DNA of 64,000 nt from Rhizomicrobium electricum (lineage in GTDB: Bacteria; Pseudomonadota; Alphaproteobacteria; Micropepsales; Micropepsaceae). The position numbers and the translations under genes were made by a program. Within the stretch, counting starts at the first letter, position 1, and every line of letters begins with the position of its first letter. Under the pieces are notes generated by a model that was not told the DNA's origin, made no database searches, and saw only the letters and a program-made list of their open reading frames with translations. The stretch lies in assembly GCF_011762045.1 (NCBI RefSeq), contig NZ_JAASQS010000003.1, forward strand, positions 434,001 to 498,000. The letters run 5' to 3'. Of this stretch, positions 1 to 64,000 are shown in pieces.

Positions 1-977
1 GCGGATCGGCAGCAGCAGTGGCGGCGGGCGTGGTGCCGCTGGCGCATGCCAATGACGGCGGCGGATCGATCCGGATTCCGGCTTCGTGCTGCGGCCTTGT
101 CGGATTGAAACCGACGCGTGGGCGGGTGTCTTCCGGTCCCGACATGCCCGACAGCGTCGATGGACTAGCGATCGAACTGGTGGTGTCACGGTCTGTGCGT
201 GATACGGCAGCAGCACTCGATGCGGCATCCGGCAGCGAACTGGGCGATCCCTACAGCCCTCCGCCCGCGCCTGCTTGTTACAGCCATGCCGTCGAGGAGG
301 CGCCGCGCGCCTTACGCATTGCTTTCACCACCACACGCCTCGACGGCACCAAGGTTCATCCCGATTGTATCGCTGCAGTGGAGCATGCCGCCAAACTGTG
401 CCGCGATCTCGGTCACGAAATCGAGGAAGCGTCCCCGCAAGTACCGGTGGCGCTGTTCGAGCCCGCTTTCACCGATGTGTGGTGTAGCCACCTCGCATCG
501 GCGGTTGACTATCTCGTCCGCACCACCGGCCGGACGCCCGGTCCGGATAATCTCGAGCCGCTGACGCTCGCCTATTACGAACGCGGCAAGGCAGTCGCGG
601 CCTCGCGCTACATCCAGTCGAAAATCATCCTTGGCCGCATCAGCCGCGGCATCGCGCATTTCCACCAGCATTACGATCTCTGGCTAACGCCGACCTTGGG
701 TGAACCGCCGTGGAAACTCGGCCGGTTCGATCCCGACCGCACCGATCTCGCCGCAGTAATGGCGGAATTCGCTGCCTATGTCCCATTCACGCCCTTGCAG
801 AACGTCACCGGCCAGCCGGCAATCAATCTGCCGTTGTTCTGGAATGCCGACAACATGCCTATCGGCGTGCAGTTTGTAGGAGCTTTCGGCGACGAGCTGA
901 GTTTGCTACAGCTCGCGACCCAACTCGAACGCGCCGCGCCGTGGGCGGAGCGATACAAGGCGATCCATATTCCATGA
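1..977 (+). CDS. Amidase signature-family hydrolase (5' end outside window)
   Basis: C-terminal ~325 residues of an amidase-signature enzyme, which hydrolyses amide bonds of small molecules through a Ser-cisSer-Lys triad. The reading frame is already open at base 3. It begins GSAAAVAAG, the tail of the signature, followed by [11 protein letters not shown], which carries the nucleophilic serine, and [11 protein letters not shown]. The catalytic lysine would lie upstream of the window. The C-terminus contains the usual late block ([25 protein letters not shown]). The stop overlaps the trmFO start as ATGA, so the two are translationally coupled. The substrate cannot be told; this is not clearly GatA, whose usual partner genes are not visible. 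Confidence 0.9.
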
Positions 978-2281
978 CCGGCATCATACACGTTATCGGC
1001 GGCGGCTTGGCAGGCAGCGAAGCGGCATGGCAGGCGGCGAGCGCCGGAGCGCACGTCGTCGTGCACGAAATGCGGCCCGTACGCACCACGGATGCCCATT
1101 CCACCGACGGATTTGCGGAACTCGTTTGTTCCAACTCGCTGCGTTCCGACGACTATGAGAATAACGCCGTCGGCCTGTTGCACGAAGAAATGCGCCGCGC
1201 CGGATCGCTGATCCTCAAGTGCGCCGACGCCCATCGCCTGCCAGCAGGCGGCGCGCTTGCGGTCGACCGGCATGGTTTTTCGGGTGCCGTCACGCAGGCG
1301 TTGACCGAGCATCCGAATATCGAAATCGCGCGCGAAGAAATCGCCGAACCGCCCGCCGCCTGGGACAATGTGGTGGTGGCCACCGGCCCGCTCACCTCGC
1401 CCGCACTGGCCGATTTCGTCCGCACGCTGACCGATGCGGAGTCGCTCAGCTTTTTCGACGCTATCGCCCCCATCGTCCATCACGACAGCATCGATATGGA
1501 CGTTGCCTGGATGCAGTCGCGCTACGACAAAGGCGACGGCAAGGACTACATCAACTGCCCGCTCGATCGCGACCAGTATGAAGCCTTCATTGCCGCCCTG
1601 CTGGCCGGCGAAAAGACCGAATTCAAGGAGTGGGAAAAGTCGACACCATATTTCGAAGGCTGTCTTCCCATCGAAGTGATGGCCGGCCGCGGCGCCGATA
1701 CGCTGCGTTACGGCCCGATGAAGCCGGTGGGCCTGCGCGATCCGCGGTTCGAGAAACGGCCGTATGCCGTGGTGCAGCTGCGGCAGGACAATGCACTCGG
1801 AAACTTGTGGAACATGGTCGGCTTCCAGACCAAGCTGAAGCATGCCGAACAGGTGCGCATTTTCCGCATGATCCCTGGCCTCGAGAATGCGCAGTTTGCG
1901 CGCCTCGGCGGACTGCATCGCAATACGTTCCTCAACTCGCCGCGCCTGCTCGATCCGGAACTTCGTTTGAAGGTACGTCCGTCGTTGCGCTTCGCCGGGC
2001 AGGTCACGGGCGTCGAAGGCTATGTCGAGAGCGCCGCCATCGGATTGCTCGCGGGCCGCTTCGCTGCGGGAAAAACCACGCCGCCGCCGATCACGACAGC
2101 ACTCGGCGCGCTGCTCGCCCACATCACCGTCGGCGCCGAAGCCGAGACCTTCCAGCCGATGAACGTCAATTTCGGTCTTTTCCCGGCCATGCCGCCGGGC
2201 CCGCGCGGTCGCGACCGCAAGAAAGCGATGAGCGCCAGGGCGCTGACCGATCTGGCGGGATGGCTAAATCCGCCCGCGTAA
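974..2281 (+). CDS. trmFO: TrmFO, folate-dependent tRNA (uracil-54-C5) methyltransferase
   Basis: 435 residues, the usual length. It makes ribothymidine at tRNA position 54 using methylenetetrahydrofolate and FAD. The N-terminus has the FAD dinucleotide fold ([13 protein letters not shown], residues 7-19). [10 protein letters not shown] and [15 protein letters not shown] contain the conserved cysteines of the family, and the C-terminal block [18 protein letters not shown] is typical. I chose the ATG at 974 because it overlaps the amidase stop (ATGA) and puts the FAD motif at the extreme N-terminus; a longer frame from 710 is only the antisense-like extension through the amidase gene. The 3' end overlaps the convergent phytoene-synthase-like gene by 18 bp. 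Confidence 0.95.
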
Positions 2282-2922
2282 CGCAGCACCAAGGTACGCG
2301 ATCTGCTTGCGCCACAGCGGCGGATCGGAGCGTTTGAGATAGAGCGGCGCCAGCGCAGCGGGCAGTACGGCCGGCAGAAGCGGTCGCGGTATCCGGATCC
2401 GCCGGGCCCGCGCGAAATGGTCTTTCGCCAGCATATCGGTGTCGATAGCCGCAAAGGCGCCGTCGTGACGTCCGGCCAAGGCATAGGCGATGGCTGCATC
2501 ACGCACCTCCGCCTCGCCACCCAAAACGCGCGCCATCAGCCGCATCAGCGAGCCGACCGTGGCGTCGGCATGCGCCTCGGCACCGGTGGCATCGGTGAAG
2601 CTCTCGCTACGGGCCACGATCATCGCTTCGAACAACCCATCGGGAAGATCATACGCCTTCAACGTTTCCGCCAACGCCCGCGCCACGGCGTGGTCACGAG
2701 GCTTGCCGGCGCGCGCCCGTTCGATGGTCTCCCGCCACCAGGTCAGGCGGATTTCCTTGAGCATCGGCTCACGCGGCGCCGAGGCGGCATGCGCGATTTC
2801 GTAGTAGAGCGCCGCCAGCGCATAGAGATGCGGCCGCTTATCCTCGGGTGCGAACAGGACAGCAAAAAAGCGGTCCGGATCGTGCGTCCGGACCGCTTGT
2901 TCGCATTCGTAAAAAGCGTCGA

Positions 2923-2926
<4 letters not shown>
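2264..2926 (-). CDS. Squalene/phytoene synthase-like protein, probably non-catalytic
   Basis: 220 residues resembling the trans-isoprenyl diphosphate synthase (phytoene/squalene synthase) family: [15 protein letters not shown] and [17 protein letters not shown] match the family blocks LYAFxxEIA and RLxWWRD. The two aspartate-rich Mg-binding motifs of true synthases are not present, and the protein is shorter than a catalytic enzyme. It therefore looks more like the NDUFAF6 type linked to respiratory complex I assembly; that role is inference. It begins at TTG overlapping the secD stop (TTGA), so it is co-translated with secD. Its 3' end runs 18 bp into trmFO on the other strand. Confidence 0.75.
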
Positions 2927-4536
<1,610 letters not shown>

Positions 4537-4551
4537 GATATGATCCTGAAC

Positions 4552-4857
4552 TTACTTGTCGGCCTTGGCTTCGACCGGCTGGTTTTTGGCGCGGACTTCG
4601 CCCACGGCCGCCCGGAGCACCTTTACGGTCACGCCCTCGGCGATCTCGACCGAAAGTTCGGTGTCTTCCTTGGCGGGAGCCTTGGCGATCTTGCCGACGA
4701 TGCCCGAATTCAACACCACGGTATCGCCACGGCGAATGCCTTCGACCGCCGCGCGCAGCTTCTTCTGCTGTTGCGCTTGCGGACGCCAGACGAGGAAGTA
4801 AAAGATCGCGGCAACGGCGATCAACATCGGGAAGGGCGAGGCGAGGAATTCTTGCAT
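4552..4857 (-). CDS. yajC: YajC, Sec translocase accessory subunit
   Basis: 101-residue single-pass membrane protein of the SecDF-YajC complex. One transmembrane helix (about residues 10-24, FPMLIAVAAIFYFLVWRP) is followed by the YajC hallmark RPQAQQQKK and GDTVVLNSGIVGKI. The start ATG at 4857 places the helix at the N-terminus, as in the family; a long frame continuing upstream to 6459 is antisense to real plus-strand genes and was not used. It is first in an operon with secD. The 150-bp gap to the divergent DUF815 gene should contain both promoters. Confidence 0.93.
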   Translation of the reverse strand: MQEFLASPFPMLIAVAAIFYFLVWRPQAQQQKKLRAAVEGIRRGDTVVLNSGIVGKIAKAPAKEDTELSVEIAEGVTVKVLRAAVGEVRAKNQPVEAKADK

Positions 4858-5007
4858 CGAAGGGTTCCGTAAGACTGCGCGGCGCGGACTATAGCGGTGT
4901 GTCCCACCTTTGCAACTCTGTAAAATCAAAGGATTAGCGACCAAATTACCGGTGATTCCGGCGAAACGGCTTATTCTTGCAGGGTCGGGACCTACCCGGA
5001 TCAGAAA

Positions 5008-5847
5008 GTGGTGATGACAGCGATGAAACCCAACCGCTCCCCAAAGCGACGGAACGCCGCGCCCAAAACCTCCGCGACGGCGGATGCATTCGTGTGGGAG
5101 CCAGGACCGGGCAAGTTGCACCCCGTTCGCAAGGTCGCCCGCCTGCCGATCGGCCTGCTGAAGGGTGTCGAGGCCGCCCGCGACACGCTGATGGAAAACA
5201 CCCGCCGGTTCGCCGATGGCCTGCCGGCCAACAACGCCCTGTTGTGGGGCGCCCGCGGCATGGGCAAGTCCTCGTTGGTCAAGGCAATCCATGGCGAGGT
5301 CAATGCGGGCCGCAGAGGCACCGGCCGGCTGGTGCTGATCGAAATCCACCGCGAGGACATTGCCACCCTGCCCCTCCTGCTGCGCAAGCTGCGCGACGAC
5401 AAACGCCAGTTCCTGCTGTTCTGCGACGACCTGTCCTTCGACAAGGACGACACCAGCTACAAATCCCTGAAAGCGGCCCTCGAAGGCGGCATCGAGGGGC
5501 GGCCGGTCAATGTCCTGTTCTATGCCACCTCGAACCGGCGCCATCTGATGCCGCGCGAGATGATGGAAAACGAGCGCTCGACCGCCATCAACCCGCACGA
5601 GGCGATCGAGGAAAAGATCTCGCTGTCCGACCGCTTCGGCCTGTGGCTCGGCTTTCACAACTGCACCCAGGACGAATACCTCGCCATGGTGGAGGGTTAC
5701 GCCGCCCATTTCGATCTTTCGATCGGCACCGAGGAACTGCACCGCAAGGCGCTCGCCTGGTCGGCAGGCCGAGGCGCCCGGTCCGGACGCGTGGCGTGGC
5801 AGTTCATCCAGGACCTCGCCGGCGAACTGGGGAAAAAGATCGCCTGA
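5008..5847 (+). CDS. DUF815-family AAA-like ATPase
   Basis: 279 residues of the DUF815 family of P-loop ATPases, related to AAA+ proteins and of unknown cellular role. Walker A is LLWGARGMGKSSLVKAIH (about residues 76-93), and Walker B-like FLLFCDDLSFD follows. YATSNRRHLMPREMMEN and DRFGLWLGF are strongly conserved family blocks, the first resembling sensor/arginine-finger regions. In-frame ATGs at 5014 and 5023 are alternative starts. Divergent from yajC; the MFS gene follows 60 bp downstream. Confidence 0.85.
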   Translation: MVMTAMKPNRSPKRRNAAPKTSATADAFVWEPGPGKLHPVRKVARLPIGLLKGVEAARDTLMENTRRFADGLPANNALLWGARGMGKSSLVKAIHGEVNAGRRGTGRLVLIEIHREDIATLPLLLRKLRDDKRQFLLFCDDLSFDKDDTSYKSLKAALEGGIEGRPVNVLFYATSNRRHLMPREMMENERSTAINPHEAIEEKISLSDRFGLWLGFHNCTQDEYLAMVEGYAAHFDLSIGTEELHRKALAWSAGRGARSGRVAWQFIQDLAGELGKKIA

Positions 5848-5907
5848 CTGCCCGAATGCCGCCCCAAAGCTTTCGCACGATGCGGGTCCAACCTTAAGTT
5901 TCATCCG

Positions 5908-7050
5908 ATGTCCCGCCCCGTCTCTCTCGTTGCCGCCCGCAGGGCGACCTTCGCCATATTCGTCGCCAACGGTTTCGGCTACGGCGCCTGGGCGACTGCC
6001 ATTCCGTCCTTGAAGGCGATGCTGTCGCTTTCGGCGGCACAGTTGTCGTGGGCGCTGCTGGCGATGTCGATCGGCGGGGTGATCGCCATGCAGCCCGCTA
6101 GCCACATCGTCCAGAAGTTCGGCGGCACCGGACGGACGACATCGCGGATGGGCTATCTCTATGCGGCGGCGGTAGCCCTGCCGCTGCTGGCGCCGAATCT
6201 CGCGCTCCTGGTGATCGCCTGCGCCCTGGTCGGCGCCACCATCTGCCTGATGGACGTGGCGATGAACGCCCATGCAACGCGGATCGAGGCCGATTGGGGT
6301 TCGGCGATCAATTCGTCGTTCCATGCCGGCTTCAGTCTCGGCGGGCTTGTCGGCACCGGCTTCGGCGCCATGCTGCTGTCCTTGCATATGCCGACCCATT
6401 TCCTGCTGCTGCCCTCGGCCGCGATCGTGCTGGCGACGGTGGTCCTGGCCGCGCCGCATCTCGGCCCCGGCGACACCGAGAAGCGCGAACCGGGCCCGAT
6501 CTTCCGTCTGCCCGAGCGCAGCATCGCGCTGCTCGCGGTGGTGCTGACGCTGTGCTTCATGAGCGAAGGCGCGATGGCAGACTGGAGCGGCATCTATCTC
6601 ACAACCCTCGGCGAGACCCCGGCGCGCGCGGCGGCCGGCTATGCCTCCTTCTCTGCCGTGATGGTGATGGGACGGTTGTGCGGCGACTGGGTGGTACAGC
6701 GCTTCGGCCGGCCCACTGTGATCGGGGCGGGATGCGCGCTTGCCGCCTTCGGACTGATCCTGGCGACGGCCCTGCCTTACTTCCTCGTCGTGGTGATCGG
6801 GTTCGCGTTCGTCGGCGCGGGCCTGTCGAACGTGGTGCCGTGCGTGTTCTCGACGGCCGCCGCCCGCGCTTCGTCACCGGCCGCGGGCATCGCGGAAGTT
6901 TCGACGGCGGGCTTCGGCGGATTTCTCACCGGCCCGGTCCTGATCGGAGCCGTCGCTGCCGCCTACGGGATGCGCGCCGGCGTCGGCGTGATTGCCGCCG
7001 CCGCCACGCTGGCGGCGCTAGTGTCGTTGCGGCTGAAAACTCAGCGATAA
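5908..7050 (+). CDS. MFS transporter, YbjJ-like
   Basis: 380-residue inner-membrane transporter with about 12 hydrophobic segments. The region CLMDVAMNAHATRIE followed by SSFHAGFSLGGLVGTG resembles the YbjJ-type branch of the major facilitator superfamily. A second half with FMSEGAMADWSGIYL and AVMVMGRLCGDWVVQRFG carries the MFS loop signature. The substrate is unknown. The last 10 bp overlap the convergent LytM lipoprotein gene. Confidence 0.85.
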   Translation: MSRPVSLVAARRATFAIFVANGFGYGAWATAIPSLKAMLSLSAAQLSWALLAMSIGGVIAMQPASHIVQKFGGTGRTTSRMGYLYAAAVALPLLAPNLALLVIACALVGATICLMDVAMNAHATRIEADWGSAINSSFHAGFSLGGLVGTGFGAMLLSLHMPTHFLLLPSAAIVLATVVLAAPHLGPGDTEKREPGPIFRLPERSIALLAVVLTLCFMSEGAMADWSGIYLTTLGETPARAAAGYASFSAVMVMGRLCGDWVVQRFGRPTVIGAGCALAAFGLILATALPYFLVVVIGFAFVGAGLSNVVPCVFSTAAARASSPAAGIAEVSTAGFGGFLTGPVLIGAVAAAYGMRAGVGVIAAAATLAALVSLRLKTQR

Positions 7051-7796
7051 GCCACGCGCTGCGATCCGAGGATCTGACGCGGATCGACCGGCGTTTCGCC
7101 GTGGTTGCCGCGGCGGACTTCGAAATGGAGCTGCGGCGTGCGCACGTCGCCGGTGGTGCCGACATAGCCGATCACCTGGCCGCGCGCGACCCACTGACCT
7201 TTGTCGACCACGAAATGATCGGCGTGCGCGTAGGCGGTGATGTAGCCGTTGTCGTGCTTGATCAGCACGAGATTGCCGTAGCCGCGCAGTTCGTTGCCGG
7301 CATACGAGACATTGCCGTCGGCGGCGGCCCGAATGGGCTCGCCCTGCGTCGCGGCGATGTTGATGCCGTTGTTCTTCTCGCCGCCCGGAGAGGCCCCGAA
7401 CTCGGACAGCACGCGCCCGCGCACCGGCCACTGGAAGCGGGCGTCGCCGGCGTAATTGGGACGGCTGGCGGGACGATAATCGGAATCGTCGTTACGCTCG
7501 GCCGGACGGTCGTACCACTTCTGGCTCGGACGAGGCGTCGGCGTCTGGGAATAACCGCGATCATACGACCGGTCGTCGTAGTAACGATTGTCCGTGTACT
7601 GCGATTCGTAATAGGTCGGGTTCGGACGCGGCTTCGGCTTGACGGCGGCGACGCGATGGGGGCGTGACTTGGTCGTCTGCACATCCCAGCCGAAATACGG
7701 TTCCGGCGTCGTCGTGCACCCGGCTGCCAGCAAAGGCAGGATTACCGCGGCTGCGACGGCAAAGATGCGATACTCAGCGTTGCCTCTCCGAACCAT
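7041..7796 (-). CDS. Lipoprotein with degenerate LytM (M23) domain, NlpD-like
   Basis: 251 residues. The signal peptide ends in the lipobox LLAAGC (Cys27), so it should be a lipoprotein. A Tyr/Pro/Arg-rich spacer (about 35-115) leads to a C-terminal M23/LytM fold (about 118-245). The zinc-site motif HxGxD reads NNGIN (N142, N146), and the late HxH reads QLH (Q222), so it probably lacks peptidase activity. Degenerate LytM proteins such as E. coli NlpD activate cell-wall amidases, which is the likely role here. No LysM repeat is visible. Order surE-pcm-lytM matches surE-pcm-nlpD of other proteobacteria. Its start lies 23 bp inside pcm. Confidence 0.85.
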   Translation of the reverse strand: MVRRGNAEYRIFAVAAAVILPLLAAGCTTTPEPYFGWDVQTTKSRPHRVAAVKPKPRPNPTYYESQYTDNRYYDDRSYDRGYSQTPTPRPSQKWYDRPAERNDDSDYRPASRPNYAGDARFQWPVRGRVLSEFGASPGGEKNNGINIAATQGEPIRAAADGNVSYAGNELRGYGNLVLIKHDNGYITAYAHADHFVVDKGQWVARGQVIGYVGTTGDVRTPQLHFEVRRGNHGETPVDPRQILGSQRVAYR

Positions 7797-8466
7797 TGGT
7801 TTCTCGCTTTTCCTGCGGCACGCCCGGAAGCATGGGAACGAACACCACAGGGATCAGCGCCTCTTTCTTCCAACCTGTCTCAGTTCGGATCATCTTTGTT
7901 AATAGTTGAGAAAACCTTTCTAAATCGGGGCCGGTCGTTTCACCAACCGGGGCCACCAAGATACCGCCCGGCTTGAGCTGCTGAGCCACTACATCTGGTA
8001 TCTCGCTCACGGCCGCCGTAAATAGAATGCGGTCGAAGGGCGCTTGTTCCGGCCAACCTTGGTAACCGTCCCCGAGCTTGGTGGCGATGTTGTCGATACG
8101 GAGGGCTTTGAATCGCCGCTCCGCTTCGATGTGCAAAGCGCGGTGGCGCTCGATCGAATAGACCCGCCGGCACAGCTGCGACAGCACCGCCGCCTGATAG
8201 CCGGAGCCGGTGCCGATCTCGAGCACACGGCATTTGTCGTCGAGTTCGAGCGCGTCGGTCGACACCGCCACCACATAGGGCTGGCTGATGGTCTGGCCGC
8301 AGGCGATCGGCAGCGCGGTGTTGTCGTAGGCGGCGTGCTCGAACAGTTCTTCGACGAACACTTCGCGCGGCGTGCGCTCGATGGCCGACAGAACTTTGGC
8401 GTCGGTGACCCCCTGCTTGCGCAGCGCCATCACCAGAGCGATGCGGCGGGGATCGACGTCCATCAT
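7774..8466 (-). CDS. pcm: Protein-L-isoaspartate O-methyltransferase
   Basis: 230 residues. It repairs isoaspartyl damage in ageing proteins by methylating isoaspartate with S-adenosylmethionine. Motifs seen: PREVFV, ALPIACGQTISQPYVVA, and the SAM-binding VLEIGTGSGYQAAVLSQL (family motif I), then YSIERHRALHIEAERR and FDRILFTAAV. Immediately downstream of surE (stop and start adjacent) and overlapping the LytM gene by 23 bp, so the three form one operon. A second ATG at 8463 is an alternative start. Confidence 0.95.
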   Translation of the reverse strand: MMDVDPRRIALVMALRKQGVTDAKVLSAIERTPREVFVEELFEHAAYDNTALPIACGQTISQPYVVAVSTDALELDDKCRVLEIGTGSGYQAAVLSQLCRRVYSIERHRALHIEAERRFKALRIDNIATKLGDGYQGWPEQAPFDRILFTAAVSEIPDVVAQQLKPGGILVAPVGETTGPDLERFSQLLTKMIRTETGWKKEALIPVVFVPMLPGVPQEKRETNGSERQR

Positions 8467-9318
8467 CTACGGCGCCCGTTCCTTGGCGGGGATGAGAGCA
8501 CCGGTGGAATCCTCGCTCGGCACCGCGGGCTTGCCGAAATCGGCATCGACCGAGTGCTTCAGCGCCTGCAGCACTTTCCAATCGGTGAGGTTGAGCTGCA
8601 GCGGCGTCACCGCAATGCACTTCGACGCCAGCGCGCCGAGATCGGTGCCCGGCTTGGCGGTGAACCGCTCGCGGCGGAAGCCGATCCAGAAATACGGATT
8701 GGCGCGCATGTCGACACGGCGCTCGATGGAGATTTCCTGCCACTCGCGCACGCCCTGCGCCACCACCTGGATGCCCGCGACCTCGTCCGGCGTGCAGTCC
8801 GGGAAGTTCACGTTCATCAACACGTCCTTGGGCCAGCCGGTCTCGATCAGTTTCTTGACCACCGCCGGTCCGTGCGCCTCGGCGCAGTCCCAATGGATTT
8901 GTTTGCGGTCCTCATAATTGTAGCATTGCGACAGCGCAATCGCCGGAATGCCGAGGGCGCAGCCTTCCATCGCCCCGGCGATGGTGCCCGAATAGGTCAC
9001 GTCGTCGGCCGCGTTGATGCCGCTGTTGACGCCCGACAGGATGAGATCCGGCGGCTGGTCCTTGAGCAGATGCGCCGACGCCATCATCACGCAATCGGTC
9101 GGCGTGCCGGTGACGGCGAAGTGACGGTCGTCCGCCGCGCGCAGGCGCAGCGGCAGCGTCAGGGTCAGCGAATGCGAGGCGCCCGATTGCTCACTCTCGG
9201 GCGCGACCACCCACACGTCGTCGGTCAGCGTCCGCGCAATCGCCTCGGTGACTTTCAGCCCCGGCGCCCGGATGCCGTCGTCGTTGGTGACCAGGATGCG
9301 CAGTTTCTTGTCAGCCAT
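8467..9318 (-). CDS. surE: SurE, 5'/3'-nucleotidase
   Basis: 283 residues. SurE is a metal-dependent phosphatase acting on nucleoside monophosphates and short polyphosphate, linked to survival under stress. The metal site TNDDG (Asp13, Asp14) and the blocks SGASHSLT, TGTPTDCV and LILSGVNSGINAADDVTYSGTIAGAMEG are clear. The ATG at 9318 overlaps the serS stop (TGATG); a GTG one codon earlier is possible. About 30 residues longer than short SurE proteins because of its C-terminal tail. Confidence 0.95.
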   Translation of the reverse strand: MADKKLRILVTNDDGIRAPGLKVTEAIARTLTDDVWVVAPESEQSGASHSLTLTLPLRLRAADDRHFAVTGTPTDCVMMASAHLLKDQPPDLILSGVNSGINAADDVTYSGTIAGAMEGCALGIPAIALSQCYNYEDRKQIHWDCAEAHGPAVVKKLIETGWPKDVLMNVNFPDCTPDEVAGIQVVAQGVREWQEISIERRVDMRANPYFWIGFRRERFTAKPGTDLGALASKCIAVTPLQLNLTDWKVLQALKHSVDADFGKPAVPSEDSTGALIPAKERAP

Positions 9319-10622
9319 CACGCCTTCTCGATCTTCTTCATGCCCATATACGGCTGCAACGCGTCAGGGATGCGAATGGAGCCGTCGGCGTCCTGATAGT
9401 TCTCCATCACCGCGATCAGCGTGCGCCCGACCGCAAGGCCGGAGCCGTTCAATGTATGCACCAGCCGCGTGCCCTTGCTGTCTTTGGCGCGGTAGCGCGC
9501 GCTCATGCGGCGGGCCTGGAACTCGCCGCAGTTGGAGCAGGACGAAATCTCGCGATAGCGGTCCTGACCCGGCAGCCAGACTTCGATGTCGTAGGTCTTC
9601 TGCGCCCCGAAGCCCATGTCGCCGGTGCACAACGTGACGACGCGATGCGGCAGGCCGAGCAGCTTCAGAATGTTCTGGGCGCAATCGGTCATGCGCTCGT
9701 GTTCGGCCACCGACTGTTCCGGCGTGGTGACGGACACGAGTTCCACTTTCGAGAACTGATGCTGGCGGATCATGCCGCGGGTGTCGCGCCCCGCCGCGCC
9801 CGCTTCGGCGCGGAAGCACGGCGTCCATGCCGTCATGCGCATCGGCAGCTTGTCTTCGTCGAGGATTTCCTCGCGCACCAGATTGGTCAGCGGCACTTCG
9901 GCGGTGGGGATGAGACCGAACCGGCCTTCGCCCGCGCTGGCCCAGAACAAATCCTCTTCGAACTTCGGCAACTGGCCGGTGCCGAAAAAGGCTTCGTCGC
10001 GCACCAACAGCGGCGGCACCACTTCGGTGTAGCCCGCGGCGGTCTGGGTATCGAGCATGAAGGCGCCGAGCGAACGTTCCAGCTTGGCCAGCGCGCCCTT
10101 GAGGTACACGAACCGCGCGCCCGAAACCCGTCCGGCGCGTTCGAAATCCATCAGGCCGAGCGCTTCGCCGAGTTCGAAATGCTCTTTCGGCTTGAAGTCG
10201 AACCGCGTCGCCGATCCGAAGCGGCGGGCCGCCACTTCGACATTGTCGTTCTCGTCGGCGCCGAACGGCACGTCGCTGGCCGGAAGATTGGGCAGGACCG
10301 CTAAGGCCTTGCGCAGTTCTTCGTCGTAGGCGCGTTCGTCGGCCTCGTCCTTCTGGATCGCGGCTTTGAGGTTCGCCACCTCGTCGAGCAGCGCCTGGGC
10401 TCCCGCTTCGTCCTTGTTCTTCTTGGCCATGCCGATGGCGCGCGAGGCTTCGTTCTGGCGGGCGCGATGCTGTTCGAACGAGGTCTTGGCCCCGCGCCAC
10501 TTGGCATCGAGTTCCAGAATCGCATCGGTCACCTTGCCGGCGTCTTCGGCATAAGCCGGACGGCGCGCCAGGGCTTCGACGAAAGCGTCACGATTGTCGC
10601 GGATCAGTTTGAGGTCATGCAT
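9318..10622 (-). CDS. serS: Seryl-tRNA synthetase
   Basis: 434 residues, class II aminoacyl-tRNA synthetase charging tRNA-Ser. An N-terminal coiled-coil arm (~residues 25-105, [23 protein letters not shown]) reads the long variable arm of the tRNA. Class II motif 2 appears as [25 protein letters not shown] (FRxE) and motif 3 as [19 protein letters not shown] chose the ATG at 10622 because the product then begins [10 protein letters not shown], the standard SerS start; a longer frame to 10742 adds unrelated sequence. Heads the serS-surE-pcm-lytM operon. Confidence 0.95.
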
Positions 10623-11364
10623 CGAGAGTCTCCCGGCTCCGCTTTTAGCTTCGCCGTGGCAAGTGAGGCAAACTTGGCGCGCCGTAGCTCGAAGCGAAGG
10701 CGGCCCGGACGGGGTAATGCCACGGGCGGGAACGAGGGTCAAAACTTCCCGCGAGAATGTGCAACGAAAGCTCCAAATACACCCGGAGCGGGCGCCGGAA
10801 ATCGCGTCCGCTCCAAAACCATGGCGTCAAAGCTCCGGCAGGCCGGCCGAGCGCCGCTGTCACACGGCAAACAACCGGCACCTTCGCTTTGCCCCGACCG
10901 CACGGGAGAAACCCCTGGCCTTTGCCGCCGCCGCCCCGCCGCGATGCCGACCTTAAGTCTCCAGGACGCGGGGGCCTCTTGAAGGCGTGCGCCGCACGCG
11001 GGCCCCGTTGCCGGGAAACAGCCGGATCGCCGGCGGAGCGGACTTACCACCGTCCTTCGCCGGGTCTCCCCGTAGCGCGCACGAGCGCGCATCCGGGTCT
11101 GTCTCGTCGTGTCGGCGGCCGGAGCCGCCATGCTGCCATCCATCCTCATCGCAAAACTGCGAGTCGGAGATGGGAACGAAATGGGAACATTTCAAGAGGG
11201 TGCGGCAATCGTGACGCTGATCGGAGCGAGAGGCAGAAGCAATCGCAGGAGGGGAGAGACGGGGATGAGCGGACGCGAGGCGAAGATGCGCCAGAACCGA
11301 GCTTTGGCTTCCTCACCACCCACGACCTGGAGCAGAACATCGCATAGGTGCTGCGAAGTTCGCA
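10623..11364. other. 742-bp stretch without a convincing gene
   Basis: Between serS and the orphan gene ending at 11365. Several frames are open, but their products are Arg/Pro/Ala-rich and match nothing I recognise, so I read them as chance open frames in GC-rich DNA. It contains an imperfect hairpin at 10785-10814 (7-bp arms GGAGCGG/CCGCTCC). It also holds a GAAC-N7-GAAC pair at 11174-11188, which fits the alphaproteobacterial LexA box but is expected by chance about twice in a window this size. The serS promoter must lie near 10640-10750. No tRNA or known small RNA was recognised. Confidence 0.5.
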
Positions 11365-12339
11365 TCATGCTGCTAGGCAGTGCTGAAGAAATACTAAAAC
11401 AAGATCCATCATAAGCATTGCGTCGCGCGGGGTTGCTTCGCTGAGAGATGGTTTTGCGGTACTCTTCGTGGCGCGCTCCGACGGAAAGAAGCTCTCCAAT
11501 ACATTGATGAGCGGCTCTCCAAATCTCGTAGCCGAGACTAAACCATTCTTCTTTGCTGTCCGGAAGAGTTCCTTTAGTTCGCCCTTGCCATTTTTCCCTT
11601 CGTCACCAGACCGAATCTGGAGAAATCGCTGTACCGCGCTATGTGCCTTGGTAATCACCTCCCCGAAATCGCCCGCCCGATAATCAGCAAACATCTTGCC
11701 CAAATCATCACTGACACGAGCATATTTGGGATCGGATAGAACGCCGAGCACTGGTACATAGATTTTCTCGGCAATCGTTGTGTCTTGAATGGGCGCGAAC
11801 CCGCTACGAGTTACTTGGACGTTTACGGAAAACTGGCGAAACAGGTAATTCAGCATATTTGCGAATCGGTCGAACTTCTCGAAGGCGCGCTCCACCAAAG
11901 CGTTTCGCTTTTCCGCATCCATTTCTTTTCTCGCTGCGTCGTGCTCCCAACGGCTAATGTGCATTGTCGCGAACGCGCTCAGCAGACGCAGAACAAGTTC
12001 TTCTTTATTTGATGTCGCCACGATTTCATAGAAATCCGCGTATGCGGCATTCATTCGGTCAAACTCGTTTTCGCCATAAATCCCACTCAGTGGTTTCAGT
12101 TTATGAAGTCGCTTACCGGGCAACTCTCTCAGGAAATTGCGGTTCAAATAATCGACGGCGGCGAGAACTTCACGTGAGCGAGGTTCAATCCATCCCTTGT
12201 TGTGTAGTTCTTGGAGGAACGTTTCACGCTCGGTCGTCTTGAGATCGCGCCAGCACCGGAGTGCGAGTTTCGGCTGTATCCGTTCTTCGATTTCTGGATT
12301 GCCGTCACCGTACAGGCGGAACTCTGGTACATCGCTCAT
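11365..12339 (-). CDS. Orphan protein with abortive-infection (AbiJ/HEPN)-like C-terminus
   Basis: 324 residues, function unknown. The N-terminal two thirds is a charged helical region (EIEERIQPKLALRCWRDL, GIYGENEFDRMNAAYADFYEI). The C-terminal ~110 residues (GEVITKAHSAVQRFLQI, then ELFRTAKKNGLV, ending AMLMMDLVLVFLQHCLAA) have the layout of the C-terminal region of AbiJ-like abortive-infection proteins, a helical HEPN-type fold. The RNase motif RxxxxxxH expected of active HEPN proteins is not evident. Base composition is visibly less GC-rich than all neighbours, suggesting recent transfer. The ATG at 12339 has a strong GAGGGGGTGGGA ribosome binding site; the earlier in-frame start lacks one. 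Confidence 0.6.
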   Translation of the reverse strand: MSDVPEFRLYGDGNPEIEERIQPKLALRCWRDLKTTERETFLQELHNKGWIEPRSREVLAAVDYLNRNFLRELPGKRLHKLKPLSGIYGENEFDRMNAAYADFYEIVATSNKEELVLRLLSAFATMHISRWEHDAARKEMDAEKRNALVERAFEKFDRFANMLNYLFRQFSVNVQVTRSGFAPIQDTTIAEKIYVPVLGVLSDPKYARVSDDLGKMFADYRAGDFGEVITKAHSAVQRFLQIRSGDEGKNGKGELKELFRTAKKNGLVSATRFGEPLINVLESFFPSERATKSTAKPSLSEATPRDAMLMMDLVLVFLQHCLAA

Positions 12340-12475
12340 TCCCACCCCCTCGATATTCCTGCACGAAAGCCTACAACTTTGAGACAACCTGCCAAAGACT
12401 GGAATTGGCGTACATCAGCCAAAAGCGCCTCCCGGAATGTCGGAAAGCAAGCCTTACGAAGGTGCGCACATTTTC

Positions 12476-12538
12476 ACCTCGCCCCCCGACTTCGGGGGAG
12501 AGGTCGGCGAGCGCGTCAGCGCTCGACGGGTGAGGGGG
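12476..12538. repeat. Left member of an inverted pair of structured repeats flanking the DUF559 gene
   Basis: About 63 bp. The outer part is ACCTCGCCCCC-N5-GGGGGAGAGGTCG, with a CCCCCG/CGGGGG hairpin. Then comes an internal perfect hairpin CGAGCGC-GTCA-GCGCTCG (12508-12525), and the inner end is GGGTGAGGGGG (12528-12538). The same outer and inner ends occur inverted at 12910-12978. The last codons and stop of the DUF559 gene lie inside this repeat. Confidence 0.85.
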
Positions 12539-12905
12539 CCGTCAACGCGCGCCAAACGCCTTCCAGGATGGCATCCGGCGTACGCAGGAAATCATCGTTC
12601 CAAACGCGGAGTATGCGAAAGCCGCGCGATTGCAGAAAGTCGGTTCGTTTGATGTCGTATTCGGCCTGCTGGGCATGCTGACCGCCATCCAGTTCGACGA
12701 TCAATCTTTGATCCAGGCAAACAAAGTCGGCGATGTATGGCCCCACCGGATATTGACGCTTGAACTTGTAGCCATCGAACTTGCGTCCGCGCACGGCGAA
12801 CCAGAATTTGCGTTCCGCATCGGTCGGCTCGTGGCGCATCTGCCGCGCATTCGAAATCAGGCGCTGTCCGGCGGCGCGACGGTTCTTGGTGTTCTGAGAG
12901 ACCAT
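12516..12905 (-). CDS. DUF559 endonuclease-like protein
   Basis: 129 residues of the DUF559 family, a very-short-patch/restriction-like (PD-(D/E)xK-type) nuclease fold. Seen: RHEPTDAERKFWFAVRGRKFDGYKFKRQYPVGPYIADFVC, then LIVELDGGQH. Asp60, Glu71 and Asp73 are the likely metal ligands, and RGFRILRVWNDDFL is the conserved C-terminal block. The start codon follows the inner end of the right repeat, which supplies the ribosome binding site GAGGGGGATCA. The final residues (APSPVER) and the stop are encoded by the left repeat. The molecular target of DUF559 proteins is not established. Confidence 0.88.
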   Translation of the reverse strand: MVSQNTKNRRAAGQRLISNARQMRHEPTDAERKFWFAVRGRKFDGYKFKRQYPVGPYIADFVCLDQRLIVELDGGQHAQQAEYDIKRTDFLQSRGFRILRVWNDDFLRTPDAILEGVWRALTAPSPVER

Positions 12906-12909
12906 TGAT

Positions 12910-12978
12910 CCCCCTCACCCGCCATCCGTTGCGCTTCGCGCTTCGGATGTCGACCTCTCCCCCAAGTGGGGGCGAGGT
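12910..12978. repeat. Right member of the inverted pair flanking the DUF559 gene
   Basis: About 69 bp. The inner end CCCCCTCACCC (12910-12920) and the outer part CGACCTCTCCCCC-AAGT-GGGGGCGAGGT are exact or near-exact reverse complements of the left repeat ends. The middle differs from the left copy: CATCCG-TT-GCGC-TTC-GCGC-TT-CGGATG, another hairpin with unrelated sequence. Same architecture with a different internal stem means the structure is conserved rather than the sequence. Confidence 0.85.
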
Positions 12979-13014
12979 AAGCGTAATACCTGAATGCGCC
13001 CCATACAAAAACAA

Positions 13015-13040
13015 ATGGGGACAGGCGAGCCTGTCCCCAT
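13015..13040 (-). terminator. Intrinsic terminator of the GH43 operon
   Basis: Perfect 11-bp stem ATGGGGACAGG/CCTGTCCCCAT with a 4-nt loop. On the minus strand it is followed by TTTGTTTTTG. It lies 31 bp past the GH43 stop codon. Confidence 0.9.
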
Positions 13041-13071
13041 AGTTAAACAGCCTCTGTCTCTGTACGCGGAC

Positions 13072-14577
13072 TTACGGCTTTCGGAAATTCCAGCGCGAGC
13101 GGTCGCCGTTGGGCTCGAACTTCAACAGCGCGAGCGAACTGCGGCCGATGGCGGTGAGCGCCAGCGGTTCGGAGGAGCCCGGCGTCGCCTTCGGCATGAT
13201 GCGATAGGTGCCGTCGGTCAGCTGATCGATCCGCCACAACTGCTCGGCGGCGCCGGTGAACGAAGGCTGCGCCACGACGCTGCCATCGGCCATCGCGGTC
13301 AGCGCCCGATCGGTTTCGGCGATCGTGATCTTGTAATACGGCGCGCCGGGATAACCGCCCGCATCCGCGACCGGCGTGACGGTCCACTTCTGATGCGGCC
13401 GGGTCATATAGTCGTTGAGCTGGACGTCGATCTTACCGGCCGGCCAGTTGGCCGAATCCTGCGCCAGCGTCATGTCGGGAAGCGGCGTGATCGGCCCCTT
13501 CGGCGGCCCGAAGAACGAGAAGCCCTCCGGCGGCGCCTCGGGCATCGCCCCGTTCGGACCGAGCGCAGGCATCGGTCCGCGATGACGCGGAACGTCGATA
13601 CGCACGAAGTCGACGGCAAGCTCAAGCGCCCCGCCGCCACGCTCCGACTGGATCTCATAGGTGCCGGGGACGAAATGATCGCCGCCGACCGGCCAGCCGT
13701 CTTTCCAAAGCAGCGGGCGGATGTCGAGCACGCTGAGGCCGCCGCGATCCATGTCGGCTTCATAGTGCATCGAGAACTTCTGCACCCCGTCGCCGAGATC
13801 GAGCAGACCGAAATGGCCGACGCCGTAAACGCGCCCCGCACCGGCGGCTACCAGTTTGCCGCCGCCCTTCAGCAGCGGAACGCCCATATTGTCGACGTAA
13901 GGTCCGAGGATGTTCTTCGAACGGCCGACGCGAATGTTGTAGCTCGAATTCGGCCCGTCGCAGCAGGTGCCATGAGTGCCGAGCAGATAGTACCAGCCAT
14001 CGCGGTACATCATGTCGCTCGCTTCCATGTCGATGGCGACGTCGACGGCCTTGTTGCCCTTCACGCGGTCGCCGGTCTTGGGATCCAGCTCGACGATGCG
14101 GATGGTGCCGAAATAGGTGCCGTAGCTCAGCCACAGATGCCCTTTGGCATAGAGGAACGCCGGATCGATGGCGTCATTGTCTTCGACGCCGTTCGAGGAG
14201 GCGACGATGCCGACATCGTGGAAGCCGAAATTCGGCGACTTCGGATCGAGGGACTTGGTCCACATGACCTTGATGTTGCTGGCGTGGCCGCCCGACATGC
14301 CGCCGCCGCCGACCGCGTAAGCGACGTAATAGCGATCGCCGATCTTGATCGTGTCCGGCGCCAGACCGCCGCCGGGACGCAGCGCGCCGCGGTGCCAGGT
14401 ATAGCCGTCGTCGGACATCAAGCCGCCACCGCCGGTACCGAAAGTGAAATACTTGCCGTCGGATTCGACCACCGTCGACGGATCGTGGATGTAAGGCTCG
14501 CCGGCGAGCTGCGCCGAGGCCGGACCGCCCGCCAGGAAGGCCAGCACGCCGGCCGTGGCCAGGAAATTGCGTTTCAT
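13072..14577 (-). CDS. Secreted GH43 arabinanase-like glycoside hydrolase with C-terminal lectin-like domain
   Basis: 501 residues. Sec signal peptide MKRNFLATAGVLAFLAGGPASA, with likely cleavage before Gln23. A GH43 five-bladed propeller follows: catalytic-base motif YIHDPS (Asp32), EDNDAIDPAFLY (the pKa-modulating Asp) and IDMEASDMMYRDGWYYL (likely acid Glu). This fits endo-arabinanase or arabinofuranosidase activity on plant polysaccharide. The C-terminal ~130 residues (WTVTPV, LWRIDQLTDGTYRIMP, LALLKFEPNGDRSRWNFRKP) look like a beta-trefoil carbohydrate-binding module. The ATG at 14577 has GGAGC upstream; an alternative at 14613 would overlap the preceding stop as ATGA but adds a pre-signal tail. 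Confidence 0.85.
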   Translation of the reverse strand: MKRNFLATAGVLAFLAGGPASAQLAGEPYIHDPSTVVESDGKYFTFGTGGGGLMSDDGYTWHRGALRPGGGLAPDTIKIGDRYYVAYAVGGGGMSGGHASNIKVMWTKSLDPKSPNFGFHDVGIVASSNGVEDNDAIDPAFLYAKGHLWLSYGTYFGTIRIVELDPKTGDRVKGNKAVDVAIDMEASDMMYRDGWYYLLGTHGTCCDGPNSSYNIRVGRSKNILGPYVDNMGVPLLKGGGKLVAAGAGRVYGVGHFGLLDLGDGVQKFSMHYEADMDRGGLSVLDIRPLLWKDGWPVGGDHFVPGTYEIQSERGGGALELAVDFVRIDVPRHRGPMPALGPNGAMPEAPPEGFSFFGPPKGPITPLPDMTLAQDSANWPAGKIDVQLNDYMTRPHQKWTVTPVADAGGYPGAPYYKITIAETDRALTAMADGSVVAQPSFTGAAEQLWRIDQLTDGTYRIMPKATPGSSEPLALTAIGRSSLALLKFEPNGDRSRWNFRKP

Positions 14578-14609
14578 GGAAGCTCCGGAACGAGAGGATG
14601 AGGGCCGTT

Positions 14610-15386
14610 TCATTGCGCGCTCACCGTGATGTCTTTGATTGGCTGGCCCTGATTGTCGACGAACCGGACGCAGAAGTCGCTGAGGCCCGGCCCGTTGATG
14701 ACGGCGCCCCACAATACGTTGCGCCCCTGCTTGAGGGTCAGCGGCTTCGACACCACATCGTCCATCACCATGCGGCGGTCGTCGAACAGGCTGGCGGCCT
14801 CTTCGCCGTTCAGCTTCCACATCGAGGCGGAATTCGAGCCGACCGCAAGGCGGACGTTCTTCATCTCGCGCGGGCTGTCGATGACAGTCACCGCCCAGAA
14901 GATCACGCCATAGGTCTGCTTGTTGAGGCCATAGGCCAAGCGGAACAGCTTGACGTCGAACCGGTTCGCATCGAGCGCGTGCCAAGCCAGGGACTGATTG
15001 CCGACCTGCACCACCTGACCGTCACGCGGCAGGGTGGCGAACTGGCCGGGATAGGCCTCGTGGCCGAGCGCATCGCGGACATACGTCCCGGTGAACACGG
15101 CGTTCGAGGGATTGGGCTTGTTGATCGGCTCCAGCAGCAGCCAGCGCCGGATAAAGCCGTCGGCGTCGGGCTTGGCCGTGGCCGTCTTGGCCGACGCGAA
15201 ATACGGCGCTAGCGTCCGCGCGGCTTTGTCAGCCTTGGCATCGGCAGCCAGATGGTTGATCCCCGTGAAAACGGGAGCACCGTTCGGCGCAGCAGGCGGA
15301 GTGTTCTGCGCGCTGCAAAGGCCGGACGTTGCCAGAACGGCAAGGAGCATAGATCCCAGCCGCATATGCGTGCGAATTAAGCTCAT
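14610..15386 (-). CDS. Secreted protein of unknown function in GH43 operon
   Basis: 258 residues with a signal peptide (MRLGSMLLAVLATSGLCSAQ). The body reads like a beta-sandwich module found with carbohydrate-active enzymes and esterases: FIRRWLLLEPINKP, then WHALDANRFDVKLFRLAYGLNKQTYGVIFWAVTVI, SMWKLNGEEAASLFDDRRMVMDD and GRNVLWGAVINGPGLSDFCVRFVD. I do not recognise a catalytic motif. It is 32 bp upstream of the GH43 gene on the same strand, so likely exported with it to bind or process the same glycan. The start has a good site (GAGGGAAGCCC-ATG). Confidence 0.75.
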   Translation of the reverse strand: MSLIRTHMRLGSMLLAVLATSGLCSAQNTPPAAPNGAPVFTGINHLAADAKADKAARTLAPYFASAKTATAKPDADGFIRRWLLLEPINKPNPSNAVFTGTYVRDALGHEAYPGQFATLPRDGQVVQVGNQSLAWHALDANRFDVKLFRLAYGLNKQTYGVIFWAVTVIDSPREMKNVRLAVGSNSASMWKLNGEEAASLFDDRRMVMDDVVSKPLTLKQGRNVLWGAVINGPGLSDFCVRFVDNQGQPIKDITVSAQ

Positions 15387-15446
15387 GGGCTTCCCTCTTT
15401 TGTCTGAGCATATTCACGCGCCGGTGCGGCTCAAAATCCTTTCGGC

Positions 15447-15486
15447 GGCGCAGATGAAATCACTTCTGCGCCGGAAAGCGCTTCCG
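15447..15486 (-). promoter_or_regulatory. Adjacent dyads, candidate operators of the GH43 operon
   Basis: Two dyads lie 60-100 bp upstream of the secreted-protein start. One is GGCGCAGA-N10-TCTGCGCC (15447-15472), perfect 8-bp arms. The other is GGAAAGCGCTTCCG (15473-15486), with the AAGCGCTT core and central CG typical of LacI/GalR-family operators. Placement before a polysaccharide-degradation operon fits sugar-responsive control. No LacI regulator gene is in the window. Confidence 0.5.
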
Positions 15487-15557
15487 CGACACTCCGCGAC
15501 AAACCACGACAAAGTCTCCACAAACGCGGCGGCGACGGCATGGCGGCAGCGGGGCGA

Positions 15558-15950
15558 TCAGGGATGCCGCGCGCCGTTCGCGAGCAGCGTGCACGACGTC
15601 TCAATTCGCGTGGTTCGGGTCGCGGCGTCGGCCGCGGCGGCTATCCAATCGGTAAAATTGCGTTTCTCGTCGGCGGTAAGCTGTTTCCATAGCGCCTGCG
15701 CTTTGGGGACGGATTTGAGCGCCGTGTACATATCGAGCGGCACCACTGCATAGCAGCACGGACGGCGCTTGCCCGAGGCGAGACGCGAAGGCACGCTCTC
15801 GATCCGGCGCCGGCGTGTTTCGGGCTGCTTGGCCGCGTCGATCCAACTGATGAAGTCCCGTCGGCCGATGGGCGTCAGCGCCTCCCATTGCGCTTTCGCC
15901 TGGGTGTCGGCGGCGAGCACTTTCTTCAAATCGGGCGGCACCAGCTCCAT
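15558..15950 (-). CDS. YdeI/OmpD-associated (OmdA) family protein
   Basis: 130 residues made of two copies of a YdeI-type helical module: ALTPIGRRDFISWIDAAKQPETRRRRIES and QLTADEKRNFTDWIAAAADAATRTTRIET. Proteins of this family are linked to resistance to some antimicrobial peptides and bacteriocins, and their mechanism is not settled. The ATG at 15950 gives MELVPPDLKKVLAAD, the usual YdeI start; the frame continues 11 codons upstream. Appears to be a single-gene unit. Confidence 0.8.
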   Translation of the reverse strand: MELVPPDLKKVLAADTQAKAQWEALTPIGRRDFISWIDAAKQPETRRRRIESVPSRLASGKRRPCCYAVVPLDMYTALKSVPKAQALWKQLTADEKRNFTDWIAAAADAATRTTRIETSCTLLANGARHP

Positions 15951-16107
15951 GCGCCGAGTATAGCGAAGCCGGGCGCTCTGCAAAGACTGTCAGCGCTGCA
16001 TACAGTACATCCTGGCGCACGCCACCTCCCCGCTTTTTCACCATGGTGCGGCACGTTGATCTCAGCACCGCGAGGGAGGAAAGAAAGACGGTCGTGCCCG
16101 AGCGCCC

Positions 16108-16554
16108 CTACTCCGTGAACCCTCGCTCCGCCATCGCGTCGGCGCGGAGGAAGCGGGCCATGCCGGTCTTCAGGGCGCGGAAACCGAGCTTGCGGTAGAA
16201 GCCTTCCTTGCCGGGACTGGCGTAGAGGATCACGTTGCAGTCGCCGAGCCCGGTCAGCAGCGCCTCGACCAGAAGGCGGCCGAGACCCGAACCTTGGTAG
16301 CGCGGCAGCACCGCGATGTCGTAAAGCGCCGCCTGATAGACGCCGTCGGACAGCGCCCGGCCGCAGCCGATCAGGGTTCCCTCATCGTAAGCAAATACGA
16401 CATTATAGGCGCCTTCGAAGGCGCGGCGATGGATCTCGGGCGCGTGAAACGACATGCCCGCCTCTTTGAGGACATCGCGAACCGCGGTCCAGTCGATGCC
16501 ATCACAGGTCTGACGAAGCTCTATGGCCATGGCGCCCGCATCGTTGCGTTTCAT
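16108..16554 (-). CDS. GNAT-family N-acetyltransferase
   Basis: 148 residues. GNAT fold with the acetyl-CoA loop LPRYQGSGLGRLLVEALL (motif A, R/Q-x-x-G-x-G/A) preceded by YDIAVLP, and a C-terminal GKEGFYRKLGFRALKTGMARF block typical of small-molecule or amino-group acetyltransferases. Substrate unknown. An ATG at 16530 (MAIELRQ) is an alternative start; the one at 16554 is preceded by AGGAATAGG. Likely co-transcribed with the membrane protein upstream, 8 bp away. Confidence 0.85.
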   Translation of the reverse strand: MKRNDAGAMAIELRQTCDGIDWTAVRDVLKEAGMSFHAPEIHRRAFEGAYNVVFAYDEGTLIGCGRALSDGVYQAALYDIAVLPRYQGSGLGRLLVEALLTGLGDCNVILYASPGKEGFYRKLGFRALKTGMARFLRADAMAERGFTE

Positions 16555-16562
16555 GCGCCAAA

Positions 16563-16958
16563 TTACCTATTCCTGCGTCCGAAGCCAGAGCGGGGAGCGG
16601 GCGTGCGCGGCGGCGGTGCGACCGGCGTGCGGTCCCGTTCTTCGGCTTGGCGCGCCTTGTAGCGGGCGATGGCAGCGTCGGCATCGACCGTGCGGCCAGA
16701 ACCCGGCTCGTCATCGCCCGGCCCTCGCGCCCGCGCCCGGCCGACCAGCCGGACGACCCTGATAATCAGCGGAATGGAGAACAACAGGCCGACCACGCCC
16801 AAGCCCAGCACGGTTGGGCCCAAGCCGACCTCCTCCGCCTCCTGCACGGAACCGCTGAGGTCGAGGAAATAATAGAGAAGCCCGGCACAGTAGAGAATCG
16901 GCAGAAGCGCGCTGCCCACACCGAAAAAGGATTTCAGATCCCGCACGCCCGCCTCCAC
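16563..16958 (-). CDS. Small membrane protein of unknown function
   Basis: About 131 residues. Two hydrophobic segments (ALLPILYCAGLLYYFLDL and VLGLGVVGLLFSIPLIIRVV) are followed by a basic, Pro/Arg-rich cytoplasmic tail (VDADAAIARYKARQAEERD, then PPPRTPAPRSGFGRRNR). No family recognised. The listed start is GTG without a convincing ribosome binding site, so the true start could be a few codons downstream. Sits between tatC and the GNAT gene on the same strand. Confidence 0.6.
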   Translation of the reverse strand: MEAGVRDLKSFFGVGSALLPILYCAGLLYYFLDLSGSVQEAEEVGLGPTVLGLGVVGLLFSIPLIIRVVRLVGRARARGPGDDEPGSGRTVDADAAIARYKARQAEERDRTPVAPPPRTPAPRSGFGRRNR

Positions 16959-17027
16959 CGCCAGACCGATACAGGATAACGAGGCAAAACCAACAAATCC
17001 TGAACGCGCCGGCGCCGGAAAATCGGC

Positions 17028-17855
17028 CTATTCGTCGGCCCTGACGTCGACTTCCGCGTCGGCTTCGGCGCGTTCCTTGTCGCGCTTTTTCTCGATGCCT
17101 TTCACCAGCCAGATCGAGACCTCGTAGAGGAAGATCAGCGGCACCAACAGGCTCAGCATCGAGAAGATGTCGGGCGGGGTGAAGATCGCCGCCAGCACGG
17201 TGATGCCGACGATGGCGTAGCGGCGCGAGGAGCGCAGCAGATCGGACGAAACGATGCCGACGCGGCCGAGCAGCGCCAGCGCCACCGGCAACTGGAAAGT
17301 CAGGCCGAACGCGAAGATCAGCGTGGTGACGAAATCGAAATAGTCGCTGACCTTGGCCATCATCTCGATGGGCAGCGCGTCCTTGCTGCCTTTGGTCTCG
17401 AAGCCGAGGAAGAACTTCAGCGCGTAGGGCAGCATCACGTAATAGACGAACGCCGCACCGGTGATGAACAGCGCCGGGCTCGCCAGCAGGAACGGCAGGA
17501 AGGCGCGGCGCTCGTGCTTGTAGAGACCGGGCGCAACGAACATCCAGATCTGCGCCGCGATCACCGGAAACGCGAGGCACAGGCCCGCGAACAGGCCGAC
17601 CTTGGCGTTGGTGAAGAACTTCTCGTAGACCTGGGTATAGATCAGATGGCGGCCCGGCTGTCCGGCCAGCGCATGCGCCAAGGGCGCGGTGAGAAAATTG
17701 TAGATCGGATCGGCGAAGGCGAAGCAGATGATGAAGCCGCCGAGCAGCGCCAACAGCGAATAGATGATCCGCTTCCTGAGTTCGATCAGGTGTTCCAGCA
17801 GCGGGGCCTTGGAGGCCTCGATCTCGGCTTCGTCGGCGTCCGTAGGTCTCATCAT
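17028..17855 (-). CDS. tatC: TatC, twin-arginine translocase core subunit
   Basis: 275 residues with six membrane segments. With TatB it forms the receptor for twin-arginine signal peptides of folded exported proteins. Conserved blocks: PLLEHLIELRKRI at the N-terminus (binding-site Glu and Arg), YTQVYEKFFTNAKVGL, FAGLCLAFPVIAAQIWMFVAPGLYKHER and VALALLGRVGIVS. The start overlaps the tatB stop (ATGA). The window contains likely Tat clients (the retropepsin-like protein at 24968 and the aldo/keto reductase at 38563). Confidence 0.96.
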   Translation of the reverse strand: MMRPTDADEAEIEASKAPLLEHLIELRKRIIYSLLALLGGFIICFAFADPIYNFLTAPLAHALAGQPGRHLIYTQVYEKFFTNAKVGLFAGLCLAFPVIAAQIWMFVAPGLYKHERRAFLPFLLASPALFITGAAFVYYVMLPYALKFFLGFETKGSKDALPIEMMAKVSDYFDFVTTLIFAFGLTFQLPVALALLGRVGIVSSDLLRSSRRYAIVGITVLAAIFTPPDIFSMLSLLVPLIFLYEVSIWLVKGIEKKRDKERAEADAEVDVRADE

Positions 17856-18283
17856 GGTGCGGGGTGGTCGGTTTGCGGCTGCGGCGCTGGCGCCGGTTCG
17901 CCGGCTTCGACCGCGTGCTCGGCGGCTTCGGCCTGGGTGGTTGCGGCGGGTTCTGCCGCGGCATCGACGGGAATGGCCGGTTCAGGAATGGGGTCTGGGT
18001 CGAGGCTGACGGCCGGGCCGGTCATCACGTCGTTCAACTGCTGCTCGACGCCGGCCAGCGGGCGCGCGTTGCGCAGCTCGTCGAGTTCCTTGCGCAGTTC
18101 GTCGAGTTCGCTCTGGCGCGCCATATCGTCGAAGCTGCGGCGGAACTGATCGGCCATGCCGCGGGCTTTCGCGGTCCATTGGCCCATCTTCCGCATCAGT
18201 TTCGGCAGGTCCTTGGGGCCCACCACGACAAGGGCGACCACCAGAACCAGGAGCATGTGGCTCCAGGAAAGTCCGAAGTCCAT
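17852..18283 (-). CDS. tatB: TatB, twin-arginine translocase subunit
   Basis: 143 residues: one N-terminal membrane helix (LSWSHMLLVLVVALVVVGPKDLP) with the TatA/B hinge GPKDLP, an amphipathic helix and a long acidic, Pro/Ala-rich tail. The leading MDFGLSW matches TatB (MFDIGxxE) rather than TatA. Between tatA (20 bp upstream) and tatC (overlapping). Confidence 0.93.
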   Translation of the reverse strand: MDFGLSWSHMLLVLVVALVVVGPKDLPKLMRKMGQWTAKARGMADQFRRSFDDMARQSELDELRKELDELRNARPLAGVEQQLNDVMTGPAVSLDPDPIPEPAIPVDAAAEPAATTQAEAAEHAVEAGEPAPAPQPQTDHPAP

Positions 18284-18303
18284 CAGAAAACCCTAGCCAG
18301 GAG

Positions 18304-18504
18304 TTATTCCTTGCTCTCGGTTTTCTGCTCGACCGGCTTCACTTCGGTCGGCTTGGGCTGGTCTTCGTCCGAAAGGCCTTTCTTGAAGCTTTTGATGCCC
18401 TTGGCGAAGTCGCCCATGATGTCGGACAGCTTGCCCTTCCCGCCGAACAGCACCAGGACGATGACGCCGACGATCAGAAGATGCCAGATGCTGAGCGAAC
18501 CCAT
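18304..18504 (-). CDS. tatA: TatA, twin-arginine translocase pore subunit
   Basis: 66 residues: an N-terminal membrane helix ([22 protein letters not shown]), then an amphipathic helix ([17 protein letters not shown]) and a short charged tail, the standard TatA plan. The ATG at 18504 is preceded by AAGGAGAA; the longer frame to 18588 has no support. First gene of tatABC. Confidence 0.95.
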
Positions 18505-18621
18505 ATTGTTCTCCTTATTGTCCTGCCCCACATGACCAGATAGGGGCTGGAAACCCCTTCTTAAAGACCGGGTTAGGGCCGGATGCAAGCGGCTGCGGCC
18601 GGAGCCGTAGTCACGGGTCCG

Positions 18622-20160
18622 TTAACCGCCGATCACCTGGATTTCGGCATTGCGGTCGAACGCCGCCCCCAGGGACCACAACCGCCGGCCGACCGCGTCG
18701 TCGGCCACCGCACTGCGGCGCCGGTGGACCTCCAGAACGAGCTTGGAAGGGGTCAGCCGCAGCCGGTAGTGGCCGAGTTCGCCCGCCGCCGAGGCCGAAA
18801 GATCGAACGCCAGCCGCGCCGCCAGCCCGATGCGCAGCGCCCGCCGCTCCTCCGCCTTGTCGAGCAGGCCCTTGAGCCGCAGTTCGGGCGGCATTTCCTC
18901 GTCGCCGGCATAGCGGTGCCAGGTCGCGACCGCGATGAAGGCGCGGGCCCGGTGGTCGGCGCCGCCATAGGGCATGGTCAGCACATCCTCATACGTGCCG
19001 CGGGTGCGGTGATCGGGATGGCGCCGCCAGCCGAGGTCGCTGAACAGGCAGGCCGCCTGCCGCAGCCGGCGGTAGTAGGCGTTTTCGTCGGCGAACAGCG
19101 GCGCCTCCCAGCCGAACATCTCCATGGCATGGGCGGGGGTTCGGGCGACGCGGGCATTCTCGCCGGCGGCAAAATCGATCAGCGGGTCCTTGGTGCGCTC
19201 GCCGGGCCCCAGCTTGGCGAAGACCAGCCCTTCGCGCACGCCGTTGGCGGAGATCACCAGATCCTTGAAGCGGGCGAACGACAACAGCCGCTGCAACACG
19301 ACGGCGCCGTAGGGCAACAGCTCGACCCGCCGCTTCGATACCACCGACAACAGTTCGAGCGACTTCTTGCCCTGCTTGGACAGCACCTGGGCGAGTTCCA
19401 TCGCCCGGTCGAACGGGATCGCGTAATGCTGCAGCATGTGCAGCGGATACTGCTCGCGCAGCATGTCGACGCGGGCGATCGAGCGCCAGATGCCGCCGAC
19501 CAGATAGAGCGTCTTGCCGCCTTGGCTCGCAAGCGGCTCCCAATGTTCGAGTTCGTTGTCGACCAGCTTGCGGGTGCGGTCGAGATCGCCCCGGCTGAGA
19601 TCGGCGAGGCGCAACGGCCCGAACGGCAGCGAACAGACATCCACCGTCCGCCCGCCACGCACCGTCACCATGTCGAGACTGCCGCCGCCGAGATCGGCAA
19701 CCAGACCCTCGGCATCCGGCGACGCCGCCAGCACGCCCTCGCCCGCCAGCCGGGCCTCTTCCGGTCCGGTCAGGACGCGCACCGGCCCGCCCCAGGCGCT
19801 TTCGGCGCGGCGGACGAACTCGGGTCCGTTGAGGGCGTCGCGCGCCGCCGCCGTCGCCACCGCTTCGCGCATCTCGACCTCGAGCCGGTCGCAGAGATGG
19901 CGGTAGCGGCGCAGGGTTTCGAGCGCGAGATCGACGCCTTCCTTGTAGAGCAGCCCGGTGGTGCCGAGTTCGCGGCCGATCGAGCAGATGGTCTTCTCGT
20001 TATGGACCGTCTGGGCCGAACGGGTCAGCCCGTCGAACACCACGAGGCGCACCGAATTCGACCCGATATCGACAATGGCGACGCGTCCCCGCAGCACGGC
20101 TTCGGCGCGCGGCAACAGGTCTTCGCCGGTATCGACCGGAAGGAAATGCGAACCGCTCAT
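18622..20160 (-). CDS. ppx: Exopolyphosphatase, Ppx/GppA family
   Basis: 512 residues, long for the family because of a C-terminal HD-like helical domain (LFSDLGWRRHPDHRTRG). It removes terminal phosphate from polyphosphate, or from pppGpp for GppA types. Seen: ASKHA-fold motifs VAIVDIGSNSVRLVVFD and GLVADLGGGSLDMVTV. The start ATG at 20160 is 2 bp after the ppk stop, so the two are coupled. Family assignment is firm; the choice between exopolyphosphatase and pppGpp phosphohydrolase rests mainly on the ppk neighbour. Confidence 0.92.
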   Translation of the reverse strand: MSGSHFLPVDTGEDLLPRAEAVLRGRVAIVDIGSNSVRLVVFDGLTRSAQTVHNEKTICSIGRELGTTGLLYKEGVDLALETLRRYRHLCDRLEVEMREAVATAAARDALNGPEFVRRAESAWGGPVRVLTGPEEARLAGEGVLAASPDAEGLVADLGGGSLDMVTVRGGRTVDVCSLPFGPLRLADLSRGDLDRTRKLVDNELEHWEPLASQGGKTLYLVGGIWRSIARVDMLREQYPLHMLQHYAIPFDRAMELAQVLSKQGKKSLELLSVVSKRRVELLPYGAVVLQRLLSFARFKDLVISANGVREGLVFAKLGPGERTKDPLIDFAAGENARVARTPAHAMEMFGWEAPLFADENAYYRRLRQAACLFSDLGWRRHPDHRTRGTYEDVLTMPYGGADHRARAFIAVATWHRYAGDEEMPPELRLKGLLDKAEERRALRIGLAARLAFDLSASAAGELGHYRLRLTPSKLVLEVHRRRSAVADDAVGRRLWSLGAAFDRNAEIQVIGG

Positions 20161-20162
20161 GC

Positions 20163-22415
20163 TTACTCGCGGCGTGTCCCTGGGCGCGGCTGCTTGATGC
20201 GCAATGCCCGGCCACGCCCCGAAAGGGATGGATTGGTCATAAAATAGGTATGCGAAGAAAACGCGTCGGCCTCGCCGGACGCTTCGTCGCGAACATAGCT
20301 GCCGTCCGCCCTCATGTGCCAGGACTGCGCCTGATCCTTGAGCTGGGCGACCAGAATCTGATCGAGAATCTGCTGATGCACCGTGGGATTGTCGATCGGC
20401 ACCAGCGACTCGACGCGGCGGTCGAGATTGCGCGGCATCCAGTCGGCCGACGAAATCCACAACTTCGCCTTGGCGTGCGGCAGGCCGTAGCCGTTGCCGA
20501 AGGCGGTGATGCGGCCGTGTTCGAGAAAGCGGCCGACGATCGACTTGACGCGGATGTTCTCGGAAAGCCCCGGAACGCCCGGTTTCAAGCAGCAGATGCC
20601 GCGCGCGATGATGTCGATCTTCACGCCGGCCTGGCTCGCCTTGTAAAGCTCGTCGATCATGTCGGCGTCGACCAGCGAATTGAGCTTGATCCAGATCGCC
20701 GCCGGTTTGCCCGCTTTGGCGAACTCGATCTCCTTGTCGATGCCGGCCATCAGCGTTTCGCGCAGATTGAGCGGCGAAATCGCGAGCTTCTCGAGTCCGC
20801 TCGGCTCGGCATATCCGGTGATGTAGTTGAACACCTGCGCCGCGTCGCGTCCCAGCGCCGGATCGGCACTGAACAGCGACAGGTCGGTGTAAACCTTGGC
20901 CGTGATCGGGTGGTAGTTGCCGGTGCCGAAATGGCAGTAGGTGCGAAGCTGGCCGTTCTCGCGGCGCACCACCAGAGAAACCTTGGCGTGGGTCTTGAGG
21001 TCGATGAAGCCGTAGACCACCTGCACGCCGGCGCGTTCGAGATCGCGCGCCCATTTGATGTTGGCGGCTTCGTCGAAGCGGGCCTTCAACTCGACCAGCG
21101 CGGTGACGGACTTGCCGCATTCCGCCGCTTCGATCAGTGCACTGACGATCGGGCTGTCGGCCGAGGTGCGATAGAGCGTCTGCTTGATCGCCACCACGTC
21201 GGGATCGGCGGCGGCCTGACGCAGGAACTGCACCACCACGTCGAAGCTTTCGAACGGATGGTGGACGACGATGTCCTTGGCCTTGATCGCCGCAAAGCAG
21301 TCGCCGCCGAGATCGCGAATGCGTTCGGGAAAGCGCGCCACGAACGGCTTGAACTGCAGGTCGCCGCGTTCCTTGATGATGAGCTGCTTGAGATCGGTGG
21401 TGCCGAGCATTTCCTCGACCCGCACCACTTCCTCGTCCTTGAGTTCGAGGTGGCCGGCGATGAAGGTGCGCAGATCGTCCGGCATCGCGGCGGTGCACAT
21501 CATCAGGATCACCGATCCGCGCCGCCGCCGCTTCAGAAGCGACTCGAACATCAGCACCAGGTCTTCGGCCTCTTCCTCGACTTCGACATCGCTGTCGCGG
21601 ATGACGCGGAACAGGCCCGAGCCTTTCACCGTGTGACCGGGGAACAGCTCGCCGAGGTGCATCTCGATCACCTCTTCGAGCGGGATGAAGCGGGCATGGC
21701 GGAGCTTGCCGCGTTCCTTGGGCGGTCCGGGCAGACGCACGAAGCGCTGCAACTGCGGCGGCACCGGCAACAGCGCCATCACCACCCGGCCGTCGCGCAC
21801 GCGCGCCAGTTTCAGCGCCAGCGAAAAGCCGAGATTGGGGATGAACGGGAAGGGATGCGCCGGGTCGATGGCGAGCGGCGTCAGAACCGGAAAAATCTGC
21901 TCGTGGAAATGGGCGTCGAGCCAGACGCGGTCGGCCTCCTTGAGGTCCTTGGCGCCGATCACCGCGATGCCTTTGTCGGCCAGCTCCGATTTGAGTTCGC
22001 GCCAGACACGCTGCTGGTCGGCCATCAGGCGGCCGGAGAATTCGGCGATCTTGGCGAGTTGCTGCGTCGGCGACAGGCCGTCGTCGCTGAGCGAGACGAC
22101 GCCCTCCTTCACCATGCCCCACAGGCCGGCGACGCGCACCATGTAGAACTCGTCGAGGTTCGACGACGAGATCGACACGAAGCGCAGCCGTTCGAGCAGC
22201 GGATGGCGCGTGTTCTGCGCCTCCTGCAAGACGCGGCCGTTGAAGGCGAGCCAGGAGAGCTCCCGGTTGACGAAGCGTTCCGGCGAATTGGGCGGAATGG
22301 CCGGCAGCACCGCGCAGGCCGGCTCGGGAATCCCGTCGAGCGCGACAGCAGCCTCGGCAGCGCCTGGGCCCCGCGTCTTTTCAGCCGTCAGTTCGGGGTG
22401 GTTTTCTTTTGTCAT
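20163..22415 (-). CDS. ppk: Polyphosphate kinase 1
   Basis: 750 residues. It makes inorganic polyphosphate reversibly from ATP through a phosphohistidine intermediate. Seen: [17 protein letters not shown] and [16 protein letters not shown] (N domain), [12 protein letters not shown], and the catalytic block [26 protein letters not shown], followed by the second PLD-like half with [42 protein letters not shown]. Start chosen at 22415 (MTKENHP); the ribosome binding site is weak, and the frame stays open 22 codons upstream, so the exact start is uncertain. Operon with ppx. Confidence 0.94.
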
Positions 22416-22525
22416 CAAAGACTTACCGTGAACCTGCGCATTAGGGTAAAGCAAAACCGGAGCACTGTCATGCATTCGCATCTTATGCTGCGGATGCCAA
22501 CAATCCCTGACAAAATGCGCGAAAT

Positions 22526-23170
22526 TCAGTCCCGATCGAGCAAATCGCGGATCAGGGCGGTGGTGACCGGCTTCTTGGCGGCGAGCGCGGCGGCGTCGGC
22601 TTTGGCCACGAAATCGCGCAACGCGCCCGGCGAGCGTTCAAGGTAGCGGATCATCTGGGCGATCACCGCATCGGGCACGGCAAGCTGGCGGTCGGCGAAC
22701 AGCTTCTTCGCCAAGGCCTCGAGCAGCGCGTCGTCGGGGGCCCACAGCGGAAACGCCAGCAGGGAATCGTAGCGCGAGCGCAGGTCCGGCAGGTTCGGCT
22801 TCCACGCGGCAGGCGGTTCGTGCGCCGTGAGCAGCATCTTCTGACCGCGTTCGAGCAGCGCGAACAGGACGGTCTCGGCTTCGTGGGTCAGCGGCGCGGC
22901 ATCGACGTTCTCGATCACCAGCGGCACGTCCGGAGCCACGGTTGCGAGGTCGGCGGCGTGCTTGACGGCGGCCTTGGCGCGTTCCGCCCAGACCCCGGCG
23001 AGATGCGATTTGCCCGATCCCGACGGGCCGTAGAGAACGGCCGCCGGAGCGGTCCAATCGGGCCAGGAATCGATCAGCGTCACCGCGGCGCGGTTGCCCG
23101 GCCCGACGATGAAGTCGGCACGGCCCAGCCGGGACGAGGTCGGCAGCGGCAAGGGAATCTGGGCGATCAT
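22526..23170 (-). CDS. hdaA: HdaA, DnaA-related regulator of replication initiation
   Basis: 214 residues, a short AAA+ protein related to DnaA domain III. In Caulobacter, HdaA works with the sliding clamp to inactivate DnaA-ATP. The N-terminal IAQIPLPLP resembles the clamp-binding motif Q-x-x-L/F of Hda proteins. Walker A is [15 protein letters not shown], and a Walker-B-like LVIENVDAA follows. The start overlaps the upstream phosphatidyltransferase stop (TGATG). Position beside ppk-ppx and a CDP-alcohol phosphatidyltransferase is the usual alphaproteobacterial setting. Confidence 0.88.
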
Positions 23171-23742
23171 CAGGCGGTGCCGTCGCCTTGCGGCACGCGG
23201 CGGAACGCAGCCTTCAGCCAGATCTGGGCATAGGCGAGGAACGACCACGCCGTCAGAAGTGCCACCATTGCCACGCCGATGTTGGCCGGCAGCACCGGCG
23301 CCTCGTGCAGGGTCAGAAGCAACAGCACCAGGACGATGTAGAGGACCTGCACCACGGTGGAGACCTTGCCCACCATCAGCGGCTTCACTTCGAGCGGCAT
23401 ACCGAGCAGCTTCGCCAGCAAGACGCCGAGCACGATGGCGATGTCGCGGCCGATCACCATCGCTGTCAGCCACAGCGGCACGGCGCCGACATAGGTCAGC
23501 GACACGAAGCTCGCCAGCATCAGAAGCTTGTCGGCGGCCGGATCGAGCCAAGCGCCGAACCGCGAGGCGAGACCGAATTTCTTGGCCAGGAAGCCGTCGG
23601 CGGCATCGCTGAGACCGGCGAGGCAGAACACGCACAACGCCGGAAAATCCTCGCCATGGAGGATCAGCCACGCCGCGATCGGCGCAGCCACCAGCCGCAA
23701 CCCCGACAGGATATTGGGTGCTTGCCGCAGCACTGCGATCAT
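23170..23742 (-). CDS. CDP-alcohol phosphatidyltransferase
   Basis: 190-residue membrane enzyme transferring a phosphatidyl group from CDP-diacylglycerol to an alcohol, making phospholipid. The family motif D-x2-DG-x2-A-x8-G-x3-D-x3-D appears as DAADGFLAKKFGLASRFGAWLDPAADK (usual AR replaced by AK). About five hydrophobic segments follow. PgsA-like by size, though the acceptor alcohol cannot be read from sequence. Overlaps DUF2066 gene (ATGA) and hdaA (TGATG). Confidence 0.9.
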   Translation of the reverse strand: MIAVLRQAPNILSGLRLVAAPIAAWLILHGEDFPALCVFCLAGLSDAADGFLAKKFGLASRFGAWLDPAADKLLMLASFVSLTYVGAVPLWLTAMVIGRDIAIVLGVLLAKLLGMPLEVKPLMVGKVSTVVQVLYIVLVLLLLTLHEAPVLPANIGVAMVALLTAWSFLAYAQIWLKAAFRRVPQGDGTA

Positions 23743-24791
23743 GGCTGGCTCGCGATTTGCCAGCTTCCGGGTCCGCCGCGCAGGGTCACGCCGGCCTGGG
23801 CCAGCGCCGTCTTCAACTGGTCGGGCGTCCCGATATAGGAGATCGCCAGCCGCGCCGCGCCGATATCCATCGCCGCCACATTGACCGAGGCCACGTTGGG
23901 CACACCCGCAATGGTGTTCTGAAGCGTCGCGAATTGGGCCAGCGACGCGATCCGCACGTCGGCGGTGAGATGGCCCTTCTGGCTGTAGTCGACCGCCTTC
24001 TGGTTCTTCCACATGTCGTCGATGGCGCGCACCACGGCGTCGGCGGCGCCGGGATAGGTCGCCTGGACGTTCTGCAACAGCGGCACTTCGATCACCGTCT
24101 TGGTCGGCATTTCGCCCTGCCCGACGCGCTTGATCGAAAGCTGCAGCTTGTTGCCGGCGAGTGTCGCCAGCACGAACACCGCCTCGGTGGCCTTGATCCG
24201 TCCGGCAACCGGCGCGATGTGATCCCAGGCGGCGTTGTCGAAGCTGAGACCGGCAAGATACGGGGTATCGGCGGCATCGCCGTACGGCACCGCGAACGGG
24301 ACCGGGGCCGTGGCGAAGCGCGGCGACAGGAACGCCGTCGTCCAGGCCGATCCGCGGGCGAAGCCGGGCGCCATCGGTACCAGCAGCACCTTCTTGGCGG
24401 CGACCGCGGTGTAGGGAATGCCGGCGCTTTGCAGTACCCGCGCCACCATCTCGGGGTTGAAGCTGTAGGTCACCTCGGCGACGTAGCGGGTGGTCGAGCG
24501 CCGTTCGTTGACCGGGAAATAGCCGATCACCATTCGCTGCAGCGTGGCGGCATCGAGCGCCGGCTGGCGCGGCCAGTCCTGCTGGCGGGTCAGGCGCTTG
24601 AACAGGATGCCCCAGGCTGTCGGCCGGCCGCTGGCGATGGCGGCGGTGCGCGCTTCGGCGGTGGATTTGGCGGACGCATCGACGCGAATGCCGCTCACCT
24701 CGAAGGTCGCGTCGGCGCGGGCCGGTGCGGCACAAAAGCAGGAAATGGCCAGCGCAAGCATCAGCGCCGGAATGCGAATAAGGCGATACAT
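23739..24791 (-). CDS. DUF2066-family exported protein
   Basis: 350 residues of the DUF2066 family, function unknown. A Sec signal peptide MYRLIRIPALMLALAISCFCAAPARA is followed by FEVSGIRVDASAKSTAEARTAAIASGRPTAWGILFKRL, the family's N-terminal block. Start ATG at 24791 chosen because the signal peptide begins there; the frame continues 63 codons upstream without signal features. First gene of the DUF2066-phosphatidyltransferase-hdaA operon. Confidence 0.85.
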   Translation of the reverse strand: MYRLIRIPALMLALAISCFCAAPARADATFEVSGIRVDASAKSTAEARTAAIASGRPTAWGILFKRLTRQQDWPRQPALDAATLQRMVIGYFPVNERRSTTRYVAEVTYSFNPEMVARVLQSAGIPYTAVAAKKVLLVPMAPGFARGSAWTTAFLSPRFATAPVPFAVPYGDAADTPYLAGLSFDNAAWDHIAPVAGRIKATEAVFVLATLAGNKLQLSIKRVGQGEMPTKTVIEVPLLQNVQATYPGAADAVVRAIDDMWKNQKAVDYSQKGHLTADVRIASLAQFATLQNTIAGVPNVASVNVAAMDIGAARLAISYIGTPDQLKTALAQAGVTLRGGPGSWQIASQP

Positions 24792-24967
24792 CGATAAACC
24801 CGTCCTGAACGGCGGGACTATACCGACCCGTACGCGCCCATGAAAGCGGTCTTCCGCCGCCCTGCGCGGGCATCCTGTTACCCGATCAACTGCATGTGAG
24901 CCCCAGGGGGCTACCGGATGCGGCCGCTCCGAGCGAAGATTGGCGCGAGATTTGGCGAGGACAAGCC

Positions 24968-25897
24968 ATGGCGCATGCACCCCTGTCGCGGCGGCGTTTC
25001 ACTGGGTCCGCACTGGCCGCACTTCCGTTCATGACAGAAATGCTACGGGCCGAGCCGCCGATAGCGACCGTGAACGACCGGTCCGGCCATCTCAGCATCA
25101 CCGTGATGGTCAACGGACGCGGGCCATTCCGCTTCATCGTCGACACCGGGGCCGACCGCAGCGTGCTGGCCGACACCACGGCTGCGGCATTGGGCCTGCG
25201 GCCCCAAGGCGCCGTCATGCTGGCGGGCATCATCCGCACCATCCGCACCGAGACGGTGAACGTCGACTCGCTGGCCTTCGGCGAGCACGTCCGCCGCGAC
25301 CTCACCTTGCCGGTGCTGCCGAGGATTCTGCTGCAGGCCGATGGCTATCTGGGGCTCGACGTGCTCGACGGCCGCCGCGTCATCCTCAATTTCGCGGCGA
25401 ACGAATTGACCATCGCCGACCCGGTGCCGATCCTATTGAGCGTCTATCACGACCCCGGCATCAACGTGTTGCCGGCGCAGGGCAGCGGCGGCCATCTGCG
25501 CACCGCCCGCTGCAGCGTCGACCATCATCTGGTGGCGGCCCTCGTCGACACCGGCGCGGAATCCTCGATGGGCAACGAGGCGCTTTATCGGGCCCTGCTC
25601 GCCGGAAACCCCGACTTGGCCCGCCATTCGATGATCGCGCTCACCGGCCTGACCGGCGGCACCGCCATCGGTCGCCTCATCAAGCCGAGCCAAGCCGACA
25701 TAGGCCGCTTCACCCTCACCGATTGCCCGATCGCGATCGCCGATCTCCAGGTGTTCGACATCTGGGGCCTTGCCGACCGGCCGGCGCTGGTGATCGGCAT
25801 GAACTGGCTGCGCCTGTTCAAGCGCGTCTCGGTCGACTACGGCCGCAAGGAACTGCGCTTCGAACTCGGCGCCGCCGGGCATCCCACCCTCGTCTGA
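24968..25897 (+). CDS. TAT-exported double retropepsin-like aspartic protease
   Basis: 309 residues. Twin-arginine signal LSRRRFTGSALAALPF (residues ~6-21). Two retropepsin-type modules follow: VDTGAD with Asp59 and VDTGAE with Asp194. Each is preceded by a hydrophobic strand, and a DGYLGLDVLDGRRVILNF or IGMNWLRLFKRVSVDYG block (the psi-loop G-x-D/N-x-L) closes each half. A single chain carrying both aspartates could act as a monomer like pepsin. Start at 24968 has GAGGA upstream; the frame opens 24 codons earlier. Substrate unknown. Confidence 0.82.
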   Translation: MAHAPLSRRRFTGSALAALPFMTEMLRAEPPIATVNDRSGHLSITVMVNGRGPFRFIVDTGADRSVLADTTAAALGLRPQGAVMLAGIIRTIRTETVNVDSLAFGEHVRRDLTLPVLPRILLQADGYLGLDVLDGRRVILNFAANELTIADPVPILLSVYHDPGINVLPAQGSGGHLRTARCSVDHHLVAALVDTGAESSMGNEALYRALLAGNPDLARHSMIALTGLTGGTAIGRLIKPSQADIGRFTLTDCPIAIADLQVFDIWGLADRPALVIGMNWLRLFKRVSVDYGRKELRFELGAAGHPTLV

Positions 25898-25902
25898 GGC
25901 GC

Positions 25903-26385
25903 TCACACGCGCCGCACGGCCAAGTCTTCCTGCAAGAACCAGCCGCCGTCGTCGGTTCTGACTTCATCGGTCCAGCGGAAAGCGTCGGCGGTGATGTCGG
26001 AGAACCGCCAGCGGATGTCGCGGCCCGCCTTGTTCTTGCCGAGCTGGACGATGTCCGCGCCATCGGCCTTGCCGATCATGTTCGTGTAGTACTGGCGAAC
26101 CGGCTCGTTCCACAGGATGTGCCAGGCGTCGATAGCGGGGTCGTAGATGCGCAACGTGGTGCCGTAATAGAACCCCGGCAGGTTCCACACGTCCTGAAGG
26201 ACGCGCCCGCCCAGAACCCAGCCGAAATGGATTTCGCCGTCGGCTTCGACGAATTTGCCCGGCTCGGGCTGCAGGCAGGCGTGGATCCGCCACTGTCCGG
26301 CAAACCGGCCGTAAAGGTCGATCTTTTCGCGGAGTTCCGCGAACGGACCGCTTGCCAGCAGCGCCGTTTCAAGATGGTTCGTCAT
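25903..26385 (-). CDS. DUF1579-like small protein
   Basis: 160 residues, no signal peptide. The pattern LYGRFAGQWRIHACLQPEPGKFVEADGEIHFGWVLGGRVLQDVWNLPG followed by YGTTLRIYDPAIDAWHILW resembles the DUF1579 lipocalin-like family (WxxWxVxxxG...GRxLxD). Function unknown. Divergent from the AraC regulator with only 71 bp between starts, so it is a likely target of that regulator. Ends 5 bp from the convergent retropepsin-like gene. Confidence 0.7.
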   Translation of the reverse strand: MTNHLETALLASGPFAELREKIDLYGRFAGQWRIHACLQPEPGKFVEADGEIHFGWVLGGRVLQDVWNLPGFYYGTTLRIYDPAIDAWHILWNEPVRQYYTNMIGKADGADIVQLGKNKAGRDIRWRFSDITADAFRWTDEVRTDDGGWFLQEDLAVRRV

Positions 26386-26456
26386 GATTTTTCCCTGTTG
26401 TATTGCTACCGGTTTGTCGTCTTTTGGTCCGGCTCGCCGCTTGGGAAAAATTGCAG

Positions 26457-27320
26457 ATGCCGCAGACAGCCCATGTCCTTGCTACCGGCCCTGGCTGGCA
26501 GGCGGCAGACGTGCTCTGCACCGACGGCCCGCATGACCGCCGTTTCGAGGAGCGCCACAACGGCTTCTGCATCGCCCTCGTGCAGGAGGGTCTGTTCCGC
26601 TATCGCGGCGTGCAAGGCGATGCGCTGCTGGCGCCGGGCAGCATCCTGACCGGCAATCATGGCCATTGTTTCGAGTGCGGCCACGACCACAGCCGCGGCG
26701 ATCGCTGCCTTTGCTTCAATCTGACGGGGGAATTTCTCGAGTCCGTCGTCGCCGATATCCCAGGCGTTCGGCGGCTCGGCTTCGCCGGTGCCAAGCTGCC
26801 GCCTTCGGCATCCCTGATCCCGCTCGCAGCCGCCGCGCGGGCCGCACGCAACGACGCCGGCGCGCTCGAAGAAATCGCCGTGCACTTTGCCGGATATGCC
26901 GTCGCCTGCCGGAACGAACGGCCGCCGGAATTGCGCATCCGGAGCCAGGACGAACGCATCATCGCCGATGCGTTGCGCCACATCGCAACGGCCGCCACGC
27001 TGGTGGACGAAGACAGTCTGTCGCTCGCCGCTTTGGCCAAGCCTTCGAAGCTGGGTCCTTACCGTTTTCTCCGGCTGTTCCACCGGCTCGTCGGCATGAC
27101 GCCGTACCAATATGTGCTGCATTGCCGGCTTAATCGCGCGGCCGCGCACCTGCTGACCGGCGACGAGGAGATTTCCGCCATCGCCTATGAATCCGGTTTC
27201 GGCGACCTGTCCACCTTCAATCGCCGTTTCCGCACGCTTTTCGGCGCCACCCCCGGCCAGTTCCGCCGGATAAAAAAATGGCGGACCCGTGTGGCCCGCC
27301 AAGTTCAGGGAGGATCGTGA
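26457..27320 (+). CDS. AraC-family transcriptional regulator
   Basis: 287 residues. An N-terminal cupin-like sensor region (GPHDRRFEERHNGFCIALVQEGLFRYRGVQGDALLAPGSILTGN) is followed by a C-terminal AraC double helix-turn-helix (~residues 185-280: LSLAALAKPSKLGPYRFLRLFHRLVGMTPYQYVLHCRLNRAAAHLL and ISAIAYESGFGDLSTFNRRFRTLFGATPGQFRR). The sensor half contains a cluster of His and Cys (NHGHCFECGHDHSRGDRCLC) that could bind metal. The last codons cross the cysK terminator. The start at 26457 was chosen over 26403 because the protein then begins just before the sensor fold. Confidence 0.88.
   Translation: MPQTAHVLATGPGWQAADVLCTDGPHDRRFEERHNGFCIALVQEGLFRYRGVQGDALLAPGSILTGNHGHCFECGHDHSRGDRCLCFNLTGEFLESVVADIPGVRRLGFAGAKLPPSASLIPLAAAARAARNDAGALEEIAVHFAGYAVACRNERPPELRIRSQDERIIADALRHIATAATLVDEDSLSLAALAKPSKLGPYRFLRLFHRLVGMTPYQYVLHCRLNRAAAHLLTGDEEISAIAYESGFGDLSTFNRRFRTLFGATPGQFRRIKKWRTRVARQVQGGS
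27272..27301 (-). terminator. Intrinsic terminator of cysK, inside the AraC gene 3' end
   Basis: On the minus strand a hairpin (27301-27279; arms begin TGGCGG and end CCGCCA) is followed by seven T (27278-27272). It lies 30 bp past the cysK stop and overlaps the last codons of the convergent AraC gene, which encode RIKKWRTRVA. Confidence 0.8.
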
Positions 27321-27330
27321 AAGCTCGGGA

Positions 27331-28323
27331 TCAGCCGGGAACGGCGAGACCTTCGAACAAAGCCGTGGTGAGATAGCGTTCGGCAAAATCGGGAATGATG
27401 ACCACGATGGTCTTGCCGGCAAATTCCGCACGCTGGCCGACTTCGATGGCCGCCGCGACCGCCGCACCCGCCGAAATGCCGACCGGAATGCCTTCGCTGC
27501 GGGCGAGCTTGCGCGAGGTGGCGAGCGCCGATTCATTCGAGATGGTGACGATCTCGTCGAACACCGACGTATCGAGCACGGGCGGCACGAAGCCGGGACC
27601 GATGCCCTGGATTTTGTGCGGGCCCGGCTTGCCGCCCGACAGCACCGGCGAATCTTCCGGCTCGACCGCGATGACCTTGATGGGCTTGCGCTTCTTCAGC
27701 ACCTGCCCCACCCCGGTGATGGTACCGCCGGTGCCGGTCCCGGCCACGATCACGTCGACATCGCCGTGGGTATCGTTCCAGATTTCTTCGGCCGTGGTGC
27801 GGCGGTGGATTTCGGGGTTGGCGGGATTTTCGAACTGACGCGGGCTGACCGCATCGGGGATCTCGTTGACGAGTTCCTGGGCGCGCGCGATGGCGCCCTT
27901 CATGCCGTTCGCCGCGGGCGTCAGCACCAGTTCGGCACCGAGGAAGGCCAGCATCTTGCGCCGTTCGATCGAGAACGACTCCGGCATGGTCAGGATCAGT
28001 TTGTAGCCGCGCGCCGCCGCCACGAAAGCGAGCGCAATGCCGGTGTTGCCGCTGGTGGGCTCGACCAGGGTCGTCTTGCCGGGCGTGATCTTACCTTCGC
28101 GTTCGAGGGTATCGATCATGGCGACGCCGATGCGATCCTTCACCGAGGCGATCGGATTGAAGAACTCGAGCTTCAGGAGAATGTTCGCCTTCACCCCTTC
28201 GGCCTGCGGCAAACGCGCCAGCTTCACGATCGGCGTGTCGCCGATGGTCTCGGTGATCGAGTTGTAGACGCGGCCGCGGCCCGGAGCGCGAAAGGTCGGG
28301 CTATCCGTTAGGGCAACAGACAT
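27331..28323 (-). CDS. cysK: Cysteine synthase A
   Basis: 330 residues. PLP enzyme making cysteine from O-acetylserine and sulfide. PLP lysine in NPIASVKDR (Lys62), substrate loop PTSGNTG (89-95), phosphate-binding [10 protein letters not shown], and [22 protein letters not shown] typical of CysK. Strong ribosome binding site AGGAG 8 bp before the ATG. Its terminator sits inside the neighbouring gene. Confidence 0.96.
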
Positions 28324-28442
28324 CGGGTTCTCCTGTTCAATACGCGCCAGCGCGCGTTTGTACAGGACGTTACTGCCAGAAATTTCTAATGTCCAGTTTG
28401 AAAGTCGTGAATAAAATATTCAACACTAATTACAGTGCTAAA

Positions 28443-28796
28443 TTACCCCGCGGCCGGCGGAGGGCAGTTATAGATGTCGGCAGAAATCGTGGCCATCGTG
28501 TCGGCCTTTGAGCCGGATTGAACTTTGTAGGAGCGGATAGCCAGCGCATTGCCGGACATCTCGGTGGCCTTGGCGCGAACCCGCATCATCGCAGCAAGGT
28601 AGAGGTCTTGGTCCTGCGGATACGTGCTGGTTACGTCGACCGGAGCGATGAAACGACACGCTTTCGTATACCCGACTGAAATGATGCGGATATCCTGGAG
28701 GTCAGGACTCGGCGCATCATCCAGCCATCCGCGCGCGCATCCCGTCGCGAGAAGCGCGAATAGTGCCGTGATAGCAACTTTAACGACGTCCTTCAT
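28443..28796 (-). CDS. Small lipoprotein, DUF4156-like
   Basis: 117 residues. Signal peptide with lipobox LLATGC (Cys20). The body (DIRIISVGYTKACRF, then DLYLAAMMRVRAKATEMSGNALAIRSYKVQSG, IYNCPPP) resembles DUF4156/RcsF-like lipoproteins, which use two cysteines and a MRxxAxxxGgNa helix; here both cysteines and AMMRVRAKATEMSGNA are present. Possible outer-membrane stress sensor by analogy, not shown. 119 bp upstream of cysK on the same strand but with its own AT-rich upstream region. Confidence 0.65.
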   Translation of the reverse strand: MKDVVKVAITALFALLATGCARGWLDDAPSPDLQDIRIISVGYTKACRFIAPVDVTSTYPQDQDLYLAAMMRVRAKATEMSGNALAIRSYKVQSGSKADTMATISADIYNCPPPAAG

Positions 28797-29206
28797 GTCC
28801 TACCCCGTCCCCAAGTGAGACTGAGGTAACGCATCGTCACCCTTTTGGCTATCGTGTCCAGCCCGGTTGGTTAAGCTAACCGCTTGAATTTCCAGCACTA
28901 CTCTAGATTGCAGTTGAAATAATTTTATTGTATCCACCGCTAACGCCCGGAAGCACAACGAAAATAAGAACACGCGCCTGTTCGCGAGCGACCTTGGCGA
29001 CCGGCTTCGAGGCCCTATGGAGCCGCGCGCCCCTGCGGACCATAAATCCCCTTGTTCCAATAGGACAAAAACCCGAACCCCGGAGCCCAAAAAGCCGGAC
29101 CGGCCGCGGCAGAAACCCTCATGAAACTGTGTGCACTGCGCCGCACCTTCTTGCGCGCGCCGCCCTGCCAAGCCTAAACGAGGCGGTCACCCTGGACGAG
29201 CTGCCG
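28797..29206. other. 410-bp intergenic region between divergent lipoprotein and purM
   Basis: No gene seen: short open frames here have no family features. It should hold promoters for both flanking genes. An AT-rich pocket lies at 28905-28935, and a 13-nt palindrome GGTTAAGCTAACC at 28869-28881 could be an operator. Nothing resembling a purine riboswitch was recognised. Confidence 0.5.
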
Positions 29207-30274
29207 ATGTCTTCTGATCCCACTCCGCTCACCTACAAGGATGCGGGCGTTGATATCGATGCCGGCGAAGCTTTGGTCGAACGCATTGCCCCCGCTGCGC
29301 GCGCTACGCGCCGCCCCGGCGCCGATGCCGATCTCGGCGGTTTCGGCGGGCTGTTCGATCTCAAGGCGGCAGGGTTCACCGATCCGGTGCTGGTCGCATC
29401 GACCGACGGCGTCGGTACCAAGCTCAAGATCGCCATCGACACCGGCCATTACGACGGCCTCGGCCAGGATCTGGTCGCGATGTGCGTCAACGACATCGTG
29501 GTGCAAGGCGCCGAGCCGCTGTTCTTCCTCGACTACTACGCCACCGGCAAACTCAAGGTCGACGGCGCCGCCCGCGTGGTCGAAGGCATCGCGCGCGCCT
29601 GCAAGGACTCCGGCTGCGCCCTGATCGGCGGCGAGACCGCGGAGATGCCCGGCCTTTATGCGGCGCACGATTTCGATCTCGCCGGCTTCTCGGTCGGCGC
29701 GGTGGAACGCGGCGCCATCCTGCCCAAGACGGGCGACATGAAGGCCGGCGACGTCGTCATCGGCATCGGCTCGTCGGGCGTGCATTCGAACGGCTTCTCG
29801 CTGGTGCGCCGCGTCGTCGAGAAGATCGGCCTCTCCTATGAATCCTGCGCGCCCTTCGCCAGCCCGATGACTCTCGGCGAAGTGCTGCTCACTCCGACGC
29901 GCCTTTACGTGATGAGCGCCCTGGCGGCCATCAAGACCGGCGGCGTCAAAGGCCTCGCCCACATCACCGGCGGCGGCATCACCGAAAATACGCCGCGCGC
30001 TTTGCCTGCCGGCCTCGACGCCGAAATCGACCTCGGCGCCTGGACGCTGCCGGGCGTGTTTTCCTGGCTGGCGCGCGCCGCCGCCATTCCGGCGGAAGAA
30101 ATGCTGCGCACCTTCAATTGCGGCATCGGGCTGATCGCCGTGACGGCGCCGGAAAAGGCCGACGCGGTGATCGAAGCCTTCCGCGCGAAGGGCGAGACCG
30201 CGCAAGTGATCGGCACGTTGGTTCCGGGGGAAGGCGAAGCCAATGTGCGCTATCGGGGGAAACTGAAGCTATGA
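29207..30274 (+). CDS. purM: Phosphoribosylformylglycinamidine cyclo-ligase
   Basis: 355 residues. Purine step 5: ATP-dependent closure to aminoimidazole ribotide. Starts [20 protein letters not shown], then [72 protein letters not shown] and [17 protein letters not shown], all PurM signatures. ATG at 29207 chosen for the canonical start; the frame opens far upstream through non-coding DNA. Overlaps purN as ATGA. Confidence 0.96.
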
Positions 30275-30882
30275 CCAAGCGCGTTGGAATCCTGATCTCA
30301 GGCCGCGGCAGCAACATGCGCTCGCTGATTGCGGCGGCCGCAGTGCCGGGTTTCCCGGCCGAAATCGAGCTCGTGATTTCCAACGTCGGTAACGCCGAAG
30401 GCCTCGGCTTCGCCGCCAAGGCCGATATCCCCACCATCGTCATTCCGCACAAGGCCTACGAGACGCGCGAGGCATTCGACCGGGCGCTCGACACCGCGCT
30501 CAACAATGCCGGCATCGACATCGTGTGCCTGGCCGGCTTCATGCGCATCCTGTCGGACTGGTTCGTGCAACGTTGGGAAGGCCGGCTTCTCAATATCCAT
30601 CCCTCGCTGCTGCCGCTGTTCAAAGGCACGCATGTGCACGAGCAGGTGCTCTTGTCGGGCATGCGCGTATCGGGTTGCACCGTGCATTACGTCGTTCCGG
30701 AACTCGATGCCGGCCCGATCATCGCCCAGGCCGCCGTGCCGGTGGCGATCGACGACACGCCCGAAACGCTTGCCGCCCGCGTGCTGGTGGAGGAACACAG
30801 GCTCTATCCCGCGGCGCTGAAACTCCTGGCCGAGGAGCGGGTGTGGCTCGAGAACGGCCGCGCGGTGTTCGCACGTTCCTGA
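30271..30882 (+). CDS. purN: Phosphoribosylglycinamide formyltransferase
   Basis: 203 residues. Transfers a formyl group from 10-formyl-THF to GAR in purine synthesis. [10 protein letters not shown] at the N-terminus, [33 protein letters not shown] containing the catalytic N-x-H (NIHPS), and [19 protein letters not shown] with the catalytic Asp. Start overlaps the purM stop. Confidence 0.96.
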
Positions 30883-30895
30883 CGCGGAGGCGACC

Positions 30896-31765
30896 ATGGG
30901 GGGCAAACGGGTGGTGGCGCGCATCGGACTGCTGCGGCTGCTTGCCTTCTTCGTTCTCCTCGCGCTGGCTTACGGCGGAACGCAGTACCTTCTGCAATTC
31001 CAGATCATGCCCGGCATCGCCCGGAGCTTGCGCGGCTTCGTAGCGCTCGGCGCCGACATCGTCATCTGCGTCCTCTGCATCAGCCTTTACGCGCTGCTGG
31101 TCGGCTGGCTGGAACGGCGTGACGTCATCGAGCTTCATCTCAAGCGCGGACTGCCGCTTCTCGGCATCGGGCTGGCGCTGGCGGTCGGCATGTTCGCGAT
31201 CGTGTATGCCGTGCTGTTCGGCGTCCATGCCGCGACATGGCAAGGCTTCGGCGGCACGCAATGGCTTCTGCCGATGGCGGCGATGGCCATTCTCTCAGGC
31301 GTTTGCGAAGAGCTCTTGTTCCGCGGCGGCGTCTATCGCATCACCGAGGACATGTTCGGCACCGGCGCCGCCCTTCTCATCTCCGGCGCGCTGTTCGGCC
31401 TCCTCCATCTCGGCAATCCGCACGCATCCCTGCTGGCCGGGATCGCCATTGCAGTCGAAGCCGGCATCCTGCTCGGCGCGGCTTATGCAGCGACGCGCAA
31501 TCTGTGGCTCGCCATCGGCCTGCACATCGGCTGGAATTTCGCGGAGGGCGGCATTTTCGGCGCCGCAGTGTCCGGCGGCATGGGCGGACGCGGCCTGCTG
31601 AACATTCCGCTCCACGGCCCCGACTGGCTCACCGGCGGCGCCTTCGGACCGGAAGCCTCGGTCGTGACGCTGGCGGTCTGCACCGCCGCGGGCCTCTATT
31701 TCGTCTGGCGCACGATCCGAGCCGGCCGCTGGTGCCGCGCCGGCTTCCGGATGATGCTAGATTAG
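30896..31765 (+). CDS. CPBP-family intramembrane glutamic protease
   Basis: 289 residues with about eight membrane segments. The Abi/CAAX-protease domain shows all three motifs: CEELLFRGGVYR (EExxxR), FGLLHLGNP (FxxxH) and LHIGWNFAEG (HxxxN/B). Members process or scavenge membrane peptides; some give bacteriocin self-immunity. Substrate unknown. GGAGG lies 7 bp before the ATG, 13 bp after purN. The stop overlaps the convergent GIY-YIG-like gene by 9 bp. Confidence 0.87.
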   Translation: MGGKRVVARIGLLRLLAFFVLLALAYGGTQYLLQFQIMPGIARSLRGFVALGADIVICVLCISLYALLVGWLERRDVIELHLKRGLPLLGIGLALAVGMFAIVYAVLFGVHAATWQGFGGTQWLLPMAAMAILSGVCEELLFRGGVYRITEDMFGTGAALLISGALFGLLHLGNPHASLLAGIAIAVEAGILLGAAYAATRNLWLAIGLHIGWNFAEGGIFGAAVSGGMGGRGLLNIPLHGPDWLTGGAFGPEASVVTLAVCTAAGLYFVWRTIRAGRWCRAGFRMMLD

Positions 31766-32092
31766 CGCGTCCGCCTTCAGTTCCTGCCGCCAGTACGCTT
31801 CGCGCTCCTTGAGCAGGACCGGGATCATCAGTTCGTTGTCGTCCTTGATCTCTTCCAGGATTTCGAACGCGAACGCGGCCTCGCCGTGCGTCTTCCAGGC
31901 GTCCTGCAGCGACTTGCCGGGAAAGCCGCCCATGCCGAGCTGGAACCACAAACCGGACTGACGCTTGCCAAGATCGGGCGCCTTGGCGACCCACACTTGT
32001 CCGCTCGCCGCACAGCGCACGGCAAAAATGCCGGGCTGCGCCTTCTGCTCCTTGTATTCGCGGACCAGTTCTTTCTTGCGGGCGTTATCCAT
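31757..32092 (-). CDS. GIY-YIG nuclease-like small protein, probably degenerate
   Basis: 111 residues. RKKELVREYKEQKAQPGIFAVRC...GQVWVAKAPDL, then LWFQLGMGGFPGKSLQDAWKTHGEAAFAFEILEEI, matches the small stand-alone GIY-YIG family. The two catalytic motifs are altered (GIY reads GIF, and the YIG position reads WVA), and activity may be lost. Its first codons overlap the SDR gene end by 8 bp, so it is translationally coupled. Confidence 0.72.
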   Translation of the reverse strand: MDNARKKELVREYKEQKAQPGIFAVRCAASGQVWVAKAPDLGKRQSGLWFQLGMGGFPGKSLQDAWKTHGEAAFAFEILEEIKDDNELMIPVLLKEREAYWRQELKADALI

Positions 32093-32912
32093 GAGCGATG
32101 TGTTCCGAAACCTCCCACAGACGGCGGGCATCCGTATCGCTGCGCCCCGCGGCCGAAGGATTGATGGGTTTGCACTTGTACCAGTAGGTCCCGCTTTTGT
32201 CTTCCACGCCGGGCGCGGTGGCCAGATGGACGATGGTGCGCGCACCTTTCTCCGGCGTAATCGCCGCGAGCGTCTTCAGCACCGAGAACGAGGACCCCAG
32301 AAGACCGCCGGTGTTGGACGCAAACCGCGTATCGACAAATCCGGGATGCAGGCAAACGGCCGTGATAGCGGGGCAGCGCCGCGCCAGTTCGCGCGTGAAC
32401 AGGATATTCATCAGCTTCGAGGTGCCGTAGACGCGAAAGCCCTTATAGGGACGGAGGGCAAACTGCAGATCGTCGAAGTCGAGCCGCGCCGCGTAATGGG
32501 CGTCCGACGCCGTCGACACGATGCGCCCGCCCGGCTTGATGTGATTGATGAGCGCGGTGGTCACGACGAAATAGGCCATGTGGTTCAGCGCGAACGTCCG
32601 CTCCAGACCGTCGGCGGTCACTTCGCGTTTGCCGAACATCGCTCCGGCATTGTTGACGAGCACATCGATCTCGGGCGCCGCAGCGGCGATCTTGGCGGCA
32701 GCCTCTTTCATGCCGGCGAGCGCCGACAGGTCGGCGACGACCAGCGCATGGTCGCGAGGTCCCGCTTTCGCCAGCCGTTGCACAGCCGCCTCGCCCCGCG
32801 CCTCGCTGCGCGCCACCACCACGATCCGCGCGCCCATGGCGGCCAGCGTCTGCGCCGCCACTTGGCCGATGCCGGACGTCGCCCCGGTGATGACGACCGT
32901 TTTGCCTTTCAT
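32085..32912 (-). CDS. Short-chain dehydrogenase, retinol-dehydrogenase-like
   Basis: 275 residues. Rossmann NAD(P) motif TGATSGIG (TGxxxGIG), VLVNNAGAM, Ser in VSTASDAHYAARL, and catalytic YGTSK (YxxxK). The retinol-dehydrogenase/WW-oxidoreductase subgroup is suggested by DLQFALRPYKGFRVYGTSKLMNILFTREL and VCLHPGFVDTRF. Substrate unknown. ATG at 32912 has GGGAG in front; a TTG five codons earlier is less likely. Downstream of the ndk terminator. Confidence 0.87.
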   Translation of the reverse strand: MKGKTVVITGATSGIGQVAAQTLAAMGARIVVVARSEARGEAAVQRLAKAGPRDHALVVADLSALAGMKEAAAKIAAAAPEIDVLVNNAGAMFGKREVTADGLERTFALNHMAYFVVTTALINHIKPGGRIVSTASDAHYAARLDFDDLQFALRPYKGFRVYGTSKLMNILFTRELARRCPAITAVCLHPGFVDTRFASNTGGLLGSSFSVLKTLAAITPEKGARTIVHLATAPGVEDKSGTYWYKCKPINPSAAGRSDTDARRLWEVSEHIAHG

Positions 32913-32934
32913 GGCACTCTCCCGCAAACGACAA

Positions 32935-32964
32935 AGCCGCGCCGACAGGGTCGCCGGCGCGGCT
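32935..32964 (-). terminator. Terminator downstream of ndk
   Basis: Perfect 10-bp stem AGCCGCGCCG/CGGCGCGGCT with a 10-nt loop, followed on the minus strand by TTTGTCGTTT. It separates ndk from the SDR gene. Confidence 0.8.
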
Positions 32965-32990
32965 CTGCAAGACCAGAAGTCTGCCGGCGA

Positions 32991-33413
32991 TTAACCGACG
33001 ATGTCGAGATCGGAGAAGAAGAATTTGATCTCGTTGGCGGCCGTTTCGGGCGCATCGGAGCCGTGTACCGAGTTGGCTTCCATCGACTCGGCGAAATCCT
33101 TGCGGATGGTGCCGGGGGCGGCCTTTTCGGGATTGGTGGCGCCCATCACTTCGCGATTCTTGGCGATGGCGTTCTCGCCTTCCAGCACCTGCACCACCAC
33201 CGGGCCCGAGGTCATGAAGGCGACCAGGCTGCCGTAGAACGGCTTTTCAGCGTGGACGGCGTAGAAGGCTTTCGCCTGCATCTCGGACAAGCGGATGCGG
33301 CGCGAGGCCACAACCCGAAGGCCCGCCTTCTCGAACCGGGCGACGATCTCGCCAGTGATGTTCCGGCGGGTGGCGTCGGGCTTGATGATGGAAAGCGTGC
33401 GTTCGATAGCCAT
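32991..33413 (-). CDS. ndk: Nucleoside diphosphate kinase
   Basis: 140 residues, the standard length. Balances NTP pools by ping-pong phosphate transfer through His117 in NSVHGSD. Other blocks: [11 protein letters not shown] and [14 protein letters not shown]. Two tandem 14-bp repeats precede it. Own terminator downstream. Confidence 0.97.
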
Positions 33414-33426
33414 GGTGTGTTCCCTC

Positions 33427-33456
33427 TTTGGTAATTTTGGCTTTTGGTAATTTTGG
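33427..33456. repeat. Tandem direct repeat in the ndk leader
   Basis: TTTGGTAATTTTGG occurs twice (33427-33440 and 33443-33456), identical, 16 bp apart, between the ndk start and the divergent ABC-F gene. Only 14 bp upstream of the ndk start codon, so it lies in the leader or core promoter. Confidence 0.85.
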
Positions 33457-33547
33457 GGCGCTTATAGCCGCGGCCTTTGCGCGCGCGCAAGGAATGTCGT
33501 GACCCGGCTTGACCGGACCACCCAATCCGCCGCAAATCCGCCCCGCC

Positions 33548-35422
33548 ATGCTGACCATCGACAACGTAACGGTACGGATCGCTGGGCGCGTCATTTTGGA
33601 CGGCGCCAGCGCCGGTGTGCCTGCGGGCCGCCGCGTCGGTCTGGTGGGACGCAATGGCTGCGGCAAGTCGACCCTGCTCAAGGCCATCCAGGGCATCATC
33701 CACCCCGACGGCGGCGAGACCACCACCCCCAAGGACTGGCGCATCGGCGCCCTCGCCCAGGAAGCACCCTCCGGCCCGCAATCGCTGATCGAGACCGTCT
33801 TGTCGGCCGACAAGGAACGCACGGCGCTGCTCGCCCGCGCCGAGACCGAAAAGGACCCGCACACCATCGCGGACATCCACGCGCGGCTGCACACCATCGA
33901 TTCCTATTCCGCGCCCGCCCGCGCGGCGGAGATCCTGGCCGGTCTCGGCTTTCCGGAAAGCCAGCAGCAGCGGCCGTGCTCCGAATTCTCCGGCGGCTGG
34001 CGCATGCGCGTCGCGCTGGCCGCGGTGCTGTTCTCGGCGCCCGATCTGCTGCTGCTCGACGAACCGACCAACTACCTCGATCTCGAAGGCGTGTTGTGGC
34101 TCGAGGATTACCTCAAGCGCTATCGCGGCACCGTGCTGATCGTCAGCCACGACCGCGACCTGCTCAACACCTGCGCCGAATTCATTCTCCATCTCGAACA
34201 CGGCAAGCTGACGCTCTACACCGGCGGCTACGACACCTTCGTCGAAACCCGCGCGATGAAGCGCGCTCTCGACGAAGCCACCGCGAAGAAGGTGGACGCG
34301 CAGCGCAAGCATTTGCAGGCCTTCGTCGACCGCTTCCGCTACAAGGCGTCGAAAGCGACCCAGGCGCAAAGCCGCATCAAGATGCTGGAGCGGCTGCAGA
34401 CCATCGACATTCCGATGGACGAGCATGTCGCTCCGATCCGCCTGCCCGCCGCGACCGAAGCGAGCCCGCCGCTCATCACCATGGAGAACGTCTCGGTCGG
34501 CTATGTCGAAGGCCAGCCGATCCTGACGCGGATCAATCTGCGCTTCGATCCCGACGACCGCATCGCGCTCCTGGGCAAGAACGGCAACGGCAAGTCCACG
34601 CTGGCGAAGCTTCTCGCCGGCAAGCTGGAACCGATGGGCGGCACGCTGACGCGCGCCAAGAAGATGATCCCCGGCTATTTCGCCCAGCACCAGCTCGAGG
34701 AATTGAACGGCGACATCACGCCGATCGACACGCTGGCGCGCCTCAGGCCCCATCTCACGCTGCTGCAGGTGCGCAATGCCCTCGGCGGTTTCGGCTTTTC
34801 GGCCGACAAGCAGCTTACCAAGGTCGGCAATCTCTCCGGCGGCGAGCGCGCGCGGCTGATGCTGGCATTGGCGACGCTCGACAATCCCAACCTCATCATC
34901 CTCGACGAACCGACCAACCATCTCGACATCGATGCGCGCGGCGAACTGTTGTCGGCGCTCAACGACTTCGACGGCGCGGTGATCCTCATCAGCCACGACC
35001 GGCGGCTCTTGGAAGCCACCGCCGACCGGCTGTTCCTGGTGGCGGACGGACGCGTGATGCCGTTCGACGGCGATCTCGACGATTACCGCAAATTCCTGCT
35101 CACCTCCGAGGCGCCGGTGAAAGCCGCCGTCGCCGAGCCGAAGCAGACCAAGGAAGACGCGCGGCGCGAAGCGGCGGCCAAACGCCTGCGCCTCAAGCCT
35201 TTGAAGGACAAGGTCGATGCCGCCGAGCATCAGATCGAGACGCTGAACGCCGAGATCAAGAAGCTCGACGCCACGCTCGCCGACCCGCTCCTGTTCGTGC
35301 ACGATCCGAGGAAAGGAACGGCGGTGTCGAAAAAACGCGCCGACGCGGTGAAGAAACTCGAAGCGGCCGAGGAGCGCTGGCTCCTGGCGCATGAGGATTA
35401 TGAACGCGCGGCGGCGGAATAA
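33548..35422 (+). CDS. ABC-F family ATPase, YheS-like
   Basis: 624 residues, two ABC domains and no membrane segment. Domain 1: Walker A GRNGCGKST (residues ~35-43), signature FSGGWRMR, Walker B LLLLDEPTNYLD. The interdomain linker is basic (KRALDEATAKKVDAQRKHLQAFVDRFRYKASKATQAQSR). Domain 2: GKNGNGKST, LSGGERAR, DEPTNHLD. GYFAQHQLEEL and VMPFDGDLDDY near the end match the YheS subgroup. A C-terminal coiled coil (DKVDAAEHQIETLNAEIKKLDATL) closes the protein. ABC-F proteins act on the ribosome. ATG at 33548 gives MLTIDNVTV, the family start. Divergent from ndk. Confidence 0.93.
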   Translation: MLTIDNVTVRIAGRVILDGASAGVPAGRRVGLVGRNGCGKSTLLKAIQGIIHPDGGETTTPKDWRIGALAQEAPSGPQSLIETVLSADKERTALLARAETEKDPHTIADIHARLHTIDSYSAPARAAEILAGLGFPESQQQRPCSEFSGGWRMRVALAAVLFSAPDLLLLDEPTNYLDLEGVLWLEDYLKRYRGTVLIVSHDRDLLNTCAEFILHLEHGKLTLYTGGYDTFVETRAMKRALDEATAKKVDAQRKHLQAFVDRFRYKASKATQAQSRIKMLERLQTIDIPMDEHVAPIRLPAATEASPPLITMENVSVGYVEGQPILTRINLRFDPDDRIALLGKNGNGKSTLAKLLAGKLEPMGGTLTRAKKMIPGYFAQHQLEELNGDITPIDTLARLRPHLTLLQVRNALGGFGFSADKQLTKVGNLSGGERARLMLALATLDNPNLIILDEPTNHLDIDARGELLSALNDFDGAVILISHDRRLLEATADRLFLVADGRVMPFDGDLDDYRKFLLTSEAPVKAAVAEPKQTKEDARREAAAKRLRLKPLKDKVDAAEHQIETLNAEIKKLDATLADPLLFVHDPRKGTAVSKKRADAVKKLEAAEERWLLAHEDYERAAAE

Positions 35423-35667
35423 CGTCAGACTACGGATGAAACTGCGGCGGGAATCCGGCGCGCGCTGCGACGTGTGGTTTCATACGGGAAATTACCCATT
35501 CCGCCTGCATGCTGTTCGAAAGCAAAGTCGTCTCACGCCCTTAGCGCGGGAACATGGTGAAAATTGCACCTGAACGCGAGGCACTCTCGCGTAACAGTTG
35601 TGTTTGCACTAGCGACTTTCACATCCGTATCGGTCATTGAGACGGCCGATGATTTGCGGGGATTGGC

Positions 35668-36123
35668 GTGTTCCACAAACAAACGTCACTGGCGGGAACG
35701 GCGGTCGAGGACTGGGATCTGGCTCCGGCCGCGGTCGCGGTCGGCATCCTGATCTTCGATGTCGAACATCGCGAAATGCTCGGCCATCTGCGCCGGTTAT
35801 ATGACGGCTTGGCGGAAGGCCGGCCCGAACGGCAGGTTCGCCAAACCGTGGCGGACCTTCTCGCCGTGGCGAAAGCGCACTTCCATCACGAAGAAGAATA
35901 CATGCGAATGCTGGATTATTCCGACTACCGCCGGCATTCGGACGACCACTACGCGCTCGGCGCCAAGTTGCAGAATTTCATGGACGAGATGTTCGCCACG
36001 GACGCGTCGGCCGAACGCAATCTCGCGGAGGTGCGGGCGTTCCTCAAGAAATGGCTGCTCGAGCACATTCTCGAACACGACCGCTCCTTCGCCAATTTCC
36101 TGGCGCGCAAGGGAATCCGCTAG
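35668..36123 (+). CDS. Bacteriohemerythrin-like protein (first copy)
   Basis: 151 residues. Four-helix hemerythrin fold with diiron ligands His34 (DVEHREM), His73/74 and Glu77 (HFHHEEEYM), His90 and His94 (RRHSDDH), His133 and Asp138 (LEHILEHD). Binds O2, or stores iron or senses gases. GTG start with GGGGA upstream. A 245-bp gene-free leader precedes it. Differs clearly from the second copy 90 bp downstream, so the duplication is old. Confidence 0.85.
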   Translation: MFHKQTSLAGTAVEDWDLAPAAVAVGILIFDVEHREMLGHLRRLYDGLAEGRPERQVRQTVADLLAVAKAHFHHEEEYMRMLDYSDYRRHSDDHYALGAKLQNFMDEMFATDASAERNLAEVRAFLKKWLLEHILEHDRSFANFLARKGIR

Positions 36124-36213
36124 GCGTCTGCCGGGATTTACCCATATCGTTTAAGGGGAAATTTAGGGCCGCATGGTCGAATAACGCCCAGAAGCGCCGA
36201 CCGGAAGCCACCC

Positions 36214-36624
36214 ATGCAATTCATGGTCTTCACCGACAAATTGAGCGACGGTGTGGCGTCGATCGACCATCAGCACGCGCGTCTGGTCGACATCATCAAC
36301 CAGCTCTACGCGCTGGTCCTCAAGCACGATACGGCCGCTTCGCTGGAAACTGTCTTCGACGATCTGGCGCGCTATACCGAGCAGCATTTCGAATACGAGG
36401 AAAAGCTGTTCGCCGCGAACGGCTATCCCAAGCTTGAAGAACACCGCGCGCACCACGACGATTTCAGGCGGCGCCTCGCCGATTATCGCGACCGCATCGG
36501 GGGCCGCAACGACACCATTCTGGCCGCCGATCTTCTGCATGTGCTCAAGCAGTGGCTTACCGACCACATCGCGACCGACGACAAGGAGGCCTGCCGCCAC
36601 CTCAACGCGTGCGGCATTCACTAG
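36214..36624 (+). CDS. Bacteriohemerythrin (second copy)
   Basis: 136 residues. Canonical bacteriohemerythrin with ligands His21 (SIDHQH), His58 and Glu62 (EQHFEYEEKLF), His77 and His81 (EEHRAHH), His118 and Asp122 (TDHIATDD). Probable O2-binding protein. The stop codon shares the palindrome CTAG with the stop of the convergent amidotransferase gene (4-bp overlap). Confidence 0.93.
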   Translation: MQFMVFTDKLSDGVASIDHQHARLVDIINQLYALVLKHDTAASLETVFDDLARYTEQHFEYEEKLFAANGYPKLEEHRAHHDDFRRRLADYRDRIGGRNDTILAADLLHVLKQWLTDHIATDDKEACRHLNACGIH

Positions 36625-37331
36625 TCCTTGGCGGGACCGATTTCCTTGAGCCATCGCCCGAACACCGCGACCGCCTGCGCGGCGTAATGTGGCGCGAACT
36701 CAGCCGCGGCTTTGCGCAGCACCGGAATGTCGATTCCCGCTTTCGCCAGTTCGACCGCATGTCCGACCAGCCAGCGCTCGATCTTGAACGGATCGGCTTC
36801 GAGATGGAATTGCAGCGCCAGCGCATCGGCGCCGTAGGAAAACGCCTGGTTGGGATAGTTTTCGTTCGACACCAGCCGCGCGGCGCCTGCCGGCAGATCG
36901 AAGGTGTCGCCGTGCCAATGCAGCACCATCCCGTCCGCCAGCGGCGCCAGCGCCGAGGACTTGCCCGCGTCCGTCAGCGTCACGCGGCCGAACCCGATCT
37001 CCTTGGTGCCGCCGAAATAGACGCGCGCGCCGAGCACCGCCGCCATCGCCTGAGCACCGAGACAGATGCCGAGCGTCGGCTTGCCCGCCGCAAGGCGCTT
37101 TTCGATCGCTTTGAGCTCGTCGTTTACGAACGGATAGACATCCGTCTCGTAGATCCCGATGGGCCCGCCCAGAACGGCCAGAAGATCGGCCTCCTGCAAC
37201 GCCGGATCGGAGAGATCGTCGAGCGCCGCGTCGCAATAGCGGACGGTCCAGCCCAGGCTTGCGAGCAGCGGCTCGATCAGGCCGAGGTCTTCGAATGCGA
37301 CATGGCGGAGAGCGATGGCAGTGCGGGTCAT
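36621..37331 (-). CDS. Class I glutamine amidotransferase-like protein
   Basis: 236 residues. Triad elements: Cys in TLGICLGAQAMA, His in ALQFHLEADP, and an acidic residue 2 positions on. The oxyanion region is LLAVLGGPIGIYETDVYPF. The pattern resembles stand-alone GMP-synthase-like amidotransferases (KEIGFGRVTLT). Acceptor unknown. The ATG at 37331 was taken; frame is open 22 codons upstream, where other ATGs occur. Confidence 0.85.
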   Translation of the reverse strand: MTRTAIALRHVAFEDLGLIEPLLASLGWTVRYCDAALDDLSDPALQEADLLAVLGGPIGIYETDVYPFVNDELKAIEKRLAAGKPTLGICLGAQAMAAVLGARVYFGGTKEIGFGRVTLTDAGKSSALAPLADGMVLHWHGDTFDLPAGAARLVSNENYPNQAFSYGADALALQFHLEADPFKIERWLVGHAVELAKAGIDIPVLRKAAAEFAPHYAAQAVAVFGRWLKEIGPAKD

Positions 37332-37454
37332 GAAGGGCTTCAACAGTTCTCGAATGCGGGACCGGCTCACCATGCACCGGGCGCGACCACACGTCAAAAT
37401 TCTGCTAGACCGGGCGTGCTAGACTACGCGCCGAATGGAGAAAGGGGCTCTCCC

Positions 37455-38561
37455 ATGCCGGCAAAAATCCTCATCCTCGGCGGCACCGGCCAGACCGGAC
37501 GCCTGATCGCGCGCCATGTGTTGGAGCGTTCCGACGCCATCGTCACCATTGCCAGCCGCCGGTTGGGAAAAGCCGAAGAACTCGCCGCCGATCTCGGGCG
37601 CGACCGGCCCGAGCGCGTCAAGGCTGTGGAAGTCGATGCGGGCAATGCCGAATCCCTGCGCGCCGCCCTCGCCGGCCAGACGCTGCTGGTGGTGGCGGCT
37701 CCGACCACCGCCTACGTCGAGACGGTAGCGCGTGCCGCCCTGGAGGCGGGCGTCGATTATCTCGACGTCCAGATCGGCGCCAAGAAGTTCGCGTTCCTCC
37801 AATCGCTGGCGCCCGAAATCGAAGCCAAGGGCCGCTGCTTCATCACCGAAGCCGGTTTCCATCCCGGCCTGCCCGCGGCGCTGGTGCGGTTTGCCGCGGC
37901 CCATCTCGACACCGTCGAAAGCGCCATTACCGCCTGTTATCTGTCGATCGGCCGCGACATTCCTTTTTCCGATGCGGTGGAAGAGCTGGTGGAAGTCTTC
38001 CGCAACTACAATGCGCAAGTGTTCACCGGCGGCCACTGGACCGCGCCCGGTACCTATCAGATGCGCAAGATCGCGTTCGGCGGCGATATCGGAACGCGCT
38101 CCTGCTACTCGATGTTCTTCGAAGAACTGCGGCCGCTGCCGGACCGTTATCCGTCGCTGCGCGAGACCGGCTTCTTCATGGCAGGCACCCACTGGTTCAC
38201 CGATGCCGTCATATTCCCGCTTGCTTTCGTGCTGCTGAAGATCATTCCCAAGGCGACGAAGACCATCGGCCGTCTGTTGTGGTGGGGCATGACGCGTTTC
38301 CAGAAGCCGCCGTACCGGACCGAGTTGATCGTGCAGGCGAGCGGAACCCACGCCGGGCAAAAGACCGAGTTCGAAGCGGCGGTAGCGCACCGCGACGCCT
38401 ACGAACTCACCGCCATTCCGGTGGCCGCCGCGATCCTGCAATACCTCGAAGGCTTGGGGCGCCGACCCGGATTGCACATGATGGGCCATCTCGCCGATCC
38501 GCGCCGTCTTTTCACCGACATGAAGCGGATGGGCGTGAAAGTCAGGACGACAGTGGCGTAA
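37455..38561 (+). CDS. Saccharopine dehydrogenase-like NAD(P)-binding protein
   Basis: 368 residues. N-terminal Rossmann fold (KILILGGTGQTGRLIARHVL, then TIASRRLGKAEELAADLG) of the saccharopine-dehydrogenase-like family, with YLDVQIGAKKF and ITEAGFHPGLPAALVRF matching its central blocks. A hydrophobic segment near residues 250-275 (TDAVIFPLAFVLLKIIP) may associate with membrane. Substrate unknown. The frame extends to 36552 through antisense of the amidotransferase; the ATG at 37455 with GGGGCTC upstream is the start. Confidence 0.83.
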   Translation: MPAKILILGGTGQTGRLIARHVLERSDAIVTIASRRLGKAEELAADLGRDRPERVKAVEVDAGNAESLRAALAGQTLLVVAAPTTAYVETVARAALEAGVDYLDVQIGAKKFAFLQSLAPEIEAKGRCFITEAGFHPGLPAALVRFAAAHLDTVESAITACYLSIGRDIPFSDAVEELVEVFRNYNAQVFTGGHWTAPGTYQMRKIAFGGDIGTRSCYSMFFEELRPLPDRYPSLRETGFFMAGTHWFTDAVIFPLAFVLLKIIPKATKTIGRLLWWGMTRFQKPPYRTELIVQASGTHAGQKTEFEAAVAHRDAYELTAIPVAAAILQYLEGLGRRPGLHMMGHLADPRRLFTDMKRMGVKVRTTVA

Positions 38562-38562
38562 C

Positions 38563-39981
38563 CTACGCTTCTTCCACCGCCACGACGTCGACCGGCCCAG
38601 ACGGCACCTGCTCGTTGGTCAGATAGGCGCACAACGGCGCCAGCGTGGTTTGCGTGCGAGCCGGAATGGTAAGAAGCGTCTTGCCGCCCGCCTTGATCTG
38701 ATACACCGCCAGCGGCTTCGCGCCCGCGACGGCGGCTTGCCAGGTGACCTTTACGCGGCCGGCATCCTTGACGACTTTCACATCGGCCGGCTGCACCAGA
38801 CCTTGCGCCTTCTGCTGGAAGTAATTGGTGGTGGCGCCGTAGGCCGCTTCCGCCTGCTTTTCCAGCGCCAGCCGTTCGGCTTTGGTCATCGGCGCATCGC
38901 AGGCGGCGGCGAGATTGGCGACGAGCTGATCGTCGGCCGGATTCTTGCGGTTGATATGACCGGTGCCGATGATGGTCGTGCACACGCCCGGCAGCGAAAC
39001 CGTGTAGCGCACCATGTCATGCGTGTTGAGCTTGGAGCCGCCGACCTTCTGGTTCACTTCCTGCGGACCGCGCGTCCAATGCGGCTCCTTCGAGCCGACG
39101 AAGGCGCCGTCGGCGAACACTTTCATCGCGATCACGCCCATGCCTTTGGCGAGCGCCAGCGGCAGGACGTTGTTCTGATGCGGCAGGTACTGCTTGTCGG
39201 CAACATTGAGCGCCACCAGGAGCGTGTCGAGCTCGTTGCCCTCGTCCATGCGGATCAGGCGCGACAAGACGGTAGAATCGAGATGGCCGGTGACGCCGAC
39301 ATGGCGCACCCAGCGCTTATGCTCGGGATTGAGGCCGGTGTAGTTGGTGCCGTCGCGATAATCGAGCAATGCCGCAAACGCGCCGATCCGGTCGCCCATC
39401 TTGCCGCCGCGGTCGGCCATGCCGACATAGATCTGCTCCACCTGTTCCAGATTGCCGATGGCGTGGATCTGGATGCAATCGAGATAGGCGCCTTCCGGAA
39501 TGAAACCTTGGCCATCGCCGAACGCCTGGGTCAGTGTGCGCTTGAGATCGGTGACCGCGTTCTGGCCCGACGTATCGGCCGGATCCTTGGCGAAGCGGCG
39601 GGTCGTTTTGGAGGCGAAATACAGGCTCTCGCGCAGGTCCGCTTTGTAGCCGGGCTTGCCGGGCACCAGATTCATCCGGCGGAACGCCTCGCCGTAATGC
39701 ACCTGACTGGCGCCGTAGACGTTGGCGGTGTCGAGATAGTTCACGCCGAGTTCGACCGCGCGGCAGATGATGTCGGCCGGATCGACGCCTTCCGGCGTCC
39801 ATTGCAGCGATGCCTGTCCGCCGAGTCCGAGCGGGGTCACCATGAAGCCGGTGCGGCCGAGCACCTTCTTCGGAATGATCTTCGGCTTTTCGGAAATCTT
39901 GGCGGCGCGCGCCGGCTCGAACAGCGCAGCAGCGGCAGCACCCGCGCCGAGCGTGGTGAGAAGCTGACGACGATTGGCCAT
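38563..39981 (-). CDS. TAT-exported aldo/keto reductase with C-terminal extension
   Basis: 472 residues. Twin-arginine-like signal ANRRQLLTTLGAGAAAAALF. Then an aldo/keto reductase barrel: LGRTGFMVTPLGLGGQ, NYLDTANVYGASQVHYGEAF (catalytic Asp and Tyr), YFASKTT (Lys), LDCIQIHA (His). A C-terminal ~90-residue domain (PADVKVVKDAGRVKVTWQ...YQIKAGGKTLLTIPARTQTTLAP) looks like a fibronectin-III/beta-sandwich module. Export of a nicotinamide-cofactor enzyme fits Tat, which carries folded proteins. ATG at 39981. Converges with the saccharopine-DH-like gene, 1 bp apart. Confidence 0.87.
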   Translation of the reverse strand: MANRRQLLTTLGAGAAAAALFEPARAAKISEKPKIIPKKVLGRTGFMVTPLGLGGQASLQWTPEGVDPADIICRAVELGVNYLDTANVYGASQVHYGEAFRRMNLVPGKPGYKADLRESLYFASKTTRRFAKDPADTSGQNAVTDLKRTLTQAFGDGQGFIPEGAYLDCIQIHAIGNLEQVEQIYVGMADRGGKMGDRIGAFAALLDYRDGTNYTGLNPEHKRWVRHVGVTGHLDSTVLSRLIRMDEGNELDTLLVALNVADKQYLPHQNNVLPLALAKGMGVIAMKVFADGAFVGSKEPHWTRGPQEVNQKVGGSKLNTHDMVRYTVSLPGVCTTIIGTGHINRKNPADDQLVANLAAACDAPMTKAERLALEKQAEAAYGATTNYFQQKAQGLVQPADVKVVKDAGRVKVTWQAAVAGAKPLAVYQIKAGGKTLLTIPARTQTTLAPLCAYLTNEQVPSGPVDVVAVEEA

Positions 39982-40080
39982 GGCGATCCCCGAAGCGAAT
40001 TGCGCCGGCATTCTACGCCGTCCGTCGCGCGCGCGGACGCGACACAAACGGCCGCAGGACGATCAACTTGCGGTGTACGG

Positions 40081-40824
40081 TCAGCCCAGCTCGTCTCGGG
40101 CGATCTTGGCCCATTCGCGCTGGCGCGAACGGTAGTAACCGGGCGCGTGTTTGACCGAGTCGATGATCTCGCGGAACATCGCGTCGGCGCGCTCTTTCTG
40201 GCCTAGCTGTTTGAGCAGCAGCGCGAAGCGGCAGCGCGCCTCTTCGCCGGGATAGCGCATCACAATCGATTCATACTGATGTACGGCATCGTCGGTACGC
40301 CCGACGAGGACCAGCGAACGGGCGTAATCGAGTTCGGTGTCGGCATCCCAGGCGGCGGGATCGAGCGATTTCAGCCGCTCGAACGCGTCCACCGCACCGG
40401 CGCCGTCGCCCGCCAGGAGCTTCGCGCGCGCCAACCCCTTGAGCAGCGTCGGATCGCCTTCGCCGATCGGGCCCGCCATGGCGCCTTGATAGAGATCGAC
40501 CGCATCCTGGAACATGCCGCGCTTGATGCACTCCTCGGCCAGCGCCCGCTTGGCATCGGCCGAGCCGACCCGCTCCACTTCGCGCAGCTTCTCGCGATAG
40601 CCGCGGCCGGGATCGGCCATCGAGGAGACGTTGTCGGCAAAGCGGCGCGCCGAATTCGACGAGAACAGGTCGGGAAGTACGGCGAAGACGACGTAGGCAA
40701 CCCAGCCGATACCGGGCAGCATGCCGATCACAAGCAGCCACCACCACGGCCGCCCGGTGCGGATGCAGTGATAGGCGAACGCCAGCGAAATCAGCAGGTA
40801 GCCGAACGAATAGCCGTAGAACAT
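40081..40824 (-). CDS. Membrane-anchored TPR protein
   Basis: 247 residues. Two N-terminal membrane helices (GYLLISLAFAYHCI and WWWLLVIGMLPGIGWVAYVVFAVLP), the second resembling PLD-N-type anchors. Tetratricopeptide-like repeats follow (SADAKRALAEECIKRGMFQDAVDLYQGAM, LLKGLARAKLLAGDGAGAVDAFERLKSLDP, ADTELDYARSLVLVGRTDDAVHQYESIVMRYP). Likely a scaffold; partner unknown. Confidence 0.75.
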   Translation of the reverse strand: MFYGYSFGYLLISLAFAYHCIRTGRPWWWLLVIGMLPGIGWVAYVVFAVLPDLFSSNSARRFADNVSSMADPGRGYREKLREVERVGSADAKRALAEECIKRGMFQDAVDLYQGAMAGPIGEGDPTLLKGLARAKLLAGDGAGAVDAFERLKSLDPAAWDADTELDYARSLVLVGRTDDAVHQYESIVMRYPGEEARCRFALLLKQLGQKERADAMFREIIDSVKHAPGYYRSRQREWAKIARDELG

Positions 40825-40879
40825 GCGCCTGACCGTATCCCCGTCCCTGCGTAAGACTTAGGCAGTGGTCCCAGGGCAA

Positions 40880-41341
40880 TCAACCCTGCTTTTCCCATTT
40901 TCCGGTGGGGCTTTCTTTCCAATATGTAACGTCGTGGCCCGCCGCCTTGGCCGCTTTCCACGATTCGCGCGCGACCTGCAGCGCCGACGGGTCGTGCCCG
41001 TCGAACATCAGCACGATGCGAGCGAGGGCGCGCGTTGCGTCCGCGTTCCAATCGGGCGGCGCGACACCGCCGACCAGAAACAGAATCGCGGCGCCGTTCG
41101 GATTACCGTCTTCGGTGGTGATAAGCACCGGCTGGCGCGCCGCCTCGCCGTCGCCGAGCTGGGCATGCGGCAGGAACCCATCGTTGAAGGTCCACAGCAG
41201 CGTGTCGAGCGCATCGGCGCGGTCGGCGGATTCGGTCTTGATGACCGCCCGCCAGCCGCGCTGCAGCGACTTCTCGACCAGCCCCGGAAGCACATCCTCC
41301 AGGGCCCGCCGTTCGAGGTGATAGAAGAGGGTTTCGCTCAT
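40880..41341 (-). CDS. holC: DNA polymerase III chi subunit
   Basis: 153 residues. HolC links the clamp loader to SSB. The start MSETLFYHLERRALEDVLPGLVEKSLQRGWRAVIKT and DTLLWTFNDGFLPHAQLGD match the family, as does PNGAAILFLVGGVAPPDW. Starts inside the pepA stop (TAATG), a conserved pepA-holC pairing. Confidence 0.93.
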   Translation of the reverse strand: MSETLFYHLERRALEDVLPGLVEKSLQRGWRAVIKTESADRADALDTLLWTFNDGFLPHAQLGDGEAARQPVLITTEDGNPNGAAILFLVGGVAPPDWNADATRALARIVLMFDGHDPSALQVARESWKAAKAAGHDVTYWKESPTGKWEKQG

Positions 41342-42834
41342 TAATCCTCGTAATTATCCGCCACCAGCCGGTCGAGGATACGCACGCCCCAGCCGGTGGA
41401 CCAGCTCGGGATCAGCGGCTTCTGTTCGCCGTCCTGCCAGGCCACGCCGGCGATATCCAAATGCGCCCACGGCGTCTTTTCGACCACGAAACGCTGCAGG
41501 AACTGCGCCGCGGTGATCGAGCCCGCATGCTGCCCGCCGATGTTCTTCATGTCGGCGATCTTGGACTTCAGGAGCTTGTCGTAGCCTTTGCCGAGCGGCA
41601 TGCGCCACACCGGCTCGCCCGCCGCCTTGCCGGCCATCGTGAGCTGCTCGCTGAGCGCATCGTTGTTGGAGAACAGGCCGGCATGCTCGCTGCCGAGCGC
41701 GATCAAGATGGCGCCGGTCAGGGTGGCGAGATCGACCACGGCGCACGGCTTGAACTTGGTCTGCGCGTACCACAGCGCATCGGCAAGCACGAGGCGGCCT
41801 TCGGCGTCGGTGTTGAGCACCTCGATGGTCTGGCCCGACATCGAGGACACCACATCGTCGGGCCGCTGGGCTTTGCCGTCGGGCATGTTCTCGACCAGGC
41901 CGATGACGCCGACCGCGTTCACTTTCGCCTTGCGGGCCGCGAGAGCGCGCAGCGTGCCGATCACCGCCGCCGCGCCGCCCATGTCGCCTTTCATGCCCAT
42001 CATGCCGGCGCCGCTCTTGAGCGACAGACCGCCCGAATCGAAGCACACGCCCTTGCCGACGAATGCGACCGGAGCAGCCGTCTTGCGGCGCGAACCGTGC
42101 CATTCGAGCACCACGAGCTGACTTTCGCGCTCGCTGCCCTGGCCGACGCCGAGCAGGGCGCCCATGCCGAGTCGCTTCATCTGGGCTTCGCCGAGCACGG
42201 TCACTTTCAGGCCCAGCTTGGCCAGTCCTTTGGCCCGGCGGGCGAATTCGACCGGCGACAGCACGTTCGGCGGCTCGTTGACGAGGTCGCGGGCGAAGAA
42301 AACGCCGTCCGCCACCGCCAGAAGGCGGGCATAGGCCCGGCGGGCCGCGGCGGCATCACCTGTCGCAAACGTAATTTTTTTGAGGGCGAAGCCGCGGTCG
42401 TCGAGATCCTTGGTGCGATAGGTGTCGAAGGCATAGGTTTTGAGCTTGGCGCCCAGGGCCAGATGCGCCGCCAGATCCCCTCCTTTGGCCCCCTTGAGAC
42501 CCGTCAGATCGAGCGTCGCTTCGGTCTCTGTGCCGCCCTTGAGCCGGCCCAGCGCCGTCGCAGCGACGGTTTCCGCGGTCGCAGCGTCGAAATCCGCCGC
42601 CTTGCCCAGGCCAACCACGATCAGCCGCGACACTTTCAGCCCTGCCGGGGCCAGGATTTCCACGATTTGCCCCGGCTTTCCCGTGAACCGGGAGGCCTTG
42701 AGGGCCCGCTCGACGGCACCGCGGCTCGACCGGTCGGCCCTGGCCGCCGCCGGAAGCAGCTCCGGACCCTCGGTCGCACCGACCACCAGAGCGCCCGATT
42801 CCACCGCCGCCGCGGCGGCAAACGTGAACTGCAT
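41341..42834 (-). CDS. pepA: Leucyl aminopeptidase, PepA/M17 family
   Basis: 497 residues, hexameric two-zinc aminopeptidase. Catalytic half: FVGKGVCFDSGGLSLKSGAGMMGMKGDMGGAAAVIG, then NTDAEGRLVLADALWYAQ, both M17 signatures. AGGAGAA precedes the ATG at 42834. Divergent from lptF with 182 bp between; both promoters lie there. Confidence 0.95.
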   Translation of the reverse strand: MQFTFAAAAAVESGALVVGATEGPELLPAAARADRSSRGAVERALKASRFTGKPGQIVEILAPAGLKVSRLIVVGLGKAADFDAATAETVAATALGRLKGGTETEATLDLTGLKGAKGGDLAAHLALGAKLKTYAFDTYRTKDLDDRGFALKKITFATGDAAAARRAYARLLAVADGVFFARDLVNEPPNVLSPVEFARRAKGLAKLGLKVTVLGEAQMKRLGMGALLGVGQGSERESQLVVLEWHGSRRKTAAPVAFVGKGVCFDSGGLSLKSGAGMMGMKGDMGGAAAVIGTLRALAARKAKVNAVGVIGLVENMPDGKAQRPDDVVSSMSGQTIEVLNTDAEGRLVLADALWYAQTKFKPCAVVDLATLTGAILIALGSEHAGLFSNNDALSEQLTMAGKAAGEPVWRMPLGKGYDKLLKSKIADMKNIGGQHAGSITAAQFLQRFVVEKTPWAHLDIAGVAWQDGEQKPLIPSWSTGWGVRILDRLVADNYED

Positions 42835-43016
42835 TGCAAATTCTCCTGATTTCTTAACGGGCATTCGGGGGCCTCACCCTTTACGCTGGGTTGCCCCGGT
42901 GCCACTGGGGGATGCTAAAGAAGGGGAAGATAGTTTATGTCGAATCGCCACGGGGGCAAACGCCCGGTGCGCGCGAGGTGTGCGTAACGGCCCGCTCCGG
43001 GTCTCTGGGAAGGTTC

Positions 43017-44147
43017 ATGCGGCGTCTGTCGTCCTACGTCTTGAAGCAGTTGATCGGGCCGGTGGCGTTGTTCACCTTCCTGCTCACCTGCGTCATCTGG
43101 CTGACGCAGGCTTTGCGCCTTCTCGACCTCATCATCAACCGCGGCCAGTCGGCCGTGACGTTCCTTTACCTCTCGATGCTGGTGGTGCCGGGATTGCTCG
43201 TCATCATCCTGCCGCTCGCCTTCTTCTCAGGTGCGCTGATCGCACTGTCGCGGCTCAATAGCGAAAGCGAACTGGTGGTGATGGCCTCGGCCGGGTTCAG
43301 CCGGGTGCAGCTTGCCGTGCCGGTGTTGACCGCGGCCGTGCTGGTGATGGTGCTGACCTGGGTGTGCAGCCTGTGGGCGATGCCGGCGGGACAGCAGGCC
43401 CTCAACGCAACCTTGTTCGATATCCGCGCCAACGTCTCCACCGCCCTGCTCAACGAAGGCACGTTCAACACGCCGGCCAAAGGCCTCACCGTGTTCATCC
43501 GCGCCATCGACAATGACGGCACGATCCACGGCGCGCTGGTGCACGACAACCGCAATGCCAAGGCGCCGATCAGCTATCTCGCCGAATCCGGACGCATCGT
43601 GCAGACGCCGGCAGGCTCGCGTCTCGTCATGGTCGACGGCACCATCCAGCGCGTCGCCAAGCGGGGCGCACGGCTCAATGTGCTCAAGTTCCAGCGCTAC
43701 GTCTTCGATCTCGACCAGTTCGCCGCGATCCAGCCGGCGAGCGAACGCAAGGCCAAAGAGGCGTTCATCGGCGAATTGTTCCATCCGCCGGCCGGGATCA
43801 AGGACAAGGCCCGCCGCGCCTATCTCGCCGAAGCCCACAGCCGCATCGCCGAGCCGTTCTATTGCATCGCCTTCGCGCTGATCGCGCTCGCTGCCGTCAC
43901 CCAAGGCCGTCGCGCCCGCGGCGCCCATCTGCTCCGGATGACGATCGCTTGCGCCGCCGCCGCGGGCTTGCGCATCGCCGGTTACGGCGTCGCCGGACTG
44001 GCGATCGGCAACACGGCGTTCTGCATCCTGTTCTATCTCCTGCCGCTGATCGGCATCGCCGGAGCGGCGTTCGTGCTGGCGGGCGGCTTCCCCAAGCCGC
44101 TGCCCGGCGTGGCGCCGCCCTCGATGCCGACGGGAGAAACGGCATGA
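43017..44147 (+). CDS. lptF: LptF, LPS export permease
   Basis: 376 residues. Partner of LptG in the LptB2FG inner-membrane extractor of lipopolysaccharide. Six membrane helices expected: LIGPVALFTFLLTCVIWLTQ and LVVPGLLVIILPLAFFSGALIAL in the first half, a periplasmic jellyroll (~residues 130-270), then three helices from FYCIAFALIALAAV. YjgP/YjgQ family core RLNSESELVVMASAGFS. ATG at 43017 with GGGAAGG; overlaps lptG (ATGA). Confidence 0.93.
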   Translation: MRRLSSYVLKQLIGPVALFTFLLTCVIWLTQALRLLDLIINRGQSAVTFLYLSMLVVPGLLVIILPLAFFSGALIALSRLNSESELVVMASAGFSRVQLAVPVLTAAVLVMVLTWVCSLWAMPAGQQALNATLFDIRANVSTALLNEGTFNTPAKGLTVFIRAIDNDGTIHGALVHDNRNAKAPISYLAESGRIVQTPAGSRLVMVDGTIQRVAKRGARLNVLKFQRYVFDLDQFAAIQPASERKAKEAFIGELFHPPAGIKDKARRAYLAEAHSRIAEPFYCIAFALIALAAVTQGRRARGAHLLRMTIACAAAAGLRIAGYGVAGLAIGNTAFCILFYLLPLIGIAGAAFVLAGGFPKPLPGVAPPSMPTGETA

Positions 44148-45235
44148 GCTGGTCGTGGACCCTTTACCGCTATCTCGCGCGCCAGTTCGCGTTCGGCATC
44201 GGCATGGTCTATGCCACCTTCCTGCTGCTCGCGTTTTCGATCGACGTCGTGAACCTGATCGACCGCGTCGCCGGCAAGGGCGTGACGAGCGCCGTCGTGG
44301 TCGGCATGGCGATCCTGCAATTGCCCCAGCTCGGCATCCGCATGCTGCCGTTCGCCGTGCTGCTCGGCGGCGTGTTCACCTTCGTGCGGCTGTCGCGCAG
44401 CCAGGAACTCGTCGCCACGCGCGCCGCCGGCGTATCCGCCTGGGACTTCCTGCTGCCGCCGCTGGCGGTGGCGATCACCTTCGGCGTGTTCGTGGTGGTG
44501 GCGGTGACGCCGGTTTCCTCGGCGATGCTGAACCAGTTTTCCCAGCTCGAAGCCAAATACGTCAAAGGTCAGGCCTCGCAGCTTTCGATCTCCGCCAACG
44601 GCCTGTGGCTGCGCCAGGGCGACCAGACCGGCCAGAGCGTGGTCCATGCCCTCTCGGTGGCCCGGCAGGGCGAATTCCTCGACGACGTGATCGTCTTTCT
44701 CTACGGGGCGAACGACCATATCGAGGGCCGCATCGACGCCCACACCGCCCAGCTCATGAACGGGGCTTGGCTGCTGTCCGACGCCTGGGTCTCGGGCCCG
44801 GACGGCATTCCGAAGCATTACGACCGCTACGAAGCCAAGACGACCCTGACCAAGGACCAGATCCAGGAGAGCTTCGCGCCGCCCGATACCTTGTCCTTCT
44901 GGGCCCTGCCGCACTTCATCCAGTCGGCCGAAACCGCCGGATTCTCGGCCATCCGCTACCGGCTTTACCTCTATTCGCTGCTGACCCTGCCGATTCTCCT
45001 GGCGGCTATGGTGTTCATGGGGGCCAGCTTTTCGCTCAAGCTGTCGCGCCAGGGCGGCCTGGGCCGCGTCGTTCTGATCAGTGCCTTGTCGGGCTTCGGC
45101 GTGTACTTTTTCACCGATTTGACGCGCGCGCTCGGTCAATCGGCCATTCTGCCTGCCTGGCTCGCCGCCACGGCTCCGGCAGCGGCGGCCATCATGATCG
45201 GCATGACGCTCGTCTTCCACCAGGAGGACGGATGA
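44144..45235 (+). CDS. lptG: LptG, LPS export permease
   Basis: 363 residues, the second YjgP/YjgQ-family subunit. YATFLLLAFSIDVVNLIDRV, RLSRSQELVATRAAGVSAWDFLLPPLAVAI and a C-terminal triple helix (LLTLPILLAAMVFMGASFSL). Start and stop both overlap neighbours as ATGA, giving tight coupling of lptF-lptG-lptD. Confidence 0.93.
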   Translation: MSWSWTLYRYLARQFAFGIGMVYATFLLLAFSIDVVNLIDRVAGKGVTSAVVVGMAILQLPQLGIRMLPFAVLLGGVFTFVRLSRSQELVATRAAGVSAWDFLLPPLAVAITFGVFVVVAVTPVSSAMLNQFSQLEAKYVKGQASQLSISANGLWLRQGDQTGQSVVHALSVARQGEFLDDVIVFLYGANDHIEGRIDAHTAQLMNGAWLLSDAWVSGPDGIPKHYDRYEAKTTLTKDQIQESFAPPDTLSFWALPHFIQSAETAGFSAIRYRLYLYSLLTLPILLAAMVFMGASFSLKLSRQGGLGRVVLISALSGFGVYFFTDLTRALGQSAILPAWLAATAPAAAAIMIGMTLVFHQEDG

Positions 45236-47448
45236 GACCGGTCCTGAAGCGGTTCCTGTTCGGCAGCGCGGCCCTCGCTTTCGCAGCGACGGGTGTGGTT
45301 GCGCGCGCGCAGAACACCCCCGCCGGCAAGGATATGCTGTTGCAGGCCGACACCGCGGTCTACGACGACAAGGCCAAGACCGTGACGGCCAAGGGCCACG
45401 TCGAGATCGACTACGACGGCCGCATCCTTTTGGCCGACAGCGTCACCTACAACCAGAATACCGAGGTCATCACCGCCAGCGGCCACGTCTCGCTGCTCGA
45501 CAAGACCGGCAACGTCGCCTTCGCCGAGCATGTCGTGCTGACCGACAAGATGCGCGACGGCGCCATCCAGGGCTTCGGCGCCCTGCTGGACGGCCACACC
45601 CGCATGGTCGCGGCGACCGCCCAGCGCAAAGAAGGCCGCTACACCATCGCGCGGCACGTCGCCTATACGCCGTGCAAGATCTGCAACAAGCCGGGCGAAC
45701 GCGTGCCGACCTGGCAGATCCGCGCCGACAAGGTCGAGCACGATCAGGTGCAGCATCGCGTCAAGTTCAAGGACGCGACGATCGAGGCGTTCGGCGTGCC
45801 GGTGTTCTACACGCCGTATTTCGCCGAACCGGACCCGTCGGTGCATTACGCCAGCGGCTTTTTGATGCCCGACGTCGGTTCGTCGAGTTCCAACGGCTAC
45901 TACATCACGCTGCCGTATTACTGGAACATGTCGAAGAGCCGTGACGCCACGATCGAGCCGATGTTCACCACGCGCGGCGGCCAGGTGCTGCTGGGCGAAT
46001 ACCGTCAGCGCTGGAACGAAGGCGGCATGTGGCTGCAGGGTTCGGTGGCGCACAATCCGCGCGGCGGCAACTCCACGCATCGCACCCAGTACTACACGCA
46101 CTTGTTCGGATCGGGACGCGCTTCGCTCGACGACACCTGGACGTTCGGTTACGACGCCCAGCTCGCTTCCAACGACACCTATCTGAAGCGCTACGACATC
46201 AGCCAGCTCGACCGGCTGGTGTCGGACCTGTTCTTCACCGGCGAACAGGGGCGCAGCCGCTTCACGGTTGCCGGCTATTTCTTCCAGGGCCTGAGGGCAT
46301 CGGACAACAACCGCACCTTCCCGGTGCCGCTGCCGCTGATCGAATACACCTACATCCCGGCGCAGAAGCTGGTCGGCGGGCGGTTCCGTCTCGACATCAA
46401 CACCGTGGCGCTGACGCGCGACGTCGGGACCAACAGCCAGCGCCTCACGGCCGAAGCCAACTGGCGGCTGCCCGCTGTCAGCAACAACGGCATGCTGTGG
46501 ACCTTTGCGCTCGACGCCCGCGGCGACGTCTATCACACCGATTACGCCAGCGGTTATCAGCCCGGCGACGCCTATTCCGATCCCGGCACCAACGCGTCGA
46601 AGAGCGTGTTCAAGACGCGCGGCCTGCCCTATGCCGCCCTCGACTGGCGCTGGCCCTTCATCAACAGCTTTGCCAGCCGCGCCATCGTGCTCGAGCCGAT
46701 CGTGCAGCTCATCGCGCAGCCTTACGGCGGCAACCTGACCGGGATGCCGAACGAAGACAGCCTTAACATCGAACTCGACGACAACAATCTTCTGAGCTTC
46801 GACCAGGTTCCCGGCAACGACCTCGTGGTGTCGGGACCGCGCGCCAATTTCGGCCTGCGGGCCGAAACGCGGTTCGAATCCGGCTACGCCGAAGCCTTGA
46901 TCGGCCAGGCGCTCCGCCTCAAGGAAGATCCCGCGCTGACGGCGGTGCCGGGCGCCGGCTTCACCGGCACCAGTTCCGACCTGATCGGCCGGTTCAGCCT
47001 GAAGTTCCAGCCTTACATCGACCTTACCAATCGCATCGACATAGATGAACAAACCGGTAATGTCCGGCGCAACGAAATCTATGTGACGGGAACCTACGGT
47101 CGTAACGCGACGCGTATCAGCTATATCGAATTGTCGCCGACCCTGGGCCTGCCCGCGCGCCAGGAAGTCAACGCCCAGATCGATGTTAACTTCTACCGCA
47201 ACTGGCAGGCGTTTGCGGCCATCCGTCGCGATTTAAAGTCCGACCAGACCCTCGATACCGAGTTCGGACTTGGTTACGAGGACGATTGCCTGGGAATTTC
47301 GCTGGGCTACCACCGGAAATACACGGCGGACCGCGACTTGAAGCCCTCCACCAACTACGTTTTGCGGTTCAAGCTGAAGACGTCGAATTCGCCGATTCAG
47401 CCGTTTAGCCTGTTTCCGGAAGATGTCTTCTCCTACGGGCGTCCTTGA
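45232..47448 (+). CDS. lptD: LptD, outer-membrane LPS assembly protein
   Basis: 738 residues. Signal peptide (MRPVLKRFLFGSAALAFAATGVVARA), N-terminal OstA beta-jellyroll (DMLLQADTAVYDDKAKTVTAKGHVEIDYDGRILLADSVTYNQNTE), then the OstA_C barrel (FTTRGGQVLLGEYRQRWNEGGMWLQGS; EFGLGYEDDCLGISLGYHRKYTADRDLKPSTNYVLRFKLK). It inserts LPS in the outer leaflet with LptE. Two cysteines in CKICNKPGE plus a late DDCLG cysteine could form the disulphides found in LptD. Confidence 0.95.
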   Translation: MRPVLKRFLFGSAALAFAATGVVARAQNTPAGKDMLLQADTAVYDDKAKTVTAKGHVEIDYDGRILLADSVTYNQNTEVITASGHVSLLDKTGNVAFAEHVVLTDKMRDGAIQGFGALLDGHTRMVAATAQRKEGRYTIARHVAYTPCKICNKPGERVPTWQIRADKVEHDQVQHRVKFKDATIEAFGVPVFYTPYFAEPDPSVHYASGFLMPDVGSSSSNGYYITLPYYWNMSKSRDATIEPMFTTRGGQVLLGEYRQRWNEGGMWLQGSVAHNPRGGNSTHRTQYYTHLFGSGRASLDDTWTFGYDAQLASNDTYLKRYDISQLDRLVSDLFFTGEQGRSRFTVAGYFFQGLRASDNNRTFPVPLPLIEYTYIPAQKLVGGRFRLDINTVALTRDVGTNSQRLTAEANWRLPAVSNNGMLWTFALDARGDVYHTDYASGYQPGDAYSDPGTNASKSVFKTRGLPYAALDWRWPFINSFASRAIVLEPIVQLIAQPYGGNLTGMPNEDSLNIELDDNNLLSFDQVPGNDLVVSGPRANFGLRAETRFESGYAEALIGQALRLKEDPALTAVPGAGFTGTSSDLIGRFSLKFQPYIDLTNRIDIDEQTGNVRRNEIYVTGTYGRNATRISYIELSPTLGLPARQEVNAQIDVNFYRNWQAFAAIRRDLKSDQTLDTEFGLGYEDDCLGISLGYHRKYTADRDLKPSTNYVLRFKLKTSNSPIQPFSLFPEDVFSYGRP

Positions 47449-47519
47449 TCCCGGACGGGATTTGCTTATCCTCCGGCTCCAGCTAAAACCGGGCTGTTAT
47501 TGGGAAAAAAGCGTTGGTG

Positions 47520-48935
47520 ATGCACTCGAAGAACCATGCCCTGACAGGCCTCATGGCGGCCCTTGCGTTCGTTGCGCTGGCCGGCGCCGAACCGTTGCAG
47601 CGCGAAGCCCGCGCCGAGCCCGCTCCCGCGGCCACCCCGACCGGTGCCACGCCCGCGCCTGCGGCTCCCGACGCCAAGGCCAAAGGGAAGAAGTCGCACG
47701 AGGAAAACGGGATCGTTGCACTCGTCAACGATTTGCCGATCACCTCGTATGAACTCAAGCAGCGCATGAACCTCGTGTTCGTCACCACCAAGGTGCCGGA
47801 CAATCCGGAGATCAAGAAGAAGATCCGCGAACAGGTCATCGAGCAGCTCGAGACCGAGATCCTGCAGCGCCAGGAAGCGCAGAAGAACGACATCACCATT
47901 TCGGCGGTGGAAGTCGACAAGTACATGCAGGGCATTCTCGACGACAACCACATGACCAAGGAGCAACTCACCGAGGTGCTCGCCAAGGGCGGCGTGAATA
48001 TCGCCACCTTCCGCGCCCAGCTTGCGGCGCAGATCCTGTGGCAGAAAGCGGTGCAGGAGCATTACGCCGGCCGCGTCAACATCAGCCCCGAAGCGGTCGA
48101 CGCCGAAATGGCCCGCATCCGCGAAGGCATCAACAAGGCGCACTTCTCGGTCTCGGAAATCTTCCTCGCGGTCGACAACCCCGATCTCGACGAGAAGGTG
48201 AAGAAGAAGGTCGAAGACCTCGCGACGCAGATCAAGGGCGGTTCGCCGTTCGCCGAAGTTGCGCGCCAATTCAGCCAGAGCCCGTCGGCGGCCCAAGGCG
48301 GCGACATCGGCACGGTCTACGACGGCCAGCTTGCTCCCGAACTCAACACCGCTCTCACCAAGATGACCACCGGCGAGATGTCCACCCCGATCCGGTCCAT
48401 CGGCGGCTACTACATCCTGGCGCTGCGCCAGCGCTTCGAGCCGTCCAACGCGACGATCGAAGATATCCAGCCGGCCCAGAGGGAACTGCCCGCCACGGTA
48501 TCGCTGGGCCGCCTCCTGCTCCGCCTGCCGCCCAAGCCGGCGCCGGATTACCTCACCAAGGTCAACGAGATCGCCAAGCAGATCCAGATGGCCGTTTCTC
48601 AGGCACCGTCGGGCTGCGAACTGGCCCAGAAAATTCCGGCCAGCGCCCCCGGCGTGCTCTACATGCCGCTCGGCCCGACTCGCGTCGCCGACCTCAACGC
48701 CGAGGCGCGCAACGCGCTGCAGAAGACCGAGATCGGCGGCGCCGCCGAACCGTTCCGCTCCGATGCCGGTATCGAAATCTTCGTCCGCTGCGAGCAGAAG
48801 ATCGCCAAGAAGATCGCGTTCAAGATTCCGACCCGCGAGCAGGTCGAGAACCAGCTCTTCTCGGAACAGATTTCCGCCCTGGCCCGCCGGTACCAACGGG
48901 ACTTGAGGCGCAATGCCAACATCGAAGTCCGCTGA
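47520..48935 (+). CDS. surA: SurA-like periplasmic peptidyl-prolyl isomerase
   Basis: 471 residues. Signal peptide, then a SurA_N domain (IVALVNDLPITSYELKQRMNLV), one clear parvulin domain (HFSVSEIFLAVD...GGSPFAEVARQFSQSPSAAQGGDIGTV...GYYILALRQR) and a second degenerate one. Chaperones barrel proteins, including LptD encoded just upstream. The ATG at 47520 follows in-frame TTG and GTG codons; I prefer the ATG. The 71 bp between lptD and this gene has no obvious terminator. Confidence 0.9.
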   Translation: MHSKNHALTGLMAALAFVALAGAEPLQREARAEPAPAATPTGATPAPAAPDAKAKGKKSHEENGIVALVNDLPITSYELKQRMNLVFVTTKVPDNPEIKKKIREQVIEQLETEILQRQEAQKNDITISAVEVDKYMQGILDDNHMTKEQLTEVLAKGGVNIATFRAQLAAQILWQKAVQEHYAGRVNISPEAVDAEMARIREGINKAHFSVSEIFLAVDNPDLDEKVKKKVEDLATQIKGGSPFAEVARQFSQSPSAAQGGDIGTVYDGQLAPELNTALTKMTTGEMSTPIRSIGGYYILALRQRFEPSNATIEDIQPAQRELPATVSLGRLLLRLPPKPAPDYLTKVNEIAKQIQMAVSQAPSGCELAQKIPASAPGVLYMPLGPTRVADLNAEARNALQKTEIGGAAEPFRSDAGIEIFVRCEQKIAKKIAFKIPTREQVENQLFSEQISALARRYQRDLRRNANIEVR

Positions 48936-49860
48936 TCCCATTCTGCTCACCATGGGCGAGCCGGCCGGCGTCGGACCGGAAGTGGCAGTTCGGGCCTTCC
49001 AGATGCTCGGCGGCACCATCAACGGCCGTCCGCTCAAGCTGATCGGCGATCCCGACGTGTTCGTTTCCTGCGGCGCCCCGCGCGAGGCGGTGATCGCGAC
49101 CAAGGCGCGGGCCACACGCGTTCCCGGCAAGCCCGATCGCGCCAATGCCGCGGCCACCATCGAAGCCATTGCGAGCGCCGTCAGCCTCGCCATGAAAGGC
49201 CAGGCGGCCGCGCTGGTGACGGCCCCGATCAACAAGCACGTCCTGATGGAGACCGGCTTCGCGTTTCCGGGCCATACCGATTTCCTGCAAGCGCTGACCG
49301 GCGCCCCGCGCGCGGTGATGATGCTGGCGTCCGAGGTGATCCGCGTCGTGCCGCTGACCGTGCACATTCCGATCGCCAAAGTGCCGGGCAGCATTTCGAT
49401 CGCGTCCATCGTCGAGACGGCCGAGATCACGCTCGCCGCCTTGAAGCGCGATTTCGGGATCGCCGCGCCGCGCCTTGCGGTGGCCGGGCTCAACCCGCAT
49501 GCCGGCGAAGACGGCGATATCGGTCGCGAAGAAATCGACGTCCTGCGGCCTGCCATCGCGGCCTTGCAGGCCAAGGGGCATACGGTCATCGGCCCGCTGC
49601 CGTCCGACACCATGTTCCATGGCGAAGCGCGGACGCGCTACGACGTGGCGCTGTGCATGTATCACGATCAGGCGCTGATCCCGATCAAGACGCTGTCGTT
49701 CTGGGACGGCGTCAACGTCACCCTCGGCTTGCCCATCGTGCGCACTTCGCCCGATCACGGCACCGCCTTCGAAATCGCCGGCACCGGCAAGGCCGATCCC
49801 AGAAGCATGGTCGCCGCCGTCCGGATGGCCGCCGCCATGGCGGATGCACGCGCCCGATGA
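48913..49860 (+). CDS. pdxA: 4-hydroxythreonine-4-phosphate dehydrogenase
   Basis: 315 residues. Pyridoxal phosphate synthesis. [19 protein letters not shown] at the N-terminus, [25 protein letters not shown] and metal site residues in [13 protein letters not shown] and [25 protein letters not shown] are PdxA blocks. It begins 23 bp inside surA and overlaps rsmA (ATGA). Confidence 0.95.
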
Positions 49861-50714
49861 GCGAGATCGATCCGCTGCCGCCGCTGCGCGATGTCATCGC
49901 CGCGCACGACCTGATGGCCAAGAAATCGCTCGGCCAGAACTTCCTGTTCGACCTCAATCTCACCCGCCGCATCGCCCGCGCCGCCGAGGCCGAAGGTGCC
50001 GTCGTCTACGAAGTGGGACCGGGGCCCGGCGGCCTGACGCGCGGACTGCTCGCCGAGGGCGCCACCAAGATCATTGCGGTCGAACGCGACGCGCGCTGTC
50101 TCGCCGCCTTGGCGGGGATTGCGGCGGCGTATCCCGGCAAACTGTCGGTGGTTTCCGACGACGCCATGAAGGTCGACGAAGCCGCGCTGCTTGCCGCCCA
50201 CGGCGTTACCGGCCCGGTACGGGTGGCCGCCAACCTGCCCTACAATGTCGGCACCGCGCTGCTCATAAAGTGGCTTTCGGCCCCGCTCTGGCCGCCGTTC
50301 TTTTCCAGTCTGACATTGATGTTCCAGCGCGAAGTGGCGGAGCGCATCGTCGCCGCTCCGGGTACGGAGCATTACGGCCGGCTGTCGGTGCTGGCGCAAT
50401 GGCGCTGCCGCGCCCGCATGCTGTTCGACGTCGCCCGTAGCGCCTTCGTGCCGCCGCCCAAGATCGTCTCGACCGTGGTGCGCCTGGAGCCGCTGCCCGA
50501 GCCGGTGGCGCCCGCCGCACTCGCCGACCTCGAAAAGGTCACCCAGGCCGCCTTCGGCCAACGCCGCAAGATGCTGCGCCAAAGCCTGAAGACCCTCACG
50601 CCCGACGCCGAAGCGCTGCTTGACGAGGCTGATATCGCTCCCACCGAGCGGCCGGAGCGGCTTTCGGTCGCCCAATTCGCCGCTCTCGCCAGGGCCTGGG
50701 CCGCGCGCCGCTGA
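49857..50714 (+). CDS. rsmA: RsmA (KsgA), 16S rRNA dimethyladenosine transferase
   Basis: 285 residues. Dimethylates A1518 and A1519 of 16S r[17 protein letters not shown] motif [15 protein letters not shown], catalytic [17 protein letters not shown] (NLPY), and [13 protein letters not shown] are classical. The pdxA-rsmA pair is widespread. Last gene of the lpt operon. Confidence 0.96.
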
Positions 50715-50829
50715 TTCGTCGGACATACGTAAATCCCACGGTTGAGCCCTGGCCCAAATTGTTTCACTTAGGTTAACCTCGCGGCAATCCATTGGGGCCA
50801 ACCTGCCGCGGTGCCTGTGGGGGACGCGT

Positions 50830-52803
50830 TTGACCACGAGCAAAGACCAACTCCGCGCCGCCTTGAACGTGTCGCCTGACGCGATGTTCGTGCTCGACAA
50901 GCTCGGCACGGTCGTCGAGGTCAACGACGCGGCGGTGGAGTTGTTCGGCTACGTCCCGGATGAACTCATCGGGCAACCGGCCCGCATTTTCGTGCCGGAA
51001 AAGACCGTCGGGTACCATCGCCAGAGCTATCAGAGCTTTTTTACCCGCCCGGTGCGCCAGAAGCTGACCAGCGCCATGCACATGCCGCTGCGGACCAAGT
51101 CCGGTCAGGAACTTCCGGTCGAGGTCACCATCGGTCCGCTGACGATGGCAGGCAGTCTCTACGCGGTTTGCAGCGTGCGGGATATCTCGGCGCATGCCAA
51201 ACGCGAAGAGCAGTTCCGCGCCACCATCGATGAACTGGACCGCCGCCTGCGCGCGTCGGAACTCGATTTCCGCCGCACCAACGAGCATTTCAAGCTGTTT
51301 CTCAAGCACGCGCCGGCCGCCATTGCGCTGGTCGACCGGCAGATGCGCTATCTGATCGTCAGCGACCGCCTCTTGGAGGACTTCGGCCTCAAGGAGAGCG
51401 ACGTCCATGGCATGTCCATGTACGACGTATTTCCCGACATGCCCGAGCGCTGGAAGGATGCCCATCGCCGCTGCCTCGCCGGCGAGACGCTGGGCGCCGA
51501 CGAAGATGCCTTCGTGCGCGCCAACGGAAGCACCGAATGGCTGACCTGGGAAATGCATCCCTGGCGGACGACCGACGGCCGCATCGCCGGCATTTTCCTG
51601 GTCAGCGAACTGATTACCGCGCGCAAGAACGCCGAAACGGCGCTGAAGAAAAGCTATCTCGAACTCGAACAGCGCGTCGCCGAGCGGACCGCCGAACTCG
51701 AGCGCCTCAAGAACGACGCCACCCGCGCCAACACGCAGAAATCCTGGTTCGTCGCCGCCGCATCGCACGATCTGCGCCAGCCGCTGCAGGCCTCGCTCGC
51801 CTATCTGTCGGTGCTGTCGCGCAAGGCCGGCCGCGAAGATCTTGAGGAGTTGTGCGAGAAATCGCGCCAGCCGCTGAAGGCGATGAGCGATATCCTCGAT
51901 GTGCTGCTCGACATCTCCGATCTCGAAAGCGGCCACGTCAAGCCGCAGATGCAGGACTTTTCACTCGGCGACCTGCTGCAGCGGGTCATCGCCAACGCCC
52001 AGCATCAGGCCCAGGAAAAGGGATTGCGCCTCTCCTGCTTGCCGACCGAACTCACGGTGCATTCGGACCCGCGCCTGCTGGAACGGGTGGTTTCGAACTT
52101 CGTCACCAACGCCATCCGCTACACCGACAAGGGCCTGATCGGCATTTATTGCGAGGCGTCCGGAAGCAAGGTCTGCATTTCCGTCACCGATACCGGCATC
52201 GGCATTCCGGCCGACGCCCTCGGCGTCATTTTCGAGGATCACGTCCAGCTCGCCAATCCGGCGCGCGACCGCCGCAAGGGACTGGGGCTTGGCCTGTCCA
52301 TCGCCAAGCGCATCGCCGACGCACTCGGCCATCGCATCTCGGTGCAGTCCGAACTCGGCTCGGGCTCGTCCTTCTCGATCGAACTGCCGCAAAGCAGCGT
52401 CGCCGTTGCGCGCGCACCTGCCGCCCCGGAGAAAACCGCCGCGGCGGCCGAGCATCCCGTCGTGCTTCTGATCGACGACGATCAGGATGTCGCTGAAGCG
52501 ATGCAGATGCTGCTGCAATCCTACGACTTCGAGACCTATATGGCGTCGAGCCGCGACGCCGCGCTGGCGATGCTGGAGTCCGGGTTGGTACCCGGACTGG
52601 TCCTGTGCGACTACCGCATGCCCGGCGCCAACGGCATCGACGTGATCCGCCAACTCCGCCAAACCCTCGAAACCGAAGTGCCCGCGGTCATCATGACCGG
52701 CGACATGGGCCTGACGAGCTGCGATCTCAAACGCTGCGCCGTGCTGCACAAGCCGGTCGACGTCGACAAGTTCTTCGCAGTGATCGGAACCTTGGCGGCC
52801 TGA
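50830..52803 (+). CDS. Soluble hybrid sensor histidine kinase (PAS-PAS-HisKA-HATPase-REC)
   Basis: 657 residues, no membrane segment. PAS 1 (~8-125), PAS 2 (~155-265), coiled coil, HisKA with SHDLRQPLQA (His313), HATPase_c with NAIRYTDKGLIGIYCE (N box), DTGIGIP, and GLGLGLSIAKRIADALGHRI, then a receiver domain (LIDDDQDVAEAM; phospho-acceptor Asp594 in LCDYRMPG; Lys in LHKPVD). PAS 1 resembles oxygen/redox-type PAS domains but no haem ligand can be assigned. TTG start with GGGGGA upstream is the only plausible start. No DNA-binding response regulator adjoins. Confidence 0.92.
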   Translation: MTTSKDQLRAALNVSPDAMFVLDKLGTVVEVNDAAVELFGYVPDELIGQPARIFVPEKTVGYHRQSYQSFFTRPVRQKLTSAMHMPLRTKSGQELPVEVTIGPLTMAGSLYAVCSVRDISAHAKREEQFRATIDELDRRLRASELDFRRTNEHFKLFLKHAPAAIALVDRQMRYLIVSDRLLEDFGLKESDVHGMSMYDVFPDMPERWKDAHRRCLAGETLGADEDAFVRANGSTEWLTWEMHPWRTTDGRIAGIFLVSELITARKNAETALKKSYLELEQRVAERTAELERLKNDATRANTQKSWFVAAASHDLRQPLQASLAYLSVLSRKAGREDLEELCEKSRQPLKAMSDILDVLLDISDLESGHVKPQMQDFSLGDLLQRVIANAQHQAQEKGLRLSCLPTELTVHSDPRLLERVVSNFVTNAIRYTDKGLIGIYCEASGSKVCISVTDTGIGIPADALGVIFEDHVQLANPARDRRKGLGLGLSIAKRIADALGHRISVQSELGSGSSFSIELPQSSVAVARAPAAPEKTAAAAEHPVVLLIDDDQDVAEAMQMLLQSYDFETYMASSRDAALAMLESGLVPGLVLCDYRMPGANGIDVIRQLRQTLETEVPAVIMTGDMGLTSCDLKRCAVLHKPVDVDKFFAVIGTLAA

Positions 52804-53004
52804 CCGGCTTTTTTTCATAGCGGGCGCGTACAGCCATCCCGACAACCGGTCCGCGGTTTCTCACAAAAGAAGAATTTATGGGACCGGTACCGCGTGGAAC
52901 TGTCGCAATCGGCAACCATTCCGCGTCGACAGTTTGCACCCTAAGCTCTCCTTGGGGGTTGGCTCGGAACTGGGGAATATCCGGGCAGCGTGCGGGGGAG
53001 CATC

Positions 53005-53403
53005 ATGAAAACGCGGGCTTGGCAGCTTTGCTGCGTGGCGATCTGTGCTGCGTGGCTTGGCGGATGCGCGTTCAACATCATCAGTGTACGTCAGAATCCC
53101 GCGCATTATGAGGCGATCGCCGGGACGGGCGCTTCCTGGTCGCTGACGACCGGCGTCAGGGTCGGTCTGCCGGAAGGCAAGACCTCGCCGCTCAAAACGA
53201 CGTCGGTGTGGCATCAGGTTGGCCGCATCGAACAGGGCGATGTGTTCCATACATCGGACCAGAACGTCTGGGTGGTGGCATCGCACCAGCACGAGGCCGA
53301 CATCGTCATTCGCGACGGCCGTATCGTCGGGTTCTTCCTTGTCTACGAACGGACCTTCGCCCCCGCCGACAAGCCTGTCGACATCAAGACCACAAGCCGG
53401 TGA
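53005..53403 (+). CDS. Small lipoprotein of unknown function
   Basis: 132 residues. Lipobox WLGGC (Cys21), then a compact beta-rich body (VWHQVGRIEQGDVFHTSDQNVWVVASHQHEADIVIRDGRIVGFFLVYERTFAP). No family recognised. GGGGGAG upstream of the ATG. 32 bp before the DUF2846 lipoprotein; the two probably form an operon ended by the terminator at 53901. Confidence 0.72.
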   Translation: MKTRAWQLCCVAICAAWLGGCAFNIISVRQNPAHYEAIAGTGASWSLTTGVRVGLPEGKTSPLKTTSVWHQVGRIEQGDVFHTSDQNVWVVASHQHEADIVIRDGRIVGFFLVYERTFAPADKPVDIKTTSR

Positions 53404-53435
53404 GTTCGTCACAACAATCCTCGGAGGAGACGTCA

Positions 53436-53882
53436 ATGTTCAACAAGATTGCACAACCCGTTCTCGCCTGTTGCCTGCTGCTGTTCCTGGCTGCCTGCGC
53501 TTCGAGCGGCCCGATCTTCAAGGATGCGCAGGCGAACGTCGCGCCCGTCGCCGCCGACAGCGGCCGAATCTTCTTCTATCGTCCGTCGTCGATGTTTGGC
53601 GCCGCAGTGCAGCCGTCGATCAAACTCAACGGCGAGAAGGTCGGCGAATCGATTCCTGGCGGCTACTTCTTCGTCGACAAGCCGGTCGGCTCGTACAAGA
53701 TTTCGACCGAAACCGAAGTCGAGCGCGACTTGACGCTGGTGCTCGAAGCCGGTCAGACAAAGTACGTCAAGACGCATGTCTCGATGGGCTTTGCCGTCGG
53801 TCACGTCTCGCCGGAAATCATCGAGCCGGATGTCGCGCTCAAGGAAATCATCGACTGCCATCTGACGACGCTGAAGAAATAG
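53436..53882 (+). CDS. DUF2846-family lipoprotein
   Basis: 148 residues. Lipobox FLAAC (Cys21). GRIFFYRPSSMFGAAVQPSIKLNGEKVGESIPGGYFFVDKPVGSYKISTETEVERDLTLVLEAGQTKYVK matches DUF2846 (GRIYFYR...VxVDGxxVGxL...YxxVDxxPG), a beta-sandwich of unknown role. GGAGGAG ribosome binding site. A perfect terminator follows. Confidence 0.85.
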   Translation: MFNKIAQPVLACCLLLFLAACASSGPIFKDAQANVAPVAADSGRIFFYRPSSMFGAAVQPSIKLNGEKVGESIPGGYFFVDKPVGSYKISTETEVERDLTLVLEAGQTKYVKTHVSMGFAVGHVSPEIIEPDVALKEIIDCHLTTLKK

Positions 53883-53900
53883 TCAGCCATCGTTTCGCCA

Positions 53901-53929
53901 AGAGCCCGGTTCGCCGGGCTCTTTTTTTG
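53901..53929 (+). terminator. Intrinsic terminator of the lipoprotein operon
   Basis: 9-bp perfect stem AGAGCCCGG/CCGGGCTCT closed by a TTCG tetraloop (53901-53922) and followed by seven T. Confidence 0.95.
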
Positions 53930-54055
53930 CCCGCCCGGCCGCCGCCGCCCGCCCCCGGTAGGTACCACCCCATATTGCCGCCCAGCCTTTGCTTCGTTAA
54001 CGAACCTTTGGCCACGATGCGGCATTATGGCCGTTCCGATTCTGCGGGTATCCCC

Positions 54056-54952
54056 ATGAGCGTCCATCACCAGCTTCATCACCTCCATCTCGGCGGCGAG
54101 ATCCTGCGCAACGCCAAGGAACGGGCGCGGGTCGAAAAGCACTGGCATGTGCTGGGTGACGCCAAGCCGCCCAAGCCGCCGAAGAAGAAGTATTCCTACA
54201 TCGAGGAACTGACGCGGCTGCAGTTCGAACTTCTGAAGCTGCAGGAATGGGTGCGGCTGCAAGGCCTCAAGGTCGTCGTCATTTTTGAAGGCCGCGATGC
54301 GGCGGGCAAAGGCGGCGTCATCAAGCGCATCAACGAATGCCTCAATCCGCGCTCCTGCCGCGTGGTGGCGTTGGCGACGCCGACCGAAAAGGAACGCGGC
54401 CAGTGGTATTTCCAGCGTTACGTCGAGCAGCTTCCGGGTAAGGGCGAGATCGTGCTGTTCGACCGCTCCTGGTACAATCGCGCCGGCGTCGAGCACGTGA
54501 TGGGGTTCTGCACCAAGGAGGAATACAAGGAGTTCCTGCGTTCCTGCCCGCTGTTCGAGGAAATGCTGGTGCGCAGCGGTATCATCCTCATCAAGTACTG
54601 GTTCAGCGTCAACGACGAGGAGCAGGAAAAGCGCTTCATGGAGCGCATGAAGAATCCGATCAAGCGCTGGAAGCTGTCGCCGATGGATATCGAAAGCCGC
54701 GAGCGCTGGGTCGAATACTCCAAGGCCAAGGACGCCATGCTGAAGCATACCGACCGCAAGCTGACGCCCTGGTACCTCATCAACGCCGACAACAAGAAAA
54801 AGGCGCGCCTCAACTGCATCGCGCACTTGCTGCGGCAGATCCCCTACAAGGATTTGCAGCCGGTGCAGATCGAACTGCCGCCGCGCCAAGCCGATAGCGG
54901 CTACCGCCGCCCCAAGAAATCGAAGCAGAACTGGGTCAAGGAGTGGTATTGA
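54056..54952 (+). CDS. ppk2: Polyphosphate kinase 2 (class I)
   Basis: 298 residues. PPK2 enzymes move phosphate between polyphosphate and NDP. Walker A EGRDAAGKGGVIKRI (78-92), Walker B with the lid IVLFDRSWYNRAGVEHVMGFC, and IDSRERWVEYSKAKDAML-like block MDIESRERWVEYSKAKDAML. The single-domain form with this length fits class I. An ATG at 54017 would add 13 residues. Ends 10 bp from convergent gmk. Confidence 0.93.
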   Translation: MSVHHQLHHLHLGGEILRNAKERARVEKHWHVLGDAKPPKPPKKKYSYIEELTRLQFELLKLQEWVRLQGLKVVVIFEGRDAAGKGGVIKRINECLNPRSCRVVALATPTEKERGQWYFQRYVEQLPGKGEIVLFDRSWYNRAGVEHVMGFCTKEEYKEFLRSCPLFEEMLVRSGIILIKYWFSVNDEEQEKRFMERMKNPIKRWKLSPMDIESRERWVEYSKAKDAMLKHTDRKLTPWYLINADNKKKARLNCIAHLLRQIPYKDLQPVQIELPPRQADSGYRRPKKSKQNWVKEWY

Positions 54953-54961
54953 GCAGCGGGC

Positions 54962-55603
54962 TCAGTTCGCTTCCGGACGCATCAGCCCATCGACGAACCG
55001 CACCAGTCCGGGCTGGCGTTCGCGCTTGAGGCGTTCGGCCTGGAGAATGACGCGCACCTGTTCCTGCGCGCGTGCGACATCGTCGTTGACCACGACATAA
55101 TCGTATTCCGCCCAATGGCTGATTTCGCCGTCGGCCTTGGCCATGCGCTTGGCGATGACGTCCGGCGGGTCCTCGGCGCGGCCGCGCAAGCGGCGTTCGA
55201 GTTCTTCGCGACTCGGCGGCAGCACGAAGATCGACACCACGTCGTCGCGCGCCTGCTGGCGAAGCTGCTGGGTGCCTTGCCAGTCGATGTCGAACAGCAC
55301 GTCGCGGCCCGCCGCCAGCGCATCGAACACCGGCTGCTTGGGCGTGCCGTAGTGATTGCCGAACACCACCGCGTGCTCGAGGAACTCGTCCTGCTGCACC
55401 ATGCGCAGGAAATCCTCGATGTCCTTGAAGTGATACTCGCGGCCGTCGACTTCGCCGGGGCGCGGGCTTCGCGTCGTCGCCGACACGCTCATGGTCAGGT
55501 CGGGATCGGTCTTGAGGAGCCAGCGCGCCAGCGTGGATTTGCCCGCGCCCGACGGCGAGGACAGCACCAGCATCAAACCGCGGCGTTGGATTTCGACGGT
55601 CAT
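54962..55603 (-). CDS. gmk: Guanylate kinase
   Basis: 213 residues. GMP + ATP to GDP + ADP. Walker A SSPSGAGKST (15-24), GMP-binding VSATTRSPRPGEVDGREYHF, GNHYGTPK and VLFDIDWQGTQQLR. Downstream of yicC with 3 bp between. Confidence 0.96.
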   Translation of the reverse strand: MTVEIQRRGLMLVLSSPSGAGKSTLARWLLKTDPDLTMSVSATTRSPRPGEVDGREYHFKDIEDFLRMVQQDEFLEHAVVFGNHYGTPKQPVFDALAAGRDVLFDIDWQGTQQLRQQARDDVVSIFVLPPSREELERRLRGRAEDPPDVIAKRMAKADGEISHWAEYDYVVVNDDVARAQEQVRVILQAERLKRERQPGLVRFVDGLMRPEAN

Positions 55604-55606
55604 GAT

Positions 55607-56494
55607 CTACTCGACATTCTGCAACTGTTCCCGGAACTGATCGATCGCGGTCTTGAGATCGAGCCCCAGCCGCGTCAGGTCGATATCGGACGATTTCGAG
55701 CACAGCGTGTTGGCTTCGCGATTGAATTCCTGCGCCAGGAAATCGAGGCGGCGGCCCACGGTGTCGCCGGACCCGATCAGGCGGCGGGCTTCCGAGACGT
55801 GCGCGCCGAGGCGGTCGATCTCTTCGCGGATGTCGGCCTTGGTGGCGAGCATCGCGATTTCCTGCTCCAGCCGTTCGGCCGACACCGTGCCCGGCGCGAC
55901 CAGATCGGCGAGCTGCGCGGCGAGGCGGTCGCGGATCGCGGCGGGCTGGGTCGCGGCGCACTGCGTGGCGGCTTCGGTGAGGCGCGCGATTTCGTCGATC
56001 TGTCCCGTCAACACGACGGCGAGCTTGGCGCCTTCGATGCTGCGCGCCTTGGCGAGCGCATCGAAACAATCAGCCAGCGTCTTCAGCACCGCGGTATCGC
56101 GCGCCGCCTGCGCCTCCGGATCGGGCAGCGAACCTTCGTCCTGGATGATGACGCCCTTGAGCGCCAGAAGTCCGTCGACGCGCGCCGGCGCGAGGCCGGT
56201 CTCGCCGGCCACGTCCTGCGCGATCTTCACCGCCGCCGCCAGCGCCACCGGATCGACCCGCAGCCCGCGCGTCGCCGCGCCGGGATCGTAGGATAGCGTC
56301 GCCTGCAGATTGCCGCGCTTGAAGCGGCTGGTGGCCAGCGCCCGCGCCGCCGGCTCGATGCTTTCGAAACCGGGCGGCAGGCGCAAACGCAGTTCGAGAC
56401 CGCGGCCGTTGACGCTGCGCGCTTCCCAGCGCCAGCGGGCGGCATCGAGCCCGCCATGGCCTTCGGCAAAACCGGTCATGCTTACAAGCGCCAT
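55607..56494 (-). CDS. YicC/YloC-family endoribonuclease
   Basis: 295 residues. The start ALVSMTGFAEGHGG, then WRWEARSVNGRGLELRLRLPPGFESIEP, and the C-terminal GRRLDFLAQEFNREANTLCSKSSD are YicC signatures. YicC and YloC are metal-dependent endoribonucleases that affect small RNA and mRNA decay. Pairing with gmk is typical. A 199-bp nested palindrome precedes it. Confidence 0.93.
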   Translation of the reverse strand: MALVSMTGFAEGHGGLDAARWRWEARSVNGRGLELRLRLPPGFESIEPAARALATSRFKRGNLQATLSYDPGAATRGLRVDPVALAAAVKIAQDVAGETGLAPARVDGLLALKGVIIQDEGSLPDPEAQAARDTAVLKTLADCFDALAKARSIEGAKLAVVLTGQIDEIARLTEAATQCAATQPAAIRDRLAAQLADLVAPGTVSAERLEQEIAMLATKADIREEIDRLGAHVSEARRLIGSGDTVGRRLDFLAQEFNREANTLCSKSSDIDLTRLGLDLKTAIDQFREQLQNVE

Positions 56495-56539
56495 GTCACC
56501 GCCTCCAGAATCGCGCGGACCTTACAGCCGCATAAACAC

Positions 56540-56738
56540 ACTGTCATCCCCGGCCGACCCTGCGCAGCCGAAGGCGAAGCATGGGGAGGGGAAGGGGACC
56601 CAGGTTTTGCAGGCAAAAATATGTTCGGGATCGAGCGAGAACACCGGTGCCACACATCCAAAAGCGTGCGGCACCACGACCTGGGTCCCCTTCCCTTCGC
56701 ATCGCGCTACGCGCGATTGCTCAGCCGGGGATGACAGT
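56540..56738. repeat. 199-bp nested palindromic element (MITE/REP-like)
   Basis: Perfect 15-bp terminal inverted repeats ACTGTCATCCCCGGC (56540-56554) and GCCGGGGATGACAGT (56724-56738). Inside is a perfect 17-bp pair GGGAAGGGGACCCAGGT (56589-56605) / its complement (56679-56695), and a 9-of-10 pair GGTGCC-N-CAC (56646-56655 / 56666-56675). No coding capacity. Lies exactly between the mltG stop (56741) and yicC. Copies elsewhere in this window were not noticed. Confidence 0.88.
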
Positions 56739-56740
56739 CG

Positions 56741-57718
56741 TTATTTCTCGCCCTTCAAATGGATTCTCCGCCATTTGATGACGTTCTTCGTCTGATCGTC
56801 GATGTTGTCGGCGAAGACGTGGCCGCCGGTGCCGTCGGCGACGAAATAGAGGTCCTTCGTATCGGCCGGGTTGAGCACCGCGGCGATCGCATCCTTGCCG
56901 GGATTGCAGATCGGATGCGGCGGCAGGCCGGTGATGACATAGGTGTTGTATGGCGTCTCGCCGTGGACTTCGCTTGCGAGCAAACGGCGACCGATCGGAT
57001 AGCCCTTGGTGATGCCGTAGATGATGGTGGGATCGCTTTCGAGCTTCATGCCGATGCGAAGTCGGTTCATGAACACCGAGGCGATGTGCGGACGCTCGGA
57101 CGCGATGCCGGTTTCCTTCTCGACGATGGAGGCCAAGACGATCGCTTCTTCCTTGGTCTTGATCGGCAGATTGGGCGCGCGCTTGGCCCACAGTTCGTCG
57201 ATCAATTCCTTCTGCGCCTTCTGCATCTTGGCGATCAGGCCCTGGCGGGTCTGGCCGCGCTCGAACAGATACGTCTCCGGCAACAGGCTGCCTTCCCGCG
57301 GCACCGCGCCGGCGGGCCCTTTCAGCGTCTCGTCGTTCTTGACGAGATCGTAGGCCATCTGGCTGGTCAGACCTTCGGCCACCGTCACCTTGTGGACGAT
57401 CGACTTGCCTTCCACCAGCAGGTTCATGATGTCCTGCATCGAGGCTTTGCTCGGGATGGCGTATTCGCCGGCCTTCAGCGCCGCGGTCTTATGCAGCGCC
57501 CGCACCGCGACCTGGAACACTTCGGGATGCTGGATCACGCCCGCGTCGCTCAGCGCCTGCGCCACGCCTTTGAGGCCGACGCCGCTCTTGATCATCACGA
57601 CGGTTTCGCTGCCGGATTTGGCGGCCGGTCCGGGGGCCTTGAACGCCGCATAACCCCACTCCACCGCGCCGGCGACGATCACGGCGACGAGGAACAGAAA
57701 CACCAGAACTTTCTTCAT
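56741..57718 (-). CDS. mltG: Endolytic transglycosylase MltG
   Basis: 325 residues. N-terminal membrane helix (VLVFLFLVAVIVAGAVEWGY), a LysM-like region, then the YceG catalytic domain: VTVAEGLTSQMAY, ASIVEKETGI with the catalytic Glu, VFMNRLRIGMKLESDPTIIYG and YNTYVITGLPPHPICNPG. Cleaves nascent glycan strands near the membrane. Downstream of fabF, 56 bp away, as in many proteobacteria. Confidence 0.95.
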   Translation of the reverse strand: MKKVLVFLFLVAVIVAGAVEWGYAAFKAPGPAAKSGSETVVMIKSGVGLKGVAQALSDAGVIQHPEVFQVAVRALHKTAALKAGEYAIPSKASMQDIMNLLVEGKSIVHKVTVAEGLTSQMAYDLVKNDETLKGPAGAVPREGSLLPETYLFERGQTRQGLIAKMQKAQKELIDELWAKRAPNLPIKTKEEAIVLASIVEKETGIASERPHIASVFMNRLRIGMKLESDPTIIYGITKGYPIGRRLLASEVHGETPYNTYVITGLPPHPICNPGKDAIAAVLNPADTKDLYFVADGTGGHVFADNIDDQTKNVIKWRRIHLKGEK

Positions 57719-57774
57719 GGCCCCCTACCCTGCGCCCAGGCCAGAAACACCGGTCGCGCTCGCGGCGTGCGCTT

Positions 57775-59034
57775 CTATTCCGGGCGGGTCAAAATCAGAC
57801 AGGCGTTGGTACCGCCGAAACCGAACGAATTCGACATCGCGACACGCACCTCGCGCTTGATGGCGGTATGCGGAACCAGGTTCAAGCTGGTTTCGACGTC
57901 GGGATTGTCGAGATTGAGGGTCGGCGGAATGATGCCGTCGCGCATGGCGAGGATGCAGAAGATCGCCTCCACCGCACCGGCCGCACCCAAGAGGTGACCG
58001 GTCGCCGATTTGGTCGAAGACATCGGCTTGCCCGGCGCCGCATCGCCCAGGAGCCGCTCCACCGCTTTGAGTTCGATGCCGTCGGCCATCGTGGAGGTGC
58101 CGTGGGCATTGATGTAGTCGATATCGGCCACACTCAGCCCCGAGCGCTTCAGCGCCATCTGCATGGCGCGGTAACCGCCGTTGCCGTCTTCGGCCGGCGC
58201 CGTGATGTGATAGGCGTCGCCCGACAGGCCGTAGCCTTTCACTTCGGCGTAAATCTTGGCGCCGCGTGCCTTGGCGTGTTCGAGTTCCTCGAGCATCACC
58301 ATGCCGGCGCCTTCGCCCATGACGAAGCCGTCGCGATCCCGGTCGTAGGGCCGCGACGCCTTTTCGGGCGTGTCGTTGTACTTGGTCGCCAATGCACGGC
58401 AGGCGTTGAAACCCGCCACGCCGATGCGGCAGATCGAGGCCTCGGCCCCGCCCGCCAGCATGACGTCGGCATCGTCGAGCGCGATCATCCGCGCCGCGTC
58501 GCCGATGGCATGAGCGCCGGTGGCGCAGGCCGTCACCACGGCCGAATTCGGCCCTTTGTAGCCGAACCGGATCGAGGCGTGGCCCGACACCAGATTGATC
58601 AGGCGGCCGGGAATGAAGAACGGCGAAATCCGGCGCGGGCCTTTTTCGGCCAGCACCAAAGAGGCCTCCGCGATCCCTTCGAGACCGCCGACGCCCGAAC
58701 CGATCATGACACCGGTGCGTTCGCGCTCTTCCTCGGTCCGAGGCTCCCAGCCCGAGTCGGTGACCGCCTGCTGCGCGGCAGCAAGGCCGAAGACGATGAA
58801 CTCGTCGACCTTGCGCTGCTCTTTCAGTTCCACATAGGCGTCGGCATTGAACGTGGCGTTCGTGCCGTCGCCCTTGGGAACCATGCAGGCGATCTTGGTG
58901 GCAAGATCGTCGGTGTTGAACTTGTCGATGCGACGCGCGCCCGACTGTCCGGCAACCAAACGCTCCCAGGTGCTTTCCACGCCGCTGGCAAGCGGCGTGA
59001 CAAGCCCCAGTCCTGTCACTACGACTCTACGCAT
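57775..59034 (-). CDS. fabF: 3-oxoacyl-ACP synthase II
   Basis: 419 residues. Condenses malonyl-ACP with long acyl-ACP. Triad: Cys170 in VTACATGAHAIGD, His in INAHGTSTMADG, His in KSATGHLLGAAGA. Its start lies 8 bp after a strong hairpin and lacks a clear ribosome binding sequence. Follows acpP. Confidence 0.97.
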   Translation of the reverse strand: MRRVVVTGLGLVTPLASGVESTWERLVAGQSGARRIDKFNTDDLATKIACMVPKGDGTNATFNADAYVELKEQRKVDEFIVFGLAAAQQAVTDSGWEPRTEEERERTGVMIGSGVGGLEGIAEASLVLAEKGPRRISPFFIPGRLINLVSGHASIRFGYKGPNSAVVTACATGAHAIGDAARMIALDDADVMLAGGAEASICRIGVAGFNACRALATKYNDTPEKASRPYDRDRDGFVMGEGAGMVMLEELEHAKARGAKIYAEVKGYGLSGDAYHITAPAEDGNGGYRAMQMALKRSGLSVADIDYINAHGTSTMADGIELKAVERLLGDAAPGKPMSSTKSATGHLLGAAGAVEAIFCILAMRDGIIPPTLNLDNPDVETSLNLVPHTAIKREVRVAMSNSFGFGGTNACLILTRPE

Positions 59035-59042
59035 GTGAAATC

Positions 59043-59079
59043 AGGCGCAACGTTACCGAGTCGTCCCCGCGTTGCGCCT
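59043..59079 (-). promoter_or_regulatory. Stem-loop between acpP and fabF
   Basis: Perfect 10-bp arms AGGCGCAACG/CGTTGCGCCT with a 17-nt loop and no T-run. It lies in the 57-bp acpP-fabF spacer; the 3' arm sits 8-17 bases before the fabF ATG, where a ribosome binding site would be. May stabilise acpP mRNA or limit fabF translation. Confidence 0.8.
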
Positions 59080-59091
59080 CCCGATCGGCTG

Positions 59092-59328
59092 TCAGGCGTT
59101 GGCTTTGTCGATGTACTTGACGGCGTCGCCGACCGTCACGATCGACTCCGCAGCGTCGTCCGGAATTTCGATACCGAATTCCTCTTCAAACGCCATCACC
59201 AGTTCGACGGTGTCCAAGCTGTCGGCGCCGAGGTCTTCGATGAACGACGCTGTGTCGGTGACCTTCTCGGCATCCACGTTGAGATGCTCGACGACGATCT
59301 TCTTCACGCGTTCGGCAGTATCGCTCAT
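59092..59328 (-). CDS. acpP: Acyl carrier protein
   Basis: 78 residues, acidic. Phosphopantetheine site Ser37 in [15 protein letters not shown]. Start ATG at 59328 gives [16 protein letters not shown], the family start, with GAAGGAAAGG upstream; the longer frame to 59403 is untranslated leader. The 158-bp gap to fabG may contain a separate strong promoter. Confidence 0.98.
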
Positions 59329-59486
59329 TGCTTGTCTAAGCCTTTCCTTCGTTTTTTTCACGCCGCGCTTGCGTTGGACATGGCCCGCGGCAAGGGCCCT
59401 CACTGATCCTGTTCGAGTGGGGGTTGGCAGCTTCGTAACACAAAGACATACCGACCGCCACAGGCACTAAGTGACTGAATTAACAA

Positions 59487-60227
59487 CTAAACCATAGCAA
59501 GACCGCCATTGACATGGACGGTCTGACCGGTCACGTACCCCGCTTCGTCGCTGGCGAGATAAACCACGGCCGCGGCGATATCCGCCGGAGAACCCATACG
59601 GGCGGCTGGGATTTTCGCCGATATAGCCTGTTTCTGCGCGTCGGTCAGCACGTCGGTCATCGGTGTGCCGATGAAACCGGGGGCGACGCAATTCACCGTT
59701 ACGCCGCGGCTGGCGACTTCATAGGCGATGGATTTCGACATGCCGGCGAGGCCCGCCTTGGCCGCGGCATAATTGCACTGGCCGGGATTGCCGGTCGAGC
59801 CGATGACCGAAGTCACCGAGATGATACGGCCCCAGCGCTTCTTCATCATGCCCCTCAGGCAGGCGCGCGACAGGCGGAAGGCGGCGGTGAGATCGACGGC
59901 GAGCACCGTTTCCCACTCCTCGTCCTTCATCCGCATCGAAAGGTTGTCCTTGGTCACACCGGCGTTGTTGACCAGGATATCGATCGGCGCGCCCGCAGCC
60001 GCTTCGGCCGCTTTCGGCAGCGCCTCGACCGACGCCGCGTCGGCGAGATTGCAGGTCGCCACGAAGGCGCGCTCGCCGAGTTCGGCTTTCAGCGCTTCCA
60101 GCGCTTCGGCGCGGGTCCCCGACAGCACAACGGTGGCGCCTTGGGCATGCAGCGCTTTGGCGATACCGCCGCCGATGCCGCCGGACGCGCCGGTGACCAG
60201 CGCGACTTTACCGGTAAGATCGAACAT
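59487..60227 (-). CDS. fabG: 3-oxoacyl-ACP reductase
   Basis: 246 residues. NADPH reductase of fatty-acid elongation. TGASGGIGG (12-20), NNAG (87-90), catalytic Ser140, Tyr153 and Lys157 (NYAAAK). Start ATG overlaps the fabD stop (TGATG). Confidence 0.97.
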   Translation of the reverse strand: MFDLTGKVALVTGASGGIGGGIAKALHAQGATVVLSGTRAEALEALKAELGERAFVATCNLADAASVEALPKAAEAAAGAPIDILVNNAGVTKDNLSMRMKDEEWETVLAVDLTAAFRLSRACLRGMMKKRWGRIISVTSVIGSTGNPGQCNYAAAKAGLAGMSKSIAYEVASRGVTVNCVAPGFIGTPMTDVLTDAQKQAISAKIPAARMGSPADIAAAVVYLASDEAGYVTGQTVHVNGGLAMV

Positions 60228-61183
60228 CAAAGGGTCCTCGCGAAGGCTTCGATATCGGCCGGCGTATCGAGACTGACGTTGGCCAGATCCCGGTCGATGC
60301 GCTTGACCATGCCGGTCAGAACCTTGTTGCCGCCGAATTCGACCGTGGTGTCGACGCCGAGGCCGCGGAACGAGAGCACGCTCTCGCGCCAGCGCACCCG
60401 GCCGGTGACCTGTTCGACCAGGAGGCGGCGGATGGCATCGGGCTCGGCAGTCGGCAGCGCGGTGACGTTCGCCACCACCGGCACGACCGGCGGCTGGATG
60501 GTCACGGCAGCCAGCGCTTCCGCCATTTTATCGGCGGCGGGCTGCATCATCGGGCAATGGAACGGCGCGGAAACGGCCAGCGGCAGTGCGCGTTTGACGC
60601 CTTTGACCTTGGCGAGTTCGCCGGCGCGGGTCACGGTCGCCTTGAGGCCGGAGATAACGACTTGGCCTGGGGCGTTGTCGTTGGCGACGACGCAGACGGG
60701 ATGGGCTTCCACCGCATCGGCGACGGCTTCCTTGGCAACCTCTTCGGCCAGCGCCACGTCGGCGCCGATCAGAGCGAACATCGCGCCTTCGCCGACCCGA
60801 ACGGCGGCCTGCATGGCCTGGCCGCGGATTTTCAAGAGACGCGCGGTATCGGCAAGGCTGAAGGCGCCGGCAGCGCACAGGGCCGAATATTCGCCGAGCG
60901 AATGGCCGGCCACCAGCTTGCCGTGGGTATGGAGTTCGAAGCCCGCTTCGCGCTGCATCACCCGCAGCACGGCGATCGAGGCGGCCATGATGGCGGGCTG
61001 GGCATTCTCGGTGAGAACCAGATCGGCCTCGGGGCCTTCCCACATCAGGCGGGAGAGATTCTGCGACAGCGCTTCGTCGACTTCCTGGAAAACATCGCGG
61101 GCCGAGCTGAAGGCATCGGCGAGCACCTTGCCCATGCCGACGGCCTGGCTGCCCTGCCCCGGAAAGATGAATGCGCGCGTCAT
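60227..61183 (-). CDS. fabD: Malonyl-CoA:ACP transacylase
   Basis: 318 residues. Loads malonate on ACP. FIFPGQGSQAVGMG at the N-terminus and active-site Ser95 in GHSLGEYSALCAAG; late His in VSAPFHCPMM. ATG at 61183 chosen to give MTRAFIFPGQG. First gene of the fab operon; its promoter lies in the 135-bp gap to the TetR gene. Confidence 0.96.
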   Translation of the reverse strand: MTRAFIFPGQGSQAVGMGKVLADAFSSARDVFQEVDEALSQNLSRLMWEGPEADLVLTENAQPAIMAASIAVLRVMQREAGFELHTHGKLVAGHSLGEYSALCAAGAFSLADTARLLKIRGQAMQAAVRVGEGAMFALIGADVALAEEVAKEAVADAVEAHPVCVVANDNAPGQVVISGLKATVTRAGELAKVKGVKRALPLAVSAPFHCPMMQPAADKMAEALAAVTIQPPVVPVVANVTALPTAEPDAIRRLLVEQVTGRVRWRESVLSFRGLGVDTTVEFGGNKVLTGMVKRIDRDLANVSLDTPADIEAFARTL

Positions 61184-61318
61184 GACAACCGTGCCCCTAA
61201 ACCGAGAAACCACCGCGATAATGCGACGGTCCTCGAAGCCGGGCGAGACAAATCAAGCGGCGTACCTTAAGTCAAGCACAGGTCCGTTGCCGCGCGGGTC
61301 CGCGCGCCAAAGTCACAG

Positions 61319-61978
61319 TCAAGACCTGTCGTTTTCCCGTGCCGAGCGACTCAAGGTCTCGTTGCCGTAGGCCGCCAGAAACACGGCGGTAATCCTGCGC
61401 GTTTCGGCTTCCAGCGCGACGCCGTCCGGGGCCTCGATCGAGTTCCACAGCCGCTGGGTGTGCAGATTTCCGGCGGTGAGATCGAGGAATGTGTCGGCCG
61501 CCTCCAAGGGATTGCAGGGCCGCAGCGTGCCTTCGGCCACCAGTTTGGCGAAGTAGCGTGCGATTCGCTCCAGCCCGCGGTGGACCGCCAGTTCGTAGGT
61601 CGTTTTGCCGATTTCCGGAAAGCGGCCGGCTTCGGCGATGATGAGGCGATAGCCCGACACGATGGTATCGCTGAGCAGCCCGTCGAGGCAGCGGCGCACC
61701 AGTTCGGTAATCGCCTCATTGGGGTCTTCGGCCGTCAGCCTGAGATTGAAGATGCGGTCGAAAAGACCGGTCGTTTCACGATCGATGACCGCGACGAACA
61801 GATCTTTCTTGGACGGGAAATAGCTGTAGAGAGTCGCCTTCGAACCGCCGACCAGGGCCGCGATCCGGCTCATCGAGGTCCCGGAGTAGCCGTCCTGCAG
61901 AAAGGCCTCGCGCGCGATATCCAGAATCGCAGCACGACGCTCGTCGGGACTGGGTTTGCGGCCTTCGACCATTACCAT
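61319..61978 (-). CDS. TetR-family regulator (copy 1)
   Basis: 219 residues. N-terminal helix-turn-helix ILDIAREAFLQDGYSGTSMSRIAALVGGSKATLYSYFPSKKDLFVAV, C-terminal ligand/dimer domain of the AefR/TetR_C type (FPEIGKTTYELAVHRGLERIARYF). Clearly paralogous to copy 2 (62200-62859). An operator-like palindrome lies 70 bp upstream. Confidence 0.92.
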   Translation of the reverse strand: MVMVEGRKPSPDERRAAILDIAREAFLQDGYSGTSMSRIAALVGGSKATLYSYFPSKKDLFVAVIDRETTGLFDRIFNLRLTAEDPNEAITELVRRCLDGLLSDTIVSGYRLIIAEAGRFPEIGKTTYELAVHRGLERIARYFAKLVAEGTLRPCNPLEAADTFLDLTAGNLHTQRLWNSIEAPDGVALEAETRRITAVFLAAYGNETLSRSARENDRS

Positions 61979-62047
61979 GTCCGCTTCTTAGCCTCCGCGC
62001 CTGCCTGGGCGTAAGAGTTTTCGCTTGACTTCAGCGCCGCACACGCT

Positions 62048-62067
62048 ACTGTACTGTACGGTACAGT
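62048..62067. promoter_or_regulatory. Candidate TetR operator upstream of copy 1
   Basis: 20-bp near-perfect palindrome ACTGTACTGTACGGTACAGT with one mismatched pair. Shares TGTACCGTAC with the palindrome in the copy 2/efflux gene promoter. Confidence 0.65.
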
Positions 62068-62108
62068 CAATAAGAGCTCGCGCAGAGCTTCGCCTATTGG
62101 CGAATGAC

Positions 62109-62178
62109 TGCAAGGGCGGCGGCGCGGTATCCCGCGTAGGCACGTTTCCCCCAAAAAAACTGCCGTGCCGCCCTTGCA
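62109..62178. repeat. 12-bp inverted repeat between the TetR genes
   Basis: TGCAAGGGCGGC (62109-62120) and its exact complement GCCGCCCTTGCA (62167-62178) flank 46 nt that contain a run CCCCCAAAAAAA. Downstream of copy 2 on its strand; might end or attenuate its transcript, though the T-run lies inside the loop. Confidence 0.55.
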
Positions 62179-62199
62179 CTCTCTTTCTCCCGCAAATTC

Positions 62200-62859
62200 T
62201 CAGTACCCGGAATATTTCCGCGCCTCGCGGCTGTAGACGTCGTTGCCGAACGCGGCGAGGAAGGTGGAAGCGATGCGATCGACTTCCGCCGTCATGCGTT
62301 CGGGATCGATCGCCGGCATCACGTTCCACAGACGCAATTTGTGCAGCACGCCGGAGGTGAGGTCGAGAAACTGCTCGGCGGCCATCTTGGGATTGACCTC
62401 GCGCATCTCGCCGCACTCGATCGCGCGCTTGAAAAAAGCCGCCAGATGCTGGGTTCCGCGCCGCAGAGCGATGTCGTGCATGGCGTGGCCGATTTCGGGA
62501 AAACGTCCGGATTCGGCGACGATCAGCCGATACGCCGCGATCATCTCTTCGCCCAGCATGGCGCCCATCAGCCGCCGCGCCAGTTCGTGGACGCGATCGC
62601 GGAAATCGCCGGCGATCTCGGTGGCGACAAAGATTTCATCGAACAGCTTGGCGCATTCGCGGTCGGTGACGGCGACGAACAGCTCCTTCTTGGAGTCGAA
62701 GTAGTTGTAGAGCGTGGTCTTGGAGCCGCCGAGCAGCGCCGCGATGCGCGACATCGACGTGCCGGCATAGCCCTCGCGGATGAACGCCGCGTAGGCGATG
62801 TCCAGGATGTGATTGCGCCGCTCGTCGGGCGTCGCTCGTCTGGAGTCCGCCAATTCCAT
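62200..62859 (-). CDS. TetR-family regulator (copy 2)
   Basis: 219 residues. HTH ILDIAYAAFIREGYAGTSMSRIAALLGGSKTTLYNYFDSKKELFVAV, nearly the same as copy 1, including ALxGGSK, with a matching C-terminal domain (FPEIGHAMHDIALRRGTQHLAAFF). Divergent from the efflux lipoprotein with 80 bp between starts, which hold a palindrome; probable repressor of that gene and itself. Confidence 0.92.
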   Translation of the reverse strand: MELADSRRATPDERRNHILDIAYAAFIREGYAGTSMSRIAALLGGSKTTLYNYFDSKKELFVAVTDRECAKLFDEIFVATEIAGDFRDRVHELARRLMGAMLGEEMIAAYRLIVAESGRFPEIGHAMHDIALRRGTQHLAAFFKRAIECGEMREVNPKMAAEQFLDLTSGVLHKLRLWNVMPAIDPERMTAEVDRIASTFLAAFGNDVYSREARKYSGY

Positions 62860-62903
62860 TCCGCTCAGCCTCCGCTGCTTGACACAGCCGTCAACATCGT
62901 GTT

Positions 62904-62924
62904 TGTACCGTACTGTATCGTACA
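62904..62924. promoter_or_regulatory. Candidate TetR operator in the copy 2/efflux divergent promoter
   Basis: 21-bp imperfect palindrome centred on 62914 with outer arms TGTAC and GTACA and inner GTAC/GTA elements. Located 16 bp upstream of the efflux gene start and 45 bp from copy 2. Similar to the palindrome at 62048-62067. Confidence 0.65.
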
Positions 62925-62939
62925 GATCGCGGGTCGCCA

Positions 62940-64000
62940 ATGGCCAATTTGCGCCGAAGAGCCCTGTGCAGCAGTGCTGCGCTTGCCGGAATCGTAGCGT
63001 TCGCGCTTGCCGGGTGCGCCCCCGACCTCGGTCCCAAGCCCGAAATGGCCGCGCCCGGTTCGCTTGCCTCCGCCAAGAGCCTTGTCGCGCCTGCCGCCGA
63101 ATGGCCCGTGGAAGCCTGGTGGAAGGCCTATAACGATCCCCAGCTCGACCGTCTGATCGACGATGCGCTGAAAGATTCGCCCGACCTCAAAATGGCCGCC
63201 GCGCGCGTCAGGGCCGCCGAGGCGATGGCCGATATCAATGAATCGTTGTTGTGGCCGACCATCGTGGGCGACGCCACCTTCATGGAAACCGAGATCACCC
63301 AGAACATCGGTCTGGCCGACAACTATATGGGCAATCTGTTCAAGCAGAACCTGCCCAAGGGCTTCCATCACCTCGCCGCGCTGTCGCTCGGCATGCAGTA
63401 CCAGCTCGATCTTTTCGGGAAGAACCACGCCAATTTTGCCGCCGCGATGTCGACCGCCGAAGCGGCCAAGGCCGATGAAGCCTCGGCGCGGCTGCAGATC
63501 GCCGCCGGCATGGCCACCTATTACGCCATCCTGACCCAGCTCTTCGCCGACGAGGCCACCAGCGAGAATGCCGTCAAGGTGCGCTCGGAAAGCGCCGCGC
63601 TGGTCGAGAAGCGGTTCAAGTCCGGGCTCGAAAACGAAGCCTCGCTCAGCCAGGCGCGGGCCCAGATGGAATCGGCCAAGGTGCAGCTCGAGGCGGTGAA
63701 GGCCGCGACCCTCAAGGTCCGCCATGCCATCGCCGCGCTGGCCGGCAAAGGCCCCGATTACGGCCTCGCCATCGAACCGGCGGCGACGCATCCGCTGCGC
63801 TCGGACGGCCTGCCCGCTTCGCTCGCTGCCGATCTGGTCGGCCGCCGTCCCGATGTGGTGGCGGCGCGCAAGACCGTCGAAGGCGCCGGCTACGGCATCG
63901 ACGCGGCGAACGCGAATTTCTATCCCAACATCGACCTCACCGGCATGTACGGCTTCGGCACGCTCGATGCGAAGCACTTGTTCGACGCCTCGTCGGAGAT
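62940..64000 (+). CDS. NodT/TolC-type outer-membrane efflux lipoprotein (3' end outside window)
   Basis: First 353 residues. Signal with lipobox FALAGC (Cys25), then WWKAYNDPQLDRLIDDALKDSPDLKMAAARVRAAEA, the NodT-family N-terminus, long helices (LVEKRFKSGLENEASLSQARAQMESAKVQLEAVKA) and LVGRRPDVVAARKTVEGAGYGIDAANANFYPNIDLTG, the mid-protein repeat. Outer-membrane channel of RND or EmrAB-type pumps. Pump genes would follow beyond the window. Controlled probably by the adjacent TetR. Confidence 0.92.
   Translation, partial: MANLRRRALCSSAALAGIVAFALAGCAPDLGPKPEMAAPGSLASAKSLVAPAAEWPVEAWWKAYNDPQLDRLIDDALKDSPDLKMAAARVRAAEAMADINESLLWPTIVGDATFMETEITQNIGLADNYMGNLFKQNLPKGFHHLAALSLGMQYQLDLFGKNHANFAAAMSTAEAAKADEASARLQIAAGMATYYAILTQLFADEATSENAVKVRSESAALVEKRFKSGLENEASLSQARAQMESAKVQLEAVKAATLKVRHAIAALAGKGPDYGLAIEPAATHPLRSDGLPASLAADLVGRRPDVVAARKTVEGAGYGIDAANANFYPNIDLTGMYGFGTLDAKHLFDASSE

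What the first reader, a model, noticed from the sequence alone, without database searches (positions are those of the whole stretch)
12476..12978. DUF559 nuclease gene bracketed exactly by two inverted, structured repeats: candidate selfish unit
The repeats share outer (ACCTCGCCCCC, GAGAGGTCG) and inner (GGGTGAGGGGG) blocks in opposite orientation, and both hold a C5/G5 hairpin. Their middle hairpins differ in sequence (GAGCGC/GCGCTC versus CATCCG/CGGATG) but agree in shape. The gene begins 4 bp past one inner end, which supplies its ribosome binding site, and it stops inside the other. Gene and repeats therefore move or evolve as one unit, as REP sequences do with RAYT transposases. If the nuclease recognises the repeat hairpins, DUF559 would be a home for a new class of repeat-linked mobilising or homing enzymes. 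I know of no established mechanism for this pairing.
Basis: partly seen in the sequence, partly recalled or inferred. Interest (0 to 1): 0.75.

Follow-up and report, generated by a model that had tools for sequence, protein, structure and literature searches.

The report
Nuclease genes framed by cognate triplex repeats
A small nuclease gene of the uncharacterised DUF559 family sits between two inverted copies of a folding DNA repeat, and the same gene-plus-repeat pairing recurs across many bacterial groups, each gene lineage with its own repeat type, so these nucleases probably drive the spread of a repeat family ("BoxC", the triplex motif) whose origin has been open since the 1990s.

Summary
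DUF559 gene 12516-12905(-) lies between inverted repeats, each a C/G hairpin, a second hairpin and a purine tail mirroring the first hairpin's purine arm: the layout of the E. coli BoxC / intrastrand-triplex motif, here with a hairpin in loop 2. Of 134 DUF559 loci from many bacterial groups, 105 have such inverted flanks, against 0 of 68 neighbouring genes. Repeat class follows the gene's lineage, not the genome: the nearest DUF559 relative in another genome has the same class in 85% of cases (permuted 20%), and several classes coexist in one genome. In 160 genomes of the window's phylum, triplex-motif repeats occur in 35/41 DUF559 carriers and 10/119 others. Solo repeats form inverted pairs, usually with unlike ends, and vary between orthologous sites; the gene unit is such a pair with the gene in its spacer. 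Ten of 16 examined genomes, the own one included, lack any RAYT-type transposase. Best reading: a REPtron-like selfish system built on an EDxHD (Vsr / I-Bth0305I-fold) nuclease instead of a HUH transposase. Association and co-evolution are shown; cleavage of the repeats and the copying route are inferred.

The parts
12516..12905 (-). DUF559 nuclease gene (129 aa, ATG start, TGA stop)
   Evidence: ORF; PF04480 E 2.4e-38; model matches 3hrl, I-Bth0305I and Vsr
12910..12978 (-). gene-proximal (5') repeat as a whole: two hairpins and purine tail
   Evidence: DNA fold -23.9 kcal/mol, z -6.7
12953..12978 (-). 5' repeat, outer pyrimidine/purine hairpin (ACCTCGCCCCC-ACTT-GGGGGAGAGGT)
   Evidence: sequence, fold
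12921..12952 (-). 5' repeat, middle hairpin (CATCCG/CGGATG) sitting in loop 2 of the triplex layout
   Evidence: fold
12910..12920 (-). 5' repeat, tail GGGTGAGGGGG: mirror of the purine arm, 4 bp before the ATG, likely supplies the ribosome binding site
   Evidence: sequence; mirror test over 124 loci; ribosome-binding role inferred
12476..12538 (+). distal (3') inverted repeat as a whole; contains the stop codon
   Evidence: DNA fold -23.4 kcal/mol, z -3.8
12476..12504 (+). 3' repeat, outer hairpin (ACCTCGCCCCCC-GACTTC-GGGGGAGAGGT)
   Evidence: sequence, fold
12505..12528 (+). 3' repeat, middle hairpin (GAGCGC/GCGCTC)
   Evidence: fold
12528..12538 (+). 3' repeat, tail GGGTGAGGGGG, pointing at the gene
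   Evidence: sequence

Best explanation
A selfish repeat-plus-nuclease system that works like a REPtron but with an unrelated enzyme. The autonomous unit is [repeat]-DUF559-[inverted repeat]; copies of the inverted pair without the gene are its non-autonomous derivatives. Proposed mechanism: when the repeats become single-stranded (replication, repair) each folds into hairpins, with the purine tail as a possible third strand. The EDxHD-type nuclease encoded between them recognises its own repeat class and nicks or cuts there; host repair, in which the inverted pair can fold back, then copies or re-inserts the pair, with or without the gene, at new intergenic sites. Shown: bracketing, cognate classes, mirror-image tail, inverted pairs with unlike ends, co-occurrence with DUF559, gain and loss at orthologous sites, nuclease fold with conserved catalytic-type residues. 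Inferred: recognition of the repeat, cutting, and the copying route; a hydrolytic nuclease cannot join strands by itself, so integration would need host repair.
For: 105/134 DUF559 loci have matching inverted flanks versus 0/68 neighbouring genes. Four of five DUF559 genes of the own genome are bracketed, each by its own repeat sequence. Nearest DUF559 protein in another genome has the same repeat class in 85% versus 20% permuted, P<0.0005. Tail mirrors its own hairpin arm, 0.761 versus 0.707 permuted. Repeats in 35/41 DUF559 genomes versus 10/119 others; more copies in carriers in 9 of 10 families with both states. All 52 close pairs of listed solo copies are inverted; the 353- and 429-bp gaps coincide with DUF559 genes. 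Empty site in G007 for a solo pair of G000. EDxHD homing endonuclease I-Bth0305I and Vsr are structural neighbours; E31, D60, E71, D73, H77 conserved. No Y1/RAYT gene in 10 of 16 repeat-bearing genomes. A Caulobacter DUF559 protein is required for an SOS response in cells lacking a methyltransferase (PMC12907096).
Against: No biochemical evidence that any DUF559 protein binds or cuts these repeats. The window's own repeat type is nearly single-copy (3 exact matches, 2 of them here). G033 has many repeats of the L006 type but no DUF559 gene of that class was identified in it. Ten genomes have repeats without a DUF559 hit at E<=1e-15, one with 45. No clean footprint of a whole gene unit. Whole-repeat Mantel correlation is weak (rho 0.12, P 0.04-0.06). 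The repeat classes were defined after looking at the sequences and 17 loci stayed unclassified.
Confidence: 0.68

Rival explanations
1. The repeats are older, independently spreading elements; DUF559 is a free-standing homing endonuclease that invades the spacer of repeat pairs by cutting gene-less pairs and being copied in by repair.
For: Structural relation to the homing endonuclease I-Bth0305I; gene units are repeat pairs with the gene in the spacer; most pairs lack the gene; some genomes have repeats without DUF559.
Against: Repeats are rare in genomes without DUF559 (10/119), which is not expected if they spread on their own, although dependence of DUF559 on repeats could contribute. Gene-less pairs have short spacers of varied length, so no constant insertion point for the gene is visible.
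Confidence: 0.2
2. The association is passive: the repeats serve as ribosome-binding, terminator or regulatory sequence for small genes in general, and DUF559 happens to use them.
For: The tail lies at ribosome-binding distance from the ATG and the stop codon is inside the other repeat.
Against: 0 of 68 neighbouring genes show such flanks; class-by-class pairing and genome-level co-occurrence are not explained; earlier work found no promoter or terminator activity for the E. coli motif (quoted in PMC4666352).
Confidence: 0.06
3. The repeats are ordinary REPs moved by a RAYT (HUH transposase) acting in trans; DUF559 is a passenger.
For: Inverted pairs resemble REPINs; 6 of 16 repeat-bearing genomes have a Y1 transposase match.
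Against: No Y1_Tnp match in G000, G033, G007, G087, G102, G213, G129, G153, G204 or G121, several with more than 40 repeat copies. The conserved core is a triplex-type module rather than the GTAG-plus-palindrome layout of REPs (PMC8266576).
Confidence: 0.03
4. DUF559 is a Vsr-like mismatch-repair enzyme, and the repeats mark a fragile insertion site only.
For: Vsr fold; VsrA model in Caulobacter (PMC12907096).
Against: Does not explain matched inverted flanks, cognate classes or repeat abundance in carriers. VsrA itself was not shown to be of the repeat-flanked type.
Confidence: 0.03

Closest known systems
REPtron: tnpA_REP (RAYT) with cognate REP/REPIN sequences (PMC8266576)
   Same: Gene bordered by inverted palindromic repeats; many dispersed gene-less copies, often as inverted pairs; enzyme and repeat classes are matched; several systems can coexist in one genome.
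   Different: Enzyme is an EDxHD/PD-(D/E)XK-fold hydrolase, not a HUH Y1 transposase; the repeat core is a pyrimidine-purine-purine triplex module, not the GTAG-tagged palindrome; Y1 genes are absent from many carriers.
BoxC / PIT / TM intrastrand triplex motif (PMC4666352)
   Same: Hairpin of pyrimidine and purine arms plus purine tail GGGTGAGGGG; inverted pairs with two types of second loop.
   Different: The paper links the motif to no gene and found no mobility functions near it; here it brackets DUF559 genes, exists in several sequence classes and often has a hairpin in loop 2.
EDxHD homing endonuclease I-Bth0305I (3r3p; PMC3943268)
   Same: Catalytic domain fold (Foldseek E 8e-4, TM 0.73 on the target; profile E 2.8e-4) and selfish-gene setting.
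   Different: No intron and no long DNA-binding extension (129 aa in all); flanked by its own repeats.
Vsr mismatch endonuclease and Caulobacter VsrA (PMC12907096)
   Same: Fold; a DUF559 protein that provokes DNA damage in vivo.
   Different: No methyltransferase next to the window gene; repeat pairing; mismatch repair not indicated.
MITE and miniature IS derivatives
   Same: Short inverted-ended, gene-less copies of a gene-bearing element.
   Different: No transposase of a known class; no target-site duplication seen at the one clean empty site.

Membership tests
REPtron / RAYT system | HUH Y1 transposase (PF01797) in the unit or genome | tested here: not met
   gene is PF04480; no PF01797 in G000 and 9 other repeat-bearing genomes
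REPtron / RAYT system | gene bordered by palindromic repeats in inverted orientation | tested here: met
REPtron / RAYT system | enzyme and repeat class are cognate | tested here: met
   (class level); the whole-repeat Mantel test is weak
REPtron / RAYT system | GTAG-type tag next to the palindrome | tested here: not met
   window repeats carry no GTAG; the constant tag is GGGTGAGGGGG
BoxC / intrastrand triplex motif | pyrimidine arm, purine arm and a purine third block mirroring the purine arm | tested here: met
   sequence; mirror specificity over 124 loci
BoxC / intrastrand triplex motif | short loops (1-6 nt in the ITxF search) | tested here: not met
   loop 2 of the window repeats is a 23-32 nt hairpin; BoxC-like short loops occur in many relatives
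BoxC / intrastrand triplex motif | forms a triplex in vitro | not testable with these tools
   shown for the E. coli motif in PMC4666352, not for these repeats
EDxHD nucleases | Vsr / I-Bth0305I fold with conserved acidic and histidine residues | tested here: met
Homing endonuclease | cuts alleles lacking its gene and is copied into them | not testable with these tools
   needs an enzyme and homing assay
DUF559 (PF04480) | profile match over the curated cut-off | tested here: met
   130.8 bits against 20.6

The most novel reading that the evidence does not exclude
DUF559/EDxHD nucleases are the long-missing mobilisers of the BoxC/triplex-motif repeats and of related repeats in many bacterial groups: a class of repeat-borne selfish elements that uses a hydrolytic nuclease and host repair on folded single-stranded DNA instead of a transposase.
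Probability: 0.55. Interest if true: 0.92.

Novelty: categorically new. Interest (0 to 1): 0.85.

Why it matters
BoxC-type triplex repeats are known in hundreds of bacterial genomes, E. coli K-12 included, and authors who looked reported no mobility gene near them and no origin (PMC4666352). DUF559 is a widespread family of unknown function. Linking the two gives a candidate function to the one and a candidate origin to the other, testable with a solved enzyme structure (3hrl) and a harmless laboratory strain (E. coli K-12 YcjD and BoxC). It would be a second, independent solution to the problem that RAYTs solve for REPs. Qualifier on novelty: the enzyme fold and the triplex motif are each known, and the system logic is analogous to REPtrons; it is the pairing and the enzyme class that I find in no known element. 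The literature check covered open-access full text only.

Tried and rejected
Rfam: no family near threshold. PADLOC: no convincing match. RAYT/Y1 transposase as mobiliser: absent from the own genome and nine other repeat-bearing genomes. Mantel test on whole-repeat similarity: weak, so a class test was made. Empty site of the window unit in G033: not empty but decayed; right repeat and first 12 codons remain. L005, L006 and L007 units: missing from the orthologous G033 sites, but those carry other inserts, so no clean footprint. S. meliloti L161 versus Shinella L168: unit absent, but ISRm16 is part of the difference. E. coli ycjD as a presence/absence test: genomes without a joined match carry an efflux operon after sapF, so no clean empty site. 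Azospirillum DUF559: same site in all seven plasmids found. ScmA site YGCCGGCR in the repeats: two scattered hits among nine flanks, no pattern.

Full report
What is in the window. The ORF at 12516-12905(-) encodes a 129-residue DUF559 protein. It lies exactly between two inverted repeats, 12476-12538(+) and 12978-12910(-). Each reads, from outside to gene: a C-rich/G-rich hairpin, a second hairpin whose sequence differs between the two copies, and the tail GGGTGAGGGGG. The tail ends 4 bp before the ATG on one side; the stop codon lies inside the repeat on the other. Folded as DNA, both give two hairpins and a free purine tail (z -6.7 and -3.8).

The own genome. G000 holds five DUF559 genes (a sixth match is the second half of one of them). 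Four are bracketed by inverted repeats of the same layout, each with its own sequence; the fifth, a diverged paralogue (L008), is not.

Generality. In 61 genomes of relatives and in 80 named loci of a genome collection (Alpha-, Beta-, Gamma- and Deltaproteobacteria, Nitrospirota, Planctomycetota and others) the layout recurs. Scored as similarity between 300 bp upstream and the inverted 300 bp downstream, 105 of 134 loci reach a threshold that 0 of 68 neighbouring genes reach. DUF559 paralogues distant from the window protein lack the repeats.

What the repeat is. In many of these loci the repeat is CCCTCTCCC[25 protein letters not shown], the BoxC / PIT / TM element. Holder et al. (PMC4666352) describe it as an intrastrand purine triplex motif in more than 260 genomes, 23 times in E. 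coli MG1655, and say that they never found activities providing mobility around it. The tail is the mirror image of the hairpin's purine arm, as a third strand would be. Over 124 loci the mirror relation is specific to a locus's own arm (0.761 versus 0.707 after permutation, 0 of 300). In the window and many relatives loop 2 holds a hairpin.

Cognate pairing. With repeats sorted by arm and tail into six classes, the closest DUF559 protein in another genome has the same class in 85% of 40 loci, against 20% after permutation (P<0.0005). Single genomes hold up to three classes, so the class follows the gene and not the genome. Caveats: the class patterns were written after inspection and 17 loci stayed unclassified; whole-repeat similarity gives only a weak Mantel correlation.

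Co-occurrence. In 160 genomes of the window's phylum (not named by the tool, presumably Pseudomonadota) triplex-motif matches occur in 35 of 41 genomes with DUF559 and 10 of 119 without; means 26 and 0.7 per genome. In families with both states, carriers have more copies in 9 of 10. Some DUF559 genomes without a pattern match carry a similar layout in another sequence near the gene, for example CCCCTTCAAGTTTGAAGGGG in G193 and G208. Within the window's genus the same trend holds (17/21 versus 5/16, P 0.006).

Solo copies. Of 132 listed places, 104 are in close pairs, and all 52 pairs are inverted; gaps are at most 122 bp except two of 353 and 429 bp, which hold a DUF559 gene. In 33 of 38 scored pairs the two ends differ in loop 2, as reported for E. 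coli types A and B (PMC4666352), so a pair looks like an element with a left and a right end. In G000 the class of the L006 and L007 genes is present as dozens of roughly 190-bp inverted pairs with changing but base-paired middle hairpins.

Mobility. Relative G007 has an empty site for one such pair: the stop codon of one gene runs straight into the next gene where G000 has the pair (L195 versus L227). At another site G033 has a triplex-class pair where G000 has a pair of the other class (L203 versus L234). In E. coli a tkt-ypfG site carries BoxC in some strains and a REP-like sequence in others. Gene units turn over too: three of the four units of G000 are missing from orthologous sites in its roughly 90%-identical relative G033, and the window unit is left there only as the right repeat and the first 12 codons.

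Enzyme. The AlphaFold2 model (pLDDT 84.7) matches 3hrl (NGO0050), the EDxHD homing endonuclease I-Bth0305I and, more weakly, Vsr (sequence profile E 2.8e-4 to 3r3p). E31, E71, D73 and H77 are invariant and D60 nearly so in 64 sequences. Ten of 16 examined repeat-bearing genomes, the own one included, have no Y1/RAYT match. An experimental study found a Caulobacter DUF559 protein responsible for an SOS response in cells lacking a methyltransferase (PMC12907096), in line with DNA cutting in vivo; that protein was not shown to be repeat-flanked.

Mechanism. The simplest reading is a REPtron-like system with a different engine: the nuclease acts on its own folded repeats, and host repair spreads the inverted pair with or without the gene. 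Co-evolution and dispersal are shown; recognition, cutting and copying are inferred. The main rival is that DUF559 is a homing endonuclease living in pre-existing repeat pairs; it accounts less well for the scarcity of repeats in genomes without DUF559.

Limits. Phylogenetic correction is crude (family-level comparison). The window's own repeat type is rare in its genome: three exact pattern matches, two of them here. G033 keeps many repeats of the L006 class although no DUF559 gene of that class was identified in its draft genome. No gene unit with a clean footprint was found. The literature check covers open-access papers only.

Noticed in passing
L001 1373-1568 (G000:C2 near 337169): Two copies of the window-type repeat in the same orientation about 100 bp apart with no DUF559 gene between them; the only other exact match to the window repeat pattern in the genome.
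   Followed up: partly
window 11365-12387(-); L170 3200-4215: The gene beside the unit (weak match to STM4504/CBY_0614 family) is replaced in relative G033 by a different ORF that looks like a restriction-type nuclease, so the spot next to the DUF559 unit is variable and may be an island or defence hot spot.
   Followed up: no
window 13013-13040; L170 4529-4554: Perfect 12-bp inverted repeat ATGGGGACAGGC/GCCTGTCCCCAT just outside the right repeat, conserved in G033; possibly another small palindromic element or a terminator.
   Followed up: no
L231, L232 (G033) against L195, L189 (G000): At orthologous sites G033 carries a third kind of element (TCATTCCCGGCCGA...GGCCGGGGATGAC) where G000 has DUF559-class pairs: the same intergenic spots take up different repeat families.
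   Followed up: partly
L226, L235-L239 (E. coli tkt-ypfG): BoxC in some strains and a REP/BIME-like sequence in others at the same intergenic position.
   Followed up: partly
L209 739-1399 with L192, L193, L197, L198: A repeat pair followed by about 450 bp of further sequence that is itself repeated at several loci; could be a larger composite or an old cargo.
   Followed up: no
L005 1948-2055: CTCCGCGTCTCCGCGTGAA repeat next to a DUF559 unit; near-identical 30-bp pieces occur at several places in G007, G010, G026 and G033, apparently another dispersed repeat family.
   Followed up: no
L085, L126, L142 flanks: Rhizobiales-type DUF559 flanks (CCCTCATCCGGC...CACCTTCTCCC...GGGAGAAGG) resemble, from memory, the Rhizobium RIME palindromes; not checked against the published sequence.
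   Followed up: no
L161 2957-4435 (S. meliloti Ak57): ISRm16 lies inside the distal repeat of a DUF559 unit; the whole stretch is missing at the matching site of Shinella (L168).
   Followed up: partly
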